64,000 bases of DNA from Eggerthellales bacterium (GTDB lineage Bacteria; Actinomycetota; Coriobacteriia; Coriobacteriales; Eggerthellaceae). The DNA is taken from NCBI GenBank assembly GCA_029225085.1, contig JAQXVU010000005.1:1-64000 (forward strand), read 5' to 3'. The notes under the pieces were generated by a model. The model did no database searches, was not told the DNA's origin, and was given only the letters and a program-made list of their open reading frames with translations. The position numbers were made by a program, and so were the translations under genes. Positions 1 through 64,000 of the stretch are shown piece after piece (the stretch's first letter is position 1; every line of letters starts with the position of its first letter).

Positions 1-618
1 CACGTGACCGCAGCCATGCTTCGCGGCGAAGGCGTACTGGGCGATGAAGGTGGTGAGGCCTGCATGGGAATGGGCAATAGCCTTGGGCAAACCCGTGGTG
101 CCGCTGGTAAACAAACGTAGAGCCGTATCCTGAGGCTCAGCATCTACCAGAGCAAAGGGCGCATCGTCGTCTGCTAAGAATCGGGTGAAGCCGCATGCAC
201 CGGCTGCGAGAAGATCCTCAGGCACCTCGTCTGCACCTACGAACACCTGCTGACAGTCAGGAGCATTCTGCAAAATCCCGCGCACGTGATCTGCATGAGC
301 ATCGTCCCACACCACCAGGGAAATCCGAAAGTTTGCCAAAACCTTCTGAACCTCGGCGGGTGCCAAACGAGTGTTCACCATGCAGGGAATGACGTTTGCC
401 TTCATGCAGCCTAACAACGCGGCGATGCTTCTGACGGAGTTCTCGCAAAGCATTGCCACGTTTCCCTGATTGGGAATGCCGTGGTCCTGCAGGGAGCGGG
501 CGAAGCGATCTGACAGATCCCTGAGCTGGGCATAGGTGATATTGGTGGAGCCTTCCACCACCGCAATCTCATGGGGATACGAATGGGATGCCTCCTGAAA
601 CAGTCGTGCGAAGTTCAT
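1..618 (-). CDS. AMP-dependent acyl-CoA synthetase/ligase, N-terminal part (runs off window)
   Basis: Reading the minus strand from an ATG at 618 gives 206 uninterrupted codons that leave the window at base 1. The product begins MNFARLFQEA and carries the adenylate-forming P-loop LFTSGTTGLPKA at about residues 168-179. This motif is typical of the ANL superfamily, which activates carboxylic acids to acyl-AMP and then acyl-CoA. An upstream purine stretch (GGAAGG, GGTGAGC) could serve as ribosome binding site. Just upstream on the same strand lies the 3' end of an acyl-CoA dehydrogenase, so the ancestral locus probably dealt with an acyl-CoA substrate. The C-terminal half is outside the window, so the substrate cannot be guessed. 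Confidence 0.9.
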   Translation of the reverse strand, partial: MNFARLFQEASHSYPHEIAVVEGSTNITYAQLRDLSDRFARSLQDHGIPNQGNVAMLCENSVRSIAALLGCMKANVIPCMVNTRLAPAEVQKVLANFRISLVVWDDAHADHVRGILQNAPDCQQVFVGADEVPEDLLAAGACGFTRFLADDDAPFALVDAEPQDTALRLFTSGTTGLPKAIAHSHAGLTTFIAQYAFAAKHGCGHV

Positions 619-673
619 GCTCACCAGTCCTTCCCATCACAGGCGGCCGCGGGCCGCATTCACAGACAACGAG

Positions 674-708
674 GGGTCCCCAGGCATAGTGCAGAATCCT
701 GGGGACCC
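674..708. repeat. Perfect 11-bp inverted repeat in the gap before the acyl-CoA synthetase
   Basis: The arm GGGTCCCCAGG (674-684) is repeated inverted at 698-708 around a 13-nt loop. It lies between the acyl-CoA dehydrogenase remnant and the synthetase start. No T-run follows on either strand, so it is not a typical intrinsic terminator. It may be an operator or an RNA hairpin left from the ancestral operon. Confidence 0.7.
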
Positions 709-723
709 AACTAACGGGTGCTT

Positions 724-813
724 CTATGCGAAGACCTCACGGGAGATAACGAGCTTCAGAATCTCGTCGGTACCCTTAGTGATGGAGCACACCTTTGCGT
801 CCCTGAACAGGCG
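724..813 (-). pseudogene. 3'-end remnant of an acyl-CoA dehydrogenase
   Basis: On the minus strand, 29 codons ending in TAG at 724-726 read LFRDAKVCSITKGTDEILKL and then VISREVFA. This matches the C-terminal helix motif of acyl-CoA dehydrogenases (family pattern: ERLFRDAKV..IYEGTNEIQRLVIAR). Upstream of about 813 the resemblance stops and the sequence becomes the antisense of the AAA+ regulator gene. The rest of the dehydrogenase is absent, so this is a deletion remnant. It lies directly upstream of the acyl-CoA synthetase on the same strand, as expected for a former acyl-CoA operon. Confidence 0.78.
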
Positions 814-1852
814 CTTCCTAGGAGAATCCCCCGCCACTCAGGCACTGCGCACCCGCATTCAGCACGAAGCCGGAAAAGACCAAGATCTGCTCATCATCGG
901 CGAGCAAGGCTGCGGCAAGAGAACGGCAGCCGAATGCATCCACCGTAAGAGCGCGCGACGAGCTGCGCCGTTCGTGGTATGCCACTGCCCATCCTTTGCG
1001 GGAAGCGATACCCAGAGGATCCTCAGCGGACAAGATGAACGAGTCACGGGCATGCTAGAGCGAGCCAAGCGCGGAACCTTGTACCTAGACGAGATCGAGA
1101 GCCTTCCCCTGCAAACACAGGCATTTATCGGCGAGTTCCTAGAGACCAAAACCTTCATGCGCCTAGGTGACCTAAGACCCCAGCAATCGAACGTGCGGGT
1201 GATTATGTCCTGCAAGCAAAGCCCAAAAGAGCTTCTACGAGAAGGGCGCTTAAGCCCCGACCTGTTCTACAAGCTTCCAACCAGCCAGATTTCGGTGTCT
1301 CCCCTACGTGAGCACACCGAGGACATTCCGGAAATCTCTAAGGCCTTCTGCGACGAGATCAACGGAGATACAAGCCTGGCTGACAGTGTGGCCAAAAGGA
1401 TACGGGAGTTCGAAACGAACGCCGAATACCCCTGGCCAGGAAACGTGCGAGAGCTTCGCAGCGTAGTGGAGCTCATCATCGCCAACTACCAGGATGGCGC
1501 CACGACAGAAGATGCCGTTGCAAGCGCGATTCAACGGCTTACGGAAGAAAACCAAGGACATGCGAGAATCGTTGGAAGTACTGGTGACGCTGAAATCTCG
1601 AACGATGCATGCGGACTCCGTACATCGGTTGAACATGCAGATGCAAATCGCGTTGCAATGCATGCCGGAAAATCAGCAGCACGAGATACCATTCCCGCAA
1701 CTCAGCACACTGTCCCCTACGAAGAGCACGAACGAGAGATGATAGCCCAGGCACTTATTCGCAACCGCGGCAACAAAACCGCCACCGCCAAAGAACTGGG
1801 CATGGCAAAGCAGACCCTCTACAACAGGCTGAAAAAGTATGACCTTGGATAA
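782..1852 (+). CDS. AAA+ enhancer-binding-type regulator with Fis HTH, sensor domain absent
   Basis: From the ATG at 782 the product is 356 aa. An AAA+ domain occupies roughly residues 12-230, with Walker A GEQGCGKR at about 40-47 and Walker B GTLYLDE at about 98-104. The C-terminus carries a Fis-type helix-turn-helix (NKTATAKELGMAKQTLYNRL). The GAFTGA loop that contacts sigma-54 is missing: the stretch before Walker B reads SGQDERVTGMLERAKR. It may therefore act without sigma-54, somewhat as TyrR-like proteins do, or be non-functional. No PAS, GAF or receiver domain precedes the ATPase core. In-frame codons reach back to 617, but everything before about 815 is antisense to the dehydrogenase remnant, so the natural N-terminus was probably lost. 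The start codon is uncertain. Confidence 0.75.
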   Translation: MEHTFASLNRRFLGESPATQALRTRIQHEAGKDQDLLIIGEQGCGKRTAAECIHRKSARRAAPFVVCHCPSFAGSDTQRILSGQDERVTGMLERAKRGTLYLDEIESLPLQTQAFIGEFLETKTFMRLGDLRPQQSNVRVIMSCKQSPKELLREGRLSPDLFYKLPTSQISVSPLREHTEDIPEISKAFCDEINGDTSLADSVAKRIREFETNAEYPWPGNVRELRSVVELIIANYQDGATTEDAVASAIQRLTEENQGHARIVGSTGDAEISNDACGLRTSVEHADANRVAMHAGKSAARDTIPATQHTVPYEEHEREMIAQALIRNRGNKTATAKELGMAKQTLYNRLKKYDLG

Positions 1853-1883
1853 GCGCTGCGACTCGCCTAGCGTTACGATCGCA

Positions 1884-2333
1884 TTAGCTAGCAGAAACTC
1901 CGCTGCTGCCGAAACCGCCCTCGCCGCGCTCGGTGTCATCGAGCACTTCCACAAGTTCAAAGGCAGGAGACTCGACACCCATGATGACCAGCTGGGCAAT
2001 GCGGTCGCCAGGCATGATGTGAATAGGAGTCTCAGGGTCAAGGTTCACGGCTGCGATTTTCAACTCGCCGCGATAGTTAGAGTCGATGAGGCCAGGAGTG
2101 TTCGCCAAAGAGAGACCCTGACGAATAGCGGTGCCACTGCGAGGAAGCACGAATCCGGCATAGCCCCTGGGGATAGCAACCGCCAGACCGGTGCCGATGA
2201 GCTGGCGCTGGAAGGGCTGCAGCACGACCTCCTCGGTAGAGCAAAGATCGACGCCGGCGTCTCCGTCATAGGCGTTCTTGGGGACAACGGCGTTCTCGGA
2301 CAGAACCTTCATGGGCACGGACAGCATAGTCAT
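1884..2333 (-). CDS. dut: dUTP diphosphatase (dUTPase)
   Basis: Hydrolyses dUTP to dUMP and pyrophosphate, keeping uracil out of DNA and supplying dUMP for thymidylate. The 149-aa product has the trimeric dUTPase motifs in order: [30 protein letters not shown] and the C-terminal glycine-rich [10 protein letters not shown]. Length is normal for the family. Its ATG overlaps the nrdR stop codon (TAATG), so the two are translationally coupled. It ends 31 bp from the convergent AAA+ regulator gene. Confidence 0.96.
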
Positions 2334-2782
2334 TAGGAAAAATCCTCCTCTAGGGCGTTCTTGAACTCCTCGACGCTCTTAAAGTCCTTGTACACGCTGG
2401 CAAAGCGAATGTAGGCAACGTCGTCGATGGTGCGCAGGCGCTGCATGACCATGTTGCCAAGCTGCTTCGAGGGAATCTGGGTGGTGTTGGAATTACGCAG
2501 CTCCGCCTCGATGGAGGCGATGAGGGAATCTATCTGCTCGGACGAGATGGGGCGCTTCGCACAGGCGATGAGCACGCCGCGGAAGAGCTTCTCACGGTTG
2601 TAGGCCTGGGACGAGCCATCGGACTTGATGATGACCAGGGGCGTCTCGCCCATGCGTTCGTAGGTGGTGAACCTAAAGCCGCATTCCAAACATTCACGGC
2701 GACGACGAATGGTGAAGCCATCGTCAGCCGGGCGGGAATCGACAACCTTTGAATCTTCGTTACCACAGTTAGGACAGCGCAT
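2333..2782 (-). CDS. nrdR: Transcriptional repressor NrdR
   Basis: Nucleotide-sensing repressor of ribonucleotide reductase genes. The 149-aa product starts [20 protein letters not shown] and has a Cys4 zinc ribbon (CPNC near residues 3-6 and CLECG near 31-35), followed by the ATP-cone domain (RRERYERIG-like segments through about residue 140). Length and motif order match the family. It heads a two-gene unit with dut, linking dNTP supply control to dUTP removal. No convincing NrdR box was found in the divergent gap upstream. Confidence 0.96.
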
Positions 2783-2912
2783 GTAACCTCATTCTGTAGG
2801 AGTAATATGGCTAAATGTACCATAGAGCATGCGAAGATAACTACATGTGGTGGTTTTAACACAAAATACGTCAGATGTGGAATTATTCGCGCGAACACGT
2901 AAGCGAGCGAAC

Positions 2913-4913
2913 ATGAGCGAAGCAAACGAGATTTCCGTAGCCAGCAAGCTGTCGGACGCGACCGCGGCAAACAGTGTTTACGCTGCCACCGACCCGTGCG
3001 CGATAGGCGGTCTTTCCGTAGCCGTTGGCCAGATGGATGTCATAGCCGGCAACCCCCAGGCGAACCTTGCCACCATGCGTGCCATGGTTGCCCAGGCCAA
3101 GGAAGCGGGAGCAGACCTGATTGTCTTCCCCGAGATGTGCGTTGGCGGCTACTTCTTGGCCGACAAATGGACAGACGAGTCCTTCGTCGATTATCTGGAA
3201 AGCCTGAATGACCAGGTCAGGGCCATGTCAGATAGCATCGGCATCATCTTCGGCAACGTGGTGCGCTCCTACCGCGGCACTGCACCCAAGGGTACCGACG
3301 GACGTCGCGCCCGCTACAATGCCGCTCTCTTCGCCCAGGATGGCCAGTGGGTTCCCCGTCAGCACGACGACGCCGTCGCAGGCGTGTACCTGAAGTCGCT
3401 GCTGCCCAACTACCGCATGTTCGACGACGACCGCTACTTCGTCTCGTCCCTAGAGGACGCCCAATACCACACCGAGCTGGCCTTCGAAGACGCCTACTGC
3501 TCCCCCTTCCTGTTCATGGTCCGTGGCACGACCTACCGTATTGGCCTGGAAATCTGCGAGGATCTCTGGTCCGGCGACTACGCCTTCGACGTCACCGGCC
3601 ACTACCAGCGCCAAGGCTGTGACCTAGTGGTGAACATCAGCGCCAGCCCCTGGACGCTGGGCAAGGACAACGGCCGCGCCAAGCGCGTAGCCGAGCACGT
3701 TGCCGCGCTGGGAAGCATTCCTCCCCTGCTGTACGTGAACAACGTGGGCATGCAGAACAACGGCAAGAACGTGCTGTCCTTCGATGGCGGCAGCGCCCTG
3801 TACGGAAGTGACGGCCGCATCCTGCACCAGTGTCCCGACACCTTCACCGAGAGCTGCGAGGTGGTGAACTGGGTGGAAGGCGCATCTTCCACATCTGCCG
3901 CAAGCTGCTACGAGAATGACTCCGAGAAGATTCTGGATGCCCTGGTGCACACTCTGCGCCGCTTCGACCAGCAGATCTTCCCCTTTAAGCCCAAGTGGAT
4001 CATCGGCCTGTCCGGCGGCATAGACTCAAGCATCACCGCGTGCCTGCTGCGTTTGGCCCTTAGCGACCCCAGTAGGATCATCGGCTACAACCTGGCCACC
4101 CGCTACAACAGCGACATCACCAAGGCCAACGCCTACAACCTGGCACAGGCTCTGGGCATCACCCTGAAGAACGGCAGCATCGAGGCTGTGGTTGGGGCAA
4201 CCGAGGACGTGCTGCGCACCTACGGCTACGCGGACGAGCAGATCAGCGGCCTGGCCCAGGAGAACATCCAGGCGCGCCTGCGCGGTCACATGCTCTCGAC
4301 CTTTGCCGGCGTCGAGGGCGGTGTCATCATGAACAACGGCAACAAGATCGAGGTCGCCTTAGGTTACGCCACCTTGTACGGCGATGCCATTGGCGCCATC
4401 TCGCCTTTGGGAGATCTGACCAAGGTGCAGCTCTTCGACCTGGCGCGCGCAATCAACCGCCGTTTGGGAACGGAAGCCGTGCCGGAGAACCTGATTCCCG
4501 AGGAGACCGACGAGGGCTTCAGCTGGGAGACCATGCCCAGCGCCGAGCTAAAGGATGCCCAGGTAGACCCTATGAAGTGGTTCTATCACGACTGGCTCAT
4601 CCGTAAGCTGCAGGACTATCCTGGCTATGGCATCGAGAAGATCATGCGCCAGTACCTTAAGGATAAACTCGCCAGCACTCCCGTTGCCAAGTGGATCCCT
4701 TTCTACGGCCTCGACGACCCCGAGGCTTTCATCAACGATTTGGAATGGGTGCTTCGTCAGCTGCGTATTTCCGTGTTCAAGCGCATTCAGATGCCGCCCA
4801 TTATCACCATCTCCCGCGGTTCCTTCGGCTTCGATTTCAGGGAGAACCAGGCAATCTATGAGCAGACGCCTGAGTATTGCGAGCTGAAGGAAGCAATTCT
4901 GCAGCGCGGGTAG
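2913..4913 (+). CDS. nadE: Glutamine-dependent NAD+ synthetase
   Basis: Makes NAD+ from deamido-NAD+, ATP and glutamine-derived ammonia. The 666-aa product is a two-domain enzyme. The N-terminal nitrilase-like glutaminase has the catalytic Glu in VFPEMCVGGY (about E74), Lys in GVYLKSLLPNY and Cys in IGLEICEDLW. The C-terminal ATP-pyrophosphatase has the P-loop GLSGGIDSS at about residue 365. The ATG at 2913 is preferred. An upstream in-frame GTG at 2847 would add 22 residues with no family resemblance and no good ribosome binding site. It is transcribed divergently from nrdR. Confidence 0.95.
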   Translation: MSEANEISVASKLSDATAANSVYAATDPCAIGGLSVAVGQMDVIAGNPQANLATMRAMVAQAKEAGADLIVFPEMCVGGYFLADKWTDESFVDYLESLNDQVRAMSDSIGIIFGNVVRSYRGTAPKGTDGRRARYNAALFAQDGQWVPRQHDDAVAGVYLKSLLPNYRMFDDDRYFVSSLEDAQYHTELAFEDAYCSPFLFMVRGTTYRIGLEICEDLWSGDYAFDVTGHYQRQGCDLVVNISASPWTLGKDNGRAKRVAEHVAALGSIPPLLYVNNVGMQNNGKNVLSFDGGSALYGSDGRILHQCPDTFTESCEVVNWVEGASSTSAASCYENDSEKILDALVHTLRRFDQQIFPFKPKWIIGLSGGIDSSITACLLRLALSDPSRIIGYNLATRYNSDITKANAYNLAQALGITLKNGSIEAVVGATEDVLRTYGYADEQISGLAQENIQARLRGHMLSTFAGVEGGVIMNNGNKIEVALGYATLYGDAIGAISPLGDLTKVQLFDLARAINRRLGTEAVPENLIPEETDEGFSWETMPSAELKDAQVDPMKWFYHDWLIRKLQDYPGYGIEKIMRQYLKDKLASTPVAKWIPFYGLDDPEAFINDLEWVLRQLRISVFKRIQMPPIITISRGSFGFDFRENQAIYEQTPEYCELKEAILQRG

Positions 4914-5006
4914 CGAGGGCTGAGGACTGAGCGCGAAGCAACGATAGGCACGTATCGCTTAGGCGGTAACGACCACGCCCTGCGTTGCCGAAAGAACTGT
5001 GCGCCA

Positions 5007-5034
5007 AAAGAAAAGCCCTCTGCAAGCAGAGGGC
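5007..5034 (-). terminator. Intrinsic terminator downstream of the small SOS gene
   Basis: On the minus strand the stem GCCCTCTG/CAGAGGGC (5015-5034) is followed by TTTTCTTTT. It lies about 100 bp beyond the stop of the 88-aa gene and also between that gene and nadE. Confidence 0.8.
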
Positions 5035-5085
5035 CGAAGTGGCTTCAGTAGGTTGGCTCACCAAGCGAAAGCTTAAGCACAGAAG

Positions 5086-5118
5086 GCCGCCCTTGCCCAT
5101 GGAGCAAGCAAGGGCGGC
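5086..5118. terminator. Strong 11-bp hairpin between nadE and the small SOS gene
   Basis: Arms GCCGCCCTTGC (5086-5096) and its exact complement (5108-5118) flank an 11-nt loop. It sits 17 bp past the stop of the minus-strand 88-aa gene and downstream of nadE, so it may help stop both transcripts. It lacks a clear T-run. Confidence 0.55.
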
Positions 5119-5134
5119 AACGAAGAGTTCGTGG

Positions 5135-5401
5135 TTAAATCACAGCAATCAGAGCTGCGAGAACGCTGCAAACCGCAGTGCCCAGCACGATGGACGACAT
5201 ACCGGGACGATCCTTCGAACCGGAAAGCGTACCGTACTTCAGCTGATACGCGAAGCTCATCTCGCGCTCATCATAGGTACTGGTGATGCAAGTGAAGGAG
5301 CGGTCATGCGCCAAGGAAGCACAAGCCTCATCAGACCAGTTCATATCGCGCTTAACAGCGACGTTTCCGTAGATATAGTCCTGATTGCTCTGGGTCATCA
5401 T
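5135..5401 (-). CDS. Small tail-anchored membrane protein, LexA-controlled, divergent from lexA
   Basis: An 88-aa product of no family I recognise. Residues 1-66 are soluble and polar with three Cys. The last 20 or so residues (SSIVLGTAVCSVLAALIAVI) form one hydrophobic segment ending at the C-terminus, so the protein should be tail-anchored with a cytoplasmic head. A Shine-Dalgarno GGAGG lies 5 nt before the first of two adjacent ATG codons. The gene is divergent from lexA and its promoter overlaps two perfect LexA boxes, which points to SOS induction. In Bacillus and Corynebacterium the gene divergent from lexA encodes an SOS cell-division inhibitor (YneA, DivS). This protein lacks a LysM domain, so that role is only suggested by position. 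Confidence 0.78.
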   Translation of the reverse strand: MMTQSNQDYIYGNVAVKRDMNWSDEACASLAHDRSFTCITSTYDEREMSFAYQLKYGTLSGSKDRPGMSSIVLGTAVCSVLAALIAVI

Positions 5402-5417
5402 GGCGACCTCCTTGCTC

Positions 5418-5471
5418 TTGCATAGAACCTTTGTTCGTGTTTATAATATGTCGAACAAAGGTTCTATGCAA
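5418..5471. promoter_or_regulatory. Divergent lexA/small-protein promoters with paired LexA boxes
   Basis: A perfect 20-bp inverted repeat: TTGCATAGAACCTTTGTTCG at 5418-5437 and its exact complement at 5452-5471, with a 14-nt AT-rich spacer. Each arm carries a -35-like TTGCAT and a LexA box GAAC-N4-GTTC (5425-5436 and 5453-5464). The spacer supplies TATAAT (5442-5447) for lexA, 18 nt from its -35. On the other strand it supplies TATTAT, 17 nt from its own -35. The two promoters therefore face each other and share the -10 region, so LexA should shut both at once. Confidence 0.88.
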
Positions 5472-5481
5472 TACTTTTAGC

Positions 5482-5493
5482 AAACAAATGTTC
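5482..5493 (+). promoter_or_regulatory. Third, imperfect LexA box before lexA
   Basis: AAAC-AAAT-GTTC differs from the GAAC-N4-GTTC consensus at one base. It lies 22 bp before the lexA ATG, downstream of the expected transcription start, where binding would add autorepression. Confidence 0.6.
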
Positions 5494-5515
5494 TATATTT
5501 TAGTTGGGATACATT

Positions 5516-6163
5516 ATGGCCAAGGAACTCACCGCAAAGCAGATCACCGTTCTGAACTTCATTCGCAAGTTCATCGCTGAAAAAGGCTACGGCCCCACGG
5601 TTCGCGAGATCTGCCAAGGCGTGGGTCTATCCTCCCCTTCCACCGTGCAGGTTCACCTGAACGCTCTCGAGCGAAAGGGCATGATTAACCGCGACTCTCA
5701 GAAGTCTCGATCCATCACGCTTTCTGATTCTGCCGCTGAAGAAACTGAAGAAGCCGCAGCTCAGGCTCCTTCTACCGGCTATTCCCAGGGAACCCTCACC
5801 CTTCCTCTTGTAGGTAACGTAGCAGCCGGCTCCCCCATCCTTGCAGAGGAAAACATCGAAGATCAGGTGATTCTGCCCACCAGCATCGTGGGTGACTCCG
5901 CTTCCTTCATGCTCACCGTGCACGGCAACTCCATGATCGAAGCCGGCATTAACGACGGCGACACCATCGTGGTTCGCGAGCAGTCCACCGCAGATAACGG
6001 CGACATCGTGGTCGCCCTCATCGAAGACGGCGCAACGGTGAAGCGCTTCTTCAAGGAGAAGGACCACATTCGCCTGCAGCCCGAGAACGCTACGATGGAT
6101 CCTATCATCGTCGATGATTGCGCCATAGTTGGTAAGGTCGTTGCCCTGTTCCGCAGGCTGTAA
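5516..6163 (+). CDS. lexA: SOS repressor LexA
   Basis: Represses DNA-damage genes and is inactivated by RecA-stimulated self-cleavage. The 215-aa product has an N-terminal winged helix (TAKQITVLNFIRKFIAEKGY, residues 6-25, through GVGLSSPSTVQVHLNALERKG). A linker carries the Ala104-Gly105 cleavage site (NVAAGSP). The S24 peptidase-type domain has Ser139 in HGNSMIEAG and Lys176 in GATVKRFF. The ATG at 5516 follows GGGAT. The TTG four codons earlier is less likely. Two or three LexA boxes upstream indicate autorepression. Confidence 0.97.
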   Translation: MAKELTAKQITVLNFIRKFIAEKGYGPTVREICQGVGLSSPSTVQVHLNALERKGMINRDSQKSRSITLSDSAAEETEEAAAQAPSTGYSQGTLTLPLVGNVAAGSPILAEENIEDQVILPTSIVGDSASFMLTVHGNSMIEAGINDGDTIVVREQSTADNGDIVVALIEDGATVKRFFKEKDHIRLQPENATMDPIIVDDCAIVGKVVALFRRL

Positions 6164-6206
6164 TCAGCGCGTAGGCACGCTTCGAACGCAGCATTTACAG
6201 TGCCCC

Positions 6207-6264
6207 AAGGTCACTAAAACGAGCGTCGCACGTAAAGGGCCTAAGGACACCAAAAAACGAGCGT
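6207..6264 (+). repeat. Degenerate 38-bp direct repeat after lexA
   Basis: AAGGTCACTAAAACGAGCGT (6207-6226) recurs with changes as AAGGACACC...ACGAGCGT (6243-6264). The 3' parts are 38 bp apart. This is one of several short tandem-like repeats in gaps between operons in this window. Confidence 0.55.
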
Positions 6265-6296
6265 TCAACAGGGACTAAACCAGACAGCATCAGTAC

Positions 6297-6323
6297 GTGG
6301 CGCAAGGAAAATCCTTCCGCCAC
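6297..6323. terminator. Hairpin between convergent lexA and hflX
   Basis: The stem GTGGCG-x-AAGGA pairs with TCCTT-x-CGCCAC around AAA. It begins 4 bp beyond the hflX stop and lies downstream of lexA, so it probably serves as a bidirectional terminator, though no long T-run follows. Confidence 0.6.
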
Positions 6324-6327
6324 TTCG

Positions 6328-7608
6328 CTATTCCACAGAAAAGCGAGCGAAGGTGTTCTTCAGAGGCTCGCTCACATGCAGACGCATGACCGTACCGGTA
6401 TCGTCGTAGCTCTCCTCGATGAGCGTGCAGCGCTCGTGAGCCACAGAGACCAGATCGCCGCGGTCATAGGGGATGCGCACCGTCATGTAGCTGCCATGAT
6501 TCGCCGCTTCCTCGGAAATGCGGGCCAACAGATTGTCGAGGCCCTCCCCTTCCTGGGCAGAAATGAGAACAGCGTCCTTATCGGAGAGGGTCAGATTCTC
6601 GCGCTCCTCTTCAGAGAGCAGGTCGATCTTGTTGTAGACCTGAATGCGGGGGATCTCGCTATCCACAATCTGAGAGAGAATCTCGTTGACGGTCTTAATT
6701 TGGTCGTGCATCTCGGGCGATGAAGTATCAGCCACATGAAGGACCAGGTCAGCGTACTTAATCTCATCGAGAGTAGAGCGAAAGGACTCGATGAGCTTCG
6801 TGGGCAGCTTCTGAATGAAGCCGACGGTATCAGTGAGGGTAACCTCACGGCCATCGGGAAGCTCCATCTTGTGAGACTTCGAATCGAGGGTGGCGAAGAG
6901 CTTGTCGTAGCTGAGGACTTCAGCTCCGGTCAGGGCATTCATGAGGCTGCTCTTACCGGCATTAGTATAACCAGCCAGAGCCACCTTGAAGACGCCGCTT
7001 TCCATACGGCTTTTGCGCTGCACGTCACGACGGGCTGAAACCTGCTTAAGCTCGCGCTTAATAGAGGTGATGCGATTGCGGATGATACGACGGTCGACCT
7101 CCAGCTGGCTCTCACCTTCACCAAAGCGGGAGCCAACGCCACCGCCCATGCGGTTAGAAGCCAAGTGAGCCCACATGCCGCGCAGACGGGGGTACAGGTA
7201 CTCGTTCTGAGCCAGGGAGACCTGCAGCCTGCCCTCCTTGCTGGTGGCGTGAAGAGCGAAGATATCCAGAATCAGTGCCGTGCGGTCGATGATCTTTATG
7301 TTCTTAGAGACCATGTGCTCGAGGTTAGACTGCTGGGATGGCGTGAGCTCATCGTCGAAAATGACCACGTCGATAGCAAGAGCCAGGCAAGTATCGGCGA
7401 TTTCCTGAGCCTTGCCAGAACCTACGAAGGTGCGGGGATTGGGCTTGTCGAGCTTCTGGGTGGTGCGATCTACCACCACGGCGCCAGCGGTCTCCGTAAG
7501 GCGAGCCAGCTCTTCCATAGAAGAGTCGAGATTCCAAGGGGAGCCGGGCAGGTCGACGCCCACCAAGAGGGCGCGTTCGGGTTCTTCATCAGTCACATAG
7601 AATGCCAT
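6328..7608 (-). CDS. hflX: GTPase HflX
   Basis: Ribosome-binding GTPase that splits stalled or idle 70S ribosomes. The product is 426 aa from the ATG at 7608. It has the N-terminal HflX domain, the GTP-binding subdomain with G1 GYTNAGKSS, G3 DTVGFIQKLP and G4 NKID, and the connecting glycine-rich segment GVGSRFGEGESQLE. GGAG lies 11 nt upstream of the chosen ATG. An earlier in-frame start at 7713 would cross a hairpin and add residues unlike the family. It follows miaB-miaA-dapF on the same strand, as commonly seen in Actinomycetota. Confidence 0.95.
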   Translation of the reverse strand: MAFYVTDEEPERALLVGVDLPGSPWNLDSSMEELARLTETAGAVVVDRTTQKLDKPNPRTFVGSGKAQEIADTCLALAIDVVIFDDELTPSQQSNLEHMVSKNIKIIDRTALILDIFALHATSKEGRLQVSLAQNEYLYPRLRGMWAHLASNRMGGGVGSRFGEGESQLEVDRRIIRNRITSIKRELKQVSARRDVQRKSRMESGVFKVALAGYTNAGKSSLMNALTGAEVLSYDKLFATLDSKSHKMELPDGREVTLTDTVGFIQKLPTKLIESFRSTLDEIKYADLVLHVADTSSPEMHDQIKTVNEILSQIVDSEIPRIQVYNKIDLLSEEERENLTLSDKDAVLISAQEGEGLDNLLARISEEAANHGSYMTVRIPYDRGDLVSVAHERCTLIEESYDDTGTVMRLHVSEPLKNTFARFSVE

Positions 7609-7634
7609 GCAAACAGTACTCCGTTCATAAATCG

Positions 7635-7668
7635 CGAACCCCATTAGGATACCGCCTAATGGGGTTCG
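7635..7668 (-). repeat. 13-bp stem hairpin in the hflX leader
   Basis: CGAACCCCATTAG (7635-7647) and its exact complement (7656-7668) flank an 8-nt loop. The hairpin ends 26 nt upstream of the hflX start. On the minus strand it is followed by CGATTTAT, without a T-run, so it may be a leader RNA structure or weak terminator after dapF. Confidence 0.7.
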
Positions 7669-7744
7669 AGGATTCGAAATATGAGGTGACGCCCAACAAA
7701 TTACCAGGAGCAACGGGCAGTGTGAGACGAAAGCCCGAAGCAGC

Positions 7745-8662
7745 CTACAGCTCTACGGTGCCAGAGAAGCTGGTCTGAGCAGGGCCAGTCATGCGCACGT
7801 GGTTGTTGTCGAGCCATTCGATGTGCAGGGTACCGCCAGAGAGAATCAGGTCGTTCACACGGGAGGTGCGACCGGTAAGGGCTGCTGCGGTGTTAGTAGC
7901 GCAAGCACCGGTACCGCAGGCCAGGGTCTCGCCGTCACCGCGCTCATATACGCGCATATGAATGCCGTCCTCTTCCACCACAGCGAACTCGATGTTGGCC
8001 TTGGCAGGGAAAGCGGGATGGCTCTCGAAGAAGGCGCCGACCTCGTTCAGGCGGAAAGTAGTCAGGCTCTTGTTGGCAGGATCAGTGAAGGCGGCATCAG
8101 GTGCCTGGGAGATGTCGTCGAAGAAGCACACAGCGTGAGGATTGCCCATAGACACCGTGGTGAAGGCGAAGGTACCCCAAGGGGATTCCAAAGCAACATC
8201 GTGGGCGTAGGGGGTCTCCTGATAGGTACCATTGGCCTCGAAGGCGGTGGGAACGTCAGCGGGAACCAGGATAGGCTCGCCCATGTCGATAGAGGCCTGT
8301 TCCATAAGGCCATCCTCATTGGTGGTGAAGGTCAGGGGGCGCTTGCCAGCCTTGGTCTCGGCGATGAAGGCGCCAGCAGAGACATCGACCATCTTGTGAT
8401 CGACCAGGTACTTTGCGAAGCAGCGAACACCGTTGCCGCACATCTCGGCCAAGGAGCCATCGGAGTTGATGTAGTGCATGTATGCAGCGCAGTCGTCGTA
8501 CTGAGAGGGGCGAACCAGGATAACGCCGTCGCCGCCGATGCCGAAGTGGCGATCGCAGAGCCAGCGAACCTGCTCATCGGTAAGCTCGATGGCAGCATCC
8601 ATATCGTTCACGAAGACAAAGTCGTTGCCCAGACCATTCATTTTCACGAAATCGAGTTTCAC
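7745..8662 (-). CDS. dapF: Diaminopimelate epimerase
   Basis: Converts LL- to meso-diaminopimelate for lysine and peptidoglycan. The 305-aa product starts KMNGLGNDFV after a few residues. It has both catalytic cysteines, in MCGNGVRCFAKY (Cys75) and in ACGTGACA near residue 240. The start is GTG at 8662, overlapping the miaA stop as GTGA, with AAAGGTG upstream. The operon order miaB-miaA-dapF-hflX is compact. Other lysine-path genes (dapA, dapB) are further along the window. Confidence 0.96.
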   Translation of the reverse strand: MKLDFVKMNGLGNDFVFVNDMDAAIELTDEQVRWLCDRHFGIGGDGVILVRPSQYDDCAAYMHYINSDGSLAEMCGNGVRCFAKYLVDHKMVDVSAGAFIAETKAGKRPLTFTTNEDGLMEQASIDMGEPILVPADVPTAFEANGTYQETPYAHDVALESPWGTFAFTTVSMGNPHAVCFFDDISQAPDAAFTDPANKSLTTFRLNEVGAFFESHPAFPAKANIEFAVVEEDGIHMRVYERGDGETLACGTGACATNTAAALTGRTSRVNDLILSGGTLHIEWLDNNHVRMTGPAQTSFSGTVEL

Positions 8663-9705
8663 AGTTGTGCACCTTTCATAGCAGTTTCTTCCGAAGAGAT
8701 TATGTCAAATGCACTTTTCAGAATGGTTTCGAGATTTGGAATTGTGGCGTCTACCCAATGAATGCGCTTGTCCCGGTTAAACCAAGAGCGCTGTCGCTTT
8801 GCATAGCGATGGGTGGCAGTCTTAATCTGGTCGATCGCCTCGCTTAGGGAGCAGGCGCCGTCGAGGTAGGCAACGATCTCCTTGTAGCCGATGGCCTGAG
8901 GAGCCGTGAGGGCATCACGAAGACCCTGGTTCAGCAGACCCTGCACCTCTTCTACCAGGCCCTGAGCCACCATGCCATCGACGCGGCGGTCGATGCGCTC
9001 CCGTAGCACGTCCGGATCTACCTTCAGGCCCAGCTGAATGGCGGGCACCACCTGGGGGATGGTCTGCAGGTTCTCCTTCTGCACCGCATAGGATTTGCCC
9101 TGCTCAAGAAGCTCGAGAGCGCGAACGACGCGACGGGTGTTGTTCTCATGCACCACCGCAGCAGACTCGGGATCTCGCTGGTTCAGCAGCTCCCACAAAG
9201 CATGGGCACCCTGTTCCTGCAGCAAAGCCTCGTACTTGGCGCGAACGGGGTTTTCCTCCTGCTCACCCTCGGGATACTCATAGCCGTCGATGACACCGCG
9301 AATGTACAGGCCCGTGCCGCCGCAGAGGATGGGGCGGGAACCCGCATCGTCGATGTCCTGCATGACGCGCCTGGCATACTTCTGGAAGAGGGCCACCGAA
9401 TAGGGCTCGCCAGGTTCTACCAGGTCGAGACCGAAATGAGGCACGATGCGCTCGGATACGGGCACCTTACCGGTGCCGATATCCATGCCGCGATACACCT
9501 GCATGCTGTCGGCGCTGATGACCTGGCCACCCAAGGTGGCACTCAGCATCTGAGCCAGGTCGCTCTTTCCCGAAGCAGTAGGGCCCACGATGACGATGGC
9601 GGGCCTGCTGAGCTGCGGGATGAAGACATCACGTTGTGAGGCGATTGCTTCAGGGGATACCGACTCGCTGGCGCAAGTGACACGCGTGTCGCAAGAAGCG
9701 GACAT
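8659..9705 (-). CDS. miaA: tRNA dimethylallyltransferase
   Basis: Transfers the dimethylallyl group to N6 of A37 in tRNAs reading U-starting codons; MiaB then methylthiolates the product. The 348-aa product has a 38-residue N-terminal extension followed by the P-loop GPTASGKS (41-48). It also has the family motifs ISADSMQVYRGMDIGTGK, GGTGLYIRGVIDG and the C-terminal ATHRYAKRQRSWFNRD. It overlaps miaB by one base (TAATG) and dapF by four, so the three are translationally coupled. Confidence 0.97.
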   Translation of the reverse strand: MSASCDTRVTCASESVSPEAIASQRDVFIPQLSRPAIVIVGPTASGKSDLAQMLSATLGGQVISADSMQVYRGMDIGTGKVPVSERIVPHFGLDLVEPGEPYSVALFQKYARRVMQDIDDAGSRPILCGGTGLYIRGVIDGYEYPEGEQEENPVRAKYEALLQEQGAHALWELLNQRDPESAAVVHENNTRRVVRALELLEQGKSYAVQKENLQTIPQVVPAIQLGLKVDPDVLRERIDRRVDGMVAQGLVEEVQGLLNQGLRDALTAPQAIGYKEIVAYLDGACSLSEAIDQIKTATHRYAKRQRSWFNRDKRIHWVDATIPNLETILKSAFDIISSEETAMKGAQL

Positions 9706-11072
9706 TACTCCCCTACCCCGACCAGATGGCCAGCCAAATACCAGGTCTTAGCCACGTCTACCTGCACCGTGCAGATGCGGCCAATGAGAGAGGAGGGATC
9801 CATAGAGGGAGGCACCGACGCATGTATGGTCTGGTTCTTAGGGGTCCTGCCCGTAATCTGGGACGCATTGCGCTTGTTCAGGCCCTCTACCAGCACTTCC
9901 ACCACCTTATCCTGGTCGGACTGGTTGCGCTCATAGGCCTTCTCCTGCACCAGGTCGACCAGACGGTCGAAGCGGTCCTGAATGACCTCGTGAGGCGTAG
10001 GGTCGTCGATCTTGGCGGCAGGAGTTCCCTCACGCTTAGAGTAGATGAAAGTGAACACCTGGTTGTAGCCCACTTCCTTCACCAGATCGTAAGTAGCCTG
10101 GAAGTCCTCTTCCGTCTCACCGGGGAAGCCCACGATGATGTCGGTGGAAAGGGCAATATCGGGGCAGGCATTGCGCACCTTGTGTACCAGGTCGATGTAG
10201 CGCTCGCGGGTATAACGCCTGTTCATCGCCTTCAGGATGCGGTTAGAACCGGACTGGGCAGGCAGATGCAGCGCGGGGGCCACGTTGGGTAGAGTCGCGA
10301 ACTTCTTAATGACCTCGTCGGTGAGATCCTTGGGGTGGCTGGTGGCATAGCGCAGGTACTTCACACCGGAAGCAGCAACGCATTCCAACACGTCGGCGAA
10401 ACGAGGCTTACCGTACAAGTCACGACCATAGGAGTTCACGTTCTGACCCAGCAGGGTGATCTCCTTCACGCCATCCGCAACGAGCTTCTTGGCCTCAGCC
10501 TCGATCTCCTCGATGGGGCGCGACTTCTCGCGGCCGCGAACGTAGGGGACGATGCAGTAGGTGCAGAAGTTGTTGCAGCCCATGGTGATGGGCAGCCAGG
10601 CGCTCCAGGAATGCTCGCGCACCGTAGGCAGATCGGACCAGAAGCTATCGCCAGCTTCCAGAATCTCGGTCTGCGGGCTCTGATCAGCCACGGCAGCCAT
10701 GACAAGATGAGGCAGAGCGTTCAGGTTGTGAGTGCCGAAGACCACGCTGACGTGGGGCATGTCGTCGATGAGGGACTGACCGTCACGCTGACCGATGCAG
10801 CCGCCAATGGCGATGACGCGCTTGGTAAGGGGCGAGCCTTCACGCAGAGGATAGTTCTTCATGGTCTCTACCTGGCCGCGGAGGCGAATGTCAGCCGCCT
10901 CGCGAACGCAGCAGGTCATGAAGACGACGATGTCGGCTTCCTCGATGGTTTCTACCCGATCAGATCCGCATTCTTCCAGAAGACCGCAAACGCGCTCGGA
11001 ATCATGCTTGTTCATCTGACAACCGTAGGTGACCACGCAGTAGGTGGTCTGGGAAAGATTCTGTGCAGCCAT
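9705..11072 (-). CDS. miaB: tRNA-2-methylthio-N6-dimethylallyladenosine synthase
   Basis: Radical SAM methylthiotransferase that adds the ms2 group to i6A37. The 455-aa product has the UPF0004 domain with three cluster cysteines (TYGCQMNKHDSE, FMTCCVREAA, IGGCIGQ) and the radical SAM motif CNNFCTYCIVPYVRG. The rest of the TIM barrel follows with STDIIVGFPGETEEDF, and then a C-terminal TRAM domain. It lies 2 bp downstream of the spoVS-like gene and directly before its pathway partner miaA. Confidence 0.97.
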   Translation of the reverse strand: MAAQNLSQTTYCVVTYGCQMNKHDSERVCGLLEECGSDRVETIEEADIVVFMTCCVREAADIRLRGQVETMKNYPLREGSPLTKRVIAIGGCIGQRDGQSLIDDMPHVSVVFGTHNLNALPHLVMAAVADQSPQTEILEAGDSFWSDLPTVREHSWSAWLPITMGCNNFCTYCIVPYVRGREKSRPIEEIEAEAKKLVADGVKEITLLGQNVNSYGRDLYGKPRFADVLECVAASGVKYLRYATSHPKDLTDEVIKKFATLPNVAPALHLPAQSGSNRILKAMNRRYTRERYIDLVHKVRNACPDIALSTDIIVGFPGETEEDFQATYDLVKEVGYNQVFTFIYSKREGTPAAKIDDPTPHEVIQDRFDRLVDLVQEKAYERNQSDQDKVVEVLVEGLNKRNASQITGRTPKNQTIHASVPPSMDPSSLIGRICTVQVDVAKTWYLAGHLVGVGE

Positions 11073-11074
11073 TG

Positions 11075-11419
11075 TTACTGAGCCTCTCGCTTCACTGCGG
11101 AGAACCCACCGCGAGGCTCGATGGCGAATCTGATGGCGGTGCGATAGTCACCGTCGATGACGATATCTGCGAAGGAGGGTACGCACACGATTTCTATGCC
11201 GATGGGCGAAAGGAAACCGCGAGAGATGGCGATGGCCTTCACCGCCTGGTTAACAGCTCCTGCACCAACGGCCTGAATCTCTACCGGAGAGCCGTCCTTA
11301 ATCATGCCGGCGATAGCGCCCGCCACGGAGGCCGGAGAAGAGCGAGATGAGACGCGAAGGCAGCCAATAGTTTGGGAATCCGGTTCTTGAGTCACGATAG
11401 TTCCTGTTTTCTCATTCAT
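11075..11419 (-). CDS. spoVS: SpoVS-family protein
   Basis: A 114-aa protein matching the stage V sporulation protein S family, an Alba-like fold thought to bind nucleic acid. Recognisable segments are LRVSSRSSPASVAGAIAGMI, VEIQAVGAGAVNQAVKAIAI and GIEIVCVPSFADI. The family exists in many non-sporulating bacteria and its function there is not settled. No sporulation gene is seen in this window. It stands 2 bp before miaB and appears to have its own AT-rich promoter region (11430-11467). Confidence 0.88.
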   Translation of the reverse strand: MNEKTGTIVTQEPDSQTIGCLRVSSRSSPASVAGAIAGMIKDGSPVEIQAVGAGAVNQAVKAIAISRGFLSPIGIEIVCVPSFADIVIDGDYRTAIRFAIEPRGGFSAVKREAQ

Positions 11420-11594
11420 AGTGCGTATAGAGCCTATATATAGTGTGTTATGTGTAAACAGCTACAAATTGTACCCGTAGGTACCAACCAGTGCAAACCG
11501 TACGCCATATGCGCCGTCATTGAAGTCCGCTAGCAGCCCCTTGCCCGCTGAACCGATTGGTCGCACGAGTACACACGAGCCCTCGTGCGCGAGA

Positions 11595-12680
11595 CTACTG
11601 CAGATCATCTGGAAGCAAAGGCACCTTCACCACCAGCTCACCGTCGCGCACGTAGACCTTTGGCTGCACGTCGGCATTCAGGTAATAAGCTGCGGCGAGG
11701 TTCTTGTAAGCGCCCATAACGTCTGTCCCGAAACCCTGCAGATCGTCTTCGGAAAGGTTCACAGCCTTCTTGCGCTGTTTCGGACGGGAAGCGGCCGAAG
11801 CCTCCGAAGCAGACTTTGGCTGCGCTGCGGTGAGCAGCTCTAAGAAACTGGGAGGACGCTTAATCTGCCCATCGATGATGCGTCGCGCACTGCGGGTAGA
11901 CAGTTCCAGACCCAGGCTCTGGCAGATTTCCGTAAGCTCATCAGGGCCAGAGGCCAGAGAGGGTCGCAGGTACAGGGGGTAAGCTTCCAAACCTTTATGG
12001 AAGATGCGCTCCTTGTCGGAAAGAGCCTTGCACCCCAGGTCATACAGGGCAGCAGCGATCTCGATACCCGAGCCCAGGAACACCAGGGACTTGCCCCGCT
12101 CGTCGAGAGAGAACTCCCCCACCGTCCGGTTGATGTTCTTAGGGCCGCGGAACAGGGTCCTCCCCTCTTCCTGCACGAACACCGGCATAGAGGACTGATC
12201 GGTCTTCTCGGTAAGGCGATCGGTGTCAAAGACCACCTGCAACGAGCTGCCCATACCAGGCGCGGAGGCAACAACTCGCGCATCCTTGGCATTCTCCTTG
12301 ATAGAGAACAGCGCCATGCCACGACCGTGCACGCCCCACTTGTCTTCGTGGAAGGTGTCGAGCTTGCTGGTAACACGAGGTTCGAACACCAGCTTGTGCA
12401 GGTCGGCGGGAATGCCAGAGCCGTCATCGATCATGGTGAGGGTTCGCAGATTGCCAGCCTTAGAGGTAGCCAGGAAGATGAGATGAGCGCCTGCATCCCT
12501 GCTGTTGCGCAGCATCTCGATAACAGCGTCTTCTACACAGCGAATGTCCTGCTTGGCTTGACGGCGCTCTGCCTCAGAGCTCTCAAGACGGACAAAGCCA
12601 TTTCCGTAGTCCTGTTCGACACGGAAATGGCTTTCACCTGTAGTTTGCTGCACGAATTCTATGAGTTCGTGGTCTGCCAT
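11595..12680 (-). CDS. GHKL-type ATPase of unknown role (MutL/HSP90-like fold)
   Basis: A 361-aa protein with a GHKL (Bergerat) ATP-binding site: N-box EDAVIEMLRNSRDAGA near residue 50, G1 DDGSGIP near 95, and G2 GVHGRGMALFSIKE near 121. There are no histidine-kinase dimerisation helices, no transmembrane segments and no MutL endonuclease motifs. From about residue 190 onward no known domain is recognisable. A basic linker (RPKQRKK, near 305) precedes a short C-terminal region. It lies 17 bp after rny and before spoVS and miaB, so it may belong to RNA or nucleoid metabolism, but that is inference from position only. Confidence 0.8.
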   Translation of the reverse strand: MADHELIEFVQQTTGESHFRVEQDYGNGFVRLESSEAERRQAKQDIRCVEDAVIEMLRNSRDAGAHLIFLATSKAGNLRTLTMIDDGSGIPADLHKLVFEPRVTSKLDTFHEDKWGVHGRGMALFSIKENAKDARVVASAPGMGSSLQVVFDTDRLTEKTDQSSMPVFVQEEGRTLFRGPKNINRTVGEFSLDERGKSLVFLGSGIEIAAALYDLGCKALSDKERIFHKGLEAYPLYLRPSLASGPDELTEICQSLGLELSTRSARRIIDGQIKRPPSFLELLTAAQPKSASEASAASRPKQRKKAVNLSEDDLQGFGTDVMGAYKNLAAAYYLNADVQPKVYVRDGELVVKVPLLPDDLQ

Positions 12681-12697
12681 AGGAAGCTGCTTAGTGA

Positions 12698-14278
12698 CTA
12701 CTTAGCAATGCCCACAGCGCGGCTCTCGCGAATAACCACAACGCGAACCTGGCCGGGATACTGCATCTCGCTCTCGATCTGCTTGGCGATGTCATGAGCC
12801 AGAACCGTGGTGGTTGCCTCATCGACGACCTCAGGGGTCACCATGACGCGAACCTCACGGCCAGCCTGGATGGCGTAGGTGCGCTCGACGCCCTCGTAGG
12901 AGTTTGCAATCTCCTCGAGCTTCTCGAGGCGCTTCACGTAAGCATCGAGGGTTTCCTTGCGGGCACCAGGACGAGCAGCGGAAACAGCGTCAGATGCCTG
13001 AATGAGAACATCGAGAACGGAGTTGGGCTCTACGTCAGCATGATGTGCCTCGATAGCGTGAACGATCTCAGGACGCTCACCGAAGCGACGAGCAAGGTCT
13101 GCACCGATGACGGCGTGGGAACCATCGACCTCATGGTCGATAGCCTTGCCGATGTCGTGCAGCAGACCGGCACGTTTGCAAGGGATAGGATCGAGACCCA
13201 GCTCGGAAGCCATGAAGCCAGCGAGGTGAGCAACTTCTACGGAGTGCTCGAGAACGTTCTGACCGTAGGAGGTGCGGTAACGCAGACGACCCAGGGTCTG
13301 AATGAGCTCAGGGGCAAGATCGTGAATGCCAGTGTCGAAGGTGGCCTGCTCACCAGCGTCGAGAATCTGCTTGTCCACATACTTGGTGGCCTTAGCGTAC
13401 ATCTCCTCGATACGGGCAGGATGAATACGACCATCTGCAATCAGATTGTCCATGGTGATGCGGCCAATCTCCCTGCGGACAGGGTCGAAGCAGGAGATGG
13501 TAACGCACTCGGGGGTATCGTCGATGATGAGGTTGGTGCCGGTGATCTGCTCGAAGGAGCGGATGTTCCTGCCCTCACGACCGATGATGCGGCCCTTCAA
13601 GTCATCAGAGGGAAGATGAATGGTGGAAACCGTGATCTCAGCAGTGTGCTCGGAAGCAAGGCGCTGAATAGCCAGGGTCAGAATCTCGCGAGACTTCTTA
13701 TCGGCCTCCATACGGGTGCGGCTCTCAGCATCGCGGATGATGCGAGCAGAATCATGGGCAACCTCAGCCTTCAGAGAGTCGAGGAGCTCTTCCTTGGCCT
13801 CATCCTGGGTAAGGCCGGAAACGTGCTCGAGGCGAGTAGTGATCTCGCCCTCAAGCTCATCGAGCTTATGAGCGCGAGAGTCCATGGCCTTCTGCTGAGC
13901 GCGCAGGTCGCGGTCCTTCTTCTCTACCTGGCCCTGCAGCGAGGAGATCTGATGCTCGCGAGCATCGAGAGAATCGCTACGGCTGTTCAGAGACAGCTCA
14001 CGCTGATTAACGCGAGCCTCGAGATCGCGGACCTCACGCATGCGGTCCTTGCTCTCAGCCTCGGCCTCAGCCTTCATCTTATGGATTTCGTCCTTAGCCT
14101 CAAGAATCTTCTCCCTCTGAATAGAGTCGGCCTTCGACTTAGCTTCAGAAAGGACGCGCTCGGCCTCAGCCTGCGCATTTGCAGATGTCTTGGAGGCAAG
14201 AGATTTAGAAATAGCAAGGCCGACCACTCCGCCAACAAGCAGACCGATCACAATGGCAACGATGGCCATAGGTTCCAT
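12698..14278 (-). CDS. rny: Ribonuclease Y
   Basis: Membrane-anchored endoribonuclease that starts mRNA decay. The 526-aa product starts [20 protein letters not shown], an N-terminal transmembrane anchor. A long charged coiled coil (about 40-210) follows, then a KH domain ([19 protein letters not shown]) and an HD phosphohydrolase domain ([22 protein letters not shown]). The ATG at 14278 follows a strong GGGAGGTG. The leader carries several hairpins including a terminator-like one. RNase J is also present in this window. Confidence 0.97.
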
Positions 14279-14314
14279 GCTATACACCTCCCTTTCGGTT
14301 TCATATTCGGCGAC

Positions 14315-14376
14315 AAAAAAGCCAGGTACAGAACCTGGCATGAGAATACATAGACTGATTCCCAGAAAGCTGGGAA
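14315..14376 (-). promoter_or_regulatory. Terminator-like hairpin in the rny leader with a preceding stem
   Basis: On the minus strand the stem CCCAGC/GCTGGG-type hairpin (14359-14376) is followed by GCCAGGT-TCTGT-ACCTGGC and six T residues (14339 down to 14315). This second hairpin has the form of an intrinsic terminator, yet it lies only 37 nt before the rny start, leaving no room for a full promoter after it. Attenuation of rny is a reasonable inference. The trigger is unknown. Confidence 0.65.
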
Positions 14377-14398
14377 CCCACTATTCAGTTATCTATGC

Positions 14399-14419
14399 AA
14401 AACGCCTCACTATGAGGCG
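14399..14419 (-). terminator. Intrinsic terminator after recA-recX
   Basis: On the minus strand the stem CGCCTCA/TGAGGCG with a 3-nt loop is followed by TTTT. It lies about 117 bp past the recX stop. Confidence 0.65.
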
Positions 14420-14535
14420 GAAATCTCATACCGTTACAGTGTAAACCAAAGCCCCAGGAAATAGCGGGACATTCTACACAATCACGGGGTAATCACAGGT
14501 ACAGCGCCCGTTTTGATTGCGTAAAACTTTCGCAG

Positions 14536-15285
14536 CTACAGTCCGTAGGCCTGACTTACCACGCGATGGGCGACCGAAGGGCTGAAACCTCGGGACAGTA
14601 ATCGACGGTACGAGCTCGCGGAGGGATTCTTGGAATGGGAAGGATGACGGGCCACGTCTTCCCGTGCCCGATCTTCCTCGGTTCCCCACTGCTCCCAATA
14701 CACTTCAGGCCATCCCGGAACTGTGGAAGGATCTATCTCATGGGAGCGAAGGTCACGTTCGATGGCAACTTGACCCTTTCCCGCACGAAGACGGGTGCTG
14801 ATAAGCGCCTCCGCATAACGCTGGTCGTTGATGAGGTTTAGAGCCACGGCGTAATCGACGGCCTCAGATGCAGCATCCTGGGAGAACTCCTCCCGTACCA
14901 AACGGGTGCGCATCTTGCAGGCAGAGTACTCCGAATAGGAGCAGAGATCCTGCAAGCGAATGAAGGCCTTCCTGCCCTCAGGAGTCAGGCAATCGAAGGA
15001 TGCCGAGACGCCCCCAGAAGAGTTTGCTTCAATGCGGGACATCTCTTCACGAAGCGAGTCGACACAAGGAGACGCATCTCGAGAACCATCAGCACAAGAA
15101 GGGATGGAAGAAGCCTGGTGTTCGGTAGAGCGAGAAGAGACGGAAGGAGCCCGATGCTCATCAGCATCAAAAGAGCCGGATGATACCTGGGGCTCATCGA
15201 GACCGAAGGAGCCAGAAGGCGCCGCCATGATCTCATCTATCTGAGACTGCAGCGCCTTCAACAAGTCTTTCTTATCGGCAGCCAA
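14536..15285 (-). CDS. recX: Regulatory protein RecX, with long N-terminal extension
   Basis: Modulates RecA filament activity. The recognisable RecX repeats occupy roughly residues 95-249: GRKAFIRLQDLCSYSEYSAC, VREEFSQDAASEAVDYAVAL and RYAEALISTRLRAGKGQVAI. The first 90 residues are Ser/Asp/Glu-rich and probably disordered, which makes the 249-aa protein much longer than a usual RecX of about 150-200 aa. It starts 14 bp after the recA stop and is presumably co-induced with recA from the LexA-controlled promoter. Confidence 0.88.
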   Translation of the reverse strand: MAADKKDLLKALQSQIDEIMAAPSGSFGLDEPQVSSGSFDADEHRAPSVSSRSTEHQASSIPSCADGSRDASPCVDSLREEMSRIEANSSGGVSASFDCLTPEGRKAFIRLQDLCSYSEYSACKMRTRLVREEFSQDAASEAVDYAVALNLINDQRYAEALISTRLRAGKGQVAIERDLRSHEIDPSTVPGWPEVYWEQWGTEEDRAREDVARHPSHSKNPSASSYRRLLSRGFSPSVAHRVVSQAYGL

Positions 15286-15299
15286 AATGCCTCTCCTGC

Positions 15300-16337
15300 T
15301 TACTCGGAGTCAGCAGCTGGTGCAGAGGCGGCAAGGAGATCAGTGGCGGGAATGCCATACTCCTCACGCACCTGCAGCTCGATGATGTTGCGCAAATCGG
15401 GGTTCTGCTCGAGGGTAGACTTTGCAGCTTCCCTACCCTGTCCCAGGCGCTCTTCACCGTAGGTGTACCAAGAGCCGCTCTTTTTCACGACGCCGCACTC
15501 AGCAGCCATGTCGAGAATGCAGCCTTCCTTGGAAATGCCCTTGCCGTACATGATGTCGAACTCAGCCTGCTGGAAAGGAGGAGCGACCTTGTTCTTAACC
15601 ACCTTCACGCGAACGCGGTTACCGATGGTCTCACCGTTCTGCTTGATGTAGTCCTTACGGCGAATCTCCATACGAACACTGGCGAAGAACTTCAGTGCGC
15701 GACCACCAGGCGTGGTCTCGGGACTACCGAACATGACACCGATCTTCTCGCGGAGCTGATTGATGAAGATGCAGGTGGTGTTCGACTTAGATAGAGAGCC
15801 GGCCAGCTTCCTCAGGGCCTGAGACATAAGGCGAGCCTGCAGGCCAATGGTCGCATCGCCAATCTCGCCTTCGATCTCTGCACGAGGAACCAATGCGGCT
15901 ACGGAGTCGATAACGATGCAGTCGATAGCGCCGCTGCGAACCAGCATGTCGCAGATTTCGAGTGCCTGCTCGCCGGTATCGGGCTGAGAAATGAGAACCT
16001 CGTCGATGTCGACGCCCAAGCAGGCTGCATAGATGGGATCGAGGGCATGCTCAGCGTCGATGAAAGCTACGACGCCACCAAGCGCCTGTGCCTCAGCCAG
16101 AACATGCAGTGCCAGCGTGGTCTTACCGCTAGATTCTGGGCCGTAAATCTCGACGATACGGCCACGGGGTACGCCACCGATGCCCAGAGCGGCATCGAGA
16201 GGCAGAGAACCGGTGGGAATGAAACCAATCTCGAGATGATTGCCATCATCGCCAAGCTTCATGATGGAGCCCTTGCCGAACTTGTTTTCGATCTGATCGG
16301 TGGTGATCTTCAGAAGCTTCTCTTTTTCTTGATCCAT
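15300..16337 (-). CDS. recA: Recombinase RecA
   Basis: Strand-exchange ATPase and LexA co-protease. The 345-aa product from the ATG at 16337 has Walker A GPESSGKT (66-73), the MAW and signature loops ([20 protein letters not shown]), and a normal acidic C-terminus. AGGAG lies just before this ATG. An upstream in-frame start at 16412 would place the promoter and LexA box inside the coding region, so it is rejected. Followed by recX. Confidence 0.98.
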
Positions 16338-16368
16338 TTCTTCTCCTATCGGCTCACGTGTCATGTGT

Positions 16369-16397
16369 ATACTATCGAACGTGTGTTCGTTTGTCAA
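16369..16397 (-). promoter_or_regulatory. recA promoter with LexA box in the spacer
   Basis: On the minus strand -35 TTGACA (16392-16397) and -10 TAGTAT (16369-16374) are 17 nt apart. A perfect LexA box GAAC-GTGT-GTTC occupies 16377-16388 inside the spacer. A weaker GAAC-N4-GTAT lies at 16407-16418 upstream. LexA binding would block RNA polymerase directly. Confidence 0.9.
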
Positions 16398-16427
16398 CAA
16401 ATATACGAACACCTGTATTATAGAGAA

Positions 16428-16458
16428 CGAGGTTCAAGGAACTCTCCCTTGAACCTCG
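16428..16458 (-). terminator. 12-bp hairpin downstream of pgsA-cinA
   Basis: CGAGGTTCAAGG (16428-16439) and its exact complement (16447-16458) flank a 7-nt loop. It lies between the minus-strand pgsA-cinA stop and the recA promoter and is followed by TTCTCTATAA, a weak U-tract. Confidence 0.65.
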
Positions 16459-16465
16459 CTAATAC

Positions 16466-16531
16466 TTCAACCAAATCCCGCCGAAACCTCAGCTAGTTCT
16501 CACCGATGTTTCAGCCGAATCTTATCGCTCT
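16466..16531. repeat. Degenerate 22-bp tandem repeats after pgsA-cinA
   Basis: Three units of 22 bp start at 16466, 16488 and 16510, each opening with a variant of TTCAGCC. They are poorly conserved (units 1 and 3 share about 12 of 22 bases), so this is a tentative call. Confidence 0.4.
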
Positions 16532-16557
16532 TAGTCCTCTTCCACAGAAGCTAGCGC

Positions 16558-17784
16558 TTATTCTGCGAGCGAGGTTGCTTCGTCAGCAGACTTAGGTACC
16601 TGCTCGCTCTCTTCTGGCTGCAGACCTTGTGCACCCTGCATAAGAAGATCCAGAGCCTTCATAACCGCCTGGCGGCGAACCTCATCGCGGTCGCCGGGGA
16701 AATGGCACTCGATAGCGCGGGTCTCAGAATCGGTGGAAACACCCAGGAACACGGTACCCACGGGGTGCTCTTCCGTGCCGCCACCAGGACCAGCCACGCC
16801 AGTAACGGAGACGCCCACATCGCAGCGGAGCTGATAGCGAACGCCACGGGCCATCTCGCAGGCAGCCTCCTCGCTGACCTCGGTGTGCTTCTTGATGGTC
16901 TGAGAAGATACGCCCAGCACGCTGGTCTTCACAGCATTCACGTAGGAAACCACCGCACCCTTAAAGCACTCGGAAGAACCAGGGATAGCCGTAAGACACT
17001 GAGCGATGTAGCCACCGGTGCAGCTCTCAGCTGTACCAAGGGTCTTGCCGGCATCCTTAGCGGTCTGCAGCACCTGCTCAGCCATGACAGCGAGCTCAGC
17101 ATCGGAAGGGGCATCTACCTTGTAGTTCGAAGCCACATGATGAGCGACAACGGGCTTACCGGTGAACAGGCTCCTGCTCTTATATAAATAGTCGATCATC
17201 GAGACGATGGTGAAGAACAGTGCCACGAACATGGCGAGCCAAGAGATGATGTACAAAGCTTTGGCAAAGCCAGGGTCGATGCCCGTAAGCAGGGGCGAAT
17301 CCTTGATGAGGAACAGCACCACCGCGATGATCTGGGTCACCGTCTTAATCTTGCCGTACCAGCTCGCCGCAATGACCACACCGTCAGCTGCCGCCATCAT
17401 GCGGACGCCGGAGATGATGAACTCGCGTGCCAGAATTACCAGCGCAACCCAGCTTGGCAGCACCTGCAACTCGATGAGAGCCAACAGGGCCGCGGCCACC
17501 AGGATCTTATCCGCCAGAGGATCCATGAACTTGCCCAGATTGGTCACTTCATTGCGGCTGCGGGCAAGGTAGCCGTCTACCGCATCCGTGCAGGAAATGA
17601 ACACGAAGATCAGCGCGGCAATGATGCCTTTAGCCTGCAGGATAAAGGCGTTCTCAGGGAACAGCCACTGCGGCCAGGGACTCAGAATGGCAACGACGAA
17701 AAGCGGGATCAGCAGGATGCGCGCCAACGTCACCTTGTTGGCAGGTGTCCAGAGCTTGCTGGTCTCAGAATTACTCTGAGTCAC
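16558..17784 (-). CDS. pgsA-cinA: Fusion: phosphatidylglycerophosphate synthase (PgsA) + CinA/PncC nicotinamide-nucleotide amidase
   Basis: A single 408-aa reading frame with two enzymes. Residues 1-210 are a polytopic CDP-alcohol phosphatidyltransferase with the signature DAVDGYLARSRNEVTNLGKF followed by MDPLADK, the enzyme making phosphatidylglycerophosphate from CDP-diacylglycerol. Residues about 228-390 are a CinA C-terminal domain with AESCTGG near 249, SVTGVAGPGGGTEEHPVGTV and PGDRDEVR, which deamidates nicotinamide mononucleotide. The linker (FTGKPVVAHHVASNYKVDAP) joins the last membrane helix to the cytoplasmic amidase. The GTG start overlaps the rimO stop by 14 bp. In many bacteria pgsA and cinA are adjacent separate genes, so the fusion probably arose by loss of the stop between them. 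Confidence 0.92.
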   Translation of the reverse strand: MTQSNSETSKLWTPANKVTLARILLIPLFVVAILSPWPQWLFPENAFILQAKGIIAALIFVFISCTDAVDGYLARSRNEVTNLGKFMDPLADKILVAAALLALIELQVLPSWVALVILAREFIISGVRMMAAADGVVIAASWYGKIKTVTQIIAVVLFLIKDSPLLTGIDPGFAKALYIISWLAMFVALFFTIVSMIDYLYKSRSLFTGKPVVAHHVASNYKVDAPSDAELAVMAEQVLQTAKDAGKTLGTAESCTGGYIAQCLTAIPGSSECFKGAVVSYVNAVKTSVLGVSSQTIKKHTEVSEEAACEMARGVRYQLRCDVGVSVTGVAGPGGGTEEHPVGTVFLGVSTDSETRAIECHFPGDRDEVRRQAVMKALDLLMQGAQGLQPEESEQVPKSADEATSLAE

Positions 17785-19108
17785 CTAAGGCCTCGATTCT
17801 CTCAGCTTCCATCTCATAGAACATGGTGTCGATGATAGCCGCATTCACGATCTCGCCGGGCTCTCCCCCATCGATGAACGTAACACCGTCTACCTCAGGG
17901 GCCTGGGATTGGGTCCTGCCATACAGCTGGCCATCCTCCTCGGCGCCCAGCACCAGAACGGGAGCGACCGTGCCAATGCGACCGGCAATCATAGAAGACG
18001 ACACGGCATCAGCTACATCGCGAACATCCTGCGCACGGCTTACCTTCACATCCTCAGGTAGCTGGTCGGGAAGCTCGGCGGCCTTGGTTCCCTCCTCAGG
18101 AGAGAAGGGGAACACACCCACATAGTCGAAGCAGGCCTCGGACACGAAGTCGATCAGGTCGGCAAAGGCCTCTTCGGTTTCGCCAGGGAAGCCCGCAATG
18201 AACGTGGTACGCAGAGTCACGTCGGGTACACACTCACGAACATGGTCGATGAGCTGCAGGAACTCTTCTGCACTGCCCTTCCTATTCATGTTGCGCAGAA
18301 TCTGCGGGTCGACGTGCTGCAGGGGGATATCGAGATACGAGCAGATGTTGTCATGGGAAGCCATGACGGACAGCAGCTCGTCGGTGATGCCCTCGGGCTG
18401 AATGTACATGACCCTGAACCAGGTCTCAGGGAACTCGTCAGCCAAGGAACCCATGAGCCATGCCAGGGAGCTGCGCTCGGGGAAGTCCTTGCCCCACCTG
18501 CCCGTATCCTGGGCGATAAGGGTCACTTCCTTCACGCCAGCCTCTACGCAGCGGGCAACCTCGGCAGCGATGTCCTCGTAGGGGAAGCTGTGATACCTGC
18601 CACGAATGAAGGGGATGGTGCAATAGCTGCACATGCGGTTGCAGCCATCGGAAATCTTCACGTAGGCACAGGAGGGGAACTCGCCGGGGATGTCGTCGGC
18701 ATAGGCAATCTGAGGCACATAGGTGCCGGATTCCGCCACGGGAGCCTCCTCCCCCAGCAGGTCAGAGACGACCTTCACGATGTCGTCTTCCTTCGAGCAA
18801 GGCACAAAGGAAGAGGCCTCGGGGAACTCGGAATTCAGTTCTTCTCCGTAGCGGGCGGGCATGCAGCCAGCCACCACGATCTTGGCGTCGCCATCCTGCA
18901 CATGCTGCAGATCGGCCACTTCCAGAATCGCATCGATGCTCTCCTCGGTGGCAGCCTGAATGAAGCAGCAGGTGTTCACGATGATAACGTCGGCCTCAGC
19001 GGGATCTTCCACAAAAGAATAGCCCGCCTGATGCAGGCGACGACGCATGGCAGCGGAGTCTACCTCGTTCTTGGCGCATCCGAGGGTAATGAGGGAAAGT
19101 GAAGACAT
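17771..19108 (-). CDS. rimO: Ribosomal protein S12 methylthiotransferase RimO
   Basis: Radical SAM enzyme that adds a methylthio group to a conserved Asp of S12. The 445-aa product has the N-terminal cluster motif TLGCAKNEVDSAAMRRRL, NTCCFI and AGCMPARY, the radical SAM motif CNRMCSYCTIPFIRGRYHS, and a C-terminal TRAM domain. KNEVDS and the position next to pgsA separate it from MiaB and MtaB, which are also in this window. Confidence 0.95.
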   Translation of the reverse strand: MSSLSLITLGCAKNEVDSAAMRRRLHQAGYSFVEDPAEADVIIVNTCCFIQAATEESIDAILEVADLQHVQDGDAKIVVAGCMPARYGEELNSEFPEASSFVPCSKEDDIVKVVSDLLGEEAPVAESGTYVPQIAYADDIPGEFPSCAYVKISDGCNRMCSYCTIPFIRGRYHSFPYEDIAAEVARCVEAGVKEVTLIAQDTGRWGKDFPERSSLAWLMGSLADEFPETWFRVMYIQPEGITDELLSVMASHDNICSYLDIPLQHVDPQILRNMNRKGSAEEFLQLIDHVRECVPDVTLRTTFIAGFPGETEEAFADLIDFVSEACFDYVGVFPFSPEEGTKAAELPDQLPEDVKVSRAQDVRDVADAVSSSMIAGRIGTVAPVLVLGAEEDGQLYGRTQSQAPEVDGVTFIDGGEPGEIVNAAIIDTMFYEMEAERIEALGDSE

Positions 19109-19120
19109 AGAACCTTAGGC

Positions 19121-19618
19121 CTAACGATAGTTTGTGTACTGCAGAGGCTGACCGTAGTCCTGTTCCTTCAGGAAGGAGATAACCTCCTGCAGGGTATCGC
19201 GCTTAGGAGAGCTGACGCGCAACTTGTCGTTCTCGATGGTGACCTTCACCTTCAGCTTGGTGTTCTTAATGTCCTTGTTGATCTTAGAAGCAAGGTCCTT
19301 GCTGATGCCCTCGACGATGGTGCCGATGACGCGGACGGTGCCGCCGGAAGCAGCGATGGGCTTGCCGAAGGACACGGACTTAATGTCAAGGCCGCGCTTG
19401 ATCATCTTAGACTGGAAGATGTCGATGATCTGCTTGGAAACGAAGTCGCTAGGAGCGGAGATGGTGATGGTCTTGCCGCCCTTGTCGAGCTCGATCTTAG
19501 AGCCGGAATCCTTCAGGTCATAGCGGGTGGTAATCTCACGAGCAGTCTGGCCGTAAGCGTTGTCGACCTCCTGCATGTCAACTTCGGAGACAACGTCGAA
19601 GCTGGAATCCTTTGCCAT
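19121..19618 (-). CDS. yajQ: YajQ-family nucleotide-binding protein
   Basis: A 165-aa member of UPF0234/YajQ. It starts MAKDSSFDVVSEVDMQEVDN and contains the paired RNP-like halves of the family (REITTRYDLKDSGSKIELD, KVKVTIENDKLRVSSPKRDT). Members bind nucleotides or cyclic di-GMP in some species; the role here is unknown. It lies 12 bp before rimO. Confidence 0.93.
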   Translation of the reverse strand: MAKDSSFDVVSEVDMQEVDNAYGQTAREITTRYDLKDSGSKIELDKGGKTITISAPSDFVSKQIIDIFQSKMIKRGLDIKSVSFGKPIAASGGTVRVIGTIVEGISKDLASKINKDIKNTKLKVKVTIENDKLRVSSPKRDTLQEVISFLKEQDYGQPLQYTNYR

Positions 19619-19784
19619 AGTTTCACTCCTTAAATCGGAAATCAGTCACAGATTTGTAACTTGTCATACTACCCCACAGAACTGCATGCGCCCCTCGGGA
19701 ACCAAAGATTCTCGAGAGGCTACATCGCAAGAGGGCTATGCGGGGACCGAGATGTCAATCGCATTCAGCACCCAAGATGTGGAA

Positions 19785-19805
19785 GCAGCCGCAAACCGCG
19801 GCTGC
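19785..19805. repeat. 8-bp hairpin downstream of rodZ
   Basis: GCAGCCGC (19785-19792) and GCGGCTGC (19798-19805) pair around 5 nt. It lies 40 bp past the rodZ stop in a 227-bp gap before yajQ. It may end the ftsK-rodZ transcript, but no T-run follows. Nothing else was recognised in the gap. Confidence 0.5.
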
Positions 19806-19845
19806 TACCGGTCGCTACGAAGGCAACCCCGAGACGCAAAGTGCA

Positions 19846-20949
19846 CTAGTCGCTAGAAGAGCTGGAATCAGAGTCCGAGCTCGTGTTGGTATGGTCCTTC
19901 ACCCACTGATCGAGAATGGTGGAAAGCTTCATGGTGTAGGTGATTTCACCGTCAGAGTTGGTCTTGGTCTTCACCTCTTCACCGTTCACCTTAATGACGA
20001 CGCCATCCATGTTGCCGGCGGTGAACTTAACCTGCTGGCCGCATTCGAAGGTCTCAGAGGTGGGGCCAGAAATGCTGTCGTTCACCTTTTCCTCGCCATC
20101 GACGGTGACGGAGATCCAGGCCAAAGCGCCATCTTCCAACTCATAGGAGAAGGTGAAGCTGGTCGGGGCTGACTGAGCAGCACGGGCCACGATCTCAGAT
20201 TCTACATTGTTGGTAGGGATCTCGGTGACTTCCTCGGTCTTGCCGCCGCCACCCATGAGCATAGAGCCAATGAACACGAGCAGAACGATGATGACCAGGC
20301 CCACCACCACAAAGGGAAGGAACTGCATGAGGCCTCCGCGGCTCACGTTGTCGCCGTACACGTTCAGATAGCTCTCGGAAGCGGGAGCGGAAGCCTGCGA
20401 GGTGCTGCGGCGACGATGGGCGCGATTAGCCTCGTCGGTGACGCGCTCGGAATGAAGGCGATCGCGCTCAGGGGAATAGGAATCCTCGGAGTACACGCGC
20501 CTGCCCAGGCCGTTAATGCTGCCAGAGTCCTGGCTCACCCGGGTGCGGGTGCGCTCGGACATGTAGCGGGAAGAGCTATCGTGGCGCACAAAAGGCTCGC
20601 CGGTGCGCTTCTCGTACTCGCTGCGAGCCGTGGTGAAACGGCCGCCGGTAGGCTCCATGTCGAAGCCGGTGGTGCGAGCATTGCCAGCCGCGCGACGAGC
20701 GTCGTACTGAGCCTGAGCTTCAAGGTAATCCTTGGTGATGTCCGAGGCGTTCAGTCCCAGGAATCGCGCATAGGAATTAATCATGTTGCGAGCATAGCCC
20801 CGAGGAGGGATGTTCTCGAAGTTCTCCTCCTCGATAGCGCGCAGTACGTCAGGACGAATGCGCAGGCGACGGGCTACGGAATTAAAGTCGAGGCCCTTGC
20901 GCACACGGGCATCCCTCAGCCTATGGCCAAAGCCATTTTTAGGGTTCAT
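19846..20949 (-). CDS. rodZ: RodZ-like helix-turn-helix membrane protein
   Basis: A 367-aa protein with an N-terminal Xre-type HTH (FGHRLRDARVRKGLDFNSVA through PPRGYARNMINSYARFLGL). A long polar linker of about 100-205 follows, then one transmembrane segment (FLPFVVVGLVIIVLLVFIGS) and an extracytoplasmic beta domain of the DUF4115 kind. RodZ links MreB to the cell envelope in rods. Family members also occur in cocci, and no mreB is in the window. It starts 14 bp after ftsK. Confidence 0.85.
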   Translation of the reverse strand: MNPKNGFGHRLRDARVRKGLDFNSVARRLRIRPDVLRAIEEENFENIPPRGYARNMINSYARFLGLNASDITKDYLEAQAQYDARRAAGNARTTGFDMEPTGGRFTTARSEYEKRTGEPFVRHDSSSRYMSERTRTRVSQDSGSINGLGRRVYSEDSYSPERDRLHSERVTDEANRAHRRRSTSQASAPASESYLNVYGDNVSRGGLMQFLPFVVVGLVIIVLLVFIGSMLMGGGGKTEEVTEIPTNNVESEIVARAAQSAPTSFTFSYELEDGALAWISVTVDGEEKVNDSISGPTSETFECGQQVKFTAGNMDGVVIKVNGEEVKTKTNSDGEITYTMKLSTILDQWVKDHTNTSSDSDSSSSSD

Positions 20950-20963
20950 GGGTCTCCTATCGG

Positions 20964-23594
20964 TTATTCAGAATCATTGGTCTCGAAGGCCTTCAAGGTC
21001 TCAAGATCCATGGCATCTATGAGCACTTCGCGAGGTTTGCTGCCGTTAGCTGGGCCAACGACGCCCTTCTCCTCGAGCATGTCCATTATACGCCCCGCCC
21101 TAGAATAGCCAACTTTGAAGCGGCGCTGGATGTTGGAAGTAGAGCCCAAACCGCTAGAAACCACCAGCTCAGCGGCGTCCCACAGCAGCGGGTCGTCGTT
21201 AGAGGAGGAGCCGTTGTTGCCCGTTACCTCCGTACCCATGCTCATGACGTTCACGTTCAGAATCTCATTGTGGTACTCAGGCTCGCCCTGCTCCTTCAAG
21301 AAGGAGACCACGGCCTCGAGCTCCTTGTCGTCGGTATAGCAGCCCTGCAAGCGCACAGGCTTTGCCAGCTCGGGCTTGTTGAAGAGCATGTCGCCATGGC
21401 CGATAAGGTTCTCGGCACCCGTGGCGTCGAGGATGACGCGGGAGTCGATGCCGGAGGCAACGCTGAGGGCGATACGGGAGGTGATGTTCGCCTTAATGAG
21501 GCCCGTGACCACGTTGGTAGAAGGACGCTGGGTGGCGATGATCAGGTGAATGCCGGCGGCACGAGCTAGCTGGGCCAGACGGGAGATAGAGAACTCCACT
21601 TCCTTGCCCACGTTCATCATGAGGTCGGCCAGCTCGTCGATGACAATGACGATATAGGGCATGGACGTCACGGTGTTGCCGTCGGAATCGACAGCACCTT
21701 CCTCAGCCTTGGCGTTGTACTGCTTGATCTCGCGAGCGCCCGCCTTCGACATGACCTTCAGACGACGCTCCATCTCGGCAACGGCCCAGGACAGCGCGCT
21801 GGAAGCCTCCTTGGGCTCCGTCACCACGGGAACGTACAGATGAGGAATGCCGCTATAGGGCATGAACTCAACGCGCTTGGGGTCGATCATGATGAAGCGC
21901 ACCTCGTCAGGGGTGGCGCGCATGAGGATACTCATGATCATGGAGTTCACGCACACCGACTTACCAGAACCGGTGGTACCAGCGATGAGCACATGGGGCA
22001 TGCGGGCCAGGTCCTCGACCACGCAGTTGCCTTCCACATCCTTGCCGATGGCAACTTCAAGCTTACCGGAGCCTGCGGCGGGAAGCACGTCGCCCAGCAA
22101 AACCCCTTCCCTGACCTGGTTAGGTACTTCCACACCAACATAATTGGTGCCAGGAATGGGCGAGAAGATGCGAACGCCGGGGGCTGCCAAAGCCAGGGCG
22201 ATGTCGTCGGTGAGGTTGGTGATGCGGCTCACGCGCACACCGGAAGGGAGCTCGACCTTGTACAGGGTCACCGTAGGACCCGCCACCCAGCCGGCGATGC
22301 CCACGTCGATGCCGAAGTCGAAGAGGGTCTGCTGCAGCAGCAGTGCGGTATCGCGAAGGGACTCCTCGCTCTCCTTCTTAGACTTCTTGGCCTTGGTTAC
22401 CGACAGGATAGACATATCGGGGAGCTGGTAGCCCTCTTCGTCGGAGCCGGGAGCGGCCTTGGCCACCAGAGAATGGGAGGTCTTGCCCATGGTCAGGGAG
22501 TCGGAGCGCTTCTTAGAGCCCAGCTTGCGGGTAAGGGGCTTGTCCTCCTCACCTGCCCGAGCTCCCAGCGGGCCCTTGTCAGCGGCATCCTTGCCCTTGC
22601 CCTTGGCGTCTTTGCCCTTGGGATCCTTGATAGCCTTAGATTCCCAGAGCCCCTTGCCTTCCTTGGCATCGGAAAGCTGCTGGGTCTGATCAGCCAATTC
22701 GGCGCGAGGAGCCAAGCGGTCCTCAGACGAAGAGGCGATGCTGGTAGAGATAGAGGAGGTTGCTCGCTTAGGGCCACGACGCTTGCCAGAGCCGATTTCG
22801 GCGGTTTTGGCATCGGCCAGCGCAGGAGCGCCCTTGCCCAAATTGGCAGTGGGCGAATTCGTGGAAGAAGGCAGCTTGCCGAAGCGCTCGGAAAGCTTGA
22901 GCTTGCGGGAAGGGATGTCCTCGGTAGGAGCGCTCTGCTCCCGTTCCTCACGACGAGCCTGGGCGCTTTCAGAGACCTGACCCCGAATGCGCTCGATGAG
23001 GCCGGACAGGGACCAACCGATGACGATGAGAGCCACCACCATGAAGCCCACCAGAATGATGGCGGTTACCGGACGACCCAGCAACGTGAGGCCTGCCCAG
23101 GCAATGGCGTTGCCCACGTAGCCACCGTAGGTGGTGAGCATGACGTCGAAGAAGAGCTGGTAGGCGCCTTCAGCCTCTACAGGCGCGAAGAGGCCAATGA
23201 GGCCCAGCAGGGCCACGTAGAACAGCAGAGCGCCGAGAGCTGCGCGAGTGGGGACATGATTGCGCTCGAAGCGCAACAAGAAGGTAACGCCGATGAGGAT
23301 CAGCAGCAAGGGTAGCACGTAGCAGCCAACGCCCAGGCCCAAACGAAGGCCCAGGGAAAGAGCGCCGGTAACAATGGCATCGCCAGGTAGACAGACCACC
23401 GCCATGAGGGCGAGGCCGAACACGATGAGGAGAACGCCCACGATGTCCCGCTTGGTGCGGTCATCGAAGAGCCCCTCGGATCCCTGTCCTCCCTTAGAGC
23501 GAGAGGAAGCACCGCCCGCAGCCTTGCGGGGGGCGGTGCCTTTTCCAGACTTCTGATTTCTTGCCGTTTGCTTAGTCTGCTTACTGGTTGCCAA
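20964..23594 (-). CDS. ftsK: DNA translocase FtsK/SpoIIIE
   Basis: Septal DNA pump that clears chromosome ends and activates dimer resolution. The product is about 876 aa. It has four N-terminal transmembrane helices (about 50-215), a charged linker, the RecA-like motor with Walker A GTTGSGKS and DPKRVEF, and a C-terminal gamma winged helix (SSGLGSTSNIQRRFKVGYSR). The TTG at 23594 is chosen because AAGGAG lies 6 nt upstream. A TTG nine codons earlier is possible. Preceded by rnj and followed by rodZ. Confidence 0.95.
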   Translation of the reverse strand: MATSKQTKQTARNQKSGKGTAPRKAAGGASSRSKGGQGSEGLFDDRTKRDIVGVLLIVFGLALMAVVCLPGDAIVTGALSLGLRLGLGVGCYVLPLLLILIGVTFLLRFERNHVPTRAALGALLFYVALLGLIGLFAPVEAEGAYQLFFDVMLTTYGGYVGNAIAWAGLTLLGRPVTAIILVGFMVVALIVIGWSLSGLIERIRGQVSESAQARREEREQSAPTEDIPSRKLKLSERFGKLPSSTNSPTANLGKGAPALADAKTAEIGSGKRRGPKRATSSISTSIASSSEDRLAPRAELADQTQQLSDAKEGKGLWESKAIKDPKGKDAKGKGKDAADKGPLGARAGEEDKPLTRKLGSKKRSDSLTMGKTSHSLVAKAAPGSDEEGYQLPDMSILSVTKAKKSKKESEESLRDTALLLQQTLFDFGIDVGIAGWVAGPTVTLYKVELPSGVRVSRITNLTDDIALALAAPGVRIFSPIPGTNYVGVEVPNQVREGVLLGDVLPAAGSGKLEVAIGKDVEGNCVVEDLARMPHVLIAGTTGSGKSVCVNSMIMSILMRATPDEVRFIMIDPKRVEFMPYSGIPHLYVPVVTEPKEASSALSWAVAEMERRLKVMSKAGAREIKQYNAKAEEGAVDSDGNTVTSMPYIVIVIDELADLMMNVGKEVEFSISRLAQLARAAGIHLIIATQRPSTNVVTGLIKANITSRIALSVASGIDSRVILDATGAENLIGHGDMLFNKPELAKPVRLQGCYTDDKELEAVVSFLKEQGEPEYHNEILNVNVMSMGTEVTGNNGSSSNDDPLLWDAAELVVSSGLGSTSNIQRRFKVGYSRAGRIMDMLEEKGVVGPANGSKPREVLIDAMDLETLKAFETNDSE

Positions 23595-23648
23595 CGGGCT
23601 CTCCTTAGTGGTTCGTTTCAAGTGCGTTTAGTAGAGCGTGCCCCCATT

Positions 23649-25526
23649 CTACACTTCGAGAATGTTGACGATAACCATGGGACGCTGCTTAATCTGTTGC
23701 CACAAAACGTTCAGCAATGCGTTGCGACAAACCTTCTTCAGCTCCTTCACGGTCTTAGCCTTAGGCAGGTTCTTGCGCAGGGCCTTCTCTACCTCATCGG
23801 CAGCTTCCTGCACCATATACTCGTCCTCGCCGCCGGTGATGCCGTGCATTTCTACCTGTACCTTGCCGATGATGGCCTTGGTCTGGGACCTGACCGCCAC
23901 AGCGATGGTGGCAAAGCCCTGTGCGCTGAGGGCGGAGCGCTCGTCGAGGACCTCCTTCGAGGTGTCGCCCACCGTCAGACCGTCGACGTACACGATGCCG
24001 CTCTGAACGGTCTCGCCCAGGGAGACGCCGGAAGGCGAGAGTTCCAGCGTGTCGCCGTTGTCGAGGATGAAGATGTTCTCCTCGGGAACGCCGGTGGCTG
24101 CAGCCAGCTTAGCGTGAGCCTGCAAGTGCATGGCCTCGCCGTGAACGGGCAAGAACGCCTTGGGCTGCACGATGGAAAGGACGATCTTCAGCTCCTCTGC
24201 AGAGCCGTGACCGGACACGTGCACCATAGCGCGGCGCTTGTCCCAGACATCGACGCCGATCTTAGCCAACAAGTTCATGATGTTGGTAACAGCCTTCTCA
24301 TTGCCGGGAACAGGCGATGCGGACACGATGACGGTATCGCCCTTCTCGAGGTCGACGGTCTTGTGCTCGCCGCGAGCAATGCGGGCCAGCGCGCTCAGAG
24401 GCTCACCCTGGCTGCCGGTGCACATGACCACGATCTCATTGGAAGGAATGCCCTTCAGATCGTAGGCGTCGAGAATGTCCTCGTCAGCGATGTGCAGATA
24501 GCCCAGCCTGCGAGCGATATCGGTGTTCTGCACCATAGAGCGACCTGTAACGACCACCTTCCTACCAGCGGCAATGGCCGCATCGCAGATCTGCTGCATG
24601 CGGTGAATGTGGCTGGCGAAGCTGGCGATGACCACCCTGCCCGTTGCCTGGGAGATGATCTTGTTCAGCACCTTGCCCACCTCAGCCTCGGAAGGCGTGA
24701 AGGTGTTGGAGGTAGCATTGGTGGAGTCGCTCATGAGCAGGTCGACGCCCATCTCGCCGAAACGAGCCAGGGCACCGAAGTCCGTGCAGACGCCGTCGAT
24801 AGGGGTCTGGTCGAGCTTGAAGTCGCCGGTGTGCAGCACGTTTCCTGCGGGGCTCTGGAAGAAGATGCCCACCGAGCCAGGGATGCTGTGGTTCACGGCG
24901 AAGAAGTCGAGCTTGAAGCAACCCAACTTCAGGCTGGATCCTGGGGTGATCTCGCAGAGCTTGGCGTTGGAGACCTTATGCTCCTTCAGCTTGCCCTCGA
25001 TCAGGCCCAAGGTCATCTTGGTGCCATAGATCTTCACTTCCTGGTCGAGATCCTTCAACAGATAGGGCAAGGCACCCGTGTGGTCCTCATGGCCATGGGT
25101 CACCACAATAGCCCGCAGCTTCTCAGCGTTCTGCAGGATATAGGAGTAGTCAGGCAGGATCAGATCGACACCAGGATGGTTGTCATCAGGGAACATGCAG
25201 CCGGCATCGTCGAGAATCATGTCGTTTCCGCATTCGAAAACGGTCATGTTCTTGCCGATAGCGTCGAGTCCGCCAAGGGGGATCACCTTCAGCTTGGCAC
25301 GGGAATCCTTGCCGGCATTGTTGAAGCGACGACGATTCTGACGCTTGTTGCCCTCCTGAGAGGATGTCTGAGCCTGGCCCTTGGAAAGCTGAGGACGCTC
25401 GCGGTCTACCTTCACATGCTTGTAGTACTGCGTGCGCCTACGACCCTCCCGAGATTTGGGAGGGTTCTGCTGGCTTTGGTTCTGTTGGTTCTGCTGTTCT
25501 TCAGTAACGTTGTTCTCTTTGGTCAT
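23649..25526 (-). CDS. rnj: Ribonuclease J
   Basis: Metallo-beta-lactamase-fold enzyme with 5'-exo and endoribonuclease activity. The 625-aa product has a Gln/Asn/Arg-rich disordered N-terminus of about 75 residues and then the beta-lactamase core (VIPLGGLDAIGKNMTVFE). The metal ligands are HGHEDHTGA, a second His in VNHSIPGS, and DFKLD. The beta-CASP and C-terminal domains follow. The N-terminal extension is longer than in Bacillus RNase J, as is usual in Actinomycetota. It lies 17 bp after dapA. Confidence 0.94.
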   Translation of the reverse strand: MTKENNVTEEQQNQQNQSQQNPPKSREGRRRTQYYKHVKVDRERPQLSKGQAQTSSQEGNKRQNRRRFNNAGKDSRAKLKVIPLGGLDAIGKNMTVFECGNDMILDDAGCMFPDDNHPGVDLILPDYSYILQNAEKLRAIVVTHGHEDHTGALPYLLKDLDQEVKIYGTKMTLGLIEGKLKEHKVSNAKLCEITPGSSLKLGCFKLDFFAVNHSIPGSVGIFFQSPAGNVLHTGDFKLDQTPIDGVCTDFGALARFGEMGVDLLMSDSTNATSNTFTPSEAEVGKVLNKIISQATGRVVIASFASHIHRMQQICDAAIAAGRKVVVTGRSMVQNTDIARRLGYLHIADEDILDAYDLKGIPSNEIVVMCTGSQGEPLSALARIARGEHKTVDLEKGDTVIVSASPVPGNEKAVTNIMNLLAKIGVDVWDKRRAMVHVSGHGSAEELKIVLSIVQPKAFLPVHGEAMHLQAHAKLAAATGVPEENIFILDNGDTLELSPSGVSLGETVQSGIVYVDGLTVGDTSKEVLDERSALSAQGFATIAVAVRSQTKAIIGKVQVEMHGITGGEDEYMVQEAADEVEKALRKNLPKAKTVKELKKVCRNALLNVLWQQIKQRPMVIVNILEV

Positions 25527-25543
25527 ACATTCCTTAGCTGGTC

Positions 25544-26446
25544 TTAGCTAAGCACGCCAACCTGACGCATGACCTCTGCAAGCTCCTCGGACTGCTCCTT
25601 GGTTGCAGGAATCAGAGGAAGACGAAGACCACCGACATTGAAGCCCAGGATGTTCAGGGCCTCCTTCACGAGAATGGGGTTGGCGGTGGTGAAGAGCTGA
25701 TGCATGAGAGGACGAAGCGCCTCATGGGCCTGCTTGGCCTTATCGAATTCCCCAGCAGCGCAGAGATCGGTGATCTCCTTCATACGAGCAGGTGCAACGT
25801 TGCCGATAGTGCTGATAACGCCTGCACCACCCAGCTTCATAATGTCATAGGTGAGCTCGTCATCACCGGAATATACCCAGAAGTTATCAGGGGCGTTGTC
25901 GATGATATACTTCACCTGCTCGAGGTTGCCGCTGGCCTCTTTAACGGCGACGATGTTCTCGCAATCGTTCGCCAATCTAAGCGTAGTCTCAGGCAGCATG
26001 TTGATAACGCAACGACCAGGGATGTTGTACAGGATGATGGGAAGGTCTACTGCGTCTGCCACTGCCTTGAAGTGACGATACAAGCCCTCCTGAGGAGGCT
26101 TGTTGTAGTAAGGAACCACCAGCATGAGGCCATCGACGCCCAGCTTGGCAACTTCGGTAGCGAACTGAACGGTATCAGCGGTGCAGTTGTCGCCAACGTT
26201 GGCGATGATGGGCACCTGACCACCCACTGCGTTCACCACAGCTTCGAACAGGCGGATCTTCTGAGGATAGAAGACCGTGGGGCTCTCGCCAGTAGTTCCG
26301 TTGATGATAAGGGAATCAGCTCCGCCTTCCACAAGACGCTTAGCAAGCGCCTGAGCCTGATACAGATCGAGGTCGCCATCCTTATCGAAAGGGGTGACCA
26401 TAGCGGGAATCATACGACCGAACATAGGCTCAGTGATGTCAGACAT
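25544..26446 (-). CDS. dapA: 4-hydroxy-tetrahydrodipicolinate synthase
   Basis: Condenses pyruvate with aspartate semialdehyde, the first step of the diaminopimelate branch. The 300-aa (beta/alpha)8 aldolase has the dihydroxyl-binding NGTTGES, catalytic Tyr in IILYNIPGR and Schiff-base Lys in NIVAVKEASGN. It follows dapB on the same strand, so the first two steps of the branch are adjacent. dapF is elsewhere in the window. Confidence 0.97.
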   Translation of the reverse strand: MSDITEPMFGRMIPAMVTPFDKDGDLDLYQAQALAKRLVEGGADSLIINGTTGESPTVFYPQKIRLFEAVVNAVGGQVPIIANVGDNCTADTVQFATEVAKLGVDGLMLVVPYYNKPPQEGLYRHFKAVADAVDLPIILYNIPGRCVINMLPETTLRLANDCENIVAVKEASGNLEQVKYIIDNAPDNFWVYSGDDELTYDIMKLGGAGVISTIGNVAPARMKEITDLCAAGEFDKAKQAHEALRPLMHQLFTTANPILVKEALNILGFNVGGLRLPLIPATKEQSEELAEVMRQVGVLS

Positions 26447-26520
26447 TGCTCGTCTCCTTATCGTGTGTACTTCATAGGGGCCCGAAGGCCATCAAACATT
26501 ATGCCAAATAATTACAGGGG

Positions 26521-27288
26521 CTAGTCCATCAAGTTCTCAAGACCGACAATCAATCCATGGGAACGGCTCATAGCGCGAACAGCCAGCAAGACGCCGGGCA
26601 TGTAGGAGAAGCGATCCCAGGAGTCGTGACGGATGGTCAGGGTCTGGCCCATAGAGCCGAAGATCACTTCCTGGCTGGCCACATAGCCCATGGAACGAAT
26701 GGAGTGAACCGGCACGCCCTTAATGAGGGCACCGCGAGCACCCTCTGCGCCAGGAATTTCGGTCTCGGAACCGGGAGCGGTACTCTCGAAGTCGCGGTTC
26801 TCGGCGATGAGGGCAGCAGTCCTGGTTGCAGTGCCAGAAGGAGCGTCCTTCTTGTTGCAGTGGTGGTATTCCACCACCTCAGCCTCGGGGAAGAACTTGG
26901 CAGCGGTCTTGGCGAATTCCATCATGAGCACCGCGCCAATGGTGAAGTTGGGAGCAACGAACAGGCAGGTATCCTCAGGGCACAGCTCGGAGAGCTCAGC
27001 GAGGGTCTCATCGGAAAGGCCGGTGGTGCCGATAACGCAATGCACGTGAGCGGGAAGGCATGCGCGGATGTGAGATTCGACCACCGAAGGCTGGGTGAAA
27101 TCGACCATGACCTGGAAAGACTCCTTCTGCAGGGCCTCCTCTACCGTAGCGTATACTGGGAACTCGCAAGCGTCAGAAGCAGCGGGGTCGACGCCGCAGA
27201 CCAGGGTCATGTCCTCAGCTTCGGTAACAGCAGAGACAACAGCCTGGCCCATCCTGCCCATGCATCCGATAACGGCAACAGTAATCAT
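26521..27288 (-). CDS. dapB: 4-hydroxy-tetrahydrodipicolinate reductase
   Basis: NAD(P)H-dependent second enzyme of the diaminopimelate branch. The 255-aa product has the Rossmann motif GCMGRMGQAV, the substrate-binding VVEYHHCNKKDAPSGTA with its catalytic His/Lys, and VPVHSIRSMGYVASQEV near the C-terminus. It is first in dapB-dapA-rnj-ftsK-rodZ, which are closely spaced. Confidence 0.97.
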   Translation of the reverse strand: MITVAVIGCMGRMGQAVVSAVTEAEDMTLVCGVDPAASDACEFPVYATVEEALQKESFQVMVDFTQPSVVESHIRACLPAHVHCVIGTTGLSDETLAELSELCPEDTCLFVAPNFTIGAVLMMEFAKTAAKFFPEAEVVEYHHCNKKDAPSGTATRTAALIAENRDFESTAPGSETEIPGAEGARGALIKGVPVHSIRSMGYVASQEVIFGSMGQTLTIRHDSWDRFSYMPGVLLAVRAMSRSHGLIVGLENLMD

Positions 27289-27311
27289 AGCGAAACCTCT
27301 CTAACATGAAA

Positions 27312-27333
27312 CATGCCACGTGGTCGTGGCATG
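27312..27333 (-). terminator. Hairpin between tetR gene and dapB
   Basis: CATGCCACG (27312-27320) and CGTGGCATG (27325-27333) pair around a 4-nt loop, followed on the minus strand by TTTCATG. It lies 14 bp past the regulator stop and probably separates it from dapB. Confidence 0.6.
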
Positions 27334-27346
27334 CAAATACGTGTGC

Positions 27347-27892
27347 TTAATCTATCACAAGATAGGGTCCGAAGAAGGTATTCACCGACTCTATGAAGGA
27401 ATCTACGGAAGAGTAATTGTAGCCGTTGATCATCTTCTCGAGGAACTCGAAGATCACCAAAGCGTACATGCGGATGAAGAAACCCTTCTCCTTATCGGAC
27501 AGACCGCGACGGGTGATGGCGCGTCCGTAACGTGTCCAGATAAACTCACTGGTGAGCTCGAGGAGGTCCCGGCGAATCCAGCTGTACTCCGTCGATTCGA
27601 GCAATGCGACAAAGAGAGCCTTCTCCTTCTCGACACAGGAAACGACGGCGCGGATACCATCCTCCTTGTTGTTGGTGGCTTTCACCGCCAGGAAAATCTC
27701 GCCCACGAACCTCCTGTAGCTGAACTGCAGGAAGGAATGCATGTCATCGAAATGGTAGTAGAAAGTCTGACGGTTAACTCCGCACTCCTTCGTGAGGCTG
27801 GTGACCGTGACCTTGTCGAGAGAGGTAGTTTCTAGCTGATGGCGAAACGCCTGTACGAACGCGTTCTTAGTCTCATCGCCTTTACGTGGCAT
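27347..27892 (-). CDS. TetR/AcrR-family transcriptional regulator
   Basis: A 181-aa protein. Residues 8-55 form the TetR HTH (FVQAFRHQLETTSLDKVTVT, then SLTKECGVNRQTFYYHFDDM). The remainder is helical and resembles the DhaS/TetR_C type of ligand domain, ending in GYNYSSVDSFIESVNTFF. It has no obvious divergently transcribed transporter as target. Its own promoter is recognisable upstream. The ligand is unknown. Confidence 0.88.
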   Translation of the reverse strand: MPRKGDETKNAFVQAFRHQLETTSLDKVTVTSLTKECGVNRQTFYYHFDDMHSFLQFSYRRFVGEIFLAVKATNNKEDGIRAVVSCVEKEKALFVALLESTEYSWIRRDLLELTSEFIWTRYGRAITRRGLSDKEKGFFIRMYALVIFEFLEKMINGYNYSSVDSFIESVNTFFGPYLVID

Positions 27893-27908
27893 ATCAGAGA
27901 TCCCCTTT

Positions 27909-27937
27909 CATATACTTGCAAGAGCAAACTATAGCAA
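27909..27937 (-). promoter_or_regulatory. Promoter of the tetR-family gene
   Basis: On the minus strand TTGCTA (27932-27937) and TATATG (27909-27914) are 17 nt apart, close to the sigma-A consensus. They lie 17-45 bp before the regulator ATG. Confidence 0.55.
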
Positions 27938-28166
27938 GGAAAACCTCGATGGGAAGAGATATAGCAGGTGAACGGTGCAATAAGGCTTCCCCACGTCTCC
28001 CCCACTCTCGCAAGCAGACAAAGAGAAAGCGAAATCTAGACAGAGTGTGAGCGGAGCGCGCATTTTCGACTGGTTTGAAAGCAGAAACATTACCCGAAGC
28101 TCGCCTCATGCTTAAGCGCTCAGGGGACGAAAAAGTTTCACTATTCTCGCGCGAGCGAAAAGAAAA
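27938..28166. other. Non-coding gap between pnp terminator and tetR promoter
   Basis: No gene, RNA gene or operator could be supported here. Short open frames exist on the plus strand but lack ribosome binding sites and recognisable products. Confidence 0.5.
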
Positions 28167-28190
28167 GGCCCCGACCTTACAGTCGGGGCC
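28158..28190 (-). terminator. Intrinsic terminator of rpsO-pnp
   Basis: On the minus strand GGCCCCGAC (28182-28190 complement) pairs with GTCGGGGCC around 6 nt and is followed by TTTTCTTTT. It lies about 115 bp past the pnp stop. Confidence 0.85.
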
Positions 28191-28306
28191 AAAAGCGCAA
28201 TGTGAGCTCAGCTGGTGTGCCGTCTTGCCAGATCAACCAAATGGCGGAGCCAGCGCCAAGAGCCAACAGCTCTAGACGAACCAGCTAGTCTTACCAGTTC
28301 CGAAAA

Positions 28307-30505
28307 CTAGTCGCGGCGGCGAGGCTTGCGATGGGCATCGCCAGACCTGTCGGAGCGACCGGAACGACCAGGACGCTCATCGCGGTTGCGGCGAGGACGC
28401 TCAGGAGCGGAAGACTCAGGAGCCTCAGGCTTGTCGAGACGATCGAGGCTGATCTTGCCGTTGTCGCCGATCTCGATGATCTGAACCTTCACCACGTCGC
28501 CCATGCTCAGGACATCCTCTACAGAGCCAACGCGACCATTTGCCATACGGGAAATGTGCAGCAGACCGTCCTTGTTAGGAGTCAGGCGAACGAAGGCGCC
28601 GAAGTCCTTGATGCCAACGACTTCGCCCTCATAGATCTCGCCAACCTCAGGCTCCTTCACGATGTCGAGGATTGCCTGCTTAGCGGCAGCACCAGCAGCG
28701 CCGTCGACAGCAGCAACGTGAACGGTGCCGTCCTCGGAAACCTCGATCTTAGCGCCGGTCTCCTCCTGCAGGCCACGGATGACCTTGCCGCCGGTACCAA
28801 TGACGTCGCGAATCTTATCGACAGGAATGTGAATGGTCTCGATGCGAGGAGCGAACTCGGACAGCTCCTCCTTAGGAGCAGCGATTTCCTTCAGCATGGC
28901 GTCGAGAATGAAGGCGCGACCCTCCTTGGCCTGAGCCAGTGCGCGACCCAGAATCTCGGTGGAAAGACCCTTGGCCTTGTTGTCCATCTGCAGAGCGGTG
29001 ATGCCCTTCTCGGTACCGGTTACCTTGAAGTCCATGTCGCCCAGGAAGTCCTCGAGGCCCTGAATGTCGGTGAGGATGACGACGTCGTCGCCCTCCTTGA
29101 TGAGGCCCATGGCAACGCCGGAAACAGGACGCTTAATGGGCACGCCGGCATCCATCAGTGCCAGGGTAGAACCGCAGGTAGAGGCCATAGAGGAAGAGCC
29201 GTTAGACTCCAGAACCTCGGAAACAACGCGGATTGCGTAAGGGAACTCGTCCTCGGAAGGCAGAACGGGCTCGAGAGCGCGACCTGCCAGAGCACCATGA
29301 CCCAGCTCGCGGCGCTTAGGAGCACCCATGCGGCCTACCTCACCGGTGCAGTAAGGTGGGAAGTTGTAGTGGTGCATGTAGCGCTTGCCCTCGGCAGGAT
29401 CGATGGTGTCAAGGCGCTGCCACTCGGACAGCATGCCCAGGGTGCAGACAGAGAGAACCTGAGTCTGGCCACGCTGGAAGAGGCCGGAGCCGTGAACGCG
29501 AGGCAGGTAGCCAGGCTTAATGTACAGAGGACGAACCTCGTCAGCGCGACGACCGTCAGCGCGCTCGCCAGTCTCGATGACCATGCGACGCATGGCGTGC
29601 TTCTCGAGAGCCTTGCAAGCAGCGGCGATGTCGGAGGCCCAAGCGGTGCGCTCCTCCTCGGAGAAGTCGTTCTCCTTGATGGAAGCCTTCAGCTCCTCAA
29701 CCTTAGCCATACGGGAGAGCTTGTCAGCGTCCTTCAGAGCAGCGGACATCTCATCGTAGTGAGCGTCGACGCGCTCAGCAATGGAAGGATCAGGAACGTG
29801 GATAGGCCATTCCTTAGGCTCGATGGTGCACTTGTCGAGGAAGCGCTGCTGAGCGTCGCAGAACTCAGCGATGACCTTCTGGCCGAACTCCAGGGCAGCC
29901 AGCATGGTCTCCTCAGGAATCTCCTGACCGCCAGCCTCTACCATGGAAATGTAGTCGCGGCCACCAGCGATGGTGAGCTCCAGGTCAGAGCCCTCTTCCT
30001 CCTGGAAGGTTGGGTTTACAATGAACTCGCCGGTCTCGACGTTGCGGCCGATGCGGACGCAAGCCACAGGGCCCTCGAAAGGAGCGCTGGCGATCATCAG
30101 AGCAGCGGAAGCGCCAGCAACGCAGATGGTGTCTGGCTGGTTAGAGCCGTCAGCCACGAAAGTGGTGGCAACAACGTGCACTTCCTGCTTGAAGCCGTCC
30201 ACAAAGCCAGGACGGATAGGTCGGTCGATCATACGGGCGGTAAGGGTGCCCTTCTCGGAAGCCTTGGCCTCGCGCTTCAGATAGCCACCGGGGATGCGGC
30301 CCACGGCGTACATCTTCTCCATGAAGTCGACGGTCAGAGGGAAGAAGTCGTAATCCTTCTCCTCCTTAGAGATGACGGCAGTCACCAGGCAGGTGGTATC
30401 GCCCTGGGTAACCAGAACGGCACCGGAAGCCTGCTTTGCCAGCTCGCCGGTCTCGAAGCGGTACTGCTTTCCGTACAGCTCAAAGCTCTCTACGATTTTT
30501 TCCAT
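28307..30505 (-). CDS. pnp: Polyribonucleotide nucleotidyltransferase (PNPase)
   Basis: Phosphorolytic 3'-exoribonuclease. The 732-aa product has two RNase PH-type domains around a helical linker. A KH domain (IPVDKIRDVIGTGGKVIRGL) and an S1 domain (GEIYEGEVVGIKDFGAFVRL) follow. The C-terminal tail is Arg/Ser/Gly-rich and disordered (about 45 residues), which may add RNA affinity. It follows rpsO, the conserved arrangement, with a terminator hairpin between them. Confidence 0.97.
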   Translation of the reverse strand: MEKIVESFELYGKQYRFETGELAKQASGAVLVTQGDTTCLVTAVISKEEKDYDFFPLTVDFMEKMYAVGRIPGGYLKREAKASEKGTLTARMIDRPIRPGFVDGFKQEVHVVATTFVADGSNQPDTICVAGASAALMIASAPFEGPVACVRIGRNVETGEFIVNPTFQEEEGSDLELTIAGGRDYISMVEAGGQEIPEETMLAALEFGQKVIAEFCDAQQRFLDKCTIEPKEWPIHVPDPSIAERVDAHYDEMSAALKDADKLSRMAKVEELKASIKENDFSEEERTAWASDIAAACKALEKHAMRRMVIETGERADGRRADEVRPLYIKPGYLPRVHGSGLFQRGQTQVLSVCTLGMLSEWQRLDTIDPAEGKRYMHHYNFPPYCTGEVGRMGAPKRRELGHGALAGRALEPVLPSEDEFPYAIRVVSEVLESNGSSSMASTCGSTLALMDAGVPIKRPVSGVAMGLIKEGDDVVILTDIQGLEDFLGDMDFKVTGTEKGITALQMDNKAKGLSTEILGRALAQAKEGRAFILDAMLKEIAAPKEELSEFAPRIETIHIPVDKIRDVIGTGGKVIRGLQEETGAKIEVSEDGTVHVAAVDGAAGAAAKQAILDIVKEPEVGEIYEGEVVGIKDFGAFVRLTPNKDGLLHISRMANGRVGSVEDVLSMGDVVKVQIIEIGDNGKISLDRLDKPEAPESSAPERPRRNRDERPGRSGRSDRSGDAHRKPRRRD

Positions 30506-30650
30506 TTCAAAATTCTTTCTCGTTCCCTATGCGCCTCATTGCGCAAAGGCTTCTTCGGAGCAAGACCCTCTGTCTGCCCCTCGAGCAGCTACGCCTCTGC
30601 GCAGCCGACCGAACGAAATGTCCCAACAAGGACTTTTCGCAAAAATGCGA

Positions 30651-30670
30651 AAGCCCGCCGAAGCGGGCTT
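30651..30670 (-). terminator. Terminator between rpsO and pnp
   Basis: On the minus strand AAGCCCGC-TTCG-GCGGGCTT is followed by TCGCATTTTTGCG. It lies 13 bp after the rpsO stop. Readthrough would feed pnp, as in other bacteria. Confidence 0.75.
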
Positions 30671-30682
30671 GACGCTAATGAC

Positions 30683-30970
30683 TTAGAGGTTGTCGCGAAT
30701 ACCAAGCTTCTTGATGAGCTGACGGTAGTTATCGATGTCGTTGTTCTTGATGTAAGAAAGCAGACGACGACGCTTACCGATGAGCTTCAGAAGACCAGTG
30801 CGGGTGTGGAAGTCCTTCTTGTGGACCTTCAGGTGCTCGGTGAGGTTACGGATACGAACGGTCAGGATTGCAACCTGAACCTCAGGAGAACCGGAGTCCT
30901 TCTCGTTCTTGCCGTACTCCTTGATGAGCTCTGCTACCTGCTCCTTGGAGATGCTGTCCCTGTTTGCCAT
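30683..30970 (-). CDS. rpsO: 30S ribosomal protein S15
   Basis: Primary 16S rRNA-binding protein of the 30S platform. The product is 95 aa from the ATG at 30970 ([20 protein letters not shown]) and contains the conserved [29 protein letters not shown] and [21 protein letters not shown] lies 5 nt upstream of this ATG, which decides the start over the one three codons earlier. Confidence 0.98.
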
Positions 30971-31154
30971 GTTTTCCACCTTTCATATAAGATACGTACT
31001 CCTGACTGAGTCGGCCATGTGGTGGACATGACCACTAAATCAGAAGCTCGCTGCGAACGCAGCCTGCTAATCATACGATGAATTCCCCGCTAAAACAACG
31101 GGTAATATACGTCCTAAGCAAACGTCATACTTTCCACAAGAAACCGAGGCACCT

Positions 31155-31415
31155 ATGTACACCTACTATCCCGAGCGCGTCTGCGCCAAGGCCATTCAGT
31201 TCGATCTCACCAATGACGGCAAGGTCTGCAACGTCGCCTTCCAGGGCGGCTGCGACGGCAATCTGAAGGCCATCAGCAAGGTGTGCGAAGGCCAGGACGT
31301 AGAAACCCTCGCCGCATGGTTCGAGGGCAACGACTGCCGTGGTCGCGGCACCAGCTGCGTCGATCAGCTCATGAAGGGCATCCGCAAGGCTCAGGAGGCC
31401 CAGAGGCAGAACTAG
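31155..31415 (+). CDS. TSCPD-domain small protein
   Basis: An 86-aa protein of the TSCPD family (TIGR03905-like). This domain is found alone or at the end of vitamin B12-dependent ribonucleotide reductases. It shows the characteristic Cys pattern: VCAKAIQF, VAFQGGCDGNLKAIS and CRGRGTSCVDQLMKGI. Stand-alone members have no proven function. The cysteines suggest metal or thiol chemistry. It is transcribed alone, divergent from rpsO, with TAATAT at 31103-31108 as a possible -10. Confidence 0.85.
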   Translation: MYTYYPERVCAKAIQFDLTNDGKVCNVAFQGGCDGNLKAISKVCEGQDVETLAAWFEGNDCRGRGTSCVDQLMKGIRKAQEAQRQN

Positions 31416-31423
31416 TTCGCCCT

Positions 31424-31498
31424 GCGGCTTCAGCCTGTACGGCTTCAGCCCCTGCAACTTCAGCCTTCACAACTTCGCCCCAAGCAACCTTAGCCCCA
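31424..31498. repeat. 15-bp tandem repeat, five units, after the TSCPD gene
   Basis: Units of exactly 15 bp start at 31424, 31439, 31454, 31469 and 31484. Unit 1 is GCGGCTTCAGCCTGT; later units diverge (GCAACTTCAGCCTTC, GCAACCTTAGCCCCA). The array begins 8 bp after the stop codon and ends before the terminator hairpin. Confidence 0.75.
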
Positions 31499-31524
31499 CG
31501 CACATAAGAAGCTTTGTAACCAGG

Positions 31525-31544
31525 CGCCGCGGAAAACCGCGGCG
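31525..31544. terminator. Hairpin between the TSCPD gene and the convergent WYL gene
   Basis: CGCCGCGG-AAAA-CCGCGGCG is a perfect 8-bp stem. It lies between two convergent genes and can form on both transcripts, though T-runs are weak. Confidence 0.65.
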
Positions 31545-31553
31545 TCTTCCACC

Positions 31554-32543
31554 TTAATCTCGTCGATAGATGCTCAGGATATCCTCGAGATAGGAAACGA
31601 AGTTCTCACGCACCTTCGCCGGACCCTCAAGCTCTATCTGCTCGCCGAACTGGGCCAACCAGCCGTAGAAGGTCTTGCTCTCGAGAATCTGCACCGTCAC
31701 CCGGGCCCGGTTGTCATCGGCGGGATAGCACATGACGTTTCGGCCAAAACGGTCGATCACCGACCCCATGGCGCTCTCCTGCACCAGCAGCACCGCCGTG
31801 GTGGGATCGCCGCCGAACATGCCGAACACCCGCTGCTCATAGTCGGAGACATCGAAGGTGGCGATGATCTCATTGCGGGTGGCGGGCTCATCGGAAATGC
31901 GAATCTCGGTCATGCGGTCGACACGGTACGTGGTCAGAGACTGGTACTTGTCACTGAAGGAGATCAGGTAGTAGCAGCCCTCGGAATAAATGAGGCTCAC
32001 CGGGGTCACCACGTAGTCCTTGCCCTCGCGGCGCAGCACCTTGCTCTTCTGCAAGTTGTAGGTGAAGTACTTGAACTGCAGCTTGCGGTGCTCGGCAATG
32101 GCGTTCTGAATGGCGTCAACGTTGTAGAACACGGACTCGTTCTGAGTCTTAATACGGCCATCAACGTGCACGCGCTTGTTCAGGTCGCGCACCTGATTGC
32201 GGGAACCCAAGCTCTTCAGGGAGCGCACCAACTCGTCGGACTTCGACTTGGTGAGGAAGCGGGAAGACTGCACGGCATCAATAAGCAACACCAGCTCAGA
32301 GCGGGACAGGGGCCTGTTGGCCAGAGCATAGGACGTAGGGGCCGTGCGCAGCTTCACGATGTCGAGGCCGAACTCCTTCAGCACGTCGATGTCGCGATAT
32401 ACGGACTTGCGCTCCGCCTGCACGCCACGCTCAGCAAGATACTCGATGATCTGAGCCATGGTCACGCCATGGGACTCGTCGGTCTCCTTGAACAGAAGCT
32501 CTGCGATGTGCAGGAGCTTCACCTTCTGCTTATCGGTGGCCAT
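31554..32543 (-). CDS. WYL-domain transcriptional regulator
   Basis: A 329-aa protein with an N-terminal winged helix of the HTH_11 kind (MAQIIEYLAERGVQAERKSV followed by YRDIDVLKEFG). A WYL ligand-binding domain of about residues 140-220 follows (HRKLQFKYFTYN, DYVVTPVSLIYSEGCYYLIS), then the WCX region. WYL proteins often sense nucleic acid fragments and control DNA-damage or defence genes. No defence gene is nearby; it is the last gene after recO in this run, so its target is unknown. Confidence 0.9.
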   Translation of the reverse strand: MATDKQKVKLLHIAELLFKETDESHGVTMAQIIEYLAERGVQAERKSVYRDIDVLKEFGLDIVKLRTAPTSYALANRPLSRSELVLLIDAVQSSRFLTKSKSDELVRSLKSLGSRNQVRDLNKRVHVDGRIKTQNESVFYNVDAIQNAIAEHRKLQFKYFTYNLQKSKVLRREGKDYVVTPVSLIYSEGCYYLISFSDKYQSLTTYRVDRMTEIRISDEPATRNEIIATFDVSDYEQRVFGMFGGDPTTAVLLVQESAMGSVIDRFGRNVMCYPADDNRARVTVQILESKTFYGWLAQFGEQIELEGPAKVRENFVSYLEDILSIYRRD

Positions 32544-32563
32544 ACATCACTCCAATCGAAACC

Positions 32564-33343
32564 TTACCCCAGTAAGGATAGCAGTATCTTCATGCCGTTC
32601 AGATGGATGCTCATCTGAACGCTGACCCAAGAGCTAAGAACCTGCAGGCAATCGCGAAGGGTCTGAGCATCGGCTCCCAGCTCCTGCAAGGACGCGACCT
32701 CGGAGAACCGCAAGGTCACCAGGGAATCGAGCCAATCGAGACACAAGCCCGACACCTGAAAGCAAGAAGCCGAGGCGAAGCACTCGGGGCAGAGCCTGCC
32801 GCCTTCAACATAGGACATGAGAGCCCGCGACTCCCTGCCCGCCAAAGGCAGGCCGCATTCCACACAGGAATCGAGACAGGGACGAAAGCCCAGCTGCGCC
32901 ACGATCTTCGCCAAACACGCAACCGTCAGAAGAGCCGCCGTCCTGTCGCCACCCACCTCGCTCTCGCACAGCGTAGCCAGATAGGCATTGGCCATGGGAA
33001 AGAGCCGCGGGTTATCGAGGCCAGACTCAGTAGACTTCCCCAGCAGCTCGCAGACCACCGCCGCACCGGTGCTCTTCACAAGGTCCGAGCGCACCTGGCC
33101 GTGGGAGGCCACCAGCTTCGCTTCCTTCACGATGTCAAGGGACTTCCCCTTTACCAGCAGCACATCGCAGCAGCTGAAGAGCTCGAGGCGCGAGGCAAAG
33201 GAGCTGGTGGGCTTACGGGCGCCCTTGGCAACCGCGCGAATCTGCCGGCCCTCCTCATCGAGGAGGGACAAGATGAGATCCGACTCCCCCAGCTTGGTCT
33301 TGCGAAGAACCAGAACCCGCCTGTGATAGGTCGCCTGAGCCAT
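32564..33343 (-). CDS. recO: DNA repair protein RecO
   Basis: Helps load RecA on SSB-coated gaps. The 259-aa product has the N-terminal OB fold (RRVLVLRKTKLGESDLILSL), a helical middle and a Cys4 zinc site (CLDSCVEC with a distal CPEC). It starts 6 bp after era on the same strand, a common order. Confidence 0.94.
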   Translation of the reverse strand: MAQATYHRRVLVLRKTKLGESDLILSLLDEEGRQIRAVAKGARKPTSSFASRLELFSCCDVLLVKGKSLDIVKEAKLVASHGQVRSDLVKSTGAAVVCELLGKSTESGLDNPRLFPMANAYLATLCESEVGGDRTAALLTVACLAKIVAQLGFRPCLDSCVECGLPLAGRESRALMSYVEGGRLCPECFASASCFQVSGLCLDWLDSLVTLRFSEVASLQELGADAQTLRDCLQVLSSWVSVQMSIHLNGMKILLSLLG

Positions 33344-33349
33344 GAGGGC

Positions 33350-34264
33350 CTATACGCCCTCGCCGTACCCGAAGCGCCTGATCTGGTTCAGATCGCGACG
33401 CCAGTTCTTCCTGACCTTCACCTGCAGGTCGAGGTATACCCTGCCGCCCAGCAGCACTTCCAGATCCTCCCTGGCCTGGCTGCCAATGGCCTTAATGCCG
33501 GCACCCTTCGCGCCGATGATGATGCCCTTCTGACCCTCACGTTCCACATAGATGGTAGCGAAGATGCGATACAGGTCCTTCTTCTTGTCATATTCGAGGG
33601 TGTCGCAGATCACGCCGATGGAGTGAGGGATCTCGTCGCGGGTGCGATACAGAATCTTCTCGCGAATGAACTCGGCCACCATGACCTCCATGGGCTGGTC
33701 GGTGTCCATGTCCTCGGGGAACCAACGGGGTCCCTCAGGAAGCATGCTGCTCACCGCGTCAATAAAGTCGCCCAGGCCGCGATTCTTCTTGGCGGACAGG
33801 CACACCACCTCGTCGAAGTCGGCCAGCTCGCAAGCGGCCTTGCGCTGCTCGTCGAGAGTGAAGGGATCTACCAGATCAGACTTTGAAAGCACCAGGATCT
33901 TCTTGTAGCGCTTGCCCTTGATGGTCTGGGCAACCCACTCGTCTCCCCTGCCCACGGGCTTGCTGGCATCGATAAGCAACGCCACCACATCAATGTCGTC
34001 GAGAGCCTCGATGGCACTGGCGTTCAGCTCCTCGCCCAGCACGTCATGGGGCTTGTGAATGCCCGGGGTGTCTACCAGCACAATCTGGGAGTTCTCGTTG
34101 TTCAGAATCGCGCGGAAACGATGGCGGGTAGTCTGAGCGGTGTCAGAGGTGATGGCCAGCTTCTTTCCCATGAGGGCGTTCAGCAAGGTCGACTTTCCGG
34201 CGTTGGGCCTACCAATGAGGGTCACGAAGCCAGAGCGGAAAGGGGCATCAGGGCAGGTAGTCAA
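33350..34264 (-). CDS. era: GTPase Era
   Basis: Assembly GTPase that binds the 3' end of 16S rRNA in 30S maturation. The 304-aa product has G1 GRPNAGKSTLLNALMGKK, G2/G3 region LVDTPGIHKPHD, G4 LSKSDLVD, and a C-terminal KH domain (KGIIIGAKGAGIKAIGSQAR). The start is TTG at 34264 with AAGGAG 5 nt upstream. It functions with YbeY, encoded just upstream in the same operon. Confidence 0.96.
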   Translation of the reverse strand: MTTCPDAPFRSGFVTLIGRPNAGKSTLLNALMGKKLAITSDTAQTTRHRFRAILNNENSQIVLVDTPGIHKPHDVLGEELNASAIEALDDIDVVALLIDASKPVGRGDEWVAQTIKGKRYKKILVLSKSDLVDPFTLDEQRKAACELADFDEVVCLSAKKNRGLGDFIDAVSSMLPEGPRWFPEDMDTDQPMEVMVAEFIREKILYRTRDEIPHSIGVICDTLEYDKKKDLYRIFATIYVEREGQKGIIIGAKGAGIKAIGSQAREDLEVLLGGRVYLDLQVKVRKNWRRDLNQIRRFGYGEGV

Positions 34265-34299
34265 GGGGTCTCCTTATCTTAGTAAACTCGCAAAAGCGC

Positions 34300-34365
34300 T
34301 TTGGAAGGTGCTGCGCGAAATCGCGGTCGCACAAACCTTTTGGAAGGTGCCGACGCGAGGTCGCG
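34300..34365. repeat. 39-bp degenerate direct repeat between dgkA and era
   Basis: TTTGGAAGGTGC occurs at 34300-34311 and 34339-34350, each followed by a similar GCGCGAAATCGCG/CGCGAGGTCGCG block. The copies abut with a 39-bp period in the 141-bp gap. Confidence 0.65.
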
Positions 34366-34375
34366 CCAGCGCCAT

Positions 34376-34399
34376 CGTCTTGCGGTATCCCGCAAGACG
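34376..34399. repeat. 10-bp inverted repeat after dgkA
   Basis: CGTCTTGCGG (34376-34385) and CCGCAAGACG (34390-34399) pair around TATC. It lies 6 bp past the dgkA stop. On the minus strand no T-run follows it, so termination is uncertain. Confidence 0.6.
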
Positions 34400-34405
34400 A
34401 AAAAC

Positions 34406-34777
34406 CTACCATCCCACCAGGGACAGCAGGTAGGGAACGAAAATGATGCAGCCCACCACGAAGGAAGCTGCGGCGAAGATCATGACAGCTCCTGCCGCCA
34501 TGTCCTTCGCGGCCTTGGCCAGGTCGTGGTATTCCGGAGACGCCAGGTCAACCACTGCTTCCAGCGCAGAGTTGAAGCACTCGCCACCCAGCACCAGGCC
34601 AATGCAGATCACCACGGCAAGCCACTGCTCCGGGGTGATGCCGAACACGAAGCCCAGCACGATGGCGAGAACCCCCACCGCAGACTGAATGCGAATGTTG
34701 GTTCCCGTCTTAAAGGCCTGGGCAATGCCTGCAAAGGAATAGCCGAAATTTTTGAACAGGCTATAGGAGGGTTTCAT
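34406..34777 (-). CDS. dgkA: Diacylglycerol/undecaprenol kinase
   Basis: Small integral membrane kinase of the DgkA family, in Gram-positive relatives acting mainly on undecaprenol. The 123-aa product has three membrane helices and the family active-site segment GGECFNSALEAVVDLASPEY with nearby DLAKAAKDMAAGAV. Its start overlaps the ybeY 3' end by 17 bp, the conserved ybeY-dgkA-era order. Confidence 0.95.
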   Translation of the reverse strand: MKPSYSLFKNFGYSFAGIAQAFKTGTNIRIQSAVGVLAIVLGFVFGITPEQWLAVVICIGLVLGGECFNSALEAVVDLASPEYHDLAKAAKDMAAGAVMIFAAASFVVGCIIFVPYLLSLVGW

Positions 34778-35258
34778 GGCCTTCCCTCCAGGCGGAGAGA
34801 ACCTCCTGCTCGCGGGCCTTCATGAGCTCCGCATCCTCAGGATCGATGTGGTCATAGCCGCACAGGTGAAGCAGGCCATGCACCACCAGCAGCTCAACCT
34901 CCTCCTGGAAGTCCGTACCGAACTCCTGGGTCTGACGGGTAGCCACATCGGGAGCGATGACGATATCACCCAAGCAGAAGACGTCGTCGCCGTCCTCGGC
35001 ATCTTCCAGAACGTAATCGAGGCCAAGGATGCCGTCATAGTCGAGACCATCGCACTCGAAGCTCAACACATCGGTGGGCCTATCGAGGTCGCGATACTCC
35101 TTGTTCAGGCGCTGAATCTCCTCGTCGGTGACGAAGGTGAGGGACACCTCGGTATCCGTAGGGGCCTCCTGCATGGCCAGGGTGTGCAGACAGAGCTGAC
35201 GAATGGGCAGGGCTTCGATGTCCTCGGCCCTATAGGATGCATCTATGAGAACGTTCAC
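34761..35258 (-). CDS. ybeY: Endoribonuclease YbeY
   Basis: Metal-dependent RNase for 16S rRNA 3'-end maturation and ribosome quality control. The 165-aa product has the zinc motif HGLLHLCGYDH near residue 126, plus ATDVLSFE-like PTDVLSFECDG and LGDIVIAPDVA. An acidic insertion (LDYVLEDAEDGDD) is present in the middle. The GTG start overlaps the phoH stop (GTGA). Confidence 0.95.
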   Translation of the reverse strand: MNVLIDASYRAEDIEALPIRQLCLHTLAMQEAPTDTEVSLTFVTDEEIQRLNKEYRDLDRPTDVLSFECDGLDYDGILGLDYVLEDAEDGDDVFCLGDIVIAPDVATRQTQEFGTDFQEEVELLVVHGLLHLCGYDHIDPEDAELMKAREQEVLSAWREGHETLL

Positions 35259-36763
35259 TGCTGAGAGCCTTCTTTCTTATGTAGGGTCTGGGCCTGGGAC
35301 TGAGCGGCTTCTTCCTCCGTCATGTCCTCGGGAGTCCAGCGGGGCTTGGAATACACCTTTTCGAGGGTCTTGAACATCTCGGCACCCAGAATAGCCTCTA
35401 CCACGCCGGTGTCGGGCTTAAAGAGCTCACCGCGCTTCTTGCGCAGAGGACGAGGCTGAGCGTCCTTATCGGGGCGCTCTCCCTTGCCCACTGCTACCAG
35501 GGTAGGATGCATCTCGCCCACCGTGGCCCAGGCAACGCCCAGGTCTGGCTGGAAGCGAGAAGGCTTCTGATCCGCAGCGTTCTTGGCGCCAGGTGCGTTC
35601 TTGGCGTCAGGAGCGTTCTCACCAGCCTTCGCAGTTTCACCGGCCTTTGGGGTTTCAGCATCTGCAGATGCGGCCGAGGCATCGACTGAGGAAGCAGCCT
35701 GCTCCTCGTTGCGGGTCTCCTCGGAAAGGTCCTTCAGGGAGCGGGTTTGCTTAGGAGTGTCGTTATGGAAGGGTTTCACAGCGGCACCTTTCTTTCCGGA
35801 ATTGCCTCCCGAGACTGCATCATGCTCCTCGTAGGCAGCGACGATGGCCGCCACCAAGGAATGACGCACCACGTCGAAGTTGGTGAGCTCGCAGAAGGAG
35901 ATGTCATCGACATCTTCCAGAATATCCTGCACGGACTTCAGACCGCTGACTCCCTTAGGAAGGTCGAGCTGGGTGATGTCGCCGGTGATGACCATCTTCG
36001 AGCCGAAGCCCAAGCGAGTCAGGAACATCTTCATCTGCTCAGGGGTGGTGTTCTGCGCTTCGTCAAGGATGATGAAGCTATCGTTTAAGGTCCTGCCCCT
36101 CATGAAGGCCAATGGGGCGATCTCGATGACGCCGTTTTCCAGCAGGGCATTGGCCTTTTCCATATCCATCATGTCGAAAAGGGCGTCGTAGAGAGGACGA
36201 ATATAGGGATCGATCTTCTCCATGAGGGAGCCGGGCAAGAAGCCCAGGTTCTCCCCCGCCTCTACCACGGGGCGGGTAAGGACGATGCGGCCCACTTCCT
36301 TGCGCTTCAGAGCGGCAACGGCCATAGCCATGGCCAGATAGGTCTTACCGGTACCTGCAGGTCCCACACCGAAGGTGATGGTGCTAGAGCGCATAGCGTT
36401 CACATAGCGCTTCTGACCCACGGTCTTAGGGCGGATGGCCCTACCGCGATAAGTAAGGATGACGTCCTCGCGCAGAGAGGAGGAACCGTAGGTGCCGTTC
36501 TTAATGAGGCCCACAGCGTTGCGCACGGAGTCGAGGTCGACGGTCTGACCCTGCTGCACCACCTTGATCATGTCGCCGAACAGAGCAGTAAGAGCCTGAG
36601 TCTGCTCGTGGTCGCCGGCGAAGGTAATGGTATCGCCGCGTACGGTGATAAGGGCGTCGAAGGAATCCTCGATGAAGTGAACGATCTCGTTTCCGGGACC
36701 AACCAAGCTCACCGCATCGACATCCGGTGGCAAGGTCAGAGAATAGCGCGTCAAGGCCGTCAT
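35255..36763 (-). CDS. phoH: PhoH-like ATPase with C-terminal extension
   Basis: Cytosolic P-loop ATPase/RNA-associated protein. The core spans residues 1-330, with Walker A FGVGPAGTGKTY, Walker B FIILDEAQNTT, GDITQLDLP and RHSLVAAIVAAYEEHD. Most PhoH proteins end near residue 330-350. Here about 170 more residues follow: an Ala/Lys/Glu-rich linker and then a less biased block (RFQPDLGVAWATVGEMHPTL, KPDTGVVEAILGAEMFKTLE). It overlaps mtaB by four bases and ybeY by four. Confidence 0.92.
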   Translation of the reverse strand: MTALTRYSLTLPPDVDAVSLVGPGNEIVHFIEDSFDALITVRGDTITFAGDHEQTQALTALFGDMIKVVQQGQTVDLDSVRNAVGLIKNGTYGSSSLREDVILTYRGRAIRPKTVGQKRYVNAMRSSTITFGVGPAGTGKTYLAMAMAVAALKRKEVGRIVLTRPVVEAGENLGFLPGSLMEKIDPYIRPLYDALFDMMDMEKANALLENGVIEIAPLAFMRGRTLNDSFIILDEAQNTTPEQMKMFLTRLGFGSKMVITGDITQLDLPKGVSGLKSVQDILEDVDDISFCELTNFDVVRHSLVAAIVAAYEEHDAVSGGNSGKKGAAVKPFHNDTPKQTRSLKDLSEETRNEEQAASSVDASAASADAETPKAGETAKAGENAPDAKNAPGAKNAADQKPSRFQPDLGVAWATVGEMHPTLVAVGKGERPDKDAQPRPLRKKRGELFKPDTGVVEAILGAEMFKTLEKVYSKPRWTPEDMTEEEAAQSQAQTLHKKEGSQQ

Positions 36764-38022
36764 AGCAGGTACATTCCGTTCTCTACAGCTTCAGGGAGGC
36801 ACACGCTCACCAGTTGCCCGGGAGCGTATTTGCCAGATGGAAGCAATATACCATGATATGAGTCCGTCATGCCTTTGCCGTCAGCTTCCACCAGCACGAG
36901 CTCCTGAGTTCCCGCGCGGGATTCACGGTCGGAATCAGCCAGGGCGCGAGCCAGATCGGACAGGGCCCGAGAACGCTTTGCCGACACGTCGGAGGGCACC
37001 TGATCAGGTCGTTCGGCCGCTGGGGTCCCTTCGCGACGAGAGTAGCGGAACACGTGAATGCGCGAGAACGCGCAGTCCTTGGCCACCTGCAAAGTGTCAG
37101 CGAAGTCCTCGTCGGTCTCCCCAGGGAATCCCACGATGATGTCGGTGGAGAGGGACAGGGTGGGCATAGCAGAACGCAGCTTGGCCACCAGGTTCACATA
37201 GAAATCAGCCGAATAGCGGCGATCCATCTCGGAGAGAACCTTGGTGCTGCCAGATTGCAGGGGAAGATGCAGATGCCAGCAGATGCGACCGGGATTGGCG
37301 GCCATGAGGGCAATGAGCTTGTCCGTCACATCGAGGGGCTCCACCGACCCAAGACGAATGCGGAAGCCAGGATAACAGTTCAGCAGCGCCTGCATAAGGT
37401 CGGCGATATCGGCGCCCTCCCAATCGTAGGAAGCCAGGTTGATGCCGGAGAGCACCAGCTCCTTCACGCCAGCCTCGCCGTAGCGACGGGCTTCTTCCAC
37501 CACCTCGGGCAGAGGCACTGATACCGACTTGCCTCGGGCCACATGCACGATGCAGTAGGTGCAGGCGTTGTTGCAGCCGTCCTGCACCTTCAGGGTGACG
37601 CGGGTATTGTAGTCGGCGCCTACGCGAAGGGCTTCACCTGCGGCATCCGCACGAAGAGCTCTCGCAGCGCAGGCATCCTGATCATTGCCGCCCAACAGAT
37701 CGAGGGCCACCTGGGCAGCCTCGCCTTTGGCAACCACCCGCACCCTGTCGCTCATGGAGGTATACACCTCGGGGTCTATGGCCACCGCGCAGCCCATGAC
37801 GAACACCAGGGCATCGGGATAGGCCTTCAGCGCATGGCGCACCGTCTTGCGGGTCTTCTTGTCCGCCTCGGCCGTCACCGTGCAGGTGTTGATGAAGACC
37901 GCCTGCACAGAGGGGTCGTCAGCACGCAGGCAACCGGCTCCATCGAGCTTGGCGCCGATGGAGTCGATCTCGACCCTGTTAACCTTGCATCCTATGGTGA
38001 GGAGCGCGTAGGGGAATCCCAT
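36760..38022 (-). CDS. mtaB: tRNA (N6-L-threonylcarbamoyladenosine-C2) methylthiotransferase MtaB
   Basis: Radical SAM methylthiotransferase that makes ms2t6A37. The 420-aa product has the UPF0004 cysteines (LTIGCKVNRVEID, INTCTVTAEADKKTRKTVR, VMGCAV) and the radical SAM motif CNNACTYCIVHVARG. GCKVN and the CTVT motif mark the MtaB branch. It follows dnaJ by 6 bp and overlaps phoH as ATGA. Confidence 0.93.
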   Translation of the reverse strand: MGFPYALLTIGCKVNRVEIDSIGAKLDGAGCLRADDPSVQAVFINTCTVTAEADKKTRKTVRHALKAYPDALVFVMGCAVAIDPEVYTSMSDRVRVVAKGEAAQVALDLLGGNDQDACAARALRADAAGEALRVGADYNTRVTLKVQDGCNNACTYCIVHVARGKSVSVPLPEVVEEARRYGEAGVKELVLSGINLASYDWEGADIADLMQALLNCYPGFRIRLGSVEPLDVTDKLIALMAANPGRICWHLHLPLQSGSTKVLSEMDRRYSADFYVNLVAKLRSAMPTLSLSTDIIVGFPGETDEDFADTLQVAKDCAFSRIHVFRYSRREGTPAAERPDQVPSDVSAKRSRALSDLARALADSDRESRAGTQELVLVEADGKGMTDSYHGILLPSGKYAPGQLVSVCLPEAVENGMYLL

Positions 38023-38028
38023 AGAATC

Positions 38029-39159
38029 CTAGTTGAAGACGTCGCGGATCTTCTGCCAGCAGGATTCGGTGGGCTTCACGCTCTCGCCCATCTCCTTGGC
38101 CAGAGTCTCCATGGCGAAGCGCTGCTTGCGGTTCATCTTCTTAGGCACGGTAACGGCAACGTGCACCAGCAGATCGCCGCGGGAAGAGCCGCGAAGCTGG
38201 GGCATGCCCTTGCCCTTCACCCGTACCACCTGGTCATACTGGCAACCCTCAGGGATGACCACCTTTACGCGCTCATCAGGCATGATGCCATCGAGCTCGA
38301 TCTCGGCGCCAAGGGCAGCCTGGAAGATAGAGATGCTGATGCGTGCATGCAGGTCATCGCCGTCACGCTCAAAGAACTCGTGGGGATCGATGCGGCAGGT
38401 GACGATCAGGTCGCCAGCTGCAGCGCCGTTCATGCCGGCCTCGCCATAGCCGCGCAGACGCAGCTGCTGACCGTCGCGAATGCCAGCGGGAACTTCCACC
38501 GAGAGCTTCTGACGATCGGGGATGCGACCCTGACCCTCGCACTCGGGGCAAGGGGTATCGATGGTATGGCCGGTGCCGCCGCACTCGTCGCAGGTAACCA
38601 CGGACTGCATATTGCCCAAGAAGGTGCGCTGCACCGTGGTGATGCGACCAGTGCCGTTGCACTTAGAGCAGGTGACCTCCTGGCCGCCCTCGGCGCAACC
38701 GGTGCCGCCACACTCCTCGCAGGGAGCCAGCCTGTCGTAGACGATCTCCTTCTTAACGCCAGTAGCCACTTCCTGCAGAGTCAGGTGCAGACCGCGGCCC
38801 ATGTCGCGACCTTCCTTGCGAACCTGAGCGCCGCCGGAACGTCCGCCAGCACCGCCGAAGAAGGTAGAGAAGATGTCTTCCATACCGAAACCGCCGCCGA
38901 AGATGTCGTCGAAGTCGACATACTGAGCACCGCCGCCACCAGCACCGGGAATGGTGCCGAACCTGTCGTACTGAGCGCGCTTCTTGCTGTCGCTGAGCAC
39001 GTCGTAGGCCTCGTTCAGCTCCTTGAAGCGCTCCTCGGCGTCAGGGGCCTTGTTCACGTCAGGATGAAGCTCGCGTGCCTTGCTGCGGAACGCCTTCTTA
39101 ATCTCTGCATCGGTAGCGTCCTTGGACACACCGAGAATCTCGTACAGATCACTGCTCAT
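38029..39159 (-). CDS. dnaJ: Chaperone DnaJ
   Basis: Hsp40 co-chaperone of DnaK. The 376-aa product has an N-terminal J domain with HPD (about residues 5-68), a Gly-rich region, four CxxCxGxG zinc motifs ([32 protein letters not shown]) and the C-terminal substrate domains. It is co-transcribed with hrcA, so heat control by HrcA is expected. dnaK and grpE are not in the window. Confidence 0.97.
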
Positions 39160-39219
39160 GCATGATGCCTTTCTTGCTTGCGGTATAACGAACGCCCAAT
39201 GGGCACTTTAGTAACGAAA

Positions 39220-40224
39220 TCACAGGTCGTTGAGCTGATGCTGAACCACCTGAATGGCGGAGATGACCCGACTATAGGGCATGCGGGTGGGGCCGATGAC
39301 GGCAATGACGCCAGCGCCCTCCCCTCTTCCGTACCGTGCGGCTACCACCGACACGTTGGAAAGGGACTCGTGGTCGTTCTCATGGCCGATGGAAACGGAC
39401 ACGCCGCCTTCCTGGGTGGTCTTCAGAGCGCCGACCACCACCGAGCCATCTTCCACCGCTTTAAGAACGGGGAGAATGTTCTCGGACTGGTTGAACTCGG
39501 GCTGAGAAACCAGAGAGGAAATGCCCAGCTTATGGGCATGGGCCGCCTCATTGTCCTTCAGGCAGCTGAAGAGTTCCTGCACCAGAACCTGGATGATGGG
39601 ATCTGCCAGGATGGCGTCCTTGGCGGACTCGAGCTGCACCCTCATTTCCTGGAAGTTCTTTCCCGCGAAGACCTGGTTCAGGAAGCCCTCGAAGGAGGAC
39701 AGCTCCTCGATGGTCACCTCGCGAGACAGCTCGATGGCGCGATTCATGACGCGAGCGCTCTCGGTGACGATGACCATGAGCACACGCGTTGGAGCCATAA
39801 GCACCAGGTTAATCTGCTTCAGGTGTAGGGAAAGAGCGGAAGGAGGGATAACCAGGGACAGGCAGTCGGTCATACGGGCCAGAACCTGGCTGGTGCGCTC
39901 CATGAGCTCGTCGAGCTCACGAGCACTCTCTCGCAGCTCTGAGACAAGGCGCGCGGAATCCGCATCGACGCGGGGAAGCCCGGAAGCCAGCAGATCATCG
40001 ACGAAGGTGCGATACCCGTAGTCTGTGGGAATGCGTCCCGCAGAGGTGTGGGGCTGCACGATGTAGCCATCCCCTTCAAGGACGGAGAGCTCGTTTCTGA
40101 TGGTTGCCGAGCTGACACCGAGGCCGTAATTCTTCATGAGGGTCTTCGATGCCACGGGCATGGCATTCTGCACGTATTCTTCGATAACCGCCTGCAAAAT
40201 GCGCTGTCTGCGCTCTGATAGCAC
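39220..40224 (-). CDS. hrcA: Heat-inducible transcription repressor HrcA
   Basis: Represses class I heat-shock genes at CIRCE operators. The 334-aa product from GTG at 40224 starts LSERRQRILQAVIEEYVQNA and contains the HTH segment VSSATIRNELSVLEGDGYIV followed by PHTSAGRIPTDYGYR. GGGAGGTGG lies 5 nt upstream of this GTG and decides the start over one at 40260. A CIRCE-like site lies upstream. Confidence 0.96.
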   Translation of the reverse strand: MLSERRQRILQAVIEEYVQNAMPVASKTLMKNYGLGVSSATIRNELSVLEGDGYIVQPHTSAGRIPTDYGYRTFVDDLLASGLPRVDADSARLVSELRESARELDELMERTSQVLARMTDCLSLVIPPSALSLHLKQINLVLMAPTRVLMVIVTESARVMNRAIELSREVTIEELSSFEGFLNQVFAGKNFQEMRVQLESAKDAILADPIIQVLVQELFSCLKDNEAAHAHKLGISSLVSQPEFNQSENILPVLKAVEDGSVVVGALKTTQEGGVSVSIGHENDHESLSNVSVVAARYGRGEGAGVIAVIGPTRMPYSRVISAIQVVQHQLNDL

Positions 40225-40266
40225 GAAAACCACCTCCCAACGCTGTCTGAAAACTAACAAGCCATT

Positions 40267-40293
40267 CTAGCAGTGTCAAACCAAGAGTGCTAA
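40267..40293 (-). promoter_or_regulatory. CIRCE-like operator before hrcA
   Basis: On the minus strand TTAGCACTC-N9-CACTGCTAG matches CIRCE (TTAGCACTC-N9-GAGTGCTAA). The first arm is perfect and the second has three mismatches. The 9-nt spacing is exact. It overlaps a possible promoter (TTAGCA, 18 nt, TAGAAT), so HrcA likely autoregulates hrcA-dnaJ. Confidence 0.8.
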
Positions 40294-40435
40294 TAAACCA
40301 TGAGAATATCTGTATACGGCACACGCAGGTCAGAAGCGCGCAAGGTTGCCCCTTTTCGAAACTCGTCGCAAGGGCCCCTCTTTACAGGAGGCACCACGCC
40401 GAAAACGCCCTGAAATGCCGCGACTCAGACGCCCC

Positions 40436-41548
40436 TTAGGGAGCCAGCTCGAAGATGCGGCCGAAGAGCACGTTACCGCAGAGCCAACCGCCCAGGGTGG
40501 GCTTATAGCGACCGTCCTCGTAGATGACCAGGTTGTCCCTGACCAGGGAATGCATAACGGGATAGATATCGGGCACTAAGGCGGCGAAACGCTTCACCTG
40601 CTCATCGGAAACGCCGCGGGTCATGCGCATGCCCAGCATCAGATCCTCGCAGAGGGTCTGCTTCAGGTCGAGCTCATCGGTGACCTGGCCATCCTGAATG
40701 CGAGTGCGGGTGGTAGGGGTCTGCGTCATGGTCACCGCCGAACGGCCCAGGCCCAAGTAGGGTTTGCCTGTCCAGTAGGCGATGTTGTGACGGCACTCAT
40801 AGCCGGGGACCGCATAGCTTGCCACCTCATAGCGCTTCAGACCCGCAGGCTCCAGGACACTGGCAGCCATCTGCATCATCATGGCCTGCTCGTCTTCAAC
40901 CACGTCGGGAATCTCCCCCGCCTCGATGGCGGCCTCTAGAGGCGTGCCTTCTTCAATGGCCAAGGGATAAATGCTCACATGCTTCACACCCATGTCTACC
41001 ACGCGCTGCAGATCAGCGCAGAAGCGCTCAGGGTCCTGACCAGGAATGCCGCACATCATGTCGACGCTGACGTTGTCGAAGCGCTGTAGCGCCGTCGCGA
41101 TGGCCTCTTCAGCACGGGCGGCATCATGGGCACGGCCCAGCAGGGACAGCACCCCATCGTCGAGGCTCTGCACGCCGATGCTGAGACGATTCACACCCAG
41201 AGCCCAAATGTCCTTGATGAGCTCGGGGGTAATGCTGTCCGGGTTCGATTCCATAGAGACCTCGAGCTCGGAGAAGCGATTCAGAGACAGGGAGAGCATG
41301 TACAGAATGCTGGAAAGGTGGGTGGAGCCCAGGTAGCTGGGGGTGCCACCGCCCAGATACACCGTCTCGATGTTGGCGAGCTTGCCCTCCTTAGCAGCGC
41401 GACGAATAGAGAGCACCAGGTCATCGACGTAGGCAGAGATGGCGGGGTTATCCTTCGCGACGGCGTCGGTGTCGAAGTCGCAATAGCGGCACCTGCTCTT
41501 GCAGAAAGGAATATGCAGGTACAGCGCTTTGTAGTCGGTCTCTAACAT
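40436..41548 (-). CDS. hemW: Radical SAM heme chaperone HemW
   Basis: Formerly annotated as oxygen-independent coproporphyrinogen III oxidase; HemW members insert heme into respiratory proteins. The 370-aa product has CxxxCxxC as CKSRCRYCDF, lacking the fourth Cys of true HemN, plus GGGTPSYL, MESNPDSIT and a C-terminal HemN_C domain. It usually sits beside lepA and hrcA, as here with dusB inserted between. Confidence 0.93.
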   Translation of the reverse strand: MLETDYKALYLHIPFCKSRCRYCDFDTDAVAKDNPAISAYVDDLVLSIRRAAKEGKLANIETVYLGGGTPSYLGSTHLSSILYMLSLSLNRFSELEVSMESNPDSITPELIKDIWALGVNRLSIGVQSLDDGVLSLLGRAHDAARAEEAIATALQRFDNVSVDMMCGIPGQDPERFCADLQRVVDMGVKHVSIYPLAIEEGTPLEAAIEAGEIPDVVEDEQAMMMQMAASVLEPAGLKRYEVASYAVPGYECRHNIAYWTGKPYLGLGRSAVTMTQTPTTRTRIQDGQVTDELDLKQTLCEDLMLGMRMTRGVSDEQVKRFAALVPDIYPVMHSLVRDNLVIYEDGRYKPTLGGWLCGNVLFGRIFELAP

Positions 41549-41602
41549 AGGTTCTCCTCACAGGCTGCGGACGTCAGCCAACACAGGCCCTCTCCGCGAT
41601 TT

Positions 41603-41678
41603 GCCAGGCAAACAGCTAGTACGCGTCTTCCTCGCGAGCTGCCAAGCAAACAGCTAGCACGCATCTTCCTCGCGAGCA
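41603..41678. repeat. 38-bp tandem duplication covering the dusB 3' end
   Basis: Two adjoining 38-bp units (41603-41640 and 41641-41678) differ at only four positions. The second contains the last dusB codons and stop; the first is a non-coding copy downstream. A partial third unit begins at 41679. Confidence 0.9.
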
Positions 41679-42637
41679 GCCAAGCTGGCATCGAGCTGGT
41701 CGAAGACGAAGGCGAAATCCTCATAGGTGGTACAGCTCGACAGCATCTTGCGCGCTGTGGCCGCACCAGGCATGCCGTGCAGGTAGTGCATGGCGTGGGT
41801 ACGCATCATGACGATGCGGTCGCCGTGCAGCTCCGACAGCAACCTGGCATGGCGCTTGGCCATGGCGAGGCGCTGGTGGAAGGTGGGCGGCTCGGGAAGA
41901 GGACGCCCCTCATGGGCAGCCAGGCATTCGGCGAATATCCAGGGGTTTCCCTGAGAGCCGCGGGCGATCATCACCGCGTCGCAACCGGTCTCTTCTAGAA
42001 GGGACAGATAGCTGGCAGCATCAACGACGTCGCCGTTGCCGATGACGGGGATGCTCACCGCCTGCTTCACCCGGGCGATGACTCCCCTATCCGAGGAACC
42101 ACGATACATCTGCTGGGCATAGCGACCATGTACGCAGATCATGGCGGCTCCGGATTCTTCCATAAGCTGAGCGAATTCTACCGCAGTCTCGTTGCCCTCC
42201 TCGTAGCCCCGACGGAACTTCACCGTCACGGGAACAGTGGCAGCCGAAGACACGGCACGCACCACCGCCGCGGCCTCATCGGGACGAGACATGAGGGAGG
42301 CGCCGTCGCCCTTGGTGACGATCTTGCGGGCGGGACAGCCCATGTTGATGTCTATGTAGGCAAGCTTGTCGCCGAGCATGTCCTCTACCGCCTGGGCCTG
42401 ACTGGCCATGGTCTCCGGCTCGTGGCCAAAGAGCTGCACGCCAACCTGGGTCTCTATCGGGGAGAGCTGCAGCAAATCGCGGGTCTTCTGACCGCCGTAG
42501 TACAGACCCTTGGCGCTGACCATCTCCGTGAAGGCAAGGCTGGCACCCTGCTCGACACAGAGTTGGCGATACACCTGGTCAGAGACGCCCGCCATAGGGG
42601 CGAGAATCAGAGGGTGGGTCTTCAGAAAATCGTACAT
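41654..42637 (-). CDS. dusB: tRNA-dihydrouridine synthase
   Basis: FMN-dependent reductase of uridines in tRNA. The 327-aa TIM-barrel protein has LAPMAGVSDQVYR near the start, the catalytic Cys region NMGCPARKIVTKGDG, VCVHGR-like MICVHGRYAQQ and IPVIGNGDV. It starts 5 bp after lepA. The last codons and stop lie within a tandem duplication. Confidence 0.94.
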   Translation of the reverse strand: MYDFLKTHPLILAPMAGVSDQVYRQLCVEQGASLAFTEMVSAKGLYYGGQKTRDLLQLSPIETQVGVQLFGHEPETMASQAQAVEDMLGDKLAYIDINMGCPARKIVTKGDGASLMSRPDEAAAVVRAVSSAATVPVTVKFRRGYEEGNETAVEFAQLMEESGAAMICVHGRYAQQMYRGSSDRGVIARVKQAVSIPVIGNGDVVDAASYLSLLEETGCDAVMIARGSQGNPWIFAECLAAHEGRPLPEPPTFHQRLAMAKRHARLLSELHGDRIVMMRTHAMHYLHGMPGAATARKMLSSCTTYEDFAFVFDQLDASLAAREEDAC

Positions 42638-42642
42638 AGCGG

Positions 42643-44451
42643 CTATTCGTCATCCACCTTCAGGATGGCCATGAACGCTTCCTGAGGAACTTCCACATTG
42701 CCGATGCTCTTCATGCGCTTCTTGCCCTCCTTCTGCTTTTCCAAAAGCTTGCGCTTACGGGAGATATCGCCGCCATAGCACTTGGCCAGAACGTCCTTCC
42801 TGCGGGCCTTCACCGTGGTGCGGGAAAGAATGCGGCTGCCGATGGCCGCCTGAATGGGCACCTCGAAGAGCTGCTGAGGGATGATCTCCTTCAGCTTCAC
42901 CGTCAGCACGCGACCGCGATCGTAGGCCTTGTCCTTGTGCACGATGAAGGACAGGGCGTCTACGGGCTTGCCAGCCAGCAGGATGTCGAGCTTCTCGAGC
43001 TCGCTGGTGCGGTAGTCCGCCAGCTCGTAGTCGAGGGTCGCGTAACCCTTGGTAGAGCTCTTCAGCTTGTCGAAGTAGTCCATGATCAGCTCGGAAAGGG
43101 GCATGTGCCACTTCAGCTCGACGGTGGTCTGGGACAGGTAGTTCATATTGTCGAAGATGCCGCGACGATTCACCGTGAGCTCCATGACGGCACCAACGTA
43201 ATCAGGAGGAACCAAGATGGTGACTCGCAGATAGGGCTCTTCGATGTGATCGATCTCAGAGGGATCGGGCATGTCCTGAGGGGACAGGAGCTTAATCACC
43301 TCGCCGTTCTTCTTGTACACGTGGTACTCCACCGAAGGGGCGGTAGCCAGCAGGGACAGACCGAACTCGCGCTCCAGGCGCTCCTTCACCACTTCCATAT
43401 GCAGAAGGCCCAGGAAGCCGGTACGGAAGCCGAATCCCAAAGCATGAGAGGTCTCAGGCTCGTACACCAAGGCGGGGTCGTTCAGCTTCAGCTTCTCGAG
43501 GGCGTCCTTCAGGGCCTCGTACTGATCGCCATCGATGGGGAACAAGCCGGTGAACACCATGGGCTTCACCTCGCGGTAGCCGGGCAGGACTTCCTTGCAG
43601 CCGCCCTGGCACAAGGTGACGGTGTCGCCGGTCTTCACCTGGCTGGGGTCCTTCAGGCCTGTGACCAGGTAGCCTACCTCACCGATGCCCATCTCCTTAA
43701 CAGGCACCTCCACAGGGGTGCGATAGCCGATCTCCTCTACCAGGGCATCGCAGCCCGTGGCCATCATGTGAATCTGATCGCCCTTCTTAATCTTGCCGTT
43801 CACCACGCGGATAAGTGCCACCACGCCACGGTAGGCATCGAAATAAGAGTCGAAGATCAGCGCCTGCAGCGGAGCATCAGGGTCACCAGTAGGCGCAGGG
43901 ATGTTGTAGACAACGGCCTCGAGCAGGTCATGAATGCCCTCACCGGTCTTTGCGCTGGCAAGCACCGCGTCATCGGCGGGAATGGCCAAGCTCTCCTCGA
44001 TATCGTTCTTGCAACGCTCAGGATCTGCGGCGGGAAGGTCGATCTTATTAATGAGAGGGACGATTTCCAGATCTGCATTCATGGCCATCATGGCGTTGGC
44101 AACCGTCTGGGCCTCGACGCTCTGGGTGGCGTCTACCACCAGCACCGCGCCCTCACATGCTGCCAAGCTGCGGGAGACCTCGTAGGTGAAGTCTACGTGA
44201 CCTGGGGTGTCAATAAGGTTGAACTGATACACCTGACCATCGTCTGCCTCGTAGTTAACGCGGACAGCCTGGCTCTTAATAGTGATACCACGCTCACGCT
44301 CGATATCCATAGAATCGAGGAGCTGGCTTTGCATGTCGCGCTTGGCGACGGTGCCGGTCATCTCGAGGATGCGGTCGGAAAGGGTGCTCTTTCCGTGATC
44401 GATATGGGCGATGATGCTGAAGTTCCTAATATAGGTTGGATCCTGGCTCAT
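42643..44451 (-). CDS. lepA: Elongation factor 4 (LepA)
   Basis: Ribosome-bound GTPase aiding translation/30S biogenesis under stress. The 602-aa product from the ATG at 44451 starts [20 protein letters not shown], with G1 [10 protein letters not shown]3 DTPGHVDF, G4 NKIDLP, and the LepA-specific C-terminal domain ending near [20 protein letters not shown]. An upstream extension to 44580 would run through a repeat array and is rejected. Confidence 0.97.
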
Positions 44452-44493
44452 AACGGCTTTCTGGTCAGTACGGTTTCTAAGGACGGGCCGAAG

Positions 44494-44620
44494 CCCGCAT
44501 AACTGCAGGCGAACCCGCATTTGCGCAAGGCTGCCCGCGTGACGGCAGGCGAACCTGCTAATGCGTATGCACACCCGCAATGCTACAAGATAGCCAGCGA
44601 AACTGAAGGCGACTTGTGCA
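44494..44620. repeat. 20-bp period degenerate tandem repeats upstream of lepA
   Basis: CCCGCAT-like heptamers occur exactly every 20 bp at 44494, 44514, 44534, 44554, 44574 and 44594. Alternate units are more alike (CATAACTGCAGGCGAA, CGTGACGGCAGGCGAA). The array fills much of the gap between the divergent lepA and rpsT. Confidence 0.75.
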
Positions 44621-44683
44621 TTTACGAATTGTAGCCCAATTAGAAGAATTCCCCCTTCATAACTGGGTGCAGTCTGTTAAAAT

Positions 44684-44947
44684 ATCTGCTCGTGTTCAAC
44701 AACGCGATTGCGCACAGGCGCACCTGCGGACGTGGCCGCATACGGGTTCGTGGTTGTTGGGTGACCAAAGGGTCCAAGGGGCAGAGAAATCCCGACTGCC
44801 TCAACAGCATACCATTGCTGTGTGTCGCAGGCATTGCTGCGCCTTACCTTTCGGCCACTCCTCATCCTCGGGCCGTATCCTCCACCGTTGAACATATGCA
44901 TTGTACTTTGGGGCCTAAGCCCCTCTCTCGCTATACGGAGGAAAGAA
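44684..44947 (+). other. Long rpsT leader region
   Basis: A possible promoter (TTCATA at 44656-44661, 16 nt, TAAAAT at 44678-44683) is followed by about 260 nt before the rpsT start. The stretch is GC-rich with several self-complementary segments. It contains no gene I can support and does not match a tRNA or the SRP RNA. A structured leader for ribosomal-protein autoregulation is possible. Confidence 0.5.
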
Positions 44948-45424
44948 ATGGCAAACATCAAGAGCCAGAAGAAGCGCATCATCACCAACGAGAAGGCTCG
45001 TATGCGCAACCGCGCAGTCCGCACCCGTCTGAAGCACGCTGTTCGCGAGGTTCGCGAGGCTGTTGCCGCTAAGGACGCAACCCTGGCATACGCTAAGGCA
45101 CTCGAGGCCTGCCGCCTGCTGGACAAGGCTGCTTCTAAGGGCGTAATCCACAAGAACCAGGCTGCTAACCGCAAGTCCGGCGTTATGGCTCTGGCCAACA
45201 CCATCGTCACCGACGAGGTACGCGCTGCTTACGTTGCTCCTGCAAAGAAGGAGAACGCTCAGACCGGCAACAAGAAGGCTGCTGCTAAGGCTGCTCGCAA
45301 GGCTGCTATCGTTGCTGCTGCTGAGGAGAAGGCTGTTCGTCGCGCTGAGACCCTGAAGGCTGAGAAGGCCGCTGCTGAGCGCAAGGCTGCTGCCGCTGCT
45401 GCTGAGGAAGAGGACGCTGAGTAA
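44948..45424 (+). CDS. rpsT: 30S ribosomal protein S20 with long Ala/Lys/Glu tail
   Basis: 16S rRNA-binding protein. The product is 158 aa from the ATG at 44948 ([20 protein letters not shown]), preceded by CGGAGG. Residues 1-87 form ordinary S20, including [20 protein letters not shown] and the final ALAN. About 70 more residues follow, dominated by Ala, Lys, Arg and Glu and ending in EEEDAE, probably one long charged helix. Typical S20 stops near 87 residues. Confidence 0.95.
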
Positions 45425-45486
45425 GCAACCTGCTTCTTAAGCACATATCACTCTGATATTTCGCGGATTCATCTGCATATCAAGAA

Positions 45487-45520
45487 GGGGAACGGGGCCG
45501 AAAGGCCCCGTTCCCCTTTT
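45487..45520 (+). terminator. Strong terminator after rpsT
   Basis: GGGGAACGGGGCC-GAAA-GGCCCCGTTCCCC, a 13-bp perfect stem with GNRA loop, followed by TTTT. No other element was recognised in the rest of the gap to holA. Confidence 0.92.
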
Positions 45521-45667
45521 CTCATTCAATAGCTTTCACGCACTGCCGCGTCACCTGCATCGGCAGATTCGCGCGATGCCGCTTCAGACGCCGCCGCTTT
45601 TCTCGCACTCAAAGATTCATACGCGGCCGCTTACCCCGCTTCCGCAGATTCCTGCACGCAGACGCAG

Positions 45668-46627
45668 CTACGATAGGAATTCCAGCACCCAGGTCTGGAA
45701 TGCCAAATCGGGATCGGCAGCACCGGACTTCATGGCCTGCTCGGTATCACGAGCAGACACCAAGGCGCCGCGAAGCTTTGCGGGGGTGAAGTTACGAGCC
45801 CACTGCTGGTGGTTCTTCACCTTCCACGCGGGCATGCCCAGCACATCGGGCAGCGAAGCCACCGCATGGCGACGCATGAGGCTCTGGGTGATAAGCAGCT
45901 CCCTGATGCGGGAAACGCAGCTGCTGAGCAGGGCGTAGGGCGAGGCGGATTCCATATGATTCAAACAATAGATGCACCGGCGCTTGTTGTTGGCGGACAG
46001 GGCGTTCACGAACTCCCAAGGCTTAATCTCAGCGGTATGGGCAACCATGAGCGAGATCTCAGCCTCGTTCACTGCATCGTCTCCCCGATGAGACAGGGAG
46101 ATCTTCTTCAGCTCACCATCGAGAGCCACCGTGTCGGTGCCCACGTACTCGATGAGCAGCTCGATGGCCCCCCGCGTCAGGGTCAGACCGTAGCCCTTGG
46201 CAATGCCGGCAACTAGCGCGGGCAAATCCTTGGCCTTAGGGGACGAACAGTCGATGATCGCGTTCTTTCCCAAAGCAGCAATGGCCTTGTACAAGCCAGA
46301 AGCTTTGGAAAGCGACACCGCATACAACGCCAACACCGTCGTGGCGTTGGGGGACTTCAGGTAGTCGACGATGGGCTGCCAATCGGCCTTCTTCAGCTTA
46401 TCGGCATTGCGCACGGTCACCAAGCGAACCTCGCTGGCAAAAGGCATGGTGTTGCAGGCATCCACAATGGCGGAGCCCGAAGCCTTTTCCCCGTCGAAGG
46501 TGTCGGAGTTAAAGGAGAGGTCTCCCAATGCGGAAATGCGCTTCACCAGGCGTGCTTCCACCGCCTGACGCTTCAGGGCGTCATCGCCTACGGTGAGATA
46601 TGCGGGAAGAAACGTGTTGTCAGCCAT
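45668..46627 (-). CDS. holA: DNA polymerase III subunit delta
   Basis: Clamp-loader subunit that opens the beta sliding clamp. The 319-aa product from the ATG at 46627 shows the delta-family layout (PAYLTVGDDALKRQAVEARL, VRLVTVRNADKLKKADWQPI, helical collar at the C-terminus). AAAGG precedes the chosen ATG. It follows comEC, the usual comEA-comEC-holA order. Confidence 0.88.
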   Translation of the reverse strand: MADNTFLPAYLTVGDDALKRQAVEARLVKRISALGDLSFNSDTFDGEKASGSAIVDACNTMPFASEVRLVTVRNADKLKKADWQPIVDYLKSPNATTVLALYAVSLSKASGLYKAIAALGKNAIIDCSSPKAKDLPALVAGIAKGYGLTLTRGAIELLIEYVGTDTVALDGELKKISLSHRGDDAVNEAEISLMVAHTAEIKPWEFVNALSANNKRRCIYCLNHMESASPYALLSSCVSRIRELLITQSLMRRHAVASLPDVLGMPAWKVKNHQQWARNFTPAKLRGALVSARDTEQAMKSGAADPDLAFQTWVLEFLS

Positions 46628-46653
46628 ACATGCCTTTCTACTCGCAGGCAATT

Positions 46654-49047
46654 CTACCGCAGACAGGAGACCTGGGCGCCATCAGCACGAAGATGGCACA
46701 CCACATCTCCCTGCTGGTCAGTCCTGTAGGTGCGAACCGAAGACTCCTTCAGAAGATCGAGGGCTGTCTGGGTTGGATGCCCATAACGGTTGTTGGCTCC
46801 CACGCTGATGAGGGCGATATCGGGCTGCAAGAGGTCGATGAGCTCCGAGGAAAGAGCCTTCGCACTGCCATGATGGCCCACTTTCAGCAGGTTCACCTTC
46901 CCCACCCCGGCATCCTCTAGGGTCTCTGCCAGCTCGGGGCACTCCGCATCTCCGCAAAAGATCCCCGACCCATCCTGCTCGCCATCCCCATTGCAATCCC
47001 AGCAAACCAACAGCACTACACTGTCGGCATTGCCACCATCGTCCTTTAGCTCTTTAGGAGACAGTACCGATGCGGTAAAGGAACCCCATCGCAGCACATC
47101 GCCCACAGCCAGCTCATGCACGTTGCCCTCCCCTACCAGGCCCTCACTTTCCCGAACCAAGTCCTGACAGGATTCATCATCGCTTTCGCAGATACCCTGG
47201 GCGACCAGGACCTGCCCTACTTCCACCACGCCCCGAAGAGCCCCCAGCGAGCCGCAATGATCATCGTCAGGATGCGTCACGATCACCGCATCAAGGCGAA
47301 CGACCTCGTTGCGCGCAAGCCCCTGCAGCAGATCGCCATCGTTAGTGCCGGTATCTACGAGCACCGCCACCTCACCGCTTCTGAGCACGAAGGCATCCCC
47401 CTGCCCCACATCGAGCATGACGATTTCATCACCATGCAACCTCGGTACCGCCACCAGCTGAAACACCAGCAGCAGAGCGCAAAGCGCCACCAGCGCCACG
47501 CCGCGACGCCGTGTAAGCAAAGGCCATGCAACCCACAACGCAACAGGCAATCCTATGGCCAACGCTGCCGAGAGCACCATAGACAAAGAGGTAGGTATAG
47601 AAGCTGACGGTAGGCAAGAGAGCTGCTCGAAGAGCCAGCATGCCCCGTTGCCGAAGGCAAGAAGGGCGGGAGCAAGCGGAACCTGCAGGGGAAGCAGTGC
47701 CAGCACACACAGAACAACCAACCCGAAGCCGCAAAGCAGCGTGAACAGCGGCGCTGCCACGATGTTGCAGATCACGGCGATAAGGGAAACCTGGGAGAAC
47801 AAGGCGGCCGATAGGGGCAGCGTGCAAATATTCGAAGACAAGGTAAGGGACAAGGGCCCGCTGACCCAATCAGGACAGCGGGGAACCAGGCACTTCACCC
47901 AAGACTGCACCAATTCCCCCGCAACCAATATGCCCAACATGGAAGACACCGAGAGCAGGAAGGAAAGGGACAAGGCTGTCACGCCGTCGCCGATGATCAT
48001 GACGCAAAGGCAAACACCAAGGGCGGAGAGCCCATGGGTACCGCGTCCGAACAGAAACGCTCCTAAGCTGAGCACGCACATGACGGCCGCTCGCAAAGCG
48101 CTAGGCGGGAACGCAGTGAACACCAGGTATCCGCCAAGGAGAAGAATCTGAAGCAGAATGAGAACTCTCCGAGGTACGCCTAACGCCAACAGGAAAGACG
48201 TGAATAGGGAACAGACAATGACGAGATGAGCTCCGGAAACCGCCACCAGGTGCGCAAGGCCATCCACCTTCACAGCTTGGTACAGATCGGTGTCATAGAG
48301 TTCGCCCCGATACCCCGTGAGCACCGCTTGCAGAAGAAGGCCACCCTCCGTGCCGTCATCGAGGATGTCGATGGCCCATTGGCGCAGATCTCGCACCGCG
48401 CTTCCCACTCCCTCACCTTGCAGCAAGACAGCATCATGCACCTGCAAGGAGGCGACGGCTCCATGGGTAAACAGGGTGAACCTGCGCTCCTCTGAAGGCG
48501 AAGAGAGCGAGCCTGTCACCTCGTAGACTCTTCCGCTGAGATAGCGCTCGCCCTCTGGCATGAAAGCTCGCACACCCACTTGGGACCCACTCTCTTGGTA
48601 AAGGGTTCCGTAGCAGGTGATTCCGTAGGCGCCTTGCACGCCGTCAGAGGAAAGCACCAGAGCTCCCTGGGCAGCACCTTCAGCATCGGGCTGGTTTGCG
48701 AGCACGCCTCCGCAGACAAAGCCATTTCCCAAGCCAAGCAGCAAGCCAGCAATAACGATTCGCACCAAGCCCAGCTTCTTGCGCTGAGCAGATCGCACCA
48801 ACACCGCAATCGCCAGAGCGACCGCGACCAAGGCGGAGCCCAGAGTGAAATCCGGGGCAAGCCAACAACTACCGCCGAAGGACAGGGCGGTCCCCGCCCA
48901 AAGCAGCAACGCAAACAGAAGCGCAGGGGGCAAAGACGGACGACGGGGCGCGCTGGTCTGCGCCCCTTCACCACCATCCTTATCGCTCAGTCGGGCTCCG
49001 GCGAACAATTCAGCTGCAAGGGACCCAAAGCGACTCGCCAACGTCAT
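46654..49047 (-). CDS. comEC: DNA internalisation competence protein ComEC/Rec2
   Basis: Inner-membrane channel for single-stranded DNA uptake. The 797-aa product has N-terminal hydrophobic segments and an OB-like region, then the competence domain with the motif GLAHLVAVSGAHLVIVCSLF and many helices (about 260-510). A C-terminal metallo-beta-lactamase domain follows with VTHPDDDHCGSLGAL and KVGHHGSAKALS. Its start overlaps comEA by four bases. Confidence 0.93.
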   Translation of the reverse strand: MTLASRFGSLAAELFAGARLSDKDGGEGAQTSAPRRPSLPPALLFALLLWAGTALSFGGSCWLAPDFTLGSALVAVALAIAVLVRSAQRKKLGLVRIVIAGLLLGLGNGFVCGGVLANQPDAEGAAQGALVLSSDGVQGAYGITCYGTLYQESGSQVGVRAFMPEGERYLSGRVYEVTGSLSSPSEERRFTLFTHGAVASLQVHDAVLLQGEGVGSAVRDLRQWAIDILDDGTEGGLLLQAVLTGYRGELYDTDLYQAVKVDGLAHLVAVSGAHLVIVCSLFTSFLLALGVPRRVLILLQILLLGGYLVFTAFPPSALRAAVMCVLSLGAFLFGRGTHGLSALGVCLCVMIIGDGVTALSLSFLLSVSSMLGILVAGELVQSWVKCLVPRCPDWVSGPLSLTLSSNICTLPLSAALFSQVSLIAVICNIVAAPLFTLLCGFGLVVLCVLALLPLQVPLAPALLAFGNGACWLFEQLSCLPSASIPTSLSMVLSAALAIGLPVALWVAWPLLTRRRGVALVALCALLLVFQLVAVPRLHGDEIVMLDVGQGDAFVLRSGEVAVLVDTGTNDGDLLQGLARNEVVRLDAVIVTHPDDDHCGSLGALRGVVEVGQVLVAQGICESDDESCQDLVRESEGLVGEGNVHELAVGDVLRWGSFTASVLSPKELKDDGGNADSVVLLVCWDCNGDGEQDGSGIFCGDAECPELAETLEDAGVGKVNLLKVGHHGSAKALSSELIDLLQPDIALISVGANNRYGHPTQTALDLLKESSVRTYRTDQQGDVVCHLRADGAQVSCLR

Positions 49048-49742
49048 ATGCAGATGAGCGAGGAGATACGCTCGTAGGTCTTCTCGCCGATGCCGCTGAC
49101 ATTGGTGATATCCTCGCAGGATTTGAAGGAACCCTGACTCGTACGGTAGTCGATGATTCGCTGGGCAAGAGCAGGACCAATGCCGGGAAGTGTCTGCAGC
49201 TCTTCAGACGTAGCGGTGTTCACATTTACCAAACCCGCAGAACCGCCAGAGGAAGCTCCTGATGACGTACCGGAAGTTACATTGCCTGAGGAAGCGGCGC
49301 CTGAACCCGAAGCGCCCTCCTCCCCCTTGCGAGGGATGGTGATTTGCTGACCATCCTGCAATGTCGCCGCGAGATTCACCCCTTCAAGGTTCGCCTTCTT
49401 CGTGGCACCACCGGCCAATTGCAGCGCATCGTTTACCCGCGCGTCTGATGAAACCTCATAGACACCGGGATTTTGAACCGCACCAGTTACGTACACGCAG
49501 ATGAGCTGCGGGGAATTCGCCGACTCCTCGCCAGCCTCTTCCCCGCCATCATCAGCTTCCTCCGCAGCTTCCTGCGCCACACGAAAGGAAACGTCATCGG
49601 AGGAAAGGGAGGACACGCAAGCTTTCAATCCGAAGAACACCAGGGCAAGGACCACTACCAACACCACCGCCACAACGGGAAGGGATATTCCGCGGCCCTT
49701 TACCTTTTCTTCCAGCTCTTCAACATCATCGAGAAACGCCAT
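49044..49742 (-). CDS. comEA: Competence DNA receptor ComEA
   Basis: Membrane-anchored DNA-binding receptor that hands DNA to ComEC. The 232-aa product has an N-terminal transmembrane helix (VVAVVLVVVLALVFFGLKAC), then an SLBB-like domain (VYVTGAVQNPGVYEV). A Gly/Ser-rich linker follows and two helix-hairpin-helix motifs end the protein (VNTATSEELQTLPGIGPALA). The ATG at 49742 follows GGAGGGTG. Upstream in-frame codons to 49841 lack a site. Confidence 0.92.
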   Translation of the reverse strand: MAFLDDVEELEEKVKGRGISLPVVAVVLVVVLALVFFGLKACVSSLSSDDVSFRVAQEAAEEADDGGEEAGEESANSPQLICVYVTGAVQNPGVYEVSSDARVNDALQLAGGATKKANLEGVNLAATLQDGQQITIPRKGEEGASGSGAASSGNVTSGTSSGASSGGSAGLVNVNTATSEELQTLPGIGPALAQRIIDYRTSQGSFKSCEDITNVSGIGEKTYERISSLICI

Positions 49743-49817
49743 GAGCACCCTCCTAACTCCTTCGAGCATAGAAGACGCAGGTAACCAGAGCCTCGCTCCC
49801 CTCTTTGCGAAAGCTCT

Positions 49818-49871
49818 CCGAATCCCAACCGCATCTTGCAAGCAATCTCACCAGGATGCCGAATCCCAACC
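49818..49871. repeat. Short direct repeat between thiI and comEA
   Basis: CCGAATCCCAACC occurs at 49818-49830 and 49859-49871 (41 bp apart). ATCTCACCAG also occurs twice, at 49845-49854 and 49900-49909. Confidence 0.6.
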
Positions 49872-49913
49872 ACCCTAAACGCAATCGCACTGGAAACCGA
49901 TCTCACCAGAAGA

Positions 49914-49942
49914 CAAAACAAGGAGCCCCGAAGGACTCCTTG
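49914..49942 (-). terminator. Terminator after thiI
   Basis: On the minus strand CAAGGAG...CTCCTTG with inner GGGG/CCTT pairing is followed by TTTTGTCTT. It lies about 54 bp past the thiI stop. Confidence 0.75.
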
Positions 49943-49995
49943 CAAACAAGCCATATGAAGCGAAAACCGAAAGGCCAAGGCTCACAGTCTGCCGA

Positions 49996-51384
49996 TTACG
50001 AAGAAACCAGCGTTCCCGGGGCGATAGGCGAATCGGAAGAGCCATCAGCACCAGCAGCAGACTGACCAGCCAATTCAGCGTCATCGGAAGCAGCAGCCTG
50101 AGCTTTTGCTCCCTCGGCAACCTGCGCCTCAACGCCCTCAGAGACCCCGGTCTCATCCTCTGCAGCCTTGCGCTTCTGACGAGGTGGCTTATAGGCGCAG
50201 CACTTGTAGTCGTTCACCTCAGCCGAGGCAACGATTTCAGGGATCCACTCGTCAAGGGGCAACAAAGCCTCTGCCTCGAGGACCTCCTTCATCTTGGCGT
50301 GGGTCTCAGGATTACGAGGCATGAACAGGGTGCAGCAATCAGCGGCATCCATGCTAGAAATCTCGAAGGTGCCCAGCTGCTCGGCCTGATCGATGATCTC
50401 GATCTTATCGGTGCCGATGAGGGGACGGAACACCGGAAGGGTGACCGCCTCGTTGGTGGCGGTGATGTTCTCGATGGTCTGAGACGCTACCTGACCAAGG
50501 CTCTCACCGGTAACCAGGGCCTTCGCGCCTTCCTTGAAGGCGATTTCCTGAGCCACCTTGAACATGAGGCGACGGTACATGATGATGCGCAGAGAAGGCG
50601 GAACCTTTGCCGCGATCTCACGCTGATAGTCGCCGAAGGGAACCACGTACACGCGGGCAATACAGCCGCTGCGCTCGAGGACATGGGCGATGTCATCGAC
50701 AAGGTACTCGCTGGTAGATGCCGTCTGGGGCCTGCCGGAGAAATGCACGCCGATGCAGATGGCACCGCGACGAGCCATGCGCCACAGGGCAACCGGAGAA
50801 TCGATGCCCGAGGACAGCAGGGAGACGACCTTGCCCGAAGATCCTACGGGCAGACCGCCCACACCGGGGATGCTGCGTGCGTATACATAGGCAGCGTTCT
50901 GAATGACCTCGACGCGAAGCTCGACGTCGGGGTTCTTCATGAGAACCTTCTTGTCAGGGAAGTTCCTGCACAAATGGGCGCCCACCAGCTGATTGATCTG
51001 GGGCGACTCGATGGGGAAATCGGTGTGGTTGCGACGTGCCTGCACCTTGAAGGAGTAGAAGTCTTCCACGTCGTTCAGGGCCATGACGGCGCCCTCATAG
51101 ATATCATCTATCTCACGAGGAAGCTTATAGCCGCAGGAAACGCGGGCAACACCGGGAACAGATGCCAGCTTATTGGCGATGTCGCATGCAGCCTCATAGG
51201 AAACGCCCTGGCGAATGAGGACCAGAAGGCGACCAGAGATTTTATGAATGGTCACGATAGGGTCGTCAGACAACAACGAAAGAGCGTTCCTAAGGAGACG
51301 CTCTTCGAATTTAGACCTATTGTGGCCCTTCAGGCCGATCTCGTGATAGTGAATGAGGCAGATGCGCTGATAGTTCTCAGCCAT
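49996..51384 (-). CDS. thiI: tRNA 4-thiouridine sulfurtransferase ThiI
   Basis: Adenylates and thiolates U8 of tRNA. The 462-aa product has an N-terminal ferredoxin-like and THUMP region (about 1-165), a PP-loop LLSSGIDSPVALW near 190, and the ThiI-specific RPLIGTDKIEII. No rhodanese domain is present, as in Bacillus ThiI. After about residue 405 a disordered Ala/Glu-rich tail follows. It lies 5 bp after rpoZ. Confidence 0.94.
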   Translation of the reverse strand: MAENYQRICLIHYHEIGLKGHNRSKFEERLLRNALSLLSDDPIVTIHKISGRLLVLIRQGVSYEAACDIANKLASVPGVARVSCGYKLPREIDDIYEGAVMALNDVEDFYSFKVQARRNHTDFPIESPQINQLVGAHLCRNFPDKKVLMKNPDVELRVEVIQNAAYVYARSIPGVGGLPVGSSGKVVSLLSSGIDSPVALWRMARRGAICIGVHFSGRPQTASTSEYLVDDIAHVLERSGCIARVYVVPFGDYQREIAAKVPPSLRIIMYRRLMFKVAQEIAFKEGAKALVTGESLGQVASQTIENITATNEAVTLPVFRPLIGTDKIEIIDQAEQLGTFEISSMDAADCCTLFMPRNPETHAKMKEVLEAEALLPLDEWIPEIVASAEVNDYKCCAYKPPRQKRKAAEDETGVSEGVEAQVAEGAKAQAAASDDAELAGQSAAGADGSSDSPIAPGTLVSS

Positions 51385-51389
51385 GAAAC

Positions 51390-51647
51390 CTACTTCTCGA
51401 GGTCGAGGGTATCAGGATCGTAGCCCACGGTGCCATCAGCAACCTCCTGGAATGCGATGGAAAGGGGCTTGCGGTTGTTAGCGCGAGCGATCTCGAGGGC
51501 GGTTTCCATCTCGAGAGCGCGGGTGCGCTGACCGCGCATCATCTCGTTGATGTCATGGGCGCGACGAGATGCAACGGAGCACAGCAGGAAACGGTCGTAC
51601 TCAGTGTTGTCAAGCAGGTCGTTGATATTGGGTTCGATAATGCTCAT
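51390..51647 (-). CDS. rpoZ: RNA polymerase omega subunit
   Basis: 85-aa omega subunit that stabilises beta'. Conserved segments are LLDNTEYDRFLLCSVASRRA, a form of the family R..LV...A.RA motif, and a C-terminal acidic part. It lies between gmk and thiI; the gmk-rpoZ pair is common. Confidence 0.9.
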   Translation of the reverse strand: MSIIEPNINDLLDNTEYDRFLLCSVASRRAHDINEMMRGQRTRALEMETALEIARANNRKPLSIAFQEVADGTVGYDPDTLDLEK

Positions 51648-51657
51648 ATCGTCTTCC

Positions 51658-52224
51658 TTATTCGATTTCAGCCTTGGCGTTCACGTAATTCACCAGTTGG
51701 CGCGTGGCAACGTCAAGATCGTCGTTCACGAAGGTAACATCATACTCTTCTTTGCGGGATAACTCCACCTCTGCGGTGGCCATTCGCCGCTCAATAACAT
51801 CCTGAGGCTCGGTTCCCCTGCCCTCTAGGCGCCTTCTGAGCTCCTCGAGGGATGGAGGCGCGATGAACACCAGGATTGCCTCGGGGATCTTCTCCCTGAC
51901 CTGGAAAGCACCCTGCACGTCAATTTCTAGAATGACCTGCTTTCCCTCAGCCATAGCGGAGAGAACGGTTTCCTTCAGGGTGCCGTAGCGATTGCCGTGA
52001 ACATGGGCCCATTCCAGGAACCCATCCTGGGCAACCAGCTCATCGAATCGCTCATCGGACAAATAGAAATAGGAAACCCCCTCCTGCTCACCAGGACGAG
52101 GGTCACGAGTGGTTGCGGAAACAGAAACCCACACGTCGGGGACCTGTTCACGCAAACGGGCCATCAGCGTGCCCTTGCCGGCACCTGATGGCCCAGATAC
52201 TACAAAAAGATTACCTTTGCGCAT
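51658..52224 (-). CDS. gmk: Guanylate kinase
   Basis: Phosphorylates GMP/dGMP to the diphosphate. The 188-aa product has P-loop GPSGAGKGT, SVSATTRDPRPGEQEGVSYF and the GMP-binding EWAHVHGNRYGT. It lies between the mIHF gene and rpoZ. Confidence 0.97.
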   Translation of the reverse strand: MRKGNLFVVSGPSGAGKGTLMARLREQVPDVWVSVSATTRDPRPGEQEGVSYFYLSDERFDELVAQDGFLEWAHVHGNRYGTLKETVLSAMAEGKQVILEIDVQGAFQVREKIPEAILVFIAPPSLEELRRRLEGRGTEPQDVIERRMATAEVELSRKEEYDVTFVNDDLDVATRQLVNYVNAKAEIE

Positions 52225-52231
52225 GAACTCT

Positions 52232-52540
52232 TTACTTCAAACGTTCCAACAGTGCAGCCTCCTGGCGCTTGCCGAGGCCGCGAAGACGTCTGCTTGGAGC
52301 GATGTTCAACTCTGCCATGACCTTCTCAGTCTTAGCCTTGCCATAACCAGGCATGGTCTCGATAAGGGTAGAGACCTTCATACGGCCAATGACTTCGTCA
52401 TCCTTCTTCTCAAGCAGATCTTCCAGAGAGAGCTTACCACTTTTCAGGTCCTCGCGAACCTGGGCACGAAGGATTCGAGCCTGTTTAGCCTTTTCCAGGG
52501 CTGCAGCGCGCTCCTCCGGCGTCAACTGAGGAATTGCCAT
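52232..52540 (-). CDS. mihF: Actinobacterial integration host factor (mIHF)
   Basis: Nucleoid-associated DNA-binding protein. The 102-aa product from the ATG at 52540 has a helical N-terminus (LTPEERAAALEKAKQARILR) and a C-terminal H2TH-like region (IETMPGYGKAKTEKVMAELN, RRLRGLGKRQ). AAAGGAG lies 6 nt before the ATG. The mihF-gmk-rpoZ order is characteristic of Actinomycetota. Confidence 0.95.
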   Translation of the reverse strand: MAIPQLTPEERAAALEKAKQARILRAQVREDLKSGKLSLEDLLEKKDDEVIGRMKVSTLIETMPGYGKAKTEKVMAELNIAPSRRLRGLGKRQEAALLERLK

Positions 52541-52715
52541 ATTATCTCCTTTTTTTGACAAAATTAAACATTTGGAGAATAACACATCTCTTTTGTTTAT
52601 ATCATCGCCCGACGAAAAGGAATACTGATAATTTTTAAGCATCGGGCATGGATTTAACAAATTCGATTCATAGTATGACCAGGTAAAAGCCTCTAAACCA
52701 CTTTAATTCAGTAAG

Positions 52716-53438
52716 TTACAGACTGGCCACGATATCCTCGAAAGCGGCGACAGGATCTGCTGCCTGGGTGATAGGACGACCAATAACCAGATGGGAAGCT
52801 CCTGCTTCGAAAGCAGCCTTAGGAGTTGCTACGCGCTTCTGGTCGCCGACATCGGCAGTGGCAGGGCGCACACCAGGGGTAACGATGTAGGCGTCAGGGC
52901 CGAGCACTTTGCGGAGCTCGGAAGCCTCCTGAGGAGAAGCCACGACACCGGAAAGCCCGGAAACCTTCACGTGAGCAGCCATGATCAGAACCTGCTGCTC
53001 AATGTAGCGAGCAACGCCGATCTCATCGAGCTCGCCCTGGCCCATAGAGGTAAGGACGGTAACGCCCAGGGTGGCAGCAGGGTCGGTGCCCATCTCAGCG
53101 GCAGCTTCCATCACGCCTTCCTGGCCAGCACGCATCATCTCGATGGTACCGATGGAGTGCATGGTGAGCATGTCAGCGCCCGTCTTCACCGCAGCTTTAG
53201 CAGCGCCGCGCACCTGATGAGGAATATCGTGGAACTTCAGGTCGAGGAACACCTTGAATCCCCTATCCTTCAGCTCCTGCACGATGGAAGGACCCTCCTG
53301 GTAGTACAGGGTCATGCCAACCTTCATCCAGGTGGCATGGCCAGCCAGAAGATCGGCCAAACGCAGGGCCTCCTGCTTATCGCAGTCGAGGGCGACGATG
53401 ATGCGATCCCTCTCGGGGATCTCGGTGAACTTAGGCAT
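52716..53438 (-). CDS. pyrF: Orotidine 5'-phosphate decarboxylase
   Basis: Final step of UMP synthesis. The 240-aa product from the ATG at 53438 has [19 protein letters not shown], the catalytic [14 protein letters not shown] with its Asp-Lys-Asp, and a C-terminal phosphate loop [13 protein letters not shown] lies 6 nt upstream, and the ATG overlaps the pyrD stop by eight bases. It is last in the pyr operon. Confidence 0.96.
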
Positions 53439-54345
53439 CGAGGGCTCCAATCAGCTCGTTGACGTCGGAAACGCCTTGGTCGGAACAATAGCGCTCGATA
53501 CCCTCGATGACCTCGATGGTAGCAAGCGGATTAACGAAATTATACGCTCCAACAGCCACGGCGGTAGCACCAGCCAGCATGAACTCGATGGCATCGTCAG
53601 CATTGGCAATGCCGCCCATGCCCAACAGGGGAACCTTCACCGCATTGTGCACCTGCCACACCTTCGCCAAGGCGACGGGCTTAATGGCAGGACCAGACAG
53701 ACCGCCGGTTACGCGGGCAAGCAGGGGCTTCCGGGTGCGAATGTCAATGCCCATGCCCAACAGGGTGTTAATCAGCGAAATGGCATCGGCGCCGGCAGCT
53801 TCTGCAGCACGAGCGATCTCAGCGATGTCGGTGACGTTAGGAGTGAGCTTCACGAACATGGGGCGCTTGGTGCAGGCACGGCAAGCGCTCACCACTTCTT
53901 CTACCATCTTGGGATCCGTGCCGATGGTCATGCCGCCAGCATCTACGTTGGGGCAGGAGATGTTGATCTCATAGGCGTCGGGAACCTCGGACTCCTCGAG
54001 AGCCTGCAGGCAATCGACGTACTCGGAGACGCTATGGCCAGAGACGTTCACGATAACCGTGGCGCCCTGCTCAGCCAGCCAAGGAAGGTCGACCTCCTTG
54101 AAATGCTGCACGCCGGGGTTCTGCAAGCCGATGGCGTTCAGCATGCCCGAAGGGGTCTCAGCCAGACGAGGCATGGGGCCGCCCTCCCAGGGAACCGCGG
54201 AGACGCCCTTGGTGGTGACGGCGCCAAGGCGGGACACGTCGAAGAAGTCGGCGTACTGCATGCCGGAACCGAAGGTGCCAGAGCCCGTGGTCACGGGGTT
54301 CTTCATGACCAGACCGCCCAGGTTAACTTGCATATTCACAGCCAT
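53431..54345 (-). CDS. pyrD: Dihydroorotate dehydrogenase B, catalytic subunit
   Basis: FMN enzyme oxidising dihydroorotate to orotate, with NAD+ as acceptor through PyrK. The 304-aa class 1B product has [26 protein letters not shown] with the catalytic Cys, [10 protein letters not shown] and [10 protein letters not shown]. An in-frame GTG at 54354 is a possible alternative start. Adjacent to pyrK, its electron-transfer partner. Confidence 0.95.
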
Positions 54346-54347
54346 GG

Positions 54348-55142
54348 CTACCACACAACCTTTCGAGCGTCGAAAACAGGACCGTCTACGCAGGAGCGCT
54401 TGTTGCCCTCAGTGGTGGCAACGATGCATCCCAAGCATGCGCCAATGCCGCAGGCCATGTGCTTTTCCATAGAAACCTGGCAGGGAATACCCTGCTCAGA
54501 AGCGGCTTTTGCGGTGTAGGCCATCACAGGGGTCGGTCCGCAGGAAGCCACCAGATCGAAGCTTTCGGAAGCCATGAGCTCTGCGGCAGGCACCGTGCAG
54601 AAGCCAGGAGTGCCAAAGGAGCCGTCGTCGGTGCAGCAGATGACGGTGGTGTTAGGCAGAGCCTCGTAAGCGTCCTTGCAAGCCAGGGCATCCTTGGTCT
54701 GAGCGCCCATAACCACCGTGAGCTCTACACCGGCAGATACCAGCTCGGAGGCGAAGAGGAACAGTGGAGCGGCACCAACGCCGCCAACCACGAAGAGGGC
54801 GCGCTGGCAATCCTCGGGCTTCACCCAGCCGTTTCCGATGGGACCGAGCATGTTCACGACCTGGCCCTCCCCCACCTTGGTGAGGGCATCAGAGCCGAAG
54901 CCCACCACCTGATACAGCAGCACCATGGTGCCCTGCTCGGGGTTAGCCTGGTACACGGAAATAGGACGGCGCAGCATGTGGCCTTCCATACCGGGCACCT
55001 GCAGATGCACGAACTGACCGGGACGAACCGCAGCTGCGATCTGAGGAGCCTGGAAGGTTGCCAGGTACAGGCGATCGGTGACCTGCACCTGGGATAGGAG
55101 AACAGTGTCCTCGGAGAGAACCTTCTGAGTGTCTACGCACAC
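54348..55142 (-). CDS. pyrK: Dihydroorotate dehydrogenase B, electron transfer subunit
   Basis: FAD and 2Fe-2S subunit that passes electrons from PyrD to NAD+. The 264-aa product has [10 protein letters not shown] for [13 protein letters not shown] for NAD, and the C-terminal cluster motif [13 protein letters not shown] with a distal Cys. Start GTG at 55142 lies 1 bp after the carB stop. Confidence 0.95.
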
Positions 55143-55143
55143 G

Positions 55144-58357
<3,214 letters not shown>

Positions 58358-58365
<8 letters not shown>

Positions 58366-59710
58366 GAACCTCGCCCTCCTCACTTGCGAAGTTCCAGCCA
58401 GCCAGGCGATCCTTCGCGATGTCGATGTCCAGATAGGATTCGTCTCCGTCCATCAGGCGGGCGAAAGCGGTAAACAGATAGTGAGCATCCGTAGGGCCAG
58501 GGTTGGCCTCGGGATGGTACTGCACGCTGAAGACGGGGTGATCGAGGAAGCGGATGCCCTCGGCGGTGCCGTCGTTCAGGTTCACGTGGGTCAGCTGAAT
58601 GCGACCGAACTCAGCGCTTTCCACTACAGGAGCGATATGGCGCTCAGTCCAGAAGCGCAGGTCGGTCTGATGCTCGGTGAAGCCACCGGAGAGCTCGGGA
58701 ACCAGAGGACCCAGAGAATCGAAGAGCAGGCCGAAGCCATGGTTCTGAGCGGTGATCTCTACGCGACCGGTGAGCAGGTTCATAACGGGCTGGTTGCCGC
58801 CGCGGTGGCCGAACTTCAACTTCTCGATGGAAGCGCCTGCAGCCTTGGAAATCATCTGATGGCCCAGGCAGATACCGAAGATGGGCTTCTTGCCGATGAG
58901 CTTGCGCACCTGGTTGTAGGTGCCTTCCACCGCTTCAGGGTCACCAGGACCGTTAGACAGGAAGATGCCGTCAGGGTCAGCAGCCAGGACCTCCTCGGCG
59001 GGAGTGTCCCAGGGAACCACCGTCACGTCGCAACCCACGCGAGCAAGACCTGCCAGGATAGAGTCCTTCGCGCCGCAGTCATAGGCGACGACCTTGTGGC
59101 GAGGGGCCTCGGGCTCGGAGAGAGCGAAGGCCTGGCTCGCACCGTAGGAAGCGGGATCGAAGTGATAGGACTCAGTGCAGCTGACGGTCTCGGCCAGGTT
59201 CACGCCCACGATGCTCTGGGAGGCGCGGACCTTGGCAAGGAGGCTCTCGGTATCAAGATCCTCGGTGGAAAGGACGGCGCGCTGGGCACCGAAGTCGCGA
59301 ACGTGCTTGGTCAGCGCACGGGTGTCGATGCCGGAGATGACCACCACACCGCGCTCGGTAAGGAACTCGGGCAGGGACTGGGTGCTGCGCCAGTTGGAAG
59401 GAACGGCGCACATGTCATGAACGGCGAAGCCGCGAAGGGCCAGGGTGTCGCGCTGCAAATCGTCGGGGTTGATGCCGTAGTTGCCGATCTGAGGATAGGT
59501 CATGGTGATGATCTGGCCTGCATAGGAAGGGTCAGAGAGAACTTCCAGATATCCTACCAGGCTGGTGTTGAAGCAGATCTCGCCAAACACCTCGCCACGA
59601 GCGGCAGGTGCCTCGCCCTCGAAAACCGTTCCGTCCTCGAGCACGAGCTTTGCCTTGGGAAGCACGCCATGGGTCGTGCCGGAAAGAAGCTGTTCGCTAA
59701 GCTTACTCAA
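58358..59710 (-). CDS. carA: Carbamoyl-phosphate synthase small chain
   Basis: Glutaminase subunit that feeds ammonia to CarB. The 450-aa product has the N-terminal CPSase domain ([20 protein letters not shown]) and a class I glutaminase with catalytic Cys in FGICLGHQ and His-Glu in QYHPEA. It is somewhat longer than usual (about 380 aa) because of an insertion near residues 190-210 and a longer C-terminus. The start is TTG at 59710 with GGGAGAGG upstream. Confidence 0.95.
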
Positions 59711-60995
59711 TTACCTCTCCCTCTTTCATTACCAGTTTGCCGGAAACCAGGACCTCGGTTGCCTTGCCCGTGAACTGGGCGCCAAGGAACCCGGAATTAT
59801 TTGCCTTAGAAAGGAAGTCCTCCTCGTGAACCGTCCACTGGGCCTCGGGGTCGAAGACGGTGATGTCGGCAGGATAGCCCTCGGCGATCTTCACCTCGGG
59901 GATACCCAGAAGCTTACGAGGAGCAACCGCCATGCACTGAACCAGGCGGTCATAGCCAATGAGACCGGGGCGCACCATGTTGGTGAGCATGGAAGCCAGG
60001 GAGGTCTCGAGGCCGGTCATGCCGAAGGGTGCCAGCTCGAACTCGCGAGCCTTCTCAGCGCGGGTATGAGGGGCATGGTCGGTGACGATGCAGTCGATGG
60101 TGCCGTCGACGACGCCCTGAATGAGGGCCTTGCGGTCATCCTCGGTACGCAGAGGAGGGTTGATCTTGAACTGGGTCTCATAGCCCTCGGAGATGCTGTC
60201 CTCGGTGAGGAACAGGTGGTTTGGCGTCACCTCGCAGGTAACCTGCACGCCGCGCTCCTTGCCATTGCGCACGATGTCGAGGCCGCGGGCGGAGGTGATG
60301 TGCTGAATGTGGATGGGGCAGCCGGTCATCTCGGATAGGGAGATGTCACGCTCAATCTGAATCTCCTCGCCGGCAGCAGGCCATCCTTCCAGACCCAAAC
60401 GGGAGGAAGCCACGCCCTCGTTCACCTGGCCGGAGCCCACCAGACCCTCGTCCTGGCAGTGGCTCATAACCACCTTGCCGAACATCTTGCCGTAGTCCAT
60501 GACGCGACGCATGACGCCAGCGTCCTGCACACCACGGCCATCATCGGTGAAGGCCACGGCGCCGTGGGCCACCAGCTCGCCCATCTCGGTGAGCTGCTCG
60601 CCCTTGCGGCCCTTGGTGCAGGCAGCGGAGGGGCGGATGTGGCACAGGCCCACCTTCTGGGCCTTCTGCAGGATGTAGTCGACCACATCGGCGTTGTCGG
60701 TCTCAGGCTTGGTGTTGGGCATGGTGCACACATCGGTGAAGCCACCGTGCACAGCGGCACGAGAACCGGAGGCGATGTCCTCCTTCTGCTCGAAGCCAGG
60801 GTCACGGAAGTGCACGTGCACATCTACAAGACCGGGAACCAAAACCTTGCCGGAAAGGTCGATGACCTGGGCATCGCCTGCGGAGAGATCGGAGCCCACC
60901 GCGGTAATGCTCTCCCCTTCCACCAGGACGTCGGTGATTTCATCGAGTGCCATCTGAGGATCGATGACGCGGGCGTTCTTAAGCAGATATGCCAT
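59703..60995 (-). CDS. pyrC: Dihydroorotase
   Basis: Cyclises carbamoyl aspartate to dihydroorotate. The 430-aa amidohydrolase has the metal site DVHVHFRDPGFEQKEDIASG near residue 55, MPNTKPETDN, and DHAPHTRAEK. The ATG at 60995 follows GGAGGTG and lies inside the pyrB 3' end (17-bp overlap). In-frame upstream codons to 61151 would overlap pyrB heavily and are rejected. Confidence 0.96.
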   Translation of the reverse strand: MAYLLKNARVIDPQMALDEITDVLVEGESITAVGSDLSAGDAQVIDLSGKVLVPGLVDVHVHFRDPGFEQKEDIASGSRAAVHGGFTDVCTMPNTKPETDNADVVDYILQKAQKVGLCHIRPSAACTKGRKGEQLTEMGELVAHGAVAFTDDGRGVQDAGVMRRVMDYGKMFGKVVMSHCQDEGLVGSGQVNEGVASSRLGLEGWPAAGEEIQIERDISLSEMTGCPIHIQHITSARGLDIVRNGKERGVQVTCEVTPNHLFLTEDSISEGYETQFKINPPLRTEDDRKALIQGVVDGTIDCIVTDHAPHTRAEKAREFELAPFGMTGLETSLASMLTNMVRPGLIGYDRLVQCMAVAPRKLLGIPEVKIAEGYPADITVFDPEAQWTVHEEDFLSKANNSGFLGAQFTGKATEVLVSGKLVMKEGEVIE

Positions 60996-61922
60996 TTTCA
61001 GCACCTCCAAGGAGCAGATAGAGAACGGACATGCGGACACAGAGACCGCCGAACACTTGGTCGAGGATGACGGAGCGCTCGGGGTGATCAGCCATATAAG
61101 AATCGAGTTCGACACCACGGTTGATAGGACCGGGGTGGCAGATGATGGCATCCTTCTTCATGAGATGCTCGCGGCTCTTGTTCAGGCCGTACAGCAGGCT
61201 GTACTCACGCAGAGATGGGAAGGGGCTGTTCTCGAGCCTCTCCTGCTGCACCCTGAGCATGTACACCACGTCGAGCTCGGGAAGGACATCGTCGAAGAAC
61301 GGGGTGGTTGCATCGGCGCCCATGACATCGGGGCGTGCGGGAAGCAGCGTAGCCGGAGCGATGAGGGTCACATGAGCGCCCACGGTATGCAGCCCGCGAA
61401 TGAGGGATCCGCACACACGGGAATGGGCGATGTCACCCACGATGCCCACCTTCAAACCTTCCAGCGTGCCCTTACGGCGCCAGATGGAATACAAGTCGAG
61501 AAGGGCCTGGGTAGGATGCTGATGCTTGCCGTCACCTGCATCGATAACGCAGGCATCGGTGTACTGGGTCACCAGCTTGGCTGCGCCAGCGTACTTATGG
61601 CGCACCACGAAACAATCAACGTTGTAGGCATCGAGGGTCATGATGGTGTCGCCGAGGCTCTCGCCCTTCACCGTCGAGCTCGAGGAGCCACCTGCGTTGA
61701 TGGTGTCGCAGCTCAGACGCTTCTCCGCAAGCTCGAAAGAAGTACGGGTGCGGGTGGAAGGCTCGAAGAACATGTTCACCACGGTGCGGCCGCGCAAGGC
61801 GGGAACCTTCTTGATGCGGCGGCGGTTCACCTCTTCGAACATGACGGCGTTTTCCAGAATGGTCATGATGTCGCTCTCTGACAGATCGTTCATCGAGAGC
61901 AGGTGCTTATGGTTGAAGGACA

Positions 61923-61923
<1 letters not shown>
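60979..61923 (-). CDS. pyrB: Aspartate carbamoyltransferase catalytic chain
   Basis: Commits carbamoyl phosphate and aspartate to pyrimidines. The 314-aa product has the carbamoyl phosphate loop MFFEPSTRTRTSFELAEKRL, DAGDGKHQHPTQALLDLYSI and HPGPINRG. No pyrI regulatory chain is adjacent. Its ATG overlaps the pyrR stop (TAATG). Confidence 0.97.
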
Positions 61924-62657
<734 letters not shown>

Positions 62658-62833
62658 CCCTTAAAGGACGCCTAGTAGTATACGCCTAACCTGCCAGGCG
62701 TTTCATGAGAATCACGACCAGCGGACAGACTACGCATAATCCCTTGCAATATTTAACAATCTGGAAAGAAAGTCTCTACTTTCACCCGCATCAAATGGGA
62801 ACGGGAAGCCCAACGCAACCTACGCGAAGTAAA
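62658..62833. other. Gap between the pyr leader and the lipoprotein gene
   Basis: Probably holds the pyr promoter (AT-rich at 62740-62765). No gene or further element could be supported. Confidence 0.4.
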
Positions 62834-62890
62834 ACGAAACGCTCTACTTCACCTGCACAGGCAGGAACGAAACGCTCTACTTCACCTGCA
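62834..62890. repeat. 33-bp period direct repeat covering the lipoprotein 3' end
   Basis: A 24-bp block beginning ACGAAACGCTCTACTTCACC occurs at 62834-62857 and identically at 62867-62890. The second copy holds the stop codon and last codons of the lipoprotein gene; the first is outside it. Confidence 0.9.
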
Positions 62891-63440
62891 TGTTGGAAAT
62901 GAGGTTGGTGAACTCGCGGGACACGCCATCAAAGCCGGTCTGGGTGAACTGCAAGGTGTAGGTCATGATGCCGTCATCGTAAGCGTCGGCGATGAAGTAA
63001 TAACCTGTTCCCTCAGCGCCATCGTCAATCACCACGGTGACGGAAGAGGCATTGTGGCCATCGAGAGAAATATCTTCCACATCGCTAACCGAAGTGTCCT
63101 CGGCGATCTTGCCGTACTTGCCGTTCAGGGCCTTATCGTGCTTGTCAGCAAGCCAGGCATCCTTGTCACCACCAAGCAAGTAGGACACGGTGATGGTGCC
63201 GTAAGTTACGGAGCCATCAGTGCTGGTGACGGTGAACACAGAGCCGTCCTTCTCATCGCTGACGGTGAAGTTGTCAGAGTATTGGGTAGACCACTGACCC
63301 GTAGGAGACTCGTAGGTGACGAGCTGAACTTCCTTCTTTTCCTCCTTCGATCCGCAGCCCGCAAGCAGCGAGGCGCAAAGTGCCAGAGCCAGCACCAGAA
63401 ACAGAGGAACGAACTTTGACTTAACCGCAGAAGCGCCCAT
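62877..63440 (-). CDS. Lipoprotein of unknown function
   Basis: A 187-aa protein with a lysine-containing N-terminus, a hydrophobic signal segment and the lipobox LLAGC (Cys near residue 29), so it should be anchored outside the membrane. The mature part is rich in Asp, Ser, Thr and Tyr and looks beta-rich, without cysteines or a known motif. It is monocistronic between the pyr operon and yqeY. No function can be assigned. Confidence 0.85.
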   Translation of the reverse strand: MGASAVKSKFVPLFLVLALALCASLLAGCGSKEEKKEVQLVTYESPTGQWSTQYSDNFTVSDEKDGSVFTVTSTDGSVTYGTITVSYLLGGDKDAWLADKHDKALNGKYGKIAEDTSVSDVEDISLDGHNASSVTVVIDDGAEGTGYYFIADAYDDGIMTYTLQFTQTGFDGVSREFTNLISNMQVK

Positions 63441-63477
63441 GAAGACCCCCTAGAACTAGACCATGGGTGAGATTGTA

Positions 63478-63921
63478 CTACTGAAGACGAGACTGCACGC
63501 TCTTGGCGGCATATGCCTTGTCGAAATTGCCGTCGGTCGCCTTGGTAAGGGCACCCATGACCTTGCCCATGTCCTTCTTAGAGGTAACGCCTAGCTCATC
63601 GATAGTCTTCTGAATGAGGGCGTCGAGCTCGTCGCCGGTAAGCGCGGCGGGAAGCAGGGATTCGAGGATGGCAACCTGCTGGGTGAGGCGCTCGGTGCGC
63701 TCGTCGTCGTTGGCAGCCTTAATGGAGCCTTCCAGTGTCTCCTTGGTCTGCTTGGTAACGCGCTTCACCATGGCCACGACATCGGCGTCGGTAACCTCGC
63801 GGCGCTCATCGACCTCGATGTTCTTCAGCTCGCCATGCACCTGGCGCAAAATGCTCAGACGCACCTTGTCCTTGGCCTTCATGGCATCCTTAATCTGCTC
63901 CTTCAGCTCGTCATAGGTCAT
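63478..63921 (-). CDS. yqeY: GatB/YqeY-domain protein
   Basis: A 147-aa stand-alone YqeY-like protein, related to the tail domain of the amidotransferase subunit GatB. Conserved segments are MKAKDKVRLSILRQVHGELK, LESLLPAALTGDELDALIQK and KKDMGKVMGALTK. It may bind tRNA, but function is unproven. AAGGAGG lies just before the ATG. It is often found after rpsU, which would be outside the window. Confidence 0.92.
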   Translation of the reverse strand: MTYDELKEQIKDAMKAKDKVRLSILRQVHGELKNIEVDERREVTDADVVAMVKRVTKQTKETLEGSIKAANDDERTERLTQQVAILESLLPAALTGDELDALIQKTIDELGVTSKKDMGKVMGALTKATDGNFDKAYAAKSVQSRLQ

Positions 63922-64000
63922 GAGAAATCCTCCTTATAAAGATACTTGCTTGTTAATAAATGTTCATTGCCGGTGGGTTCTACCCGCTGCGCTGGTCATC

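Follow-up and report, generated by a model that had tools for sequence, protein, structure and literature searches.

The lexA locus and its shared promoter

The window, meaning the whole 64,000-nucleotide stretch of Eggerthellaceae DNA that was analysed, carries lexA on the forward strand at 5516 to 6163 (ATG at 5516; TIGR00498, 232 bits). Divergent from it, on the reverse strand at 5135 to 5401, is the gene of an 88-amino-acid membrane protein, read from an open reading frame (ORF). A Shine-Dalgarno sequence, AAGGAGG, lies 5 nt before its ATG (5407 to 5413, reverse strand), and a likely intrinsic terminator for the gene, with a 9-pair stem and a T-rich tail, is found at 5014 to 5035 on the same strand.

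The sequence and a repeat search show an inverted repeat between the two genes, with 20-nt arms (5418 to 5437 and 5452 to 5471) that are 100% complementary and separated by a 14-nt gap. By chance, 64 kb of sequence would hold about 1e-6 such repeats (64000 x ~20 spacings / 4^20). A TTGCAT -35 element and the GAAC-N4-GTTC core of a predicted LexA box lie in each arm: the left arm holds the lexA -35 (5418 to 5423) and the core of box 1 (5425 to 5436), and the right arm holds the core of box 2 (5453 to 5464) and the divergent -35 (5471 to 5466). The central TATAATA (5442 to 5448) reads as a -10 on both strands, as TATAAT at 5442 to 5447 on the forward strand for lexA and as TATTAT at 5448 to 5443 on the reverse strand for the divergent ORF. 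The lexA promoter is thus TTGCAT-18-TATAAT and the divergent one TTGCAT-17-TATTAT, and the two transcripts are predicted to begin near 5454 and 5436 respectively, about 18 bp apart. This is the arrangement that the original prediction had described, a perfect 20-bp inverted repeat with identical -35 elements and LexA boxes around one -10, and it was confirmed.

In its sequence geometry, with a symmetrical -10 that both directions would use and the predicted spacing of the divergent starts, this promoter would fit the bidirectional promoters described by Warman et al (PMC12825309), where 18 bp is the commonest distance between start sites and a shared symmetrical -10 is engaged by polymerase in either orientation, one at a time. 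The window promoter differs from that type in that a predicted repressor box also sits inside each -35/-10 spacer, and in that conserved genes lie in both directions.

A third, degenerate LexA-like box, AAACAAATGTTC, is located upstream of lexA at 5482 to 5493 on the forward strand, and most relatives have one in the same place. A motif search also found a box of the same type, GAACACACGTTC, upstream of recA (recA at 15363 to 16328, box at 16377 to 16388, both on the reverse strand), between TTGACA and TATACT. This putative recA box serves as an internal control on the form that the LexA motif takes here. Counted across the whole genome, the bare GAAC-N4-GTTC core was no more frequent than its control, so the core by itself is insufficient to define a regulon.

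The 88-residue protein in the window

The product of the divergent ORF carries an N-terminal motif, YIYGNVAVK, and a second one, LKYGTLSG, and has a single transmembrane (TM) segment by hydropathy. AlphaFold predicts one confident helix at residues 70-87 (pLDDT above 90), which terminates the protein, and a possible short helix at 45-56; confidence is low elsewhere, which is most of the model. Neither Pfam nor NCBIfam gave a match with the 88-residue sequence, and so the earlier description of a tail-anchored product with no catalogued domain holds.

A protein search of 100 family genomes with the same sequence matched only itself. Together with the absence of a database family, this is what one would see if there were no gene here and the frame opposite lexA were open by chance. 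Relatives were therefore found by synteny and leave-one-out profiles. With a family profile built without the window, the ORF ranked first of the 1365 ORFs in the window at an E value of 0.014, a modest score. HMMs of the N-terminus alone did not detect the N-terminus of the window ORF, and only the motif pattern detects it. For this particular ORF, from the only genome of its genus among those compared, the evidence of a gene is its membership in the family described below; selection was measured in pairs of relatives.

Conservation in the Eggerthellaceae

Of 124 Eggerthellaceae genomes, 120 yielded a LexA, and comparison of the DNA upstream gave 113 distinct loci. At 99 of them a small ORF ending in a TM helix is adjacent to lexA and divergent from it, as in the SOS division-inhibitor class (six of the 99 were assigned by eye). 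In most cases 22-27 nt separate the start codon from LexA box 1; in the window the distance is 24 nt. In all 17 close pairs dN was below dS, with ratios of 0.10-0.57, and the shifted frames of these pairs mostly showed no comparable synonymous excess. The conserved position, start distance and TM end, along with dN below dS, indicate that the ORF is a real gene in the family. The original prediction was to fall if the frame was not conserved among relatives, and with counterparts at this many loci it survives. A chance open frame is also at odds with the conserved motif and promoter, and with the first rank of the window ORF in the profile search, and we consider it very improbable.

The operator is conserved along with the gene. 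Two box cores 28 bp apart are near-universal among the 113 loci. A divergent -35 matching TTGACA at 5-6 of 6 positions was found at 96 of the 99 ORF-bearing loci versus 4 of the 14 ORF-less ones (Fisher p 4e-9, ignoring kinship), which means that the TTGACA-type divergent promoter is gone in most of the loci without the ORF. The window is an exception at this element, with TTGCAT where its relatives have TTGACA, and this is why its two arms are identical. The exact 20-bp symmetry is unique to the window among the 113 loci, the next longest arms being 15 bp. The identical -35 elements and exact symmetry that the original prediction described are peculiar to this genome and no general feature of the family, and the exact palindrome is a local quirk upon a conserved operator design.

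An intact gene is absent from 14 of the 113 loci, which implies that it is dispensable in some lineages. At one of the four ORF-less loci that have TTGACA (L177), the family gene is frameshifted near its start and the divergent promoter is intact, reflecting either recent decay or an assembly error. At two loci of Adlercreutzia relatives (L016 and L020), neither the gene nor the divergent TTGACA is left, and nrdR is directly divergent from lexA.

Relation to LysM-bearing proteins

The family proteins share an N-terminal motif, Y-x-[VI]-x-G-[TS]-[SA]-A-L, a second motif, I-I-x-F, and a third, L-x-x-G-[ST]-x-x-G, ahead of the helix, with almost nothing beyond it. None of the Pfam or NCBIfam families fits the 36 aligned members, and LysM was found in none of the 36. 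Two family members gave NCBIfam matches at E 0.03-0.05, which were weak and were judged to be chance.

In sister families, the counterparts divergent from lexA (L195-L225) combine a G-[TN]-x-A-L motif and a TM helix with a LysM domain; in three examples from the order and the class, LysM was identified by Pfam at E values of 2e-8 to 8e-12. The G-[TN]-x-A-L motif is common to the window branch and the L195-L225 proteins, and was seen in this order only. The N-terminal motif is present in all 22 LysM-type proteins and in 80 of 89 tail-anchored ones, versus 3-5% of shuffles, and the N-terminal profiles of the two types match each other (hhalign E 3e-7, 93%), which supports common descent. The original prediction had called the protein unrelated in sequence to known inhibitors and a free-standing novelty. 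That part was not supported, as the motif, the profile match, the position and the operator all link it to the sister-family LysM proteins. Its analogy by position to SOS division inhibitors was borne out, with a gene pair under predicted LexA control in which the small gene is divergent from lexA.

The sister-family proteins, and YneA of Bacillus and ChiZ (Rv2719c) of Mycobacterium by their layout, share with the window protein the position divergent from lexA, the LexA boxes (in the window, two predicted ones in the shared promoter) and one TM helix. YneA, ChiZ and DivS are likened to the window family by layout and position; the sequence match is to the sister-family proteins. The window branch differs from the L195-L225 proteins, YneA and ChiZ in lacking LysM and essentially any extracytoplasmic part: most members of the inhibitor class have LysM in an extracellular C-terminal region, whereas the window protein ends within its TM helix.

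On the LexA tree, the presence and absence of LysM cannot be accounted for with fewer than three changes, and the LexA of the window is a basal branch within its family. The direction of change is not given by the tree alone. Loss of LysM is the simpler reading, because the outgroups carry it, as do YneA and ChiZ; in the outgroups of the class, most families have the LysM type and three have TM-only proteins of 29-43 residues. The window protein would then belong to a LysM-less branch which kept the cytoplasmic tail and the C-terminal anchor. One locus of a sister family (L203, genome G164, family f4) encodes a tail-anchored protein with a GTSAL motif and no LysM, and the other sampled f4 members mostly bear LysM. 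On its predicted protein, L203 is a separate LysM loss.

Reduced forms

Still smaller versions are found divergent from lexA. In an Adlercreutzia group (L009, L015, L018, L102, L122, L143, L154) the ORF encodes a TM-only microprotein of 23 residues (e.g. MARYEFPIAFALSTIASFVIFFA). Between L009 and L102, which have this form, nine codons differ, all synonymously and none nonsynonymously. Outside the order, TM-only ORFs of 29-43 residues lie at L248, L249, L252 and L261 (class families f11, f13 and f14), and these are apparently an independent LysM-less reduction.

Known SOS membrane toxins are similar in size to these TM-only forms. The occurrence of 23-43-residue versions next to lexA in Adlercreutzia, f11, f13 and f14 would fit an SOS-induced membrane microtoxin like TisB or DinQ, whose TM helix would lower the membrane potential, leading to slower growth or to persisters, with no specific divisome target. 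We think this unlikely, as most members conserve a cytoplasmic motif that they have in common with the LysM-bearing proteins, and the position and descent of the gene are those of division inhibitors.

Proposed function

We suggest that the ORF at 5135 to 5401 is probably an SOS-induced division inhibitor that targets the septal synthase from the side of the membrane or of the cytoplasm, with the inhibition of division inferred. LexA would repress lexA and the divergent ORF together from one bidirectional promoter, in which both -35/-10 spacers hold a LexA box that also overlaps the point where the other transcript begins. Once DNA is damaged, cleavage of LexA driven by RecA would free both promoters and presumably induce the gene. 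The product would insert through its C-terminal helix, so that the N-terminal tail stays cytoplasmic and hardly any of the protein is exposed on the outside. There it may bind the septal synthase complex, with FtsW, contacted by the TM helix, as the most likely partner, and so delay septation. Since the outside domain is lost and the inside motif conserved, the protein would act through the TM helix, the cytoplasmic motif, or both. By descent it would be a LysM-less version of the lexA-divergent YneA/ChiZ-type inhibitors of Coriobacteriia.

Work on other small inhibitors bears on this. The TM segment of YneA docks on TM7 of FtsW, and its LysM is needed to block septal wall synthesis; YneA lacking LysM localises without blocking division (PMC13396833). 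The LysM of ChiZ was reported unnecessary (PMC3989709). SosA of Staphylococcus aureus is, like the window protein, small, divergent from lexA, with a single TM segment and no LysM, but it has an outside tail (PMC6851548): its TM segment is at residues 10-30 and its C-terminus is extracellular, whereas the window protein has its TM helix at the very C-terminus and an N-terminus predicted to be cytoplasmic. No sequence similarity between the two is claimed. SidA and DidA of Caulobacter, which act on FtsW/I/N (PMC4211646), are TM proteins that DNA damage induces, and they are very small, about the size of the 23-residue Adlercreutzia form. They come from another phylum, no motif shared with the Eggerthellaceae family is claimed, and DidA is SOS-independent.

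The behavior of YneA without LysM means that a LysM-less protein need not inhibit division. That its TM segment alone docks at FtsW yet is non-toxic (PMC13396833), that the gene has repeatedly shrunk and disappeared, and that the L177 copy is frameshifted would suit a vestigial or re-purposed remnant, which after LysM loss docks at the divisome without stopping division or has a minor role in regulation or as a protease adaptor. We give this reading little credence: both the long and the 23-residue forms are under purifying selection and the strong regulated promoter has been retained, which together indicate that the gene does something. We infer that for the window protein this something is a checkpoint role, as a division inhibitor.

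A broader claim is possible, though we would sooner bet against it: that these proteins form a branch of SOS inhibitors with no wall-binding outside domain, which block septation from the cytoplasm or membrane through a short conserved motif, G-[TN]-x-A-L ... IIxFP, and a tail anchor, and which were serially reduced to 23-residue TM-only checkpoint microproteins, with LysM lost several times independently.

Significance

Among lexA-linked SOS division inhibitors, the variation here lies in the missing outside domain and the serial shrinkage. The open-licence literature yielded no papers that deal with these genes, whether in Coriobacteria or in Eggerthella, and none on SOS cell-cycle control in gut Eggerthellaceae. 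At a single locus with a recurring operator there is now a natural series, from LysM-bearing to tail-anchored to TM-only to absent. Given that LysM is required in YneA and reportedly dispensable in ChiZ, this series makes it directly testable which part of such a protein stops division, and the gut Eggerthellaceae gain a named candidate for SOS control of the cell cycle.
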